DNA from: Vulcanimicrobiota bacterium
GTDB taxonomy: Bacteria; Vulcanimicrobiota; JAJTBE01
DNA: 34,125 nt
NCBI GenBank assembly: GCA_021107945.1
Contig: JAIORV010000029.1
Location: 1-34,125, forward strand
Direction: 5' to 3'
Under the pieces are notes generated by a model, which was not told the DNA's origin, made no database searches, and saw only the letters and a program-made list of their open reading frames with translations. Both the position numbers and the translations under genes were made by a program. Position 1 is the stretch's first letter, and every line of letters begins with the position of its first letter. This document shows positions 1 to 34,125 of this stretch, in pieces.

Positions 1-183
1 ATTTCACAAAGTTCAAATGCATTTTTCGGGATTAATTTTGGCGAGCGACAAGGCTACATATAGGTTCACCTTCGTTGCAACCCGCAGATTTGCTCGACTC
101 ACAAAAAGAGCCTTTGTCAGGGAACTTTACGCTTTGGATTACTCCTGACCCATCCCTCAAGCTAAATGGGTGAACTGAAGAAA

Positions 184-230
184 TTCCCAGTGTCGGACTT
201 GAACCGACAAGCCATGTCACCTACACGGCA
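184..230 (-). other. tRNA 3'-half-like fragment (T-arm and upstream hairpin)
   Basis: On the minus strand a perfect T-arm is visible: a 5-bp stem (GTCGG/CCGAC) around the loop TTCAAGT at 192-208, extendable by one T-A pair at 191/209. It is preceded by a hairpin at 211-229 (GCC-G-TGT paired with ACA-T-GGC). I could not find a matching 5' acceptor strand, D-arm or anticodon loop, so this is not an intact tRNA. It may be a tRNA remnant or the 3'-end duplicate left by an integrating element. Chance similarity is possible. Confidence 0.35.
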
Positions 231-314
231 TACGGACAGGGAGAAATATCCGGCGTGGATAAAGGATTATAGCGGGAAGTATTGCCTTAAAATATGGGCG
301 TATTGCCTTTGCCT

Positions 315-339
315 TGTTCCCAGGCTCTGCCTGGGGACA
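315..339. repeat. REP-like palindrome
   Basis: An 11-bp stem with one G-T wobble encloses the three-base loop TCT (arms at 315-325 and 329-339). There is no T-run on either side, so it is not an obvious terminator. It has the form of short extragenic palindromes. Confidence 0.6.
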
Positions 340-497
340 GTTATGCCGAAAAGGCTCCACCTTGTAATCTCCATATTTAGAAGAACAAATGATGCAGATT
401 GAGGCGCTGGAGGTATTCAAGTGCACTGTATGGGGGGAATGATAGAGGTTGTAATTTAACGGTGATGGAAGGATGGGCAGAACCCGACTGGTAGTGT

Positions 498-520
498 GTT
501 ACCGGGCGGAGCCCGGTAAC
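498..520. repeat. REP-like palindrome
   Basis: A perfect 10-bp stem (GTTACCGGGC paired with GCCCGGTAAC) encloses the loop GGA. An A-rich stretch follows on the plus strand. It resembles a dispersed extragenic palindrome more than an intrinsic terminator. Confidence 0.6.
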
Positions 521-610
521 AAGAAAAAAGCTTGCAATTCCAGGGATGGCAGAATTGTAATACTAAAAAACAGGTGAATGTCCCTAATTTCTGAAATACA
601 ATTTATGATA

Positions 611-1276
611 CTATCCTGGCCTATTATTGCCTGTCTCCGGGCCTCGAACATGTCCATATTCACTACTATAGGCTTTGATACCCGCTTCAAGATATTTAAC
701 CAAAGAACTCTTCTCTGAAATATTTACTGCTAAATGCTTTGTGGAGTTATGTATGCTATTATAATATGAAATATTTTCCTGAAGTGGAAAGGCACGACAA
801 GATTTAATCAATTCCTTTCCACCATCCATAACTGCTTCAAGAAGAACAAGATCTTGCAGGGATAATTTCTCCAAAAACGAATCGAGCTGTTTGCTTTTTG
901 GCCTTGGTGTCATTCTGTATTCTATCGATTTATCACTCAGATAGAAGAGTCCATCTGATATATCAAATTTGTCGTCAATCTCAAGTTTCTCACTGTCACT
1001 TTCTTGAGCTATCTTTATAACTTTCTGAATAAGCTCCAATTCTTTTTGAGACAATATTTTTTCATTCTTTCGATAAGTTCGTGGTTGAATATATTTAGGT
1101 TTATTTGGCTTATCTGCAGATTCTTGTTTGACAAGATGGTTCTTTTCCTTTCTTTTGTTTATTATGTTTTCAATAACTTTTCGAAATTCTTCGGCAGTGC
1201 ATTTGTTATGAAAACCGTCGTATGTTGCGGGTGTTTGATTATAAAGAGAAGTTTTTTGGAATATTACAAAAACTGA
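611..1276 (-). pseudogene. 5'-truncated gene of unknown function
   Basis: The frame from a TTG at 1054 to a TAG at 611 codes for 147 residues that I do not recognise. Reading upstream of that TTG, the same frame stays open for 74 more codons until a TAA at 1277-1279. This segment has a protein-like, Lys/Glu-rich composition but contains no ATG, GTG or TTG start. The natural N-terminus therefore seems to be missing. The break lies about 70 bp from the start of an IS1595-type transposase gene, so insertion of that element is the simplest explanation. The product is hydrophilic, with no signal peptide or membrane segment. A shorter functional protein starting at the TTG is possible, but I see no good ribosome binding site for it. 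Confidence 0.5.
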
Positions 1277-1279
1277 TTA

Positions 1280-2300
1280 TCCTTTTTACTCCGCAAAATA
1301 GAGGTTACTACCGTACACATATCGAACATTCCATAGAGGTGAATAATAATGGAATACGGAATTAACTACAAACAAATTAATCTCATCAAATTTAGCGAAT
1401 ATTTCAAAACAGAAGAAGATTGCAGGCAATATCTCTTCAAAATGCGATGGCCGGAAGGTTTCATCTGCCCACAATGCGGACATAATGAATATTCATATCA
1501 TTCCACCCGACAACTATATCAATGCAAAGCCTGCAAATATCAAGCTTCTGTCACTGCCGGGACTATATTTCATAAGACCAGAACTTCCCTCCTGAAATGG
1601 TTCTGGGCAATTTTCCTGATGACCCGGCAAAAGGCTGGTGTTTCTGCAAAAGGACTTCAGCGAATGCTTGGATTGAATCGCTATCCCACAGCCTGGCTTA
1701 TGTGTCATAAGATTAGAAAGGCTATGGAAGATCGAGACAAAAAATATAAACTGTCCGGGCTAATCGAGATGGACGAATCTTACTTCGGCGGCAAGAAATC
1801 CGGAAAACGCGGCCGCGGTGCCGAGGGGAAGGCAATCGTGGCTGTATCGGTCGAAAATCGCGGTGAACACGCAGGTTTCGCCTCGATGAAAGTTATTGAT
1901 GAAGCTACATCAGACGAACTGGCTGCTGTTGCCGAGGAAAAATTCATCAAGGAAAAAAGCATTGTTAAAACCGATGGTTTCAGCTCTTACAAATACCTGA
2001 AAAAAATAGGCTTCAGTCACATTTCTGAAAAAGCCGGAGGCAGTGATGCCGCTAAAGTTCTGCCCTGGGTTCACACCCTGATAAGCAATGCAAAATCAGC
2101 GATTCAGGGAATATTCCACGGTGTAAGCTCAAAACACCTCCAGCGTTTTCTTGATGAATATTGCTATCGCTTCAATCGTCGATTCAAAGAATCAGAATTG
2201 TTCGACAGGCTTGTAACCGCTTGCGTTAGAACTTTCACGGTAACATATACGGAGCTAACCGCATAGTCAATTAAAAATATTCACTACAAATAGCTTGTTT
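1280..2300 (+). mobile_element. IS1595-family insertion sequence (ends not resolved)
   Basis: A full-length IS1595-type transposase gene is flanked on the left by a gene remnant without a start codon and on the right by the terminator of the por operon. I could not identify terminal inverted repeats or a target-site duplication by eye, so the boundaries given are only the outer limits allowed by the neighbours. Confidence 0.45.
1349..2266 (+). CDS. IS1595-family transposase (ISXO2-like)
   Basis: This 305-residue protein has the two-part build of IS1595 transposases. The N-terminus carries a zinc ribbon: CPQCGH at about 41-46 and a second pair, CKACKY, at about 59-64. The C-terminal half is an ISXO2-like catalytic domain with MDESYFGGKKSG at about 142-153, KTDGFSSY in the middle, and a final block around SNAKSAIQG that would supply the third metal ligand (Asn in the DDN variant of this family). 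The length is normal and the frame is intact, so it could be active. It starts at an ATG preceded by a GAGGTG-type ribosome binding site. Transposition by cut-and-paste or copying is known for the family and not visible here. Confidence 0.93.
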   Translation: MEYGINYKQINLIKFSEYFKTEEDCRQYLFKMRWPEGFICPQCGHNEYSYHSTRQLYQCKACKYQASVTAGTIFHKTRTSLLKWFWAIFLMTRQKAGVSAKGLQRMLGLNRYPTAWLMCHKIRKAMEDRDKKYKLSGLIEMDESYFGGKKSGKRGRGAEGKAIVAVSVENRGEHAGFASMKVIDEATSDELAAVAEEKFIKEKSIVKTDGFSSYKYLKKIGFSHISEKAGGSDAAKVLPWVHTLISNAKSAIQGIFHGVSSKHLQRFLDEYCYRFNRRFKESELFDRLVTACVRTFTVTYTELTA

Positions 2301-2309
2301 TCATCATAT

Positions 2310-2347
2310 AAAAAACAGGGTAAGAGATCGAGGTCTCCCACCCTGTT
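2310..2347 (-). terminator. Intrinsic terminator of the por operon
   Basis: On the minus strand, downstream of porB, the arms at 2340-2347 and 2314-2321 form an 8-bp stem (AACAGGGT paired with ACCCTGTT). The interior can pair further (GAGA with TCTC). A run of six T residues follows directly on the minus strand. This is the arrangement of a Rho-independent terminator. Confidence 0.85.
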
Positions 2348-2378
2348 GTATTTAAAGTTATAGTTGACTATGAATTGA

Positions 2379-3344
2379 TTAGAATATCTTATCTCCGTTG
2401 GTCTTGAGATACCTCTGCCAGTCCTCGTCAATCTTTTGCTGTATCTCTTCAATGACATTCTCATTACATTCCTCGAACAGATGCTTGAATCTTCCCTGGG
2501 ATTTCAGCCATTCTGTGATGGGCTTCTTTTTCTTATCGGGAATTTTCTTCGTCAGTTTAAACACACCGTTCTCGATTTCATAGAGGGGCCAGAAGCATGT
2601 GTCAACAGCTAGTTTGCCGATTTCTACCGTCTTTTCCATGGGGAATCTCCATCCCCGGGGGCACGGTGCAAGCACCAGCAGGAATGCGGGTCCTTCAACG
2701 GCAAGCGCCTTCTCGGCTTTTTTAACCAGATCCTGCCAATACCCTATTGAGGCCTGTGCGGCATAGGGAATATGGTGAGCGGCGCAAATCATCGTGAGGT
2801 CTTTCCTGAACTGTGACTTTCCAAACGAGCATGAACCCGCGGGACTCGTGTTTGTGAACGCTCCGAAGGGTGTGGCGCTGGAGCGCTGGATACCGGTGTT
2901 CATGTAAGCTTCGTTGTCGTAGCAGACATAAACAAAGTCGTGTCCTCTCTCCAACGCGCCTGACAGAGATTGAATTCCAATATCATAAGTGCCTCCGTCT
3001 CCACCGAATGCGACAAACTTGATTTTCTTGTTCTTGGGGATCTTACCCTGCTTTTTGAGGGATCTGAAAGCCGCCTCCACACCGGAGATAGTCGCCGCCG
3101 AGTTTTCGAAAGCGTTGTGAATGAACGGGACTTCCCACGCGGTGTAGGGATAGATGGTTGAAGCGACTTCAAGACATCCCGTAGCACAGCTTATGACAAC
3201 AGGATCCGTTGTGCCTCTGAGGATCTGCCTTGCCGCTATGCTTGCTCCGCATCCGGCGCATAGCCTGTGTCCACTGCTCAGTCTTTCGGGCATTTCGGCC
3301 ATTATGTCAATTTTACGCTTTTTCTTCATTTCGGTCTTTGCCAT
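2379..3344 (-). CDS. porB: Pyruvate/2-oxoacid:ferredoxin oxidoreductase, beta subunit
   Basis: This subunit binds thiamine pyrophosphate in the complex that oxidatively decarboxylates pyruvate or another 2-oxoacid to acyl-CoA, CO2 and reduced ferredoxin. It can also run in reverse as pyruvate synthase. The 321 residues show the cysteine motif CAGCGASIAARQIL near the N-terminus and the TPP-binding block GDGGTYDIG, followed by a YDNEAYMNTG stretch. Motif spacing and length fit the beta subunit of the four-subunit enzyme. The ATG overlaps the last base of the porA stop (TGATG), so the two are translationally coupled. It is the last gene of the operon, and the terminator lies about 30 bp downstream. 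Pyruvate is the likeliest substrate, but a branched-chain 2-oxoacid cannot be excluded. Confidence 0.93.
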   Translation of the reverse strand: MAKTEMKKKRKIDIMAEMPERLSSGHRLCAGCGASIAARQILRGTTDPVVISCATGCLEVASTIYPYTAWEVPFIHNAFENSAATISGVEAAFRSLKKQGKIPKNKKIKFVAFGGDGGTYDIGIQSLSGALERGHDFVYVCYDNEAYMNTGIQRSSATPFGAFTNTSPAGSCSFGKSQFRKDLTMICAAHHIPYAAQASIGYWQDLVKKAEKALAVEGPAFLLVLAPCPRGWRFPMEKTVEIGKLAVDTCFWPLYEIENGVFKLTKKIPDKKKKPITEWLKSQGRFKHLFEECNENVIEEIQQKIDEDWQRYLKTNGDKIF

Positions 3345-4549
3345 CAGTCATCACCTCTCGCTCCATAATATTGAGAAGAACCTGCGCCCTTCCCTGTCTT
3401 CACGGTCTTTTCCATCATGCCGAAGATCTTTTCCAGGTCCTGAACCTTCATGTCTCTTCCACCAAGACCGTAAATTAAATTCCGTGTTACGGGTTTCTTA
3501 GTAAGATTATTGAGGGATGCACTCACATCTAAAAATACGGGACCTCCCATAGCTCCAAAAGAATCACTGCGATCCAATACTATAAGTCCTTTAAGGTGTT
3601 TCACAGCTTCCACCAGTTCCTTGAACGGGAACGGTCTGAACACTCTTAATTTCAGTAGTCCTACTTTTTTGCCCTGCTCTCTCAGGTTTTCAACTGCTAC
3701 CTTTGCCGTTCCGGCGGTTGAGCCGAGGGCAATCATTCCGATTTCGGCATCTTCAAGATGGAACTCCTCGAAATTGCTGTAGTGATGTCCAAATTTCTCG
3801 CCGAATTCCTTGCCTGTATCGAGTATCACCTGTCTTGCGTTTTGCATCCCCTGATGCTGTTGGCGCTTGTGCTCCATATAATAATCCTGGAGATCCAGCG
3901 GACCGAATGTATATGGATGATCCGTGTCAAGAAGTGGATTTTTTGGGTGATATTCACCGATGAAATCCCTCACTTCTTCATCATCAAATACCTCGACCGA
4001 CTCCAGTGAGTGACTTATAATAAACCCGTCCTGTCCCACCATTACCGGTAAAAGGACATCGGGATGCTCCGCTATTCGAATCGCCTGAATCAGGTTGTCA
4101 TATTCTTCCTGTGAATTTTCGCTGAACATCTGAATCCAGCCCGAGTCTCTGCATCCCATCATATCGGAATGGTCGCAGTGGATGTTGATGGGGCCTGAAA
4201 GAGCCCGGTTAATAATAGGCATAACGATGGGCAGTCTTGATGAAGCGGCTATATAGACAATTTCCCACATGAGTGCCAATCCATTGGCAGATGTTGCGGT
4301 CATTGCCCTTGCGCCCGCCGCCGATGCTCCTACGGTCGCGCTCATCGCCGAATGCTCACTCTCCACCATTACCAACTCGGTTTTAACTTTTCCGTTGGCA
4401 ACGAATGATGCAAATGCGTGCATCAATTCCGTCTGTGGTGTAATGGGGAAAACCGCCGCCACATCGGGATTTATCTGCCTCATAGCCTCGGCGCCGGCTT
4501 CATTTCCTGTAAACGCTCTTCTAATCTTTTTTACTGTTGCTGTGGTCAC
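3344..4549 (-). CDS. porA: Pyruvate/2-oxoacid:ferredoxin oxidoreductase, alpha subunit
   Basis: This subunit carries the pyrimidine-binding half of the TPP site. The 401-residue protein opens with the family signature GNEAGAEAMRQINPDV and PITPQTELM. It continues with a conserved VESEHSAMSATVGAS block and the SANGLALMWE and PIINRALSGPINIHCDHSD segments. The transketolase C-terminal-like domain follows from about residue 265 (GMIALGSTAGTAK). It starts at a GTG preceded by AAAGGAGGA at about 7-base spacing. It lies 16 bp downstream of porD and overlaps porB by one base. Substrate specificity cannot be read from sequence alone. Confidence 0.93.
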   Translation of the reverse strand: MTTATVKKIRRAFTGNEAGAEAMRQINPDVAAVFPITPQTELMHAFASFVANGKVKTELVMVESEHSAMSATVGASAAGARAMTATSANGLALMWEIVYIAASSRLPIVMPIINRALSGPINIHCDHSDMMGCRDSGWIQMFSENSQEEYDNLIQAIRIAEHPDVLLPVMVGQDGFIISHSLESVEVFDDEEVRDFIGEYHPKNPLLDTDHPYTFGPLDLQDYYMEHKRQQHQGMQNARQVILDTGKEFGEKFGHHYSNFEEFHLEDAEIGMIALGSTAGTAKVAVENLREQGKKVGLLKLRVFRPFPFKELVEAVKHLKGLIVLDRSDSFGAMGGPVFLDVSASLNNLTKKPVTRNLIYGLGGRDMKVQDLEKIFGMMEKTVKTGKGAGSSQYYGARGDD

Positions 4550-4565
4550 TCCTCACTCCTCCTTT

Positions 4566-4853
4566 CTATCTGAAATCCTCTTCGGGTTTCATAGTAATAC
4601 ATTTAACGGGACATTCGTATGCGCATATTCCACAACCCTTGCAATAGTCATAGTTGAAACCCGACATTTTCCCGTCTTTCAAAACAATGGAGCCGTCCGG
4701 GCAGACCATAAAGCATGTCAGGCAATTAATACACTTTTCCTCATCAAGAATCGGTCTCTGCGATCTCCAGTCTCCGGTCAGAAATTTCTTTGCATTTCCC
4801 GCTTCAAGGATCAATCCCCCGATGGGGATCTCCTGCCAAGTCATCAGTTTCAT
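4566..4853 (-). CDS. porD: Pyruvate/2-oxoacid:ferredoxin oxidoreductase, delta (ferredoxin) subunit
   Basis: This is a 95-residue ferredoxin-like subunit that passes electrons out of the enzyme. Two [4Fe-4S] motifs are visible in the C-terminal half: CINCLTCFMVCP and CKGCGICAYECP. The N-terminal extension of about 40 residues is normal for PorD. Its ATG overlaps the porC stop as ATGA (four bases), and a GGAGGTG ribosome binding site lies at the end of porC. The gene order gamma-delta-alpha-beta is the classical arrangement of four-subunit POR operons. Confidence 0.93.
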   Translation of the reverse strand: MKLMTWQEIPIGGLILEAGNAKKFLTGDWRSQRPILDEEKCINCLTCFMVCPDGSIVLKDGKMSGFNYDYCKGCGICAYECPVKCITMKPEEDFR

Positions 4854-5434
4854 TTATCCTTCACCTCCGCTATTGCTTTTCTTGCTTTACGGACGGCTTC
4901 AATATTCGCATCGACGCCTTCCTGCCCCAGTTTCTTCAAAAACTTGTGGCTTATTTTTGATTCCAGCGCCTTCTCGTTTATCATGCCGGTTGCGCCGATA
5001 AACGCCCCTATCATGGGCGTGTTAGGTATAGGCTTTCCAATTGTTTCCATGGCGATGTCCGTGGCTTTAATCGTGTAAACCCTTCCACCATGCCAGTCTA
5101 TTTTCTTCACTACTTCATCGGGAGTCATCTTTGTATTAACCATTAATATGGTATCCTCTACAACTCCATCGGTTACCGGAACCGAGCCGAGTAATGTGTC
5201 GTCAAGCACAATCACAACATCCGGGTCCGATACCGCGTCATGCTGAAGAATAGGTCTGTCACTGATACGAGTATAGGCTTTTATCGGCGCGCCTTCACGC
5301 TCCGGCCCATATTCAGGGAATCCCTGGAAATACTTGCCGTCGTCCATTGCCGCTTCTGCCAGCAGGAAGGCAGCTGTTTTGGCGCCTTGTCCCCCTCGTC
5401 CGTGCCATCTAACTTCTTTCATCCTTTTTTTCAT
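4850..5434 (-). CDS. porC: Pyruvate/2-oxoacid:ferredoxin oxidoreductase, gamma subunit
   Basis: This is the gamma subunit, first gene of the por operon, with 194 residues from the chosen start. The signature WHGRGGQGAKTAAFLLAEA lies at the N-terminus, followed by FPEYGPEREGAP, both typical of the catalytic gamma domain. The frame is open further upstream to 5500, but the ATG at 5434 is preferred. An AAAGGAGG ribosome binding site lies 12 bases before it, and the longer N-terminus would add about 22 residues absent from the family. The roughly 280 bp between this gene and the divergently read strand presumably hold the operon promoter; I see no clear -35/-10 pair. Confidence 0.92.
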   Translation of the reverse strand: MKKRMKEVRWHGRGGQGAKTAAFLLAEAAMDDGKYFQGFPEYGPEREGAPIKAYTRISDRPILQHDAVSDPDVVIVLDDTLLGSVPVTDGVVEDTILMVNTKMTPDEVVKKIDWHGGRVYTIKATDIAMETIGKPIPNTPMIGAFIGATGMINEKALESKISHKFLKKLGQEGVDANIEAVRKARKAIAEVKDK

Positions 5435-5718
5435 GTATGTAATTCGCCTCCTTTCGCAAATATACAAAAAACTTGTCAGGTAAAAAATAACATTTGTCAT
5501 GTCATCAAATCAACCATACCGGGAAATATGTCTTGTCGGGATTAATTATTTGAATAGCTGAGGGCAACCGCCCTTCGTAAAATGCAGCGATTATATATTC
5601 TTCGCCGGGGTAATGGTTGATATTGAAGATCATGTCATTTATATTGGTTTGTATTATTTCCCTAATTCTCAAATTTTTCCTTTTGGAGAAATGGTATATT
5701 TTACAATATTTATAATGA

Positions 5719-6339
5719 TTACTCTTCTCTATGGCTCTGTGGTGAATCTTTATGGTGAATATTTAATTTCTGTAATATACCCCGAATTATATTTAATCCG
5801 GGGATCCGTTTTCTATAATCCAAAAATTCCCTCCCAAATTTCCTCTCCAATTTATCATCCTCGATTTTATCCCTCAATAATATCACGGCGGTAAGAATCA
5901 AGATTGGAATTATGGCGAACGGATTTTTGGAAATTATTCCCATCCCACAGACTTCACCCCAGAATGCAAGGTGGAGCGGGTGGCGCACGATTCCATATAT
6001 GCCCGTGGTAATAAGTTTGTGATCCTTGAGTATTCTGACTTCATAGCTGAAATATTCGCCAAGCTGATGAAGAGAAATCATGCGGAGAAAGACGAATACC
6101 TCCATCATAACTATACCTATAATGCAAAATATATCTATTCCTTTTTCATGCCATAGAGTGTATATTGCAAGGATAAGTGTCGTAATATAACATGCAGATA
6201 ACATGGCGGTGTTAAAATACGCGCTCTTATGCCCGCCTTTTTTTATGCGGCGGGTCAATATATACTGCACAAAGAATCTTATGGCAATGAGAAAAAAGAA
6301 GAGATGTACAGGTTTAAATTTGATATATTGTTCGGTCAT
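5719..6339 (-). CDS. Isoprenylcysteine carboxyl methyltransferase-like membrane protein
   Basis: This 206-residue integral membrane protein has about five hydrophobic segments. The C-terminal half carries the hallmark of the ICMT/PEMT-like methyltransferases: GIYGIVRHPLHLAFWG, then a hydrophobic segment and a charged stretch, LRDKIEDDKLERKFG, ending in FLDYRKRIP. In the family these regions bind S-adenosylmethionine and the substrate at the membrane face. Bacterial members methylate unknown lipids or small molecules, so the substrate is not predictable. I see no convincing ribosome binding site before its ATG. It sits alone, about 285 bp from porC and on the same strand, and may have its own promoter. 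Confidence 0.8.
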   Translation of the reverse strand: MTEQYIKFKPVHLFFFLIAIRFFVQYILTRRIKKGGHKSAYFNTAMLSACYITTLILAIYTLWHEKGIDIFCIIGIVMMEVFVFLRMISLHQLGEYFSYEVRILKDHKLITTGIYGIVRHPLHLAFWGEVCGMGIISKNPFAIIPILILTAVILLRDKIEDDKLERKFGREFLDYRKRIPGLNIIRGILQKLNIHHKDSPQSHREE

Positions 6340-6505
6340 GGTCTAAGTTATTTTGAGTAACTAATCTCCTTTTTCATTCCCCATCAAAAAGAATCATTTC
6401 TTGTTACATTTATTATGCATCTGTCACAATGACCCTTTAGCTTTGATTTTGATATTCAATTCAATTAGAAGATGCCCTTTCTTATTGGAAAAAAAATATG
6501 CAAAC

Positions 6506-6604
6506 TGTCATTCTGAGCGAAATAATTAAGAATTACTTTACTCCGATAACTTTCTCAAGGACGGGATTATCTTGTGTCCGGAGATTAACATAGCGAAGAA
6601 TCTC
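6506..6604 (-). repeat. Interspersed repeat element A, copy 1
   Basis: Read on the minus strand, this begins GAGATTCTTCGCT, contains CCCGTCCTTGAGAAAG, and ends CGCTCAGAATGACA. These blocks match the ends and core of the other copies at the same spacing, about 100 bp overall. Confidence 0.6.
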
Positions 6605-6658
6605 AACCCCAATGGTGTAGAGGGAGCAAGTTTTAACAAGCCGAAGAATTGGTTTGAT

Positions 6659-6758
6659 GAGATCCTTCGCTGTGGAAGACGTCGGAGGAATGTAAAATCC
6701 ATTCTTGCCGGGGTTTATTCAGGAAAGGTAATGAGATCGTATTCCGCTCAGGATGACA
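6659..6758 (+). repeat. Interspersed repeat element A, copy 2
   Basis: This begins GAGATCCTTCGCTGTG and ends CCGCTCAGGATGACA, about 100 bp apart, with a diverged middle. It forms an inverted pair with copy 1, 54 bp away, so the two could fold into a long imperfect stem. Confidence 0.65.
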
Positions 6759-6822
6759 ATCATTTTAAATCACGGAATAAATTTCTCTACAATACCACTA
6801 TTACCTGGGAGGTGAAAATAAG

Positions 6823-8061
6823 GTGAAAAATCTTACCTACCAAAAATTACTTCTGGCAACAGTCTTTGTAATTCTGCTTGCCGTCGGAACCTGGATGTTA
6901 TACGGATATATAACTTCATGGGCCGGACAAGCGGTAATGACTGGAAGGAGACCCGGAAACAGGTCAACACAGGGATATTCCGGGAGAGTATTCTCCACGA
7001 CCGCATATAACAGGTACTCTGAGATAAAGAAGGACTCAGAAAGAGAAAGACCGACTGTCGATAAAATAGATTTGACTCCCAAAAAAATCTCCCTCACAGA
7101 AGCGAACCGGGCAGAAAAGAGCCGAACAACCGATTCGGTCAAGAACTTCCTCAGCAAATGCGAGACATATAAACCAATAACTTATAAGAACCTGACTATT
7201 GTTCCCGTTAAAGCTCCATCTTCTTCAAAACATCTGAAAATGCTTGTTCTCGATGAAGCACTGTCTGATAAAAGTATTCAGATCACAGAAGTAAGCCGGT
7301 CCGGAAGGGTAAATACCCTCCAGGTCACAAATAATTCTGATAAGCCTGTCTTCATAATGGCCGGTGAGATCCTTCTGGGCGCGAAACAGGATAGGGTCTT
7401 GGAAAGCGATATTATCATTCCCGGGAAAGCAAAGAAAATAAAAGTGAAAGCTTATTGCGTTGAACAAAATCGCTGGAATTATAATTCTAATAAATTTCAT
7501 TCAAGTGGCAAGAATGCGAATGTAAGCGTCCGAAAGGCGGCCAAGGTCAGCAAGTCACAGGGTAAAGTATGGAATAATGTCTCCAGATCCAATGTGGGCG
7601 TGGGAGCGCCTGCTTCAGGTTCCCTGTCGAAATCATATGAATCAAAGAAGTTCAAGGAAAAGAAGGATGATTTTTCGACAAAATTCCTGTATATTCCTGA
7701 AGATTACCCCGGGGTGAACGGCATTGTTGTGTTTGTTAATGACAGAGCGCTTGTTGCCGATATTTTCTCCAATCGGGAAATATTCCGTAAAATCTGGCCG
7801 AAGCTCATGGATTCTTATATTCTTGAAGCTTCAGGCAGGGAAACAAGCCGGGATAAAAAGCGGAATGAGTTCAAATCCACTGACAATCTTTTGAATTCTG
7901 CGATTTCAGCCAGGACTTCATTTTCCAAATCACAGGGAATTGGAAAACAGGTAAAAATCTCATCGAATAAGATAAAGGGTACGGGAATTATTTACAATAA
8001 AATACCCGTTCATCTGGACATTTTCCCTGAGAACGCAAAGAGTGAAAATATAAAAAAATAA
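6823..8061 (+). CDS. Membrane-anchored ARPP-1-like domain protein
   Basis: This is a 412-residue protein with one N-terminal membrane segment (about residues 10-28) and the rest presumably outside the cytoplasmic membrane. After a basic, low-complexity linker (to about residue 120) comes a globular part. Its core (NNSDKPVFIMAGEILLGAKQ followed by DRVLESDIIIP) resembles the ARPP-1 domain, whose biochemical role is unknown. A Ser/Lys-rich insertion (about 230-285) separates this from the second half (VNGIVVFVNDRALVADIFS). The start is a GTG with the strong ribosome binding site GGGAGGTG nine bases upstream. The gene is monocistronic, flanked by element A upstream and element B downstream. The family assignment is from motif resemblance only. 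Confidence 0.65.
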   Translation: MKNLTYQKLLLATVFVILLAVGTWMLYGYITSWAGQAVMTGRRPGNRSTQGYSGRVFSTTAYNRYSEIKKDSERERPTVDKIDLTPKKISLTEANRAEKSRTTDSVKNFLSKCETYKPITYKNLTIVPVKAPSSSKHLKMLVLDEALSDKSIQITEVSRSGRVNTLQVTNNSDKPVFIMAGEILLGAKQDRVLESDIIIPGKAKKIKVKAYCVEQNRWNYNSNKFHSSGKNANVSVRKAAKVSKSQGKVWNNVSRSNVGVGAPASGSLSKSYESKKFKEKKDDFSTKFLYIPEDYPGVNGIVVFVNDRALVADIFSNREIFRKIWPKLMDSYILEASGRETSRDKKRNEFKSTDNLLNSAISARTSFSKSQGIGKQVKISSNKIKGTGIIYNKIPVHLDIFPENAKSENIKK

Positions 8062-8066
8062 TGTAA

Positions 8067-8245
8067 CTATTCACCGCAGAGGACGCGGAAGACGCAGAGT
8101 TTTAAATAAATTTAACACTTTAGACAATTATTAAATCGGCATAAAATTTGGGTAGAGGATGGTCTCCCGACCAGCCTAAAACGGCGTGAAATCAAGGCTT
8201 GTAATTCCTCTCACAAAAGGGGGCTGAAAAGATACAAAATAATCT
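8067..8245 (+). repeat. Interspersed repeat element B, copy 1
   Basis: This begins CTATTCACCGCAGAGGACGC, continues with TTTAACACTTTAGACAATTA and GGTCTCCCGACCAGC, and ends near GGGCTGAAAAGATACAAA. The same blocks occur in the same order over about 180 bp at 9673-9857. Confidence 0.7.
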
Positions 8246-8402
8246 TTATTGAACAGGGATAAAAATAATCAGAATATATGACTTTCTCAAAGGAAGAATA
8301 AAGAAGATGGAATAAGGATACTGAATCCCGCTTCCATTTTCTCTTTTCTTTTTTCCATTATCCTTCAGTGAAGAATCTTCATAAACCTGGGATTGTTTAG
8401 AA

Positions 8403-8502
8403 GAGATCCTTCGCTGTGTAATTAATCGAAAGTATGCAAGTCCCGTTCTTGAGAAAGGTTTGTTTGTCAAAGTAAGAAGATATTTTTCCGCTCAGGATGA
8501 CA
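8403..8502 (+). repeat. Interspersed repeat element A, copy 3
   Basis: This shows GAGATCCTTCGCTGTG at the left, a core of CCCGTTCTTGAGAAAGG and CCGCTCAGGATGACA at the right. It is a full-length copy in plus orientation. Confidence 0.65.
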
Positions 8503-8523
8503 GCCTGGACGGTTCACTTGCGG

Positions 8524-8564
8524 GAGATCCTTCGCTGTGTAGATATATCGGAGGAATGTAAAAT
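8524..8564 (+). repeat. Interspersed repeat element A, truncated copy 4
   Basis: The left end GAGATCCTTCGCTGTG and the following CGGAGGAATGTAAAATCC match copy 2 closely. The element then breaks off into a heptamer array. Confidence 0.55.
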
Positions 8565-8592
8565 CCGTTCTCCGTTCTCCGTTCTCCGTTCC
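8565..8592. repeat. Tandem heptamer array (CCGTTCT x4)
   Basis: There are three perfect CCGTTCT units and a fourth ending in C. They lie at the junction of a truncated element A and the 3' end of the TPR gene, which suggests slippage at a repeat boundary. Confidence 0.75.
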
Positions 8593-8595
8593 CCT

Positions 8596-9609
8596 TCATT
8601 TTTTCAATTCCACCAGGGCTTTCTTTGCCTTCCTTCCGATGAAGCCTTTCTCGCCGCCAAGATCCTTTTTTATTGCCATATTAAAATCTTTTTTTGCTTC
8701 ATCATACTTTTTGAGGGAGACATATAGATTTCCCCTCTCAAAATATGCAGAGGCAAACGGTTTCAATTCAATTGACCTGGTCAGGTCTTTTAACGCCCGC
8801 TTATACTCTTTTTTGTTTTTATATGCGATACCCCGTCCATAATAAACTCCTGCAAATTCCGGGGTAATCTTTATTGCCCTTGTGAAATCCTTTATGGCAG
8901 GATCATATTCATCCTGGTGGAGGTATGTATAGGCGCGGTTGATTATGGCAAGAGATTTGTTCGGTTTTATCTTTATCGCCTTTGAATATTGCTCTATTGC
9001 CTTATCATAATCTTTCTCGCTGGTAAATGCATCACCCAAATATATATAGGCTTTATAAGACTTTGGCTTTATCTCCAATGCTTTATTATAGTCCGCCATA
9101 GCCTTGTCCCTTTTATTCAGGAGCATATATGTCCGACCTCGCCTTACATAAGCGGCGGCAAACTTCTGGTCAAGCTTAATTGCCAGGTCAAGTTCTTCAA
9201 TTGCTTTCTTGTAATCGCCGGATCTTGAATATGCGCTTCCAAGAAGAAAATGTGACACCGGGTTATCCGGGTATTTTGAAACAATCGTCTCAACCCATTT
9301 TTTCCATTGCTCATTATCTTCTTTTTTTAGATTGCATAAAAGCTTCCAGCCTTCGGTGTCCCTGTCGGTTTCAAGGCAGGCGATAGTCAGCAGAACCCTT
9401 GCTGATGACGGCTTCTTGCTTTTAATATATTTATCCTTGAGAATATCATATACTTTCTCCCAGTCCTGTGACAATACTGCCTTTTCCACATTTTCATCGA
9501 TAATATCCGTTTTTCCGGCAGAAACTACACCTGATAAAACAAAAAATATCATGGCAAACAATATAAGTTGTCTTAAAGAAAAAGCCAGGGATTTGTTTCG
9601 ATTTTTCAT
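8596..9609 (-). CDS. Exported TPR-repeat protein
   Basis: This is a protein of about 337 residues with an N-terminal signal peptide (basic start, then the hydrophobic segment QLILFAMIFFVLSGVVSAG). Six tetratricopeptide repeats run from about residue 110 to the end, recognisable by the A-Y-x-x-R-G and A-I/A-x-x-F/Y patterns. Before them lies a helical, TPR-like region. It is probably a periplasmic or surface scaffold for protein-protein contacts; no enzymatic motif is seen. Three ATG codons lie in a row. The third (9609) is preferred because the GGAGG ribosome binding site is seven bases from it but only one base from the first. The gene is convergent with the ARPP-1-like gene and separated from it by repeats. 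Confidence 0.85.
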   Translation of the reverse strand: MKNRNKSLAFSLRQLILFAMIFFVLSGVVSAGKTDIIDENVEKAVLSQDWEKVYDILKDKYIKSKKPSSARVLLTIACLETDRDTEGWKLLCNLKKEDNEQWKKWVETIVSKYPDNPVSHFLLGSAYSRSGDYKKAIEELDLAIKLDQKFAAAYVRRGRTYMLLNKRDKAMADYNKALEIKPKSYKAYIYLGDAFTSEKDYDKAIEQYSKAIKIKPNKSLAIINRAYTYLHQDEYDPAIKDFTRAIKITPEFAGVYYGRGIAYKNKKEYKRALKDLTRSIELKPFASAYFERGNLYVSLKKYDEAKKDFNMAIKKDLGGEKGFIGRKAKKALVELKK

Positions 9610-9672
9610 CATCATACCTCCAGATGGTCCGGATTAAATTATTTTGAATCGGTGAAGAAAAAATAAAAGCAA

Positions 9673-9857
9673 TTATTCACCGCAGAGAACGCAGAGGACG
9701 CAGAGTTTTTGCAGAGTTTTTAATGAAGTTAACACTTCAGACAATTAATAATTCCATAATATTTGAGTAAATGCCGGTCTCCTGACCAGCATAAAATGTT
9801 GCAAAATCGTGGTTAAAAATCCTCGCAAAAAGGGCTGAATAGCTACAAATAAAAAAG
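9673..9857 (+). repeat. Interspersed repeat element B, copy 2
   Basis: The blocks TTCACCGCAGAGAACGCAG, GTTAACACTTCAGACAATTA, CCGGTCTCCTGACCAGC and GGGCTGAATAGCTACAAAT follow the same order and spacing as copy 1. Small insertions, such as a second GCAGAGTTTT, distinguish it. It fills the gap between the TPR gene and the DUF4126 gene, so no gene is expected here. Confidence 0.7.
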
Positions 9858-9876
9858 AATTCCCGGTAATTTTATA

Positions 9877-10473
9877 TCATGTAGAAACATTTGGCTTTTC
9901 CACTATTTTTCTCTTTTTCATTAATGTTTTATAAAAATGGTATGCAAGGTACAACAAAATCAGAACAAGGAAGAATGCAAGTATCGGTACAAGAATGGAT
10001 AAAGCGACGCCAATCGCCGCGCTTAGATCTTCGATAAAAGATAAAAGTGGGTTTGCCACTCCCGCTGTAAGGGCAGTTGATCCCCCGCGTATTGTCGCTT
10101 TTTTCATGTGAATAATTTCCGATATCGATCCCCCGGCAATTATCCCCAGAACAATCGCCAATACAGGATCCATTTTCACGATAACAGCGGCGAAAATAAT
10201 TGTACCTGCGACAGGTTTTACAATAAGCCCAACTGAATCCAGCACGTTATCAATGACCGGCAATTTATCTCCCAGCACTTCAACAAGGGTTGCAATTCCA
10301 AACACAATCAGGGCGGGATTACTACCAATCCACTCAAAAGACGGATCGACTTGAATTTTTCCAAGTCGATGAAGCATACTAATTACAAGAAGTGGTAAAA
10401 AAGCCCTCAAACCGGCGCAGGCTGCAAGGGAAATCCCCATCGCTACCTGCATTACCAGTTGTGCATATTCCAT
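9877..10473 (-). CDS. DUF4126-family membrane protein
   Basis: This is a protein of about 198 residues with four to five membrane helices. It shows the N-terminal AACAGLRAFLPLL pattern and the conserved LGDKLPVIDNVLD and GGSTALTAGVANPLLS segments typical of DUF4126. Function is unknown. The frame extends upstream to 10536, but the ATG at 10473 is preferred: it has a GAGG upstream, starts at the conserved core and avoids overlap with the preceding gene. It lies 13 bp downstream of yjbQ on the same strand and is probably the last gene of a three-gene operon. Confidence 0.85.
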   Translation of the reverse strand: MEYAQLVMQVAMGISLAACAGLRAFLPLLVISMLHRLGKIQVDPSFEWIGSNPALIVFGIATLVEVLGDKLPVIDNVLDSVGLIVKPVAGTIIFAAVIVKMDPVLAIVLGIIAGGSISEIIHMKKATIRGGSTALTAGVANPLLSFIEDLSAAIGVALSILVPILAFFLVLILLYLAYHFYKTLMKKRKIVEKPNVST

Positions 10474-10486
10474 TTTTTCACATTCC

Positions 10487-10873
10487 TCAAATAATTTTGA
10501 GCCATACTTTCCTGGTGCGTGGGCCGTCGAATTCACAGAAAAAGACTTTCTGCCAGGTTCCCAGTTTTAGCTTGCCGTTTTCGATGATTATCGTTACGGA
10601 GGGTCCAATCAAAGAGGTTTTTATATGTGCCGCGGAGTTTCCCTCAAGATGGTCATATCCGTCATTCCATGGTATTCTCCTGTCCAGTTCCATAATCATA
10701 TCTTTAACAACGTCAGGATCCGCGCCCTCGTTTATAGTTACCGCCGCCGTGGTGTGGGGAATATAGGCAGTGCAAATGCCGTCTTTTATCCCGGACTCGG
10801 TAACTTTTTTCTGCATTTTATCTGTTATACATAAAAATTCGCTTCTTGCCGAGGTTTTGACACTGAATTCCAA
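10487..10873 (-). CDS. yjbQ: YjbQ/UPF0047 family protein
   Basis: This 128-residue cytoplasmic protein contains the two signatures of UPF0047: IPHTTAAVTINEGADPDV and DHLEGNSAAHIKTSLIGPS, with the conserved His residues. Some family members show secondary thiamine-phosphate synthase activity, but the physiological role is not settled. The start is a TTG with an AAAGGAGG ribosome binding site eight bases upstream, lying within the end of the preceding gene. The stop of that gene is only three bases before this TTG, so translation is likely coupled. The DUF4126 gene follows after 13 bp. Confidence 0.88.
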   Translation of the reverse strand: MEFSVKTSARSEFLCITDKMQKKVTESGIKDGICTAYIPHTTAAVTINEGADPDVVKDMIMELDRRIPWNDGYDHLEGNSAAHIKTSLIGPSVTIIIENGKLKLGTWQKVFFCEFDGPRTRKVWLKII

Positions 10874-10876
10874 GGT

Positions 10877-11647
10877 TCAGTCCTCCTTTTTATCCGCTTC
10901 GCTATCTTCGCTGTTCTCCTCCCGGCCTTCCGGATTCTCCGATTTTTCTTCATCTTTCTCTTCATCGGATTCTTCTTCCTCCGGGCGGGGAGGTCCAAAT
11001 ATATCCAGTTTCCACATTGCGATGATGTATATGATAATGATGGCAAATATTGACAGGTACTGAATAAATGTTGATTTTTTACTTTCTTTTATTGCTTCTT
11101 CTTGTACACTTTTTATATCCTGCGTCGTTACCCTGTAAGGCTTCAGGACAAATTTACCTGATTGATTTTGTATAATATTGCCAAATACCGAATATTCATT
11201 TCCCTGCCTTATAGTCTCAACAGATCGATTGGGGATTATAGGATTTTGAATTTTGTTCTTAATATCAATAATCTGTTCCGGCTGCCCCTGGACGAGAATG
11301 GCGCCTTCGCCAATCTGGACATTGAAATCATTTGTTTCAAAGTTGAGATATTTTTCCTTGCCTTTTTTCCCTGCGGTAGGATCGACCTCTTTTTCTATAT
11401 ACCCTATCACATTTTTAGGCAATCTCTGAATGAATTTGTCAGGTTCGGCCTTGGTTACTTTTCCCCTGACCGACACCCGTTGCCCGTTTAATGCCCCGGG
11501 ATTTTCCAGATTTTCTGCCGTTAAAATCTGGAACCTGGAAAAATCAGCCCCCATGGGATGATGACTGAACATGTATGTAATTGCAACCATTGCAATGACG
11601 AGAAAAATTGTAAGTACTAAAAACCTGGTGGTGTTTCTAATCTCCAT
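10877..11647 (-). CDS. Two-pass membrane protein with OB-like domain and acidic tail
   Basis: This protein of about 256 residues is not assigned to a named family. Seen directly are a membrane segment at about 9-27 and an extracytoplasmic domain of about 150 residues. That domain contains the phrases GQRVSVRGKVTKAEP, GAILVQGQPEQ and GNEYSVFGNIIQNQSG. These look like OB-fold or CcmE/NfeD-like beta-barrel strands. A second membrane segment follows (about 198-216), then a cytoplasmic tail of about 40 residues very rich in Glu and Asp. The ATG at 11647 has GGAGG just upstream and is preferred to the upstream frame extension. It is the first gene of the operon with yjbQ. It may sense or stabilise something at the membrane, but that is a guess. 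Confidence 0.6.
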   Translation of the reverse strand: MEIRNTTRFLVLTIFLVIAMVAITYMFSHHPMGADFSRFQILTAENLENPGALNGQRVSVRGKVTKAEPDKFIQRLPKNVIGYIEKEVDPTAGKKGKEKYLNFETNDFNVQIGEGAILVQGQPEQIIDIKNKIQNPIIPNRSVETIRQGNEYSVFGNIIQNQSGKFVLKPYRVTTQDIKSVQEEAIKESKKSTFIQYLSIFAIIIIYIIAMWKLDIFGPPRPEEEESDEEKDEEKSENPEGREENSEDSEADKKED

Positions 11648-11723
11648 ATTTCCTCCAATAACGTGCAAAACTGCTTATAAATTCAGCAAATCCCGTGGAT
11701 CTCCTCCATTTTAATAACTCAGG

Positions 11724-12524
11724 TCATTTTTTCCTGAACATTCCTCTCTGTATGGCTATGCTGTACAAAATCGTTTTTATCATAAACGGAGTAAGCCATG
11801 GGTGTTTCGAGAGCATCCTTGCAATGATTCCCGTAAGAAACGGTGCGGCAAAACTGTTTCCGGTGCAGGTTTCATAACCATGTTTCAACCAGGGAAGTTT
11901 CACATTTACACCCTTTGTGAGAAATTCTACGGGTGGATAGTCGTTAAAGTAAAACTGGTATGGATCCTCAATGTCAACCGCTTTTACTCCTATTATAGAA
12001 GAAAACACAGCGGGAAAGCTCGGCGTCGGGGCATTGTTTTGCGCCGCAACCATGAGGAGCTTTTTGAAATATGCACTGTCAATCAGGCTATGAAGAGGAG
12101 CGAAATACCTGTCTCTCGTGGTCCCAAGGGATAGGTTCGCCAGAGGAATCTTGTTTTCAATGACCCATTTAATTCCTTTCAGAAATACATCCCCACCTCC
12201 GGTGAGAGTGTTTCCCAGGACTTTGACGCTATAAATTTCAGCTTCCGGGGCAAGCATATGTATAGCTCCCGCACATGCTGTGCCATGTCCAAAAGCGTCA
12301 GTATGATCGCCTTCAATATGCTCGATTCCGTTTTTTGTTTTCCTGATATCGACGCCTCCCGCGATGGAACTTTCAAGAGCGGGATGAGTTCTGTCAATAC
12401 CGCTGTCTATCACTGCAACCTTTATTCCTGCGCCCGTTGAATCTCCCCAGGCCCATTGAGGCGTTATGTGCTCAAACGGGGTTCCCGAGAGATCGGGAAA
12501 TTTGTCTTGTCTTGTAATTTTCAT
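11724..12524 (-). CDS. Small leaderless subtilisin-like serine protease (S8)
   Basis: This is a 266-residue subtilase with a complete catalytic set: Asp40 in VAVIDSGID, His80 in FGHGTACAG, oxyanion Asn163 in AAQNNAP, and Ser224 in TGNSFAAPFL. It has no signal peptide and no propeptide, so it is probably cytoplasmic or exported by an unusual route. The length is close to the bare catalytic domain. Small leaderless subtilases include intracellular processing proteases and some RiPP-processing enzymes. I see no precursor peptide gene nearby, so the substrate is unknown. A GGAG ribosome binding site lies about six bases before the ATG. The gene stands alone on the minus strand and is divergent from the GAF gene. 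Confidence 0.85.
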   Translation of the reverse strand: MKITRQDKFPDLSGTPFEHITPQWAWGDSTGAGIKVAVIDSGIDRTHPALESSIAGGVDIRKTKNGIEHIEGDHTDAFGHGTACAGAIHMLAPEAEIYSVKVLGNTLTGGGDVFLKGIKWVIENKIPLANLSLGTTRDRYFAPLHSLIDSAYFKKLLMVAAQNNAPTPSFPAVFSSIIGVKAVDIEDPYQFYFNDYPPVEFLTKGVNVKLPWLKHGYETCTGNSFAAPFLTGIIARMLSKHPWLTPFMIKTILYSIAIQRGMFRKK

Positions 12525-12731
12525 ATATTTCTCCAGGAGAATAAAGCCGGGTAATATTTGAATTATAATCGATAAATCTCAGGTTTACCAACGTTGAAGA
12601 CCTTGTTGAAAAAAATTATCAAAGTCGGATAGTAAATATTGAAACGTAGTTGAAACGAAGAGGAAATTCCATTGACTCGAAGAAATTCCTTCTTAATAAA
12701 ACTATTTAAAAAGATATTGGAGAAATATATC

Positions 12732-13640
12732 ATGGAAGGTAATAATAAATCAAACCTCAGTGAAGTCGAAAAGTTGAAGAGTGAAATTGAGAATCTTCGC
12801 TTCGAGAATCGACATCTTCTTCAAAAAATGGAAGACAAGCTTCTGGGTGAAAAAATCCGCGAATCTATCAGAATGATAAATATGGCGGCGGTGATCAAAT
12901 CACTTCAGGATCATAAGGATTTTCTAAAGCTCCTCCTGCAGATGACAAAGAAAGTAGTCGGTGCTGAAGCGGCATCAATCATTCTGTATGATCACAAAGA
13001 AAACGAGCTTTTCTTTGAAGAGGCGGTTGGAGAGAAAGCTGAAGAAGTCAAAAAATTCCGTTTGAAATCGAATGAGGGAATAGCCGGATATTGCTTTACA
13101 ACAGGTGAAGCCCTTGCAGTGGCCGATGTCATGAAAGATTCCCGATTTAAAAGGGAAATCTCCGAGTCAATTCATCATAAACAAAAGGCTCTAATGGCGG
13201 CTCCTCTAATTTATCACCAGGAGATAATAGGTGTAATGGAAGCGATTAATAAAATAGATGGGGGTGTATTTTCCGCAGAAGACCTGGAAACCTTCACTTT
13301 AATTGCCAATTTTTCCGCAATGTTTTTGAGGAAGTCCGGCCTCTATTGTGATTTATATTCGTTGTTCCTGATAATTTTCCGGCATCTTGTTCTTGATAGA
13401 AATCAAGAAAGTATTTCCGCCAGGGATTTTAACAATCTCTCCAGGAAATTGGAAGAAGAAAGAGTCTTATCGGCTGAATATGGTGAAGCTATTGAATTGT
13501 CGTCGTTGGTTGAGGAGATATCATCACATGGAAAAGAAGAACAAAACCTTGCCAGATCAATTCTGAAAAGCTTGAATGGCTATTTAAAGGAAAAGGGTCA
13601 GCTTCACCACGATGTCGCAATTGACTGGATGATGGATTAA
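12732..13640 (+). CDS. GAF-domain protein with N-terminal coiled coil
   Basis: This protein of about 302 residues has a Lys/Glu-rich coiled coil at about 10-45, then a GAF domain at about 60-200. The GAF signs are ASIILYDHKENELFFEEAVG, the FRLKSNEGIAGYCFTTGEAL block and MAAPLIYHQEIIGVMEAINK. The C-terminal 100 residues are helical with no recognised output domain. GAF domains bind small ligands or mediate dimerisation. The ATG at 12732 has GGAG nine bases upstream; a TTG at 12672 with GAGG is an alternative that would add 20 residues. The stop codon overlaps the start of the antiporter gene (TAATG), so this protein may regulate the antiporter. That link rests on gene order only. Confidence 0.8.
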   Translation: MEGNNKSNLSEVEKLKSEIENLRFENRHLLQKMEDKLLGEKIRESIRMINMAAVIKSLQDHKDFLKLLLQMTKKVVGAEAASIILYDHKENELFFEEAVGEKAEEVKKFRLKSNEGIAGYCFTTGEALAVADVMKDSRFKREISESIHHKQKALMAAPLIYHQEIIGVMEAINKIDGGVFSAEDLETFTLIANFSAMFLRKSGLYCDLYSLFLIIFRHLVLDRNQESISARDFNNLSRKLEEERVLSAEYGEAIELSSLVEEISSHGKEEQNLARSILKSLNGYLKEKGQLHHDVAIDWMMD

Positions 13641-14713
13641 TGATATACGTTTTATTTATTCTTGGATTCGTGCTCATAATAAAGGGTGCGGATTTTCTTA
13701 TTCAGGGCTCTTCCTCACTTGCCGGTAAAATGGGGATCTCTCCCATGATTATTGGACTTACGGTTGTCGCTTTCGGAACATCTGTGCCGGAGCTGGTGAT
13801 TAATGTGTTTTCCGCTCTCAGTGCGGAGACTACCGATATTGCTCTTGGTAATATTGTGGGAAGTTGTATCTCGAATATTCTTTTAATCCTCGGACTCACT
13901 GCCGCAATATTTCCACTCAAAGTGAAGGTTTCCACGGTATGGAAAGAGCTTCTTTTCAGTTTGTTCGCTGTTGGACTTCTTTTTGTAATGGCAAATGATA
14001 TATTTTTCGACAATACAAGAGAGTCGGTTCTGGGGAGAACAGACGGGATAATCCTTCTGAGCTTTTTTGGGATATTTTTATATTATGTTATCGTAGAAGC
14101 GATGAATGACAGAAAAGAACACCAGAAAGAAACAAGAATTCTTGAGGAGGAAGAATATACCAGAAGGTTGGAAGAGGGGGAAGATCAGGAAAAAGGCAAA
14201 GCCGGCAAAGCCTCTCCTGCACTTGATGAAAATGGGAAGGAATGCAATGAGGAAAAGGGATATGTAATGGCATTGAAGATTTTTGCCGGATTGATCGCAC
14301 TTTGCTTCGGCGGAAAGTGGATTGTCGATGGAGCGGTTGTCATAGCCACGAAATTCGGAATGAGTCAATACCTTATCTCTGCAACTATAATTGCCGTCGG
14401 GTCTTCACTTCCTGAGCTTGTAACTTCACTGGTGGCGGCATATAAAAAAGAGCCCGATCTCTCGGTGGGAAATATAGTGGGATCAAATATCTTTAATATC
14501 CTATGGGTTCTTGGGGTTACATGTATTATAAGACCGATTCCCGTCCCTCTGGATATAAACGTCGATCTTATATTCCTGATACTAATAACGGTTTATCTTT
14601 TTCTATTCCTGTTCGTCGGAAAAAAATACAAGCTGGAGAGATGGCAGGGGATATCCTTCACGATTCTGTATATATTTTATGTAGTCTATATAATAATGAG
14701 AAAGATGAATTAA
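13640..14713 (+). CDS. Na+/Ca2+ exchanger-type antiporter (CaCA superfamily)
   Basis: This 357-residue membrane protein has the two alpha-repeats of the CaCA superfamily. The first has GTSVPELVINVFSAL and IALGNIVGSCISNILLILG; the second has GSSLPELVTSLVAAY and LSVGNIVGSNIFNILWVLG. The paired GTS-PE and GN-GSN motifs supply the ion-binding carboxylates and amides known in this superfamily. About ten membrane helices are expected. The cytoplasmic loop between the halves (about residues 155-210) is long and highly charged, with Glu-rich and Lys-rich runs, as in regulated members. It is translationally coupled to the upstream GAF gene by a one-base overlap. Whether it exchanges Na+, K+ or H+ for Ca2+ cannot be decided here. 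Confidence 0.92.
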   Translation: MIYVLFILGFVLIIKGADFLIQGSSSLAGKMGISPMIIGLTVVAFGTSVPELVINVFSALSAETTDIALGNIVGSCISNILLILGLTAAIFPLKVKVSTVWKELLFSLFAVGLLFVMANDIFFDNTRESVLGRTDGIILLSFFGIFLYYVIVEAMNDRKEHQKETRILEEEEYTRRLEEGEDQEKGKAGKASPALDENGKECNEEKGYVMALKIFAGLIALCFGGKWIVDGAVVIATKFGMSQYLISATIIAVGSSLPELVTSLVAAYKKEPDLSVGNIVGSNIFNILWVLGVTCIIRPIPVPLDINVDLIFLILITVYLFLFLFVGKKYKLERWQGISFTILYIFYVVYIIMRKMN

Positions 14714-14947
14714 CAACGGATGATGGAAGTCGGAGATCGGACGACGGATTGTGGAGAACGGATAATGGATCCCGTTTCCCACTTCTCGTTTCCCACCACT
14801 CGTATGTAGGAGGGACGTCCCCGTCCCGATAAAAGGAAAAAGGAAAAAGGATCTCGTTTCCCATGTCCCTTTTCCCTTATAGGGGACGTCCCCGTCCCGA
14901 TAACTTCTCAATTTCCGTTTCTCACTTCTCTTTTCTCAAATCCCGCC
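14714..14947 (+). repeat. Interspersed repeat element C, copy 1
   Basis: This purine/pyrimidine-biased stretch has GGATAATGGAT followed by CCCGTTTCCCACTTC and GTATGTAGGAGGGACGTCC. A hairpin GGGACG-TCCC-CGTCCC and GATAA follow. The hairpin block recurs at 14883-14903 in the same orientation. Matching blocks in the same order are found at 31583-31731. No gene is present. Confidence 0.65.
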
Positions 14948-14953
14948 TCCCCA

Positions 14954-15166
14954 TCATGAAACTTCATGAACCTCGAAAATGGGACCTACCATACCTATCC
15001 CCAGTATATCTTTTCTAACTTTTCCCCTTATATTTACATGTTTGCCGTTCTGATAAAGATCAACAGGCCCGTCCTTCAGCTGATAGACATCGCCCTTTTT
15101 TGTCTCGAGAACCCAGATGCCGCCCTCGATTTCGCTTTTCCTGACCGTTCCCTTGATCTGTTTCAT
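14954..15166 (-). CDS. Small OB-like protein (DUF5818-like)
   Basis: This is a 70-residue protein with alternating strand-forming residues. The phrases KGTVRKSEIEGGIWVLETK, YQLKDGPVDLYQNGK and VNIRGKVRKDI suggest a small five-stranded beta-barrel of the OB type, similar in pattern to DUF5818. It has no signal peptide. A strong GGGAGG ribosome binding site lies six bases before the ATG, which supports it as a real gene despite its size. It lies 64 bp downstream of the membrane subtilase on the same strand and could be co-transcribed. Function is unknown. Confidence 0.7.
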   Translation of the reverse strand: MKQIKGTVRKSEIEGGIWVLETKKGDVYQLKDGPVDLYQNGKHVNIRGKVRKDILGIGMVGPIFEVHEVS

Positions 15167-15203
15167 GAAATACCTCCCCGTATTATGTGAATTTTGATAT
15201 TAA

Positions 15204-15235
15204 AAGCTCCGCGTCCTCTGCGGTGAATAGTTAAC
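15204..15235 (-). repeat. Partial element B, copy 3
   Basis: On the minus strand this reads AACTATTCACCGCAGAGGAC followed by GCGGAGCT. This is nearly identical to the left end of element B copy 1. It begins within the stop codon of the membrane subtilase, and only the left end is preserved. Confidence 0.65.
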
Positions 15236-17048
15236 TTTTTTCCTTTTTCCCATTCAATTTTATCAGAGCGTATCCAAGAATCATCGCAAGGACAAAATTC
15301 AGAATCAGCCAACCCTTGTCCAGTACAAATGTGCCGGGAATCCAGTGAACATCGGCCGATCTTGTTATGGCAAAAAGGATTTGCGCGGCGAATCCCAGTG
15401 AGAGTCCTGCGGCGAGTTTTTGCCAGCGAGTCTTATAGAGAATTACACCGATAATAAATGGAATTAATACACTATAAAATAGCGGGTTAATATGTGCACC
15501 GGGTCCGAATATGACACAATCCCATTCGGGGATTCCCCTTGTTAAAAGATTTACCCCCGGAAAACTGGCCGCTTTTGTATAGTAAAGGAAGAACAAACCG
15601 GTCGAACCCATCAGCCATCCTATGAGAAGCAGGGGTGAAAAAGCATATTTCCTGAAGTCCTTCATACCTATGATAACGATTATGATGATAAGAACCACAA
15701 TTGCGATGATCAATTTTATCCATCCCAGGTCAATTGTGGACTTATTTACCGCCGCTCCGGCGTCAAGGATTCCTGCGCCATATCCTTCCGGCAGGTTTAT
15801 CCCTTTCTTGCGGGCGGATTTTTTCAGAATGGAAATTATTTCCTTGTTGCCCGTAACACCGGTTGAAGCAACAAGTGCGGCGGCACCGGCAACATGGGGA
15901 CATGCCATAGAAGTGCCCTGGAAAAGGTAGTATCCTTCCTTCTCGGGATCTTTTATTTTTATTGTATTCTGGAGCACACCGTCAGGCATGCCGTCTTTAT
16001 TCTGGTCAACTCGCAGATCGCCTCCGGGGGCGGCTATGTCAATATCTTTGCCCCTGTTCGAGTATGGAGCCAATTTATCGTCAAACCGGGTGGCAGAAAC
16101 GGCAAGGCAAGAGGAATATGCCGCTGGATAACCGATTTTTCGAGACCTGCTGTTGCCGGCGGCGCATACTATTACAACACCTTTCTTGTATGCATAATCA
16201 CAGGCCGATTTTAACACGGAGCTGGGAAACGGACCGCCAAGACTCATGTTGATAACCTTGGCGCCATGATCTGCCGCATAACGAACCGCATCCGCAATAT
16301 CGGAAACTTTGCCATAACCGTTGGCCGAAAGAACTTTTAAGGGCATTATTCTTGACTTGTAGGCGATTCCTGCGACTCCCTTCCTGTTGTTCGTGGTCTG
16401 GGCTATTGTACCGGCGACATGAGTGCCGTGGGCATGATCGTCATTCGGATGATTGTTTTTATCGACAAAGTTATATCCCCTAACGAAATTGGTTTTTTCA
16501 AGATCCTCAACCCTGTGAAACTTTCCGTAGTCTTCATATGCAACACCTGTATCTATTACCGCTACGATCACACCTTCACCCCTGGTGCGATCCCAGGCTT
16601 TTCGAACATTGATTTTTTCCAGGTGCCATTGGTATTTATAAAGGGGATCATTTGGCTTCGAAGTAAGGATGTGATAATAATAGTTAGGCTCGGCATATTC
16701 AACACTGTTGTCTCTTTTTAGCTTTTTCAGGATCCCCGACATTCTGTATTCACCCACCAGGGCCGTCATTATTCGCTCATCCCGGGAGAAAATACTATTG
16801 AATTTCAGATCGATTGAAAAGTCCCTCTCGAGCTTTTCTATGTGCGACATCGTAGTGTTATCCTTGAAGTCAACGATAATCTCTTCCGGCGCATAAAAGG
16901 ATTGTCCACCCTGATAAATATCAACTCCGGTGATTTTTGGTATGTTCTCATCAGCCCGGGCGAATGAGTCTGAATTGATATCCGGGGAAAGACACAAAAA
17001 GAACAGACAAATAGATAACAGTATTGATATAAAAATAAATTTTTTCAT
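15231..17048 (-). CDS. Secreted subtilase with polytopic membrane C-terminus
   Basis: This 605-residue S8 protease has a signal peptide (about 1-30) and an I9-like propeptide (about 50-125: EEIIVDFKD to VEYAEPNYYY). The catalytic domain (about 135-435) has Asp166 in VIDTGVA, His207 in HGTHVAGT, Asn299 in AAGNS and Ser380 in GTSMACPHVAG. Five hydrophobic segments follow, at about 444-462, 471-490, 522-538, 545-562 and 579-597. The protease domain should lie outside the membrane, tethered to this membrane module, whereas most bacterial subtilases end with soluble or cell-wall domains. The ATG at 17048 is chosen over a TTG 15 bases upstream because AGGGGG lies at correct spacing before it. The gene is divergent from the LolA-like gene across a spacer with paired repeats. 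Confidence 0.9.
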   Translation of the reverse strand: MKKFIFISILLSICLFFLCLSPDINSDSFARADENIPKITGVDIYQGGQSFYAPEEIIVDFKDNTTMSHIEKLERDFSIDLKFNSIFSRDERIMTALVGEYRMSGILKKLKRDNSVEYAEPNYYYHILTSKPNDPLYKYQWHLEKINVRKAWDRTRGEGVIVAVIDTGVAYEDYGKFHRVEDLEKTNFVRGYNFVDKNNHPNDDHAHGTHVAGTIAQTTNNRKGVAGIAYKSRIMPLKVLSANGYGKVSDIADAVRYAADHGAKVINMSLGGPFPSSVLKSACDYAYKKGVVIVCAAGNSRSRKIGYPAAYSSCLAVSATRFDDKLAPYSNRGKDIDIAAPGGDLRVDQNKDGMPDGVLQNTIKIKDPEKEGYYLFQGTSMACPHVAGAAALVASTGVTGNKEIISILKKSARKKGINLPEGYGAGILDAGAAVNKSTIDLGWIKLIIAIVVLIIIIVIIGMKDFRKYAFSPLLLIGWLMGSTGLFFLYYTKAASFPGVNLLTRGIPEWDCVIFGPGAHINPLFYSVLIPFIIGVILYKTRWQKLAAGLSLGFAAQILFAITRSADVHWIPGTFVLDKGWLILNFVLAMILGYALIKLNGKKEKS

Positions 17049-17120
17049 GACGACCCCCTGCAAATTTTTCTTTGATTATTAATTTATTAAAGTATCACCT
17101 TTCATTATATATTATATTAG

Positions 17121-17164
17121 GTGAGAAGACAAATATTCCCTTGAGTGAGAAGATAAATACTCCC
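17121..17164. promoter_or_regulatory. Paired 20-base direct repeats in a divergent promoter region
   Basis: Two copies, GTGAGAAGACAAATATTCCC at 17121-17140 and GTGAGAAGATAAATACTCCC at 17145-17164, match at 18 of 20 positions and are separated by four bases. They sit between the divergent starts at 17048 and about 17350, where both promoters must lie. A tandem operator for a regulator is the natural reading. The roughly 300 bp spacer is otherwise A/T-rich and shows no other clear site. Confidence 0.5.
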
Positions 17165-17349
17165 CATATAATTTTATATTTTCCTCACAAATAAAGGAGT
17201 TCGTTATCATATTTAGAAATAATATCATTATCTTTTTCTATTTTTTTTTGTTAAAAGTAGTAATGTGTTTACTAATGATAAATAAAAAATTTGACATAGG
17301 GCAGTTTCTAACCGAAAACCATATTAATTACCGGGGAGGTAAACAACGT

Positions 17350-19221
17350 TTGTCTATGAGCTTCAAGAAAACAAGATTTATTGGGGTTCTGTTATGTTTG
17401 GTTTTCCTTCTGTCTTTTTTTCCGGCATTGGCGCAGAAAAAAAAGAAATCTGACAAAAAAGCGGAGGAAATAATTCAAAGAATCTGGGAAGTTAACAGCC
17501 GTATTGATACATATCAGGCAAAAGTGAATCTGATGCGTCAGAATGATGAAGCTTTTAAAGGCATTTTTCCGCCAATGCAAGTAGGGTTTATTCAAGCCGG
17601 AGGATTAATTAATTATACCAATAAACCGAAAATAATGCAGGTTTTTTTGTATCCCAGGGGTAAAGGGAAAAAGGATTATTATTACAAATTTACATCCACA
17701 GATGGCTATAATCTCAAATTAGCTCCGGACTATAAGGATATTTTTAAGGACTATCCAGAACTTGGAAAAGAGCAGAAAGTTTCCCCATCCCCCACACTAT
17801 CAAAAACAATGATTGAGGACAGTCAGTTGTCATCACCCACGCCCTCACCCTCACCAACAGAATTTATCGGATTCTACAGCACTGAAATATACAACATTTT
17901 TGAACCGGAAAAAAAAATGAAGGATGGAAGCCTTGTTTTTTCGGCAAAGAACCCGATAAATCTTCTTATACCGTTTACTTTCAAGGATATTGCGACTGAT
18001 ACAAAAAGGTATTATAAAGGGATTGGGTCCACACATGGCTTTAATTGTGAAATAGTCGAGATACACAGTCCGAGATATGGTATTTCAAGACTTTATGTAA
18101 CCGGAAAAGGAGACCGTCAGCATCCCACTTCAAGAGAGCCTTACATTGTGAGAATCGACAGGATCAATGCAATCGGGATTACTCTTGCATCTGCAAGATA
18201 TTCAAATTTCAAGGTTTTTCGAAAAGGTGGTCGTTTTTACAAAGATATCAACTTACTGGCATTTTCCCAGCCAATCTCAAGAGGATTGGTTAGCGATATT
18301 CATACTAATCTTCAGGAACTGGTCGGTGTTCTAAAACCTGATTCAGGCACTTCAACTCCCAAAGGTAAAAAGAAATCCAGGAGCGGGACGGCTGTCGGGT
18401 TCGGCCCAATATGGCAGGCCGGCTCTGTTGCGACTGTCATTCTTTTATCGCTTGTCCTTACTTTTCTTTATTATCGTTTCTGGTTCTTCAAGAAGAAAAG
18501 GGAGCCATTTGCAAGGGAAGTTATTGTTGTAGAGGGCGACAGGCCTGAAGAAAAAATTTCCAACGTTTTTGCAGATTTAGGAATTCCCACATCCTCCTTC
18601 AGCTCGGAGAAATTAACAGAGGAAAGAAAGCTGCTTGGTGCAAAACAGAAAAAGCGTCCCCGGGTTGTAGTGATAGCTCCCGGTATGTTTTCAAAGATCA
18701 AGTCTTACAATTTCCTTATAAAAGCATACGTTGAGGATGGAGGAAGAGTGATTGTTTTTGAGCATGGCGTTGAGCAAATAAAAGACATGCCCTTTACACC
18801 CACATTTATCCCGTATGACAGAACTGACCCCCATCTTTCCTTCATAATTATGCCTAAATGGGAAAAATTATGGAAGCAGACCAGCCTGGAAGAAATTCAT
18901 AAAAGGACTGCCGCTTTTTATCCTTATGAATTAGTTGCCAGAATAAAAGAGAAAGATCTCAAGATAGAGCCGATTGTTGTTGTGACAAATCCCAAGACAA
19001 AGATAAACTCGGTTGCCATAAGCCTCGTATATGATGAAAAAGGTGAGTACCTTCTAGTTCAATACCGCCTGATAGAGGCGATAAGAAAGCTCAAATTCAC
19101 ATCAGGAACGGCGGAAAAAATGTTGAGGGATCTTATAGCTTACATGTTTGGAAAAGAGAAACGTATTGAATTTGCCCCCCGCTGGATGAAGAGATTGTTT
19201 TCACAAAGGCCTTCAGAATAA
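17350..19221 (+). CDS. LolA-like exported domain, membrane segment and C-terminal Rossmann-like domain
   Basis: This is a protein of about 623 residues. It has a signal peptide (RFIGVLLCLVFLLSFFPALA) and then an extracytoplasmic region of about 330 residues. The start of that region (IIQRIWEVNSRIDTYQAKVN) and its beta-rich pattern resemble LolA/LolB-type lipoprotein carriers. A Pro/Ser/Thr linker (SPTPSPSPTEF) interrupts it. A membrane helix at about 362-382 (SVATVILLSLVLTFLYYRF) leads to a C-terminal domain of about 230 residues. Its alternating strands (RVVVIAPGMF, EDGGRVIVFEHG) recall a glutamine-amidotransferase-like or Rossmann fold. TTG at 17350 (GGAGG ten bases upstream) or ATG at 17356 are both plausible starts; the frame open to 17248 has no ribosome binding site. 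Function is not known; an envelope lipid or lipoprotein role is a guess. Confidence 0.6.
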   Translation: MSMSFKKTRFIGVLLCLVFLLSFFPALAQKKKKSDKKAEEIIQRIWEVNSRIDTYQAKVNLMRQNDEAFKGIFPPMQVGFIQAGGLINYTNKPKIMQVFLYPRGKGKKDYYYKFTSTDGYNLKLAPDYKDIFKDYPELGKEQKVSPSPTLSKTMIEDSQLSSPTPSPSPTEFIGFYSTEIYNIFEPEKKMKDGSLVFSAKNPINLLIPFTFKDIATDTKRYYKGIGSTHGFNCEIVEIHSPRYGISRLYVTGKGDRQHPTSREPYIVRIDRINAIGITLASARYSNFKVFRKGGRFYKDINLLAFSQPISRGLVSDIHTNLQELVGVLKPDSGTSTPKGKKKSRSGTAVGFGPIWQAGSVATVILLSLVLTFLYYRFWFFKKKREPFAREVIVVEGDRPEEKISNVFADLGIPTSSFSSEKLTEERKLLGAKQKKRPRVVVIAPGMFSKIKSYNFLIKAYVEDGGRVIVFEHGVEQIKDMPFTPTFIPYDRTDPHLSFIIMPKWEKLWKQTSLEEIHKRTAAFYPYELVARIKEKDLKIEPIVVVTNPKTKINSVAISLVYDEKGEYLLVQYRLIEAIRKLKFTSGTAEKMLRDLIAYMFGKEKRIEFAPRWMKRLFSQRPSE

Positions 19222-19294
19222 CAGGTTGGAGTTGTTTCTATGTTAACAGTCTTTTTTCATTAATTATTAATTTAATAAGGAGTTATATCAGAAG

Positions 19295-20683
19295 ATGAAG
19301 ATAAAACCCAGAAACCCCATGCCAGAGCAGGATCCCCTGCAAAGAGTTCACAATTTCGATGAAGTTCCTCTGGGTTATGATCCTTCGCTTGCAATAGCGG
19401 AGGCCGAGAGGTGCCTGCAATGTAAAAATCCGATATGTATCCAGGGCTGTCCGGTACATGTTCCGATACCCGAATTTATCAAATTAATTGCACATGGAAA
19501 ATTTATAGAGGCGAGTCTTGCAATAAAAACGGTCAATAATCTTCCCGCTATCTGCGGGAGAGTATGTCCCCAGGAAACTCAGTGTGAGATAAAGTGTGTG
19601 CTTTCAAGGAAATTTAAGCCGGTGGCAATAGGCCGTCTGGAGCGTTTTGCGGCCGATTACGAGATGAAAGCAGGTGTTGTCCCGCCGAAAGTAACAAAAT
19701 CAAAAGGCAAAGCAGTGGCAGTTGTCGGGGCGGGACCCGCAGGTCTTACATGCGCCGGCGATCTTGCCAAAATGGGCTATAATGTTACTGTTTTTGAGGC
19801 ACTCCATGAGCCGGGAGGAGTCTTAACATACGGGATCCCACCTTTCAGACTTCCCAGGGATATTATGAAAGTGGAGTTCGACTATATCAGGGAGCTTGGT
19901 GTTGAAATCATTCCCAATATTGTGGTGGGACGCTCAATCAAAATTCCTGAGCTTTTCCAGGATAGCTATAAAGCTGTATTTGTCGGAACGGGAGCGGGAG
20001 CACCGATTTTCCTCGGCATTCCCGGAGAAAACAGTCTGGGAGTTTTCTCTGCAAATGAATTCCTCACCCGTGTCAATTTGATGCACGCATATCGCTTCCC
20101 GAAATATGACACGCCTGTTCCCACTCCAAAAAATGTTGCTGTGGTAGGCGCAGGAAATGTTGCTATGGATTCCTGCCGCAACGCCTTGCGGTTGGGAGCG
20201 GAAAAAGTATATTGCGTTTATCGCCGCTCAAGATTGGAAATGCCTGCAAGGGATGAAGAAATAGAGCATGCCGAGGAAGAGGGAGTCATTTTAAAGCTTC
20301 TTTGCAATCCGAAGAGAATTTTCTATAATTCTGCAGGATGGATTACCGGTATGGAGTGTATAAAAATGAAACTTGGTGAACCTGACAGCTCGGGGAGAAG
20401 AAGACCTCTTCCAATTCCCGACTCGGAGTTCCTGCTTGAAGTTGATATGGCAGTTATCGCTGTCGGAACTCGCTCCAACCCGTTGATTCGTCAGACGACA
20501 CCGGGCTTGGGAACTAATAAAAAAGGTTACATTGAGGTGGATCCCCTTACGCAGGCTGCAAATCTTCCCGGTGTTTATGCCGGCGGAGACATAGTAACCG
20601 GTTCGGCAACGGTTATTGAAGCGATGGGAGCCGGAAAAACCGCCGCCGAGAGTATCCACGAATATATCGAGTCTCTCGAATAA
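19295..20683 (+). CDS. gltA: NADPH-dependent glutamate synthase small-subunit-like flavoprotein
   Basis: This 462-residue flavoprotein is of the GltD/GltA/SudA type. The N-terminal iron-sulfur domain has two cysteine groups, C40-C43-C48-C52 (ERCLQCKNPICIQGCP) and C87-C91-C97-C101. An FAD-binding motif VVGAGPAGLTCAGDL follows, and an NADPH-binding motif VVGAGNVAMDSCRNAL lies near 290. The end, VYAGGDIVTGSATVIEAMG, is the conserved FAD-contacting segment. The length matches the family. Related proteins act as glutamate synthase, sulfide dehydrogenase or NfnB (NADPH:ferredoxin transhydrogenase). No glutamate synthase large subunit or NfnA partner is in the window, so the reaction is not fixed. 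It heads a probable operon with the amidohydrolase (16 bp gap) and acsD. Confidence 0.88.
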   Translation: MKIKPRNPMPEQDPLQRVHNFDEVPLGYDPSLAIAEAERCLQCKNPICIQGCPVHVPIPEFIKLIAHGKFIEASLAIKTVNNLPAICGRVCPQETQCEIKCVLSRKFKPVAIGRLERFAADYEMKAGVVPPKVTKSKGKAVAVVGAGPAGLTCAGDLAKMGYNVTVFEALHEPGGVLTYGIPPFRLPRDIMKVEFDYIRELGVEIIPNIVVGRSIKIPELFQDSYKAVFVGTGAGAPIFLGIPGENSLGVFSANEFLTRVNLMHAYRFPKYDTPVPTPKNVAVVGAGNVAMDSCRNALRLGAEKVYCVYRRSRLEMPARDEEIEHAEEEGVILKLLCNPKRIFYNSAGWITGMECIKMKLGEPDSSGRRRPLPIPDSEFLLEVDMAVIAVGTRSNPLIRQTTPGLGTNKKGYIEVDPLTQAANLPGVYAGGDIVTGSATVIEAMGAGKTAAESIHEYIESLE

Positions 20684-20699
20684 ATAGGGGGTATAAATA

Positions 20700-21890
20700 A
20701 TGCTTGCAATTAAAGGTGGAAAAATATTTACAATAACAAATGGGATTATCGAGAATGGGATTATACTTGTCGAGAATAGTAAGATATCCCAGGTAGGCAC
20801 TGATGTATCTATACCGGAAGATTGTAGAGTAATTGATGCCAGTGGAAACTCAATCTTTCCGGGGATGATTGATGCACATACTCATCTCGGGGTTATTCAG
20901 GAAGGATTGAGGTCAATGGGGCTTGATCACAATGAAAAGTCCGATCCTATTACACCTCAATTAAGAGTCATAGATGCCATTGATCCTTTCGACCCGGCTT
21001 TTGATGAAGTGATGAAAGCAGGAATAACAACGGTTCTTATTGCCCCGGGAAGTGCAAATCCCATAGGGGGGCAATGCTCGGTGGTGAAGACTGTCGGAAA
21101 GACCGTAGAAGAGATGTTGTTGGTCAAAAACGCCGGGATAAAGTTCGCCCTGGGTGAAAATCCCAAGGTTACATATGGCTCCAGAAATTTATCTCCATAT
21201 ACCAGGATGGGAGTGGCGGCGATAATCAGGGAAAACCTGTGCAAAGCTTATGAATACTCTGTGAATAAAGAATCCCAACTCATGAATGAGGATATAGCCG
21301 TCCTGAAAACCGATTTGAAGATGGAAGCCCTTTCCAATGTTGTAAATGGAAAGATTAGGGCAAGGATACACGCACACAAGGCCAGTGATATAATGACCGC
21401 TATAAGAATAGGCGAAGAATTTGACCTGGATATTGTGCTTGAGCATTGTACTGAGGGTGACAAGGTTATAAGTGAAATTGCACGGCATGGGATCCCGGTT
21501 GTTCTCTCACCCTTGATGAGTCCCAGGACAAAACCGGAGACTAAAGAGCGGGGAATGGAAATTGCCGCAAGATTGGCCGCCCGAGGAATTCTTGTAGCTA
21601 TTTCGACTGACGGTATTTCACAATCCGCCAGGTGGCTGCCGATAAATGCGGGCTTATGCGTAAGATACGGAATGAAAGAAGAAGACGCAATGAAGGCGAT
21701 CACTATCAACGCAGCCAAGATTCTTGGACTGGATAACAGACTTGGCAGCATAGAAAAGCACAAGGACGCGGATATTATTATTATGAAGGGGCATCCCCTT
21801 GAGACAAGAACACGAATATCGGCGGTTATTATTGAAGGCAAGGTGAAGTATCTCAGGGCGGAAATCCTCGAGCAAAAAGAAGCGGAGTAG
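20700..21890 (+). CDS. Amidohydrolase (imidazolonepropionase-like)
   Basis: This 396-residue metal-dependent hydrolase has the amidohydrolase-superfamily layout: an N-terminal beta-sandwich part (MLAIKGGKIF), then the metal-binding HxH at 60 and 62 (DAHTHLG). Further His ligands lie in RIHAHKASD and VLEHCTEGD, the late Asp in AISTDG, and the sandwich closes with KDADIIIMKGHPL. The closest group is COG1228-type enzymes, whose substrates vary widely (imidazolonepropionate, cyclic amides, peptides). A GGGGGT ribosome binding site precedes the ATG. The gene sits between gltA and acsD with gaps of 16 and 3 bp, so co-expression with one-carbon/acetyl-CoA metabolism is likely. The substrate is unknown. 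Confidence 0.87.
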   Translation: MLAIKGGKIFTITNGIIENGIILVENSKISQVGTDVSIPEDCRVIDASGNSIFPGMIDAHTHLGVIQEGLRSMGLDHNEKSDPITPQLRVIDAIDPFDPAFDEVMKAGITTVLIAPGSANPIGGQCSVVKTVGKTVEEMLLVKNAGIKFALGENPKVTYGSRNLSPYTRMGVAAIIRENLCKAYEYSVNKESQLMNEDIAVLKTDLKMEALSNVVNGKIRARIHAHKASDIMTAIRIGEEFDLDIVLEHCTEGDKVISEIARHGIPVVLSPLMSPRTKPETKERGMEIAARLAARGILVAISTDGISQSARWLPINAGLCVRYGMKEEDAMKAITINAAKILGLDNRLGSIEKHKDADIIIMKGHPLETRTRISAVIIEGKVKYLRAEILEQKEAE

Positions 21891-21893
21891 TAA

Positions 21894-22844
21894 ATGTGCG
21901 CGTTGGCAATTAAGAGTAAGTTGAAAATTGAGACCGTAAAAATCGGAGCGATGTCGGACGAGGGAGGTACAAGATCCCATAATGTGAAAGTTGGCGGGCA
22001 AAGTGCCATGCCATTTCTTTTTAAGGATGGAGTAATTCCCAATTCCCCCGTTATTGCTTATGAATTTCAGGATGTCGCGCCTGTTGACTGGCCGACAAGC
22101 CTTGGGGAGGCAATGGGCGAAGTATGGAGTGATCCTGTTAAATGGGCCGAGTATATTTGCTCTATCGGTTTCCCTGAAAACACCCAAATCAAGAATAATT
22201 CTCTCCTCTTTCTCAGGTTGATGGGGGCGCATCCCGATCGGGGAGGTAAGGAAATAGATAAGGTGGTCAGTGAATTCAGGCGAATTCTTGACAATATAAA
22301 AACACCCCTGATTGTCATCGGATGTGGTGTGAATGAGATAGACAGGAAACTCATGCCCAAAATCGCAAGGGAAGCTTCAGGTGAAAAACTTCTTATCGGG
22401 AATGCCGTTGCCGAGAATTATAAAGAGTTAACGGATTGTTGTATCAAATATGGACATAGCATTATCACCGAGTCTCCCATCGACATTAACATCGCAAAGC
22501 AGGCAAATATATTGGTTCAGGACGCCGGTCTTCCCGGTGACAGAATTGTCATGTATGCAACAACAGGCGCACTGGGATATGGAATGGAATATGCATACTC
22601 AATTATGGAAAGAACCAGGCTCGCGGGCTTACAGGGTGACAGGTATATGAATAAACCCCAGATTGCCTTTGTGGGACAGGAATCCTGGCGTGTCAAGGAA
22701 GCAAATAAAAGTAAAACTGCGGGAGTAATGTGGGAATATGTAACATCACTTGCATACCTGCACGCAGGGGCGGATATTGTGGTTCTCAGGCATCCGGAAT
22801 CCGGGAGAAAAGTAGCCCAATATCTAAATTCAATATCTAAATAA
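21894..22844 (+). CDS. acsD: Corrinoid iron-sulfur protein small subunit (CODH/ACS delta subunit)
   Basis: This 316-residue protein belongs to the CO dehydrogenase/acetyl-CoA synthase delta subunit family. In the Wood-Ljungdahl pathway the two-subunit corrinoid iron-sulfur protein carries a methyl group from methyltetrahydrofolate to acetyl-CoA synthase; this subunit is a TIM-barrel that helps hold the cobamide. Recognised blocks are NSPVIAYEFQDVAPVDWP, the long ESPIDINIAKQANILVQDAG, MYATTGALGYGMEYAYS and ADIVVLRHPES. The length is normal. Its ATG follows the amidohydrolase stop by three bases, with GGAG overlapping that stop. No other acs, codh or methyltransferase genes lie in the window, so the rest of the pathway must be elsewhere. 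Its 3' end overlaps lipM on the other strand by 15 bp. Confidence 0.9.
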   Translation: MCALAIKSKLKIETVKIGAMSDEGGTRSHNVKVGGQSAMPFLFKDGVIPNSPVIAYEFQDVAPVDWPTSLGEAMGEVWSDPVKWAEYICSIGFPENTQIKNNSLLFLRLMGAHPDRGGKEIDKVVSEFRRILDNIKTPLIVIGCGVNEIDRKLMPKIAREASGEKLLIGNAVAENYKELTDCCIKYGHSIITESPIDINIAKQANILVQDAGLPGDRIVMYATTGALGYGMEYAYSIMERTRLAGLQGDRYMNKPQIAFVGQESWRVKEANKSKTAGVMWEYVTSLAYLHAGADIVVLRHPESGRKVAQYLNSISK

Positions 22845-23714
22845 CCATCCGGGATTATTATATTTTTCCTCTTCAAGATTTGCAATCAATTTTATCTCGG
22901 ATGAAGTAAAATTATCCTCATAGACATTACATCCCCAACTTTTCTCGAAACCGGATATCAGTGCATTGCAAATGTCCTCGAATAAATAGTCCAATCCCGT
23001 TTCACCATAAAGGCTTGTCATCTTCGCCACTGCATTTTTATATGCAATTTCTCTTTCTTCGTCATTCTGGAAATTCAAAATTTCAAAAAGATATTTGAAT
23101 TTAGGCCTGATGGGAATAGACCCGTGGGCAAGCATATAATCTCCAACTTTTTTCTGCGCTGTTCCTGCAATTTTTTTACCGTTAAGCATGAGCTCATATC
23201 TTGATGGAGATGCAAAACAGGCTGATGTTCTATTGCGGATTCCCCGACCATATTTTTCCACAGGCAGAACCCGGGCAGATATACCAATCATATTCAAGCC
23301 GGACTCCAGTGCCTCGTGGATGCTCTTGAATATTTCCCAAAGTCCCCTTTTGAAAGCTGGAATCACAAGGCAAAATGTAACTTCTTCCCAATGCAGGACA
23401 GCTCTGCCACCTGTGGGCCTCCTTACAATGTCATATCCTTTTGCCTCGATTCTCTCGATATTGACTTCATTGATCTTCTGGAAATATCCTAGCGAAAGCG
23501 TAGGTTTTTCCCATTGATAAAAACGAAGAGTAGGGGAGACAGGATTTTTCATCAGCTCAACCAGCAGGGCTTCATCAGCGGCCATATTAAACGAGCCGGG
23601 GTGAACACCGTCATTAATAATCCTGAGAGTATTGATGGTTTCTTTTTTTGTAATCCTGCTCAACTCCGATGGTCTGAAAGCCAAATTTTTAGTCCGGGGA
23701 CGAATAATAGGCAA
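22830..23714 (-). CDS. Lipoate/octanoate transferase (LipM/LplA family)
   Basis: This protein of about 294 residues belongs to the biotin/lipoate ligase-like superfamily. The substrate-binding motif RRPTGGRAVLHWEEVTF is clear. A Cys in SACFASPSRYELMLNGKK sits where LipM octanoyltransferases have their catalytic Cys, followed by the conserved Lys region KIAGTAQKKVG. This favours octanoyl transfer to carrier proteins (such as GcvH) over ATP-dependent ligation, but the families overlap. The start is uncertain. The frame begins at a TTG (23714) without a ribosome binding site, no in-frame ATG precedes the conserved NDGVHPGSFNMAADEALL, and a TTG near 23663 is another option. The gene is convergent with acsD, overlapping it by 15 bp. 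Confidence 0.82.
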   Translation of the reverse strand: MPIIRPRTKNLAFRPSELSRITKKETINTLRIINDGVHPGSFNMAADEALLVELMKNPVSPTLRFYQWEKPTLSLGYFQKINEVNIERIEAKGYDIVRRPTGGRAVLHWEEVTFCLVIPAFKRGLWEIFKSIHEALESGLNMIGISARVLPVEKYGRGIRNRTSACFASPSRYELMLNGKKIAGTAQKKVGDYMLAHGSIPIRPKFKYLFEILNFQNDEEREIAYKNAVAKMTSLYGETGLDYLFEDICNALISGFEKSWGCNVYEDNFTSSEIKLIANLEEEKYNNPGWLFRY

Positions 23715-24242
23715 TAATTTGTTATTCTGATTGAATATTTGCTAAGTTGAGGGCAGATCCTTCGTTACGGTTAATTCCAGCTATCGGATAATATTTTTAC
23801 AGAAATCTCTAAAAGGGTATTATCAGGATCTGTCAAATAAGGAGAGAACTTACGCGAATCCACGAAAGAAATAAGTGAATAATGTTATTCATTTACGGAA
23901 CTTGCGCTGTAGCAGGGTAAAGGGTCTGTGACAGGTTCTGAGCGGGATATTATCTTTATTTTTTTGAATAAACCTTGGCGAGAAAGTTTATTACTTGCTT
24001 AAAGTGTCTTCCAAAACGAAGGATTTCCTTCGATATATGAATCATCACAGAGCAAGAAAGCTTTGTCAATGAGAAAATCATTGAAGTAAAGTTTTTCTAT
24101 CTTATACCGCTCGGTATGACAATTGCATAAGTCCCGTAAGAAATTATTTGTTAATAATCAGGTGCTTATTAATTTTTTAAAAGATATTTAATAAAAGCCC
24201 CTTTTTACTTTAATAGCAATAAATCTGAGAAGGAGATGGAAA
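23715..24242. other. Intergenic spacer with degenerate element A
   Basis: There is no credible gene in these 528 bp. A fragment AGATCCTTCG (about 23756) resembles the left end of element A. The stretch at about 24019-24122, from GGATTTCCTTCG to CCGCTCGGTATGACAATT, has the length and block order of a strongly diverged copy. The acyl-CoA dehydrogenase promoter probably lies in the A/T-rich final 100 bp; I cannot place it. Confidence 0.45.
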
Positions 24243-25412
24243 ATGGACTATTACCTTAGTGAAGAATTGGAGATGATTCGGGATCTCGCCCGGAAAATTG
24301 CAACTGAAATGATTGCACCGAGAGCCGCCGAACTTGATGAAAAAGAAGAGTTTCCATGGGAAATTATAAACATATTAAAAGAGTCCGACTTTATGGGGGT
24401 TTACCTGCCGGAAGAGTATGGTGGATTGGGCGGCGGAATATTGGAGCTTTCAGTCGTTGTAGAAGAGCTTTCCCGTGCATGCGGTGGAGTAGCGGTTAGT
24501 TATGCCGCTAATGCTCTGGGATCTTTTCCGATTCTCCTGTTTGGAACTGAAGAGCAGAAGAAAAAATACCTGCCGGACGTTGCGTCAGGTGAAAAACTGG
24601 CAGCATTCGCACTGACAGAGTCAGAAGCGGGATCAGATGCCGGAAATGTTAAGACAACGGCAAAAAAAGACGGGGATTTCTATGTTCTCAATGGAAGAAA
24701 GCAGTGGATTACAAACGGTGGAGAAGCCGACGTCTATACAGTAATTGCTTCAGTAAAACCCAATAAGGGAGCCAGAGGACTGAGCGCGTTTATCGTTGAA
24801 AAAGATACTCCCGGCTTTAGTTTCGGCAAAAAAGAAAAAAAGATGGGCATTCGTTGCTCTTCAACAAGAGAACTTATATTTGAAGATTGCCGTATTCCCG
24901 CTGAAAATCTCCTCGGATTAGAGAGCAGGGGCTTTATGGTAGCAATGAAAACTCTCGATATGGCTCGCCCCGGAGTTGCAGCGCAGGCAATTGGAATCGC
25001 GCAGGGAGCATTGGACCACGCGATCGCATTTGGAATGGAAAGAGTACAGTTTGGTCATGCTATCACAACTTACCAGGCAATTAAACACAAAATAGCGGAA
25101 TGCTCAACACGTATTGAGGCCGCAAGAGCTTTGACTTATGCAACGGCGAAAATGATTGATAAAAATGAAAAAAATTACTCCAAGGAATCCGCAATGTGCA
25201 AGCTTTTTGCCTCGGATACGGCAATGTTTGTTACAACTGAGGCCATACAGATATATGGAGGCCATGGCTATATGCGGGAATATCCTGTAGAAAAGTATTT
25301 CAGAGATGCCAAGATTACACAGATCTATGAAGGCACTAATGAAATTCAGAAGAATGTTATTGCAAATGAGGCTTTGAGAGAAGCAAGGAAGAATAGAAAG
25401 AAAACAAACTAG
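24243..25412 (+). CDS. Short-chain acyl-CoA dehydrogenase (butyryl-CoA dehydrogenase-like)
   Basis: This 389-residue FAD enzyme oxidises an acyl-CoA to the 2-enoyl-CoA or, with electron-transfer flavoprotein and ferredoxin, reduces it. The three-domain layout is complete: an N-terminal helical domain with PEEYGGLGGG, and a middle beta domain with FALTESEAGSDAGNVKTTA and NGRKQWITNGG. The C-terminal helical domain has the proposed catalytic Glu363 in QIYEGTNEIQ and IQIYGGHGYMREYPVEK. The active-site Glu in this position is typical of short- and medium-chain enzymes. An AAGGAGATGG ribosome binding site precedes the ATG. No etfAB, enoyl-CoA hydratase or thiolase is adjacent, so the pathway (butyrate, amino-acid or fatty-acid degradation) is undecided. 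Confidence 0.93.
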   Translation: MDYYLSEELEMIRDLARKIATEMIAPRAAELDEKEEFPWEIINILKESDFMGVYLPEEYGGLGGGILELSVVVEELSRACGGVAVSYAANALGSFPILLFGTEEQKKKYLPDVASGEKLAAFALTESEAGSDAGNVKTTAKKDGDFYVLNGRKQWITNGGEADVYTVIASVKPNKGARGLSAFIVEKDTPGFSFGKKEKKMGIRCSSTRELIFEDCRIPAENLLGLESRGFMVAMKTLDMARPGVAAQAIGIAQGALDHAIAFGMERVQFGHAITTYQAIKHKIAECSTRIEAARALTYATAKMIDKNEKNYSKESAMCKLFASDTAMFVTTEAIQIYGGHGYMREYPVEKYFRDAKITQIYEGTNEIQKNVIANEALREARKNRKKTN

Positions 25413-25423
25413 ATTCACAAGTA

Positions 25424-25439
25424 AACCGTTAAAACGGTT
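25424..25439. repeat. Palindrome, AACCGTT type
   Basis: A perfect 7-bp stem (AACCGTT paired with AACGGTT) has a two-base centre. It lies 12 bp after the acyl-CoA dehydrogenase stop and could help terminate that transcript, but no T-run follows directly. Confidence 0.55.
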
Positions 25440-25459
25440 GAAAAGGTTTCTTTGTCTTG

Positions 25460-25487
25460 CTATCCCCCGGCTAAAGCCGGGGGATAG
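25460..25487. repeat. Strong GC-rich palindrome (CCCCCGGC type)
   Basis: A perfect 12-bp stem, CTATCCCCCGGC paired with GCCGGGGGATAG, encloses a TAAA loop. This is the most stable hairpin in the spacer. It matches the general form of dispersed extragenic palindromes. Confidence 0.75.
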
Positions 25488-25581
25488 TCTCATGGGTTGC
25501 ACCGGGCTCTGGTTGGTGGATAGTGTTTGCACTCGGACTTCGCTTGAGGTCTGGGGGATAAGCTTGGGTTCAAATTAAGTA

Positions 25582-25669
25582 GGGAAATGTCCTGACGCAT
25601 CGTTAATTTGTGCTCAGATATTAACTACAGGTTCTATTATGAAGGGAAATATCCTGACACGTTGTTAAT
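25582..25669 (+). repeat. Paired direct repeats
   Basis: The 26-base units at 25582-25607 and 25644-25669 share GGGAAAT, TCCTGAC and GTTAAT in the same positions, with a few transitions. They are 62 bp apart start to start. Function is unknown. Confidence 0.55.
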
Positions 25670-25686
25670 ATTTAACATGAGATTAG

Positions 25687-25706
25687 CCCCCAACTTCAGT
25701 TGGGGG
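25687..25706. repeat. Palindrome, CCCCCAACT type
   Basis: A perfect 9-bp stem, CCCCCAACT paired with AGTTGGGGG, has a two-base centre (TC). It belongs to the same palindrome cluster. Confidence 0.65.
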
Positions 25707-25744
25707 GGATGAGGATAGTATCTCTCCTCTCGTAACGAAAACTT

Positions 25745-25760
25745 AGCCGTTTTAACGGCT
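25745..25760. repeat. Palindrome, AGCCGTT type
   Basis: A perfect 7-bp stem, AGCCGTT paired with AACGGCT, has a two-base centre. Its arms resemble those of the palindrome at 25424-25439, as if the two delimit the cluster. Confidence 0.55.
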
Positions 25761-25831
25761 TTCCTGATAAGCTTTACTCATTCAGATATAATATCTCTTA
25801 TTTATCAAATTATCATCGGGGTGTGAAATAA

Positions 25832-27079
25832 ATGGAATTTGAATACAAAGCTGTATCACCTTCAGGAGAAGTGGTGATGAAAAATGGTGAGGCTACTTCA
25901 AGGATAGATATGATAAAGACACTCAAGGAGAAAGGATACACGCTCCTTGATTTGAAGGAAGTTTCAGCGGAAGCCCTGAAAAAAACAGGCACGGGAAATA
26001 TTAACTTTAGCTTGGAATTCGGTGTTTCCGAAAAAAGTATTGTGCTTTTTACAAGACAGTTTGCCTCGACATTGAATGCAGGAATCCCGATCCTTCGATG
26101 TCTTACCATCCTGAGAAAACAGTCAACAAGCAACGCTCTCAGAAAGATACTCCTGAAAGTTGATGAAGATATTCAGATGGGCAAGACCTTATATGAGGCG
26201 ATGAAGGAGCATAGCTCAACTTTTTCAAGATTATATTTAAGCACAATCAGGGTGGGGGAGACCAGCGGATCTTTGCCGAAGGTAATGAACCAACTGGCAG
26301 ATTCCCTTGAAGCTCGTTTCGAATTGAAGAGGAATGTCAAGGAAGCAATGAGCTATCCTGTATTTATTTTAATATTCAGCGGTGTCATGGTCTTCCTTAT
26401 GATTAAATATCTTCTCCCTACATTTACCCCAATATTTGAAAATTCCGGACTGGACATTCCAAGGGATTATCCTGTTACGCAATTCTTAATTAATATTGGA
26501 AACATAGCTCAAAAGATATGGATAATTCCTTTGATTATAGCTATCATCCTGTTGATTTATGGGATATATCGCCTGGTCATTCACTTCCCGAAGAGCAAAA
26601 TAGTTCTGGACAAATTGATTTTCTTTTTTCCCTTCTTTCAGGGGTTTATCCAGATGGAGATATTTGCCAGTATTTCAAGCACCATGGGACTTTTAATCTC
26701 AAGCGGCGTTCCGATGCTTGAGAGCATAAGGCTTTGTGCGGACTCATCAAATAATCTTTTTGTAAGCAATTCTCTGTTAAAAGTGCAAGGGTTGCTGGAA
26801 AAAGGAACGCGATTATCCGGGGCGATGAACAAGGTAGAGATTTTCCCCCTGATTATGCTCCAGATGGTGCAGATTGGAGAGGAAACAGGCTCGCTTGATC
26901 GGTCATTCAATAGTACCGCACTTTACTTCAGAAGAGAGCTTCAAGGCTCCCTGGGAGCGATAACATCACTTGTCCAGCCCGTGATGATGATATTTGTCGG
27001 GGTTGCCGTGTTCTTCTTTGTAATGGGAGTATTCCTGCCCATCATGGGCATCTCTCAGGCCTATCAAAAACAAATGTAA
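25832..27079 (+). CDS. Type II secretion/type IV pilus inner-membrane platform protein (GspF/PilC)
   Basis: This 415-residue protein is the polytopic platform that the assembly ATPase acts on to push pilin subunits out of the membrane. It has the N-terminal cytoplasmic segment FEYKAVSPSGEVV, then two GspF domains at about 70-195 and 275-395. Typical phrases are FTRQFASTLNAGIPILRCL, VGETSGSLPKVMNQLAD and, in the second copy, SSGVPMLESIRLC and IGEETGSLDRSF. Three membrane helices are at about 170-195, 222-248 and 375-405. It opens an operon and is followed by the ATPase gene after 12 bp. The order platform-then-ATPase is the reverse of the commonest arrangement. Confidence 0.93.
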   Translation: MEFEYKAVSPSGEVVMKNGEATSRIDMIKTLKEKGYTLLDLKEVSAEALKKTGTGNINFSLEFGVSEKSIVLFTRQFASTLNAGIPILRCLTILRKQSTSNALRKILLKVDEDIQMGKTLYEAMKEHSSTFSRLYLSTIRVGETSGSLPKVMNQLADSLEARFELKRNVKEAMSYPVFILIFSGVMVFLMIKYLLPTFTPIFENSGLDIPRDYPVTQFLINIGNIAQKIWIIPLIIAIILLIYGIYRLVIHFPKSKIVLDKLIFFFPFFQGFIQMEIFASISSTMGLLISSGVPMLESIRLCADSSNNLFVSNSLLKVQGLLEKGTRLSGAMNKVEIFPLIMLQMVQIGEETGSLDRSFNSTALYFRRELQGSLGAITSLVQPVMMIFVGVAVFFFVMGVFLPIMGISQAYQKQM

Positions 27080-27091
27080 TGGAGAGATATT

Positions 27092-28705
27092 ATGGATGCA
27101 GATTCAAATGAAAGAAAAAGTCAATTCAAGGATGTTCCTAAAGTAGATCTTCTCACCATGGATATAAACAGGGAAGTCGCGAAAATTCTCCCGGAAGAGA
27201 TTTGCAGGAAGATTGAAGGAATATGTATAGGTAAGCCCGATGGCAAGACTCTTGTAATAGCTGTGAAGGATCCTTATCACATTTATATTTATGATGAAAT
27301 TCAATATGTTACAGGAAATAAGTATAAGGTTCTTCTCCTACAGGGGGAGCCCAAGCTTGTGGATTTAGCTATAGAGTTTATTTATAGAGTGCCTGTGCAG
27401 GCACAGGGTTCTCCCTGGTCCGAATGGCTTGAGAAGAAGAAGTATGAAGGCGAGAAGTTAGATGTTACATCTACCGGAGCTGATAAGGAGACTGTGATTA
27501 CCGATATCACCGGCACGATTATCGAAAAAGCTAACAAGATAATAAGTGAAGCTATATCCGTGGGCGCAAGTGATATTCACCTTGAGACATTCGAGGATCA
27601 ACTCACTGTCAGATATAGAATTGACGGCGTGCTTCATATAATGGATGTCATCTCTGATCTCGCCGAGGCAAGGGCTCTTATTCATCGAGTAAAAATCATG
27701 GGAAATATGGATATAGCCCAGGACAGAATAACACAGGGAGGTCGAATAAGTGTAAAAGTCGCCGATCAGGAGTTTGACTTGAGAGTAAGTATTGTTCCTG
27801 TTCCCGACGGAGAGAGCATTGTACTTCGCCTCCTCAACAAAGGTGCTTTTAATTTGAGTCTGGAAACGCTGGGTTTCAATGAAGAGCAACTTGAAACATA
27901 TAAGAAAATGGTTTCCATGCCTTATGGGATTATTCTTGTATCAGGTCCTACAGGGTCGGGAAAATCTACCACGCTTTATGCAAGCCTGAAGGAGATAAGC
28001 AGACCGGACAGGAAGCTCATCACGGTGGAAGATCCGATTGAATATCAGATGTCCGGAGTCGTACAAGTACAGGTAAACCTTGCTCCCCGGGAGGAGGAAA
28101 AGAAAGTAACATTTGGCAAGGCTTTGAGAGAATTTCTACGCCAGGATCCCGATGTTATTCTTATAGGAGAGATCAGAGATAATGAGACCGCCGAGATTGC
28201 CGTAAAGGCGGCGCAGACAGGTCACCTGGTGTTGTCAACGATTCATACCAATGATGCGGTGGGTATTATAAACAGGTTGAAGGATATGGCTGTTGTTCCT
28301 TACCTCATCTCATCAACTCTCATCGGCGCAATCGCACAGAGACTGGTAAGACGGCTATGTATTCATTGCAGGGAAAAAACAACGGTTCCCGATTATCTCA
28401 GACAATATTTAACCGCGGAACAAATAAAAGATGCCGAGGCCTACAAGGCAGTGGGATGTCCCCGGTGCAGAAGAACAGGCTACAAGGGAAGAGTCGGCTT
28501 GTTCGAGATTCTTATAATCAGCGATGAGATAAGGGATTTAATAGAACGGAATTCCACAACCGGTGAAATATACAGGCTTTCACGGAAACAGGGAATGAAG
28601 ACCCTCCTGGAAGACGGAGTCCTGAAGTTCCTGAAAGGATTTACTTCCATGGAAGAGGTTAACAGAGTTTGTATGAGAGATATTGCATCACATGAAAAAG
28701 AATAG
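27092..28705 (+). CDS. Type II secretion/type IV pilus assembly ATPase (GspE/PilB)
   Basis: This 537-residue hexameric ATPase powers pseudopilus or pilus assembly. An N-terminal domain (to about 140) precedes the ATPase core. Walker A is GPTGSGKST at 285-293, the Asp box is around LITVEDPIEYQ, Walker B is DVILIGEIRD at about 354-363, and the His box is LSTIHTNDA. The zinc-binding tetracysteine is also present: CIHC and CPRC, followed by GYKGRVGLFEIL, as in GspE/PilB rather than PilT. A GGAG ribosome binding site lies ahead of the ATG. Its 3' end overlaps the next gene by 14 bp, so the two are co-translated. Confidence 0.94.
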   Translation: MDADSNERKSQFKDVPKVDLLTMDINREVAKILPEEICRKIEGICIGKPDGKTLVIAVKDPYHIYIYDEIQYVTGNKYKVLLLQGEPKLVDLAIEFIYRVPVQAQGSPWSEWLEKKKYEGEKLDVTSTGADKETVITDITGTIIEKANKIISEAISVGASDIHLETFEDQLTVRYRIDGVLHIMDVISDLAEARALIHRVKIMGNMDIAQDRITQGGRISVKVADQEFDLRVSIVPVPDGESIVLRLLNKGAFNLSLETLGFNEEQLETYKKMVSMPYGIILVSGPTGSGKSTTLYASLKEISRPDRKLITVEDPIEYQMSGVVQVQVNLAPREEEKKVTFGKALREFLRQDPDVILIGEIRDNETAEIAVKAAQTGHLVLSTIHTNDAVGIINRLKDMAVVPYLISSTLIGAIAQRLVRRLCIHCREKTTVPDYLRQYLTAEQIKDAEAYKAVGCPRCRRTGYKGRVGLFEILIISDEIRDLIERNSTTGEIYRLSRKQGMKTLLEDGVLKFLKGFTSMEEVNRVCMRDIASHEKE

Positions 28706-31580
28706 ACTTCAAACACAGATTCAATATATGAGAAGACAGAAGGGCATGCTTATTATCATAGCCCTTGCCATATTGTTTATTCTGTTAATCCTGGCAACGG
28801 CGCTTATTTTTCAGGGTGGTACAGCTCTTCAGTATTCTCTCAGATTCAGGCGAATGAACCTTGCGGAGCGTACAATCCAAATTACAAGGGTAAGGTTTGA
28901 GGAAACATTCCAGTCGAAATCCCCCGGAGAAAGACACAAAGATAAGGGTAAAGATAAGGGAATCCCTCTTTTACCTACCAGCGGAAAATTCGTGGTATAT
29001 CCTGAGATTGGCGAATCAGGTAAAAAATATAACTTCGAAATGTCCGGTACGTTTGAGAAAGGACACTCCATTTACAGACCCGTGCCTGAAGAGCCCGGAT
29101 ATAAGAAGAGCGAAGGATTTCAGCCTGATGAGATTCCGCTTGTAGGGTACCAGGATGCATGCCTTGAAAAGGGATTCAGGGACACTCCGGTATCTCCCTG
29201 GCATTCCCTTGTTGTACTTTCCGCCCGCAATGGCAAAAGATACCTCACAATGTACAGCGGCGCGTTTCCATACGGGATATATGCTCCACGGGGGAAGGTT
29301 TTTCTGGACAGCGCAAGATCCTTCTCAAATCCTACCATGGCAAAAATGATAAAGCATGCATTTGACGAGAGCCTCAATTATTCGGGTATTCCCATCTCCA
29401 TCCGGGCAAAAAAAGGGATAGAGATAAAAGATTTTCCCCATGGAAGAGCATATAACTCGGAAGAAGGAAAAATCAGTATTCAGGGTGGAGGTATAGGATT
29501 CTCGGGTATAAAATTCAAGGAGGATTATTCTCTTGAGGTAAGCGCACAGATTGAAAATGCCATAAAGGAGCTTTCCGATGTTACATTGGATAAAACAAGC
29601 TATCTTATAGGCACTCCCCTGAATCTCGTAAGTATATTCGAAGGCAAGTTCGATTTTGGCCAGATATTCAGCCTCGAACAGGCAAGGGAGATTCCATTTC
29701 CGATTCTCCCCACATGGCAAAACCTGGGGGCCATACAAAACTTCATGTTCCATGTACCCAAACCACCGGATCTTGCTCCGGATTACAGTCACGACGAGGA
29801 AACGCGAAAACAACTCGCAAAGTTAAAAAGATTGCAGAAAAAATGGGAAGGTGTTGACCCGGGTAAACTCAAGGAGAAGAAAAAAGCGGAATATGACAAG
29901 GATATGAAGCAGATACAGAAAATAGTCGATGAGTTGAAGCGCAAGGGCAAAGAAGGTGAACCGGGGCAGGCTCCCAAAACAAGGAAAGATGAGAAAAGTT
30001 TTAGCAATATAGGATATAACTATATTAATATGTTAAAGGGGGTTATAGATAAAATCGGAATTCTCTTTTCCAAAGGGCCAAAGGAGTTCATGAGAAATCT
30101 TCTGGACAGGGTGAGAGTTGTACATTATCGGGATGGACCCCCGGATATAGAGTTTATACACAAGGGTGGCGACACGACGGGATTTAAATGGGTGAGCAAC
30201 TGGTCGGTTCCCCGGGGAAGGACTGTCAAATTAAAGCAAAATGTAACAATCCTGGGGGATTTATGGATACAGGACGGAGCGGTTTTCCATGTAGTGGGCA
30301 ATCTTACAGTAAAATCACCGCCCGGAGAAAGTAAAAATCCACTTGCGCCGTGCGGCAGGGTTCACCTGGGAAAGGGCTCCGTGTTAATCGTGGATGGCAA
30401 TTTTCAATGTGAGGGAAAAAAATTCCTCGGCTCGGTAAGCGTTGACTCTCCCCTTGGAAAGGTGAATTACATCACATCCGCCATCCTTTGCACGGGGAAT
30501 GTAACTATTCCGCATGGTACAGTTCCAGGCATCAAGTTTAACACACTTGCAGGTGAGCTTGTGGGGGGAGAGTTGGAAACATTCCTGGACACGGTACTTG
30601 ATGTTGCGCCACATATCGCCAAGGTGTTGGGACCGTTCCACAGAAGGAAATGCTACTTTGCATCTTATGCCGATACAATTACCGTTATTATTACGCCTGT
30701 GGGACCCATACCGTTTCCGAGCTTTCTTCCAAAGAAAAATTATACGATTCCCATATTCAAAATCTTTACAATGGCTTATACAATTAACCTGAATATGATG
30801 CTGGGTGAGAATCTGTTTCTTGATACCGACTGGTGGATTCTGGGTAAGGGCGTAGTGCCGATCCTGCCGAAAATACCCGGTATTACTCTTGTTAAAGATG
30901 CTTTTTCAGAAACCACATTTGAGGGAATTGGAAAAGAGATATTAAACGATATTGGAGATGTAGTTATCAATTGTTTTCTTAAAGAGATCGGCCCACAGAT
31001 AATTATTTATGCAGTGGGTACCATCCTGAGCGCGGTTATTCAATCGGTAGCAGGAATCTCTATTGATCTTGCCGGGATATTTTCAAAATTTGCAGGATCT
31101 GAATCGGGCTTGAAGGGTCTTAAAAACAAAATAAGACTCGCAGCAAATAAAACCCTGAAAAAAATATGCAGCGATGTGTATGCAATTCTGAAAGAACATA
31201 TGAAAAAATCTGTCAAGATAAGATATTATGAGACTCCGGGAGTTCTTGTTTATTCCGGTAAAAAGTTGAAAATAGGAGAGAAGGAGAAAAAGGGAGAATT
31301 CAGCAAATGTATCCTGGCATCGGGCATGTTTGTATCACAACAGGATATGGAGATATATGCGAATCAAACCGTGGGGTGTCTTATCAGTGTCAACGGTAAT
31401 ATTACCGCCAGAGATTTCTATTATTATCCATACTTCACCAGAGCTTCCCTCACCATACCCAAAAAATTCGACACGGCAATCGAGAACCTGGTTCATTTTA
31501 AAAATCCCAAAAGTGAAAAGAAACCTCTGGGCATTGGATTGGTAAAATATCATATAATCGGTGAGGGATGGGAGAAATGA
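28692..31580 (+). CDS. Giant PilX/GspK-like minor pilin with beta-helix segments
   Basis: This is a 962-residue protein. The N-terminus has the build of the PilX/GspK class: a basic start, then QKGMLIIIALAILFILLILA at about 16-35, then an amphipathic helix with MNLAERTIQITRVRFEET. Most relatives are 150-350 residues; this one is three to six times longer. A Lys/Glu-rich coiled-coil stretch lies at about 362-433. At about 510-600 a strand-repeat region (NVTILGDLWIQDG, HVVGNLTVKSPPG, SVLIVDGNFQCEG) resembles bactofilin or parallel beta-helix sequence. A similar short region recurs near 850-915 (LISVNGNITARDF). A second hydrophobic segment lies near 770-800. The ATG at 28692 lies inside the end of the ATPase gene. 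It could be a pilus-tip adhesin or scaffold; this is inference. Confidence 0.65.
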   Translation: MKKNRLQTQIQYMRRQKGMLIIIALAILFILLILATALIFQGGTALQYSLRFRRMNLAERTIQITRVRFEETFQSKSPGERHKDKGKDKGIPLLPTSGKFVVYPEIGESGKKYNFEMSGTFEKGHSIYRPVPEEPGYKKSEGFQPDEIPLVGYQDACLEKGFRDTPVSPWHSLVVLSARNGKRYLTMYSGAFPYGIYAPRGKVFLDSARSFSNPTMAKMIKHAFDESLNYSGIPISIRAKKGIEIKDFPHGRAYNSEEGKISIQGGGIGFSGIKFKEDYSLEVSAQIENAIKELSDVTLDKTSYLIGTPLNLVSIFEGKFDFGQIFSLEQAREIPFPILPTWQNLGAIQNFMFHVPKPPDLAPDYSHDEETRKQLAKLKRLQKKWEGVDPGKLKEKKKAEYDKDMKQIQKIVDELKRKGKEGEPGQAPKTRKDEKSFSNIGYNYINMLKGVIDKIGILFSKGPKEFMRNLLDRVRVVHYRDGPPDIEFIHKGGDTTGFKWVSNWSVPRGRTVKLKQNVTILGDLWIQDGAVFHVVGNLTVKSPPGESKNPLAPCGRVHLGKGSVLIVDGNFQCEGKKFLGSVSVDSPLGKVNYITSAILCTGNVTIPHGTVPGIKFNTLAGELVGGELETFLDTVLDVAPHIAKVLGPFHRRKCYFASYADTITVIITPVGPIPFPSFLPKKNYTIPIFKIFTMAYTINLNMMLGENLFLDTDWWILGKGVVPILPKIPGITLVKDAFSETTFEGIGKEILNDIGDVVINCFLKEIGPQIIIYAVGTILSAVIQSVAGISIDLAGIFSKFAGSESGLKGLKNKIRLAANKTLKKICSDVYAILKEHMKKSVKIRYYETPGVLVYSGKKLKIGEKEKKGEFSKCILASGMFVSQQDMEIYANQTVGCLISVNGNITARDFYYYPYFTRASLTIPKKFDTAIENLVHFKNPKSEKKPLGIGLVKYHIIGEGWEK

Positions 31581-31582
31581 TA

Positions 31583-31731
31583 TTGGAAAAAGGAAGATGG
31601 AAGATGAAAAATGGATAATGGATGTTGGATAATGGATGTTGGATTATGGAGGGCGACTCCCGTTTCCCGGCTCTCATTTCCCACCTCCCGTATGTAGGAG
31701 GGGCGTCTCGCCCCGATAATAGTATTGCCAA
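31583..31731 (+). repeat. Interspersed repeat element C, copy 2
   Basis: This shows GGATAATGGATGTTGG units (two tandem, one degenerate), CCCGTTTCCC, TCATTTCCCACC, GTATGTAGGAGGGGCG and a hairpin GGGGCG-TCT-CGCCCC followed by GATAA. Order and spacing match copy 1 at 14714. It begins two bases after the stop of the giant pilin gene and ends just before the ribosome binding site of the next prepilin, inside an operon. Confidence 0.7.
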
Positions 31732-31747
31732 GAATGGAGATCGGAAA

Positions 31748-32185
31748 TTGGAAAATAAAAATAAAGGATTCACTATAATTGAGGTCATCATTGCAATATT
31801 TATTATTTCATGCGGACTTATGGCCCTTTTCTCGACTTTTTCTCTTTCCATCAGGCACGCCACTCAGAGCAGGAACAAGGTCTGTGTTGATGTCATCGCC
31901 GACAGCATGCTGGAAGGAGTAAGAGCACATCGTTATGGTGAGCCAAAACCTCCGTCATGGGAAAAGCCCAGGATGGTGCTGACTGTGATACAGGGAAAAA
32001 TCTCGCAGACAACTTTTCATATAAAGGTCAAATGCAAAAATCAGAGCTTTATTGATGAAAAAATTAATAAAGATTATGATTATGTAACCATAGAGATAAC
32101 ATGGAGCGAAGGTACCGGGGTAGGGAGTCGAGGAATAAAAAGAATGCATTCTGAAACAGTACCCGTAAGGAGAGGACTTGATTAA
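31748..32185 (+). CDS. Type IV prepilin-like protein (PilV/GspI type)
   Basis: This is a prepilin of 145 residues. Starting at the TTG at 31748, the leader is MENKNKG, followed by the mature N-terminus FTIIEVIIAIFIISCGLMAL. That gives the canonical Gly/Phe prepilin peptidase site, Glu at +5 and the hydrophobic helix. A GGAG ribosome binding site lies eight bases before this TTG. The frame is open to 31622, but that part is repeat element C and should not be translated. The C-terminal part is strand-rich with no recognised domain. The length and N-terminal pattern fit minor pseudopilin GspI/PilV. It overlaps the next gene by one base. Confidence 0.85.
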   Translation: MENKNKGFTIIEVIIAIFIISCGLMALFSTFSLSIRHATQSRNKVCVDVIADSMLEGVRAHRYGEPKPPSWEKPRMVLTVIQGKISQTTFHIKVKCKNQSFIDEKINKDYDYVTIEITWSEGTGVGSRGIKRMHSETVPVRRGLD

Positions 32186-33006
32186 TGCCTTTTGCATTTT
32201 TAAATAATATAAAAAAAAGAAAATCTCAGGGATTCACATTCGCCGAGATTATTATCGCTTCATTTGTCGCCCTTCTCCTTATGGGTATAGTCTTTACAAT
32301 TTTTTTCTACGGAAAAAGAATCTATGATTATTCTTCATACTCCTACTCAATCAGCGAGAAAGCATATGCTCCCATCATATGGCTTAAATATGAATTGATG
32401 GAAACCAGCCTGAATACAATAAAGGTTTATCCCGACGAAAAAAATAAGAAAGAACCCCCCGGTGTTTCTTTTGAATCCGCTCACAATCCCGGGACAGGCA
32501 GATTTGAATTCAGTAAATTCGGAGCACCAAAATGGTCAAAACATGTTTTTTATACACTTGTTCCGGCCGGTGAAAAGCAGCTTGGAAATCACAAACTAAA
32601 GACTTCAGACCTTATAAGATGGGAGTTAAAATTGCAGGGAGAGAATCCGATCCCATTTTCATCGGAAATATTGCCATCCTCTGAAATGCAGAAAATACCT
32701 GAGGCAAACCGCAGACTTATTCTTAAAAATGTGATTCCACCTCTTCAATATCTGGGTGACAAAAAGAAAATAGACGAATATGGCGGTTTCGATGTCTTTT
32801 TTGTGCGAAAGGATACGAAAAAAGGAGAGGGAATAGAGTCAAAGATAAATCCATCTGAAATAACTGATGAAAATACCAGGGGTACTTCCGGCACGATTAC
32901 CAATACGGAATTGATCAAGGTTGAAATAACGGTGCTTGAATTTTCAAGTACCACAGGGAAGCCAAATGCTTTTAATATAACATTTATGGTCAAGCCAAAG
33001 AATTGA
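32185..33006 (+). CDS. Type IV prepilin-like protein (PilW/GspJ type)
   Basis: This is a 273-residue prepilin. The leader of 16 residues ends KKRKSQG and is followed by FTFAEIIIASFVALLLMGIV. Cleavage would fall between Gly and Phe, with Glu at +5. The rest is a strand-rich globular domain with many charged loops. Size and position fit PilW/GspJ minor pilins, which cap the pseudopilus together with GspI and GspK. The start overlaps the stop of the previous gene (TAATG), so the order is giant GspK-like, GspI-like, GspJ-like. No major pilin, prepilin peptidase or secretin gene is seen before the window ends. Confidence 0.85.
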   Translation: MPFAFLNNIKKRKSQGFTFAEIIIASFVALLLMGIVFTIFFYGKRIYDYSSYSYSISEKAYAPIIWLKYELMETSLNTIKVYPDEKNKKEPPGVSFESAHNPGTGRFEFSKFGAPKWSKHVFYTLVPAGEKQLGNHKLKTSDLIRWELKLQGENPIPFSSEILPSSEMQKIPEANRRLILKNVIPPLQYLGDKKKIDEYGGFDVFFVRKDTKKGEGIESKINPSEITDENTRGTSGTITNTELIKVEITVLEFSSTTGKPNAFNITFMVKPKN

Positions 33007-33175
33007 TATTAAAAGATGTGAGAATAAATTCAAGGCTGCATTAAAAGGGGATTTTGATTTTTCATACAGAATACTGCCCTGAATCCAAAAGAATGCCGGA
33101 TGTTTACTGAGAGTTTTAGTGCTGAGATTACAAGTCGATGCATTCAATTTCTATCTTCTGAAAAAGGTGAGATAC

Positions 33176-34125
33176 ATGAAAATATCTGATAAAAAAAGAG
33201 AATCAGTTGTCAATAAGCATGGAGTCGGGATACAAACAATAAAAGGCTGTTTTATAGGAGAATTTGAACCTCAGAGATTTGAAGATTTTCTAATCGCTCT
33301 GTCTCTTACAAGCGATCATGGAGAGACTTCCACAAGGTTGAGGCGGATTATGGAATATTCGGGGGACCTGTTTGATGTTGCATCAGCGATAGAAATTTTA
33401 AGGTTCCTCGTATTAAATGGGCTCGTTATTGTTAATGCGCCTGATGGCGGTTTAGATTCCATGACCGACTCGGCGGCCGAAGGATTGGAAATTGCAAATA
33501 TCGACATTACTCCCAGGCAGGATATAGTCAGCTTTGTGGAGATTGTTCCCTGGAGCAAAGAGCATTCAATTGAATTGATGAAGAAAATCCTGATGTTTAC
33601 ACCGGTTTACAGGGAAATAAAATTAATAATTGACAGGCCGATAAGCGAAAAAGACCTGGAGCGCAAGCTTCACGCCGCATACGGCGATGCAATTTCCGCG
33701 CCATGCCCCACAATAGACATGTTCAAGAACTATGGATTGCTTGAATGTTACAGACCGGGCTATTTTGAAGGGGATATGATGTTATATTTCAGGATGAAGA
33801 AAGTAGATGAAATCGGAAGTGTCAGCGGAACGGAGCATTGGATCCCTAAAGTCCCTGAAAAAAGGATTGCACAAGAAGATCCCTGCTCCAATATGGTTGA
33901 CGTAGTCAGGGGCAGTCCAGGCAGGTCGCCGAAGGTCTCATTGAACATAAACATAAATATAAACCTGCCGTTCCCCGCCGAGGAAATCGGGAATGTGGAA
34001 TTGGAGCGATTGAGAAACACCATAGCAAAAATAAAAACAGAAATCGAAAAGACAGGTTTATATTCAGAATCTATAGTTTATCGCTTTAAAGGTATAATAA
34101 ACTCCATATTATTCAGGAAGTCGGG
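33176..34125 (+). CDS. Unrecognised protein, incomplete at the window edge
   Basis: An ATG at 33176, with AAGGTGA five bases upstream, opens a frame that stays open for 316 codons to the last base of the window, so the C-terminus is missing. The protein starts MKISDKKRESVVNKHGVGI and is soluble-looking, with no signal peptide. Residues about 25-90 could be a winged-helix (RRIMEYSGDL, EILRFLVLNGLVIV), and a second similar block follows at about 135-190 (MFKNYGLLECYRPG). Near residue 260 comes an alternating strand, VSLNINININLPF, then a helix with Glu/Lys. The pairing of a winged-helix with a strand of alternating Asn/Ile recalls DUF5343-type proteins, but I do not claim the match. It lies 169 bp after the prepilin gene on the same strand; that gap shows no feature. 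Confidence 0.6.
   Translation, partial: MKISDKKRESVVNKHGVGIQTIKGCFIGEFEPQRFEDFLIALSLTSDHGETSTRLRRIMEYSGDLFDVASAIEILRFLVLNGLVIVNAPDGGLDSMTDSAAEGLEIANIDITPRQDIVSFVEIVPWSKEHSIELMKKILMFTPVYREIKLIIDRPISEKDLERKLHAAYGDAISAPCPTIDMFKNYGLLECYRPGYFEGDMMLYFRMKKVDEIGSVSGTEHWIPKVPEKRIAQEDPCSNMVDVVRGSPGRSPKVSLNINININLPFPAEEIGNVELERLRNTIAKIKTEIEKTGLYSESIVYRFKGIINSILFRKS

Follow-up and report, generated by a model that had tools for sequence, protein, structure and literature searches.

In GspK, a pilin beta-sheet carries an inserted calcium-binding alpha-domain. The tip of the type II pseudopilus is a complex of GspK, GspI and GspJ (PMC6211770). ComZ from Thermus thermophilus, a large GspK-like prepilin-like protein without Glu5, has likewise been argued to be a tip pilin; it bears a beta-solenoid that is closest to an ice-binding protein and that precedes the last pilin strand (PMC6561018). 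A giant prepilin accompanied by two small ones is also already known, in two forms. HpsA-B-C of cyanobacteria (NF038301, NF038303, NF038304) combine a giant of model length 1503 with GspI- and GspJ-like pseudopilins, and hpsA-D may cooperate with a pilus system in polysaccharide export (PMC6495340). Verru_Chthon A, B and C (TIGR02600, TIGR02598, TIGR02599) combine a giant A of 1296 positions with the prepilins B and C.

Here we examined a 34,125-nt stretch of DNA from a Vulcanimicrobiota bacterium (contig JAIORV010000029.1 of assembly GCA_021107945.1; hereafter, the window), in which a compact cassette encodes GspF- and GspE-like proteins, a 962-residue protein (K) and two small prepilins (I and J). 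An earlier note on this DNA had proposed that K is a very large tip-like or scaffold protein, exported by a dedicated GspE/F machine that would be a novel variant of such systems.

Comparison with described systems

The cassette resembles the GspK/GspI/GspJ tip complex in its K-I-J order, GspK-type N-terminus and GspE/F-type motor (PMC6211770), but has no C, G, H, L, M or D gene. Moreover, none of 15 K members matched a GspK profile of Pfam or NCBIfam up to E 0.1, and K matched neither PilX nor the Pfam bactofilin profile up to the same value, so that the membership of these families entertained in the earlier note was not borne out by profile. Like ComZ, K is a large GspK-like protein without Glu5 that bears a beta-solenoid, and the position of the ComZ solenoid would agree with the predicted arrangement of elements in K (PMC6561018). 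K differs from ComZ in its 962 residues, its two large insertions, its unique signature and its lack of a PDB sequence match (ComZ was not among the PDB matches up to E 1); the pilin fold in K is putative.

The Hps and Verru_Chthon triads share with the K cassette a giant encoded with I- and J-like partners. Unlike the former, the K cassette has its own E and F genes, whilst hps genes adjoin glycosyltransferases; the HpsA model matched nothing in the window genome or in a scan of the K members. TIGR02600 was also unmatched in the K members and had no hit in the window genome, and its hits elsewhere in the phylum covered approximately the first 55-140 positions, below the cut-off. The best NCBIfam match of a J paralogue of the window genome (on contig C10) was Verru_Chthon C (E 3.5e-6), with HpsC also found (E 9.6e-5), both being weak; I matched Verru_Chthon B at E 0.078. 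The novelty claimed earlier holds in that K has no match to the profiles or sequences of these systems, but a giant prepilin beside two small ones has precedents in HpsA and Verru_Chthon A, as has a solenoid tip pilin in ComZ.

More broadly, Pfam, NCBIfam and PDB sequence searches with K matched no family beyond coiled-coil noise, and only weak PDB hits were obtained with profiles of K, J, I and the solenoid (coiled-coil chains, pilin N-termini, autotransporter beta-helices). K has over twice the length of the ordinary prepilins (396 and 416 aa) of the window genome's other cassettes, and a profile comparison of K with these two was negative. DUF7305 PilX-like proteins (416 aa in the window genome, 434 aa in the genome G067) are ordinary-sized relatives in position and kind; they differ from K and its compact homologues (below), in which DUF7305 was undetected.

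Table 1. Elements of the K cassette in the window; a slash marks the predicted prepilin cleavage site
Feature	Position	Strand	Basis or remark
GspF/PilC-like inner-membrane platform protein, 415 aa	25832..27079	+	Pfam T2SSF E 2e-52; NCBIfam GspF E 5.5e-80, below equivalog cut-off
GspE/PilB-like assembly ATPase, 537 aa, MshEN + T2SSE; without the relatives' kinase-like N-terminal domain	27092..28705	+	Pfam/NCBIfam, tree
Giant prepilin in GspK/PilX position (K), 962 aa	28692..31580	+	Alternative start ATG 28728
K prepilin leader and N-terminal hydrophobic helix (RRQKG/MLIIIALAILFILLILATALI), without Glu5	28728..28808	+	Sequence
Beta-solenoid part 1, residues 191-275, common to compact relatives	29262..29516	+	AlphaFold2 model, alignment with compacts
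Insertion 1, residues ~276-496, largely helical with coiled coil; mostly missing in compacts	29517..30179	+	Model, alignment
Beta-solenoid part 2, residues 497-615, with a strand per 6-7 residues; one of the most conserved regions	30180..30536	+	Model, alignment
Insertion 2, residues ~616-847, mostly helical; helical stretch missing in compacts	30537..31232	+	Model, alignment
Family signature LGENLFLDTDWWILGKGVVP (consensus LGENFxTHxDWWIFGEGVVP), within insertion 2	30801..30860	+	Alignment of giants
Beta-solenoid part 3, residues 848-925, common to compact relatives	31233..31466	+	Model, alignment
C-terminal segment, residues 926-962, conserved Trp strand at end	31467..31577	+	Alignment, model
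GspI/PilV-like prepilin (NKNKG/FTIIE)	31622..32185	+	Pfam N_methyl; NCBIfam PilV E 1.7e-9, GspI 1e-5
GspJ/PilW-position prepilin (RKSQG/FTFAE), 273 aa	32185..33006	+	Position, N-methyl motif

The K gene and its neighbours

The K frame was found as the earlier note had described it, with 962 codons between an ATG and a stop, and its first 14 nt overlap the 3' end of the ATPase gene. The alternative start (M13) would give a leader of 6 residues, the commoner length. The features of a GspK-type N-terminus (basic leader, Gly/Ala cleavage site, ~20 apolar residues and no Glu5) are all present in K, with Gly18 preceding ~21 apolar residues; in some K members the -1 residue is Ala in place of Gly. 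The best 19-residue Kyte-Doolittle mean of this helix is 2.5-3.35 among the K members, and the helix also appears in the structure model, in line with the GspK/PilX-like N-terminus originally noticed. By the same measure, a second hydrophobic stretch does exist in the window protein (1.92) but is not a general feature: the other 14 members reach only 1.06-1.64, and we therefore rejected a conserved second transmembrane segment, the stretch being peculiar to the window protein.

The neighbours are also those previously described, GspF and GspE upstream and two prepilins downstream that both carry Glu5. The true start of the GspI/PilV-like gene is probably downstream of its annotated ATG, and the last product is a putative GspJ by its position and N-methyl motif.

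K belongs to a conserved family

We found K at 20 loci in 11 of 149 genomes, window genome included, of the phylum Candidatus Eremiobacterota/Vulcanimicrobiota (in NCBI taxonomy the name Eremiobacterota now stands under Vulcanimicrobiota). Three of these loci are in the window genome, for which genome-wide counts rest on searches: the window copy and paralogues on contigs C10 and C28. Fifteen are full-length giants of 915-1054 aa. The 14 others align end to end with the window protein at 25-34% identity, and the invariant residues of the alignment range over positions 1 to 923. This whole-length homology rules out a chance open frame, and the spread over 11 genomes disposes of a fusion unique to this assembly, which the earlier note had named as a way in which its reading could fail. 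The K gene is thus real and part of a conserved family. One giant copy (L047, G012:C334) lies in two frames, reflecting a frameshift or an assembly error.

K is followed directly by I- and J-type prepilins at 18 of the 20 loci; of the other two, one has I but then reaches the end of its contig, and that in G028 has no I or J nearby. A conserved association of similarly large proteins with these partners, as had been anticipated, is therefore seen. All five genes stand side by side as F-E-K-I-J in the window, G048 and G046, and F-E-K-I runs up to a contig end in G012. The predicted recurrence of an F-E-giant-I-J order thus holds in part: the order recurs in three further genomes (in one of them cut after I), but with a K of 581-636 aa, and most genomes of family f11 have K-I-J standing alone, with E and F located elsewhere. 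In the window genome's own paralogues, a TPR protein and a kinase separate E from K (C10), or E and F are divergent (C28). The K and J trees concur on two paralogue clades in f11, the remainder of the J tree being weakly resolved.

A major pilin and a secretin are absent from the cassette, and both must therefore be supplied from elsewhere. The window genome encodes two secretins (one above the GspD cut-off, one best matched by PilQ) and a single prepilin peptidase, together with 16 long GspE/PilB-type matches in addition to shorter PilT-like ones, ~20 GspF-type proteins and ~40 prepilin motifs. Counted by domain, 27 T2SSE and 41 T2SSF matches stand against the two secretins and one peptidase, an expansion of filament motors. 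A separate cluster in the window genome (L114, G000:C1:88000-107500) contains four GspF-like genes, one GspE-like ATPase and two prepilins.

A predicted solenoid with two large insertions

The AlphaFold2 model of full-length K, for which the own-genome paralogues were left out of the input, has a mean pLDDT of 52. Blocks inside the three solenoid parts are mostly at pLDDT 72-95, with weaker stretches within each part; residues 42-187 fall below 50, so the N-terminal helix is predicted whilst the pilin sheet around it has no confident model. Folded alone, residues 485-625 gave a mean pLDDT of 85 and a pTM of 0.80, with strands every 6-7 residues. The strand repeats seen in the earlier note are accordingly predicted to be of beta-solenoid type, although there are three such regions rather than two (~191-275, 497-615 and 848-925), and the coiled-coil linker that it described corresponds to predicted helices at 369-384, 395-420 and 444-470.

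Fold searches with residues 485-625 were led mostly by beta-solenoids (ice-binding proteins first; also CcmM, tapirin, bactofilin and pectate lyase), all of them weak, with E values of at least 0.045 and low TM-scores; the ice-binding proteins are also the class nearest to the ComZ solenoid. The full-length model gave no usable match as a query, and a search of a viral fold library was uninformative for K.

A comparison with smaller homologues locates the extra length. Compact K proteins, 581-636 aa long if counting starts near the cleavage site, occupy the F-E-K-I-J cassettes of G048, G012 and G046. Aligned with the giants, they cover the N-terminal helix, the solenoid entry (FPYGxxAPxG), the central solenoid (VPPGEAIEIPMSMYVAGDLVM..), the C-terminal solenoid and the C-terminus, and lack most of giant residues ~276-440 and the helical stretch ~730-845. 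As judged from this alignment, a compact K is the same N-terminal pilin helix with one putative beta-solenoid, into which the giants add two large insertions. The conserved Trp strand at the C-terminus could be the last strand of the pilin sheet, a possible pairing. In the K tree the giants form one clade against the compacts (support 100/100), which fits a single origin of the giants; the tree is unrooted, and we infer rather than observe the direction of the size change (insertion or loss).

A dedicated ATPase clade with a kinase-like domain

The GspE-type ATPases of the K-bearing genomes form one clade (100/100) on a long stem, apart from six other ATPases of the window genome, and its branching resembles that of K. 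Relatives within the clade are present in 11 of the 11 K-bearing genomes, with at least 53% identity (44% over a longer, kinase-containing match in G026), and the clade is absent from the other 138, where the best match reached 46%. K and this clade are thus co-inherited, and since the two occur in the same 11 genomes, the clade appears to be a dedicated motor for K, as the earlier note had supposed.

Most of these ATPases have a kinase-like domain at their N-terminus (Pfam Pkinase, E 4e-20 to 2e-32): those of C10, C28, G046, G012 (C49), G026, G028 and the f11 genomes (loci L031:7161-9779, L032:4966-7683, L148, L149 and L182-L187), with a GAF domain besides in G028. The ATPases of the window and of G048 have no such domain. 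In G050 the kinase-like domain and the ATPase are in different frames on a contig that contains N, and a second ATPase of the clade in G012 (C301) stops at the edge of its contig. The sequences inspected have another residue in place of the VAIK lysine, in most the DFG Asp is changed to Glu, and the two own-genome copies (C10, C28) also lack the HRD aspartate; because of these replacements, kinase activity is likely to be reduced or absent. This fusion of a kinase-like domain to the motor is more surprising than K itself. We found no such fusion in a 2024 review of PilB control (PMC11656802), within a literature coverage that is not exhaustive. Separately, the two paralogous cassettes of the window genome are flanked by kinases with intact HRD motifs and an N-terminal zinc ribbon (L031:10571-12247 and L032:13804-15429).

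Interpretation

We favour, with a probability of about 0.68, a reading in which K caps a lineage-specific type IV filament, be it a pseudopilus or a pilus, as a GspK/PilX/ComZ-like tip subunit, with I and J as its partners and its own E/F motor. By analogy with GspK and ComZ, the prepilin peptidase would cut the short leader at G18, and the N-terminal helices of K, I and J would bring the three together, as happens in the GspI-J-K tip complex, I and J priming or supporting K. GspF and the dedicated ATPase would then drive the extension of a filament tipped by K. The solenoid head, enlarged by the two insertions, would be shown in the periplasm, or outside the cell via one of the two secretins, and might act there as a receptor or adhesin (our default guess).

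One rival, which we consider unlikely, is a pseudopilus for polysaccharide secretion in which K is an HpsA-like large partner of HpsB/C-type pseudopilins and not an adhesive tip. I does match HpsB weakly (E 7.5e-6), as the C10 J paralogue does HpsC, and HpsA is a giant too, encoded among genes that may serve polysaccharide export (PMC6495340); however, the HpsA model itself is unmatched, and the neighbours annotated, which are a part of the total, include no glycosyltransferase cluster beside the cassettes. It is similarly improbable that K is a structural protein, scaffold or bactofilin-like, that is secreted or anchored at the surface, uses its prepilin leader for export only and forms no filament tip. 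The size, solenoid repeats and coiled coil of K would suit such a role, and the BacA bactofilin is among the weak fold matches (E 0.64, to solenoid part 2). Against this stand the constant pairing with I- and J-type prepilins, the dedicated ATPase clade, the compact relatives holding the same position and the lack of a bactofilin profile match; the exported scaffold of the earlier note found no support beyond size. It is very doubtful that K serves a competence pilus as its DNA receptor, the role proposed for Thermus ComZ: the general architecture (GspK-like prepilin with beta-solenoid) is ComZ-like and the window protein is net positive in every segment, but charge is not conserved, insertion 1 being strongly acidic in several relatives (down to -17) and the solenoids there neutral, segment charges across the K members revealed no conserved basic DNA-binding surface, and no competence gene came to notice beside the cassette.

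If K is a tip subunit, it belongs to a class of protein that determines what type IV filaments grip or push. Within this family a GspK-like tip protein would vary between ~600 and ~960 residues by insertions in its solenoid, with two partner pilins and one motor clade retained, and what the insertions do is open to a direct test because compact and giant forms share a gene order. Filament assembly might be controlled through the kinase-like domain of the cognate ATPase. Restriction to a few Eremiobacterota lineages, together with partner pilins and a motor ATPase of its own, makes the system look new and self-contained; we would put at even odds the fuller proposal of a distinct Eremiobacterota type IV filament system, built from a giant tip pilin whose solenoid has two insertions, I and J subunits of its own, and a dedicated ATPase clade with an ancestral, degenerate kinase-like regulatory domain (sometimes with GAF).

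Other features of the window

Downstream of the cassette, an open frame of at least 316 aa (33119-34125) runs to the contig end and has no Pfam or NCBIfam match. An IS1595-type transposase is encoded at the opposite end (1349-2266). Two subtilase-type proteases are also present (15231-17063 and 11724-12524), the larger with C-terminal membrane segments (DUF5942).
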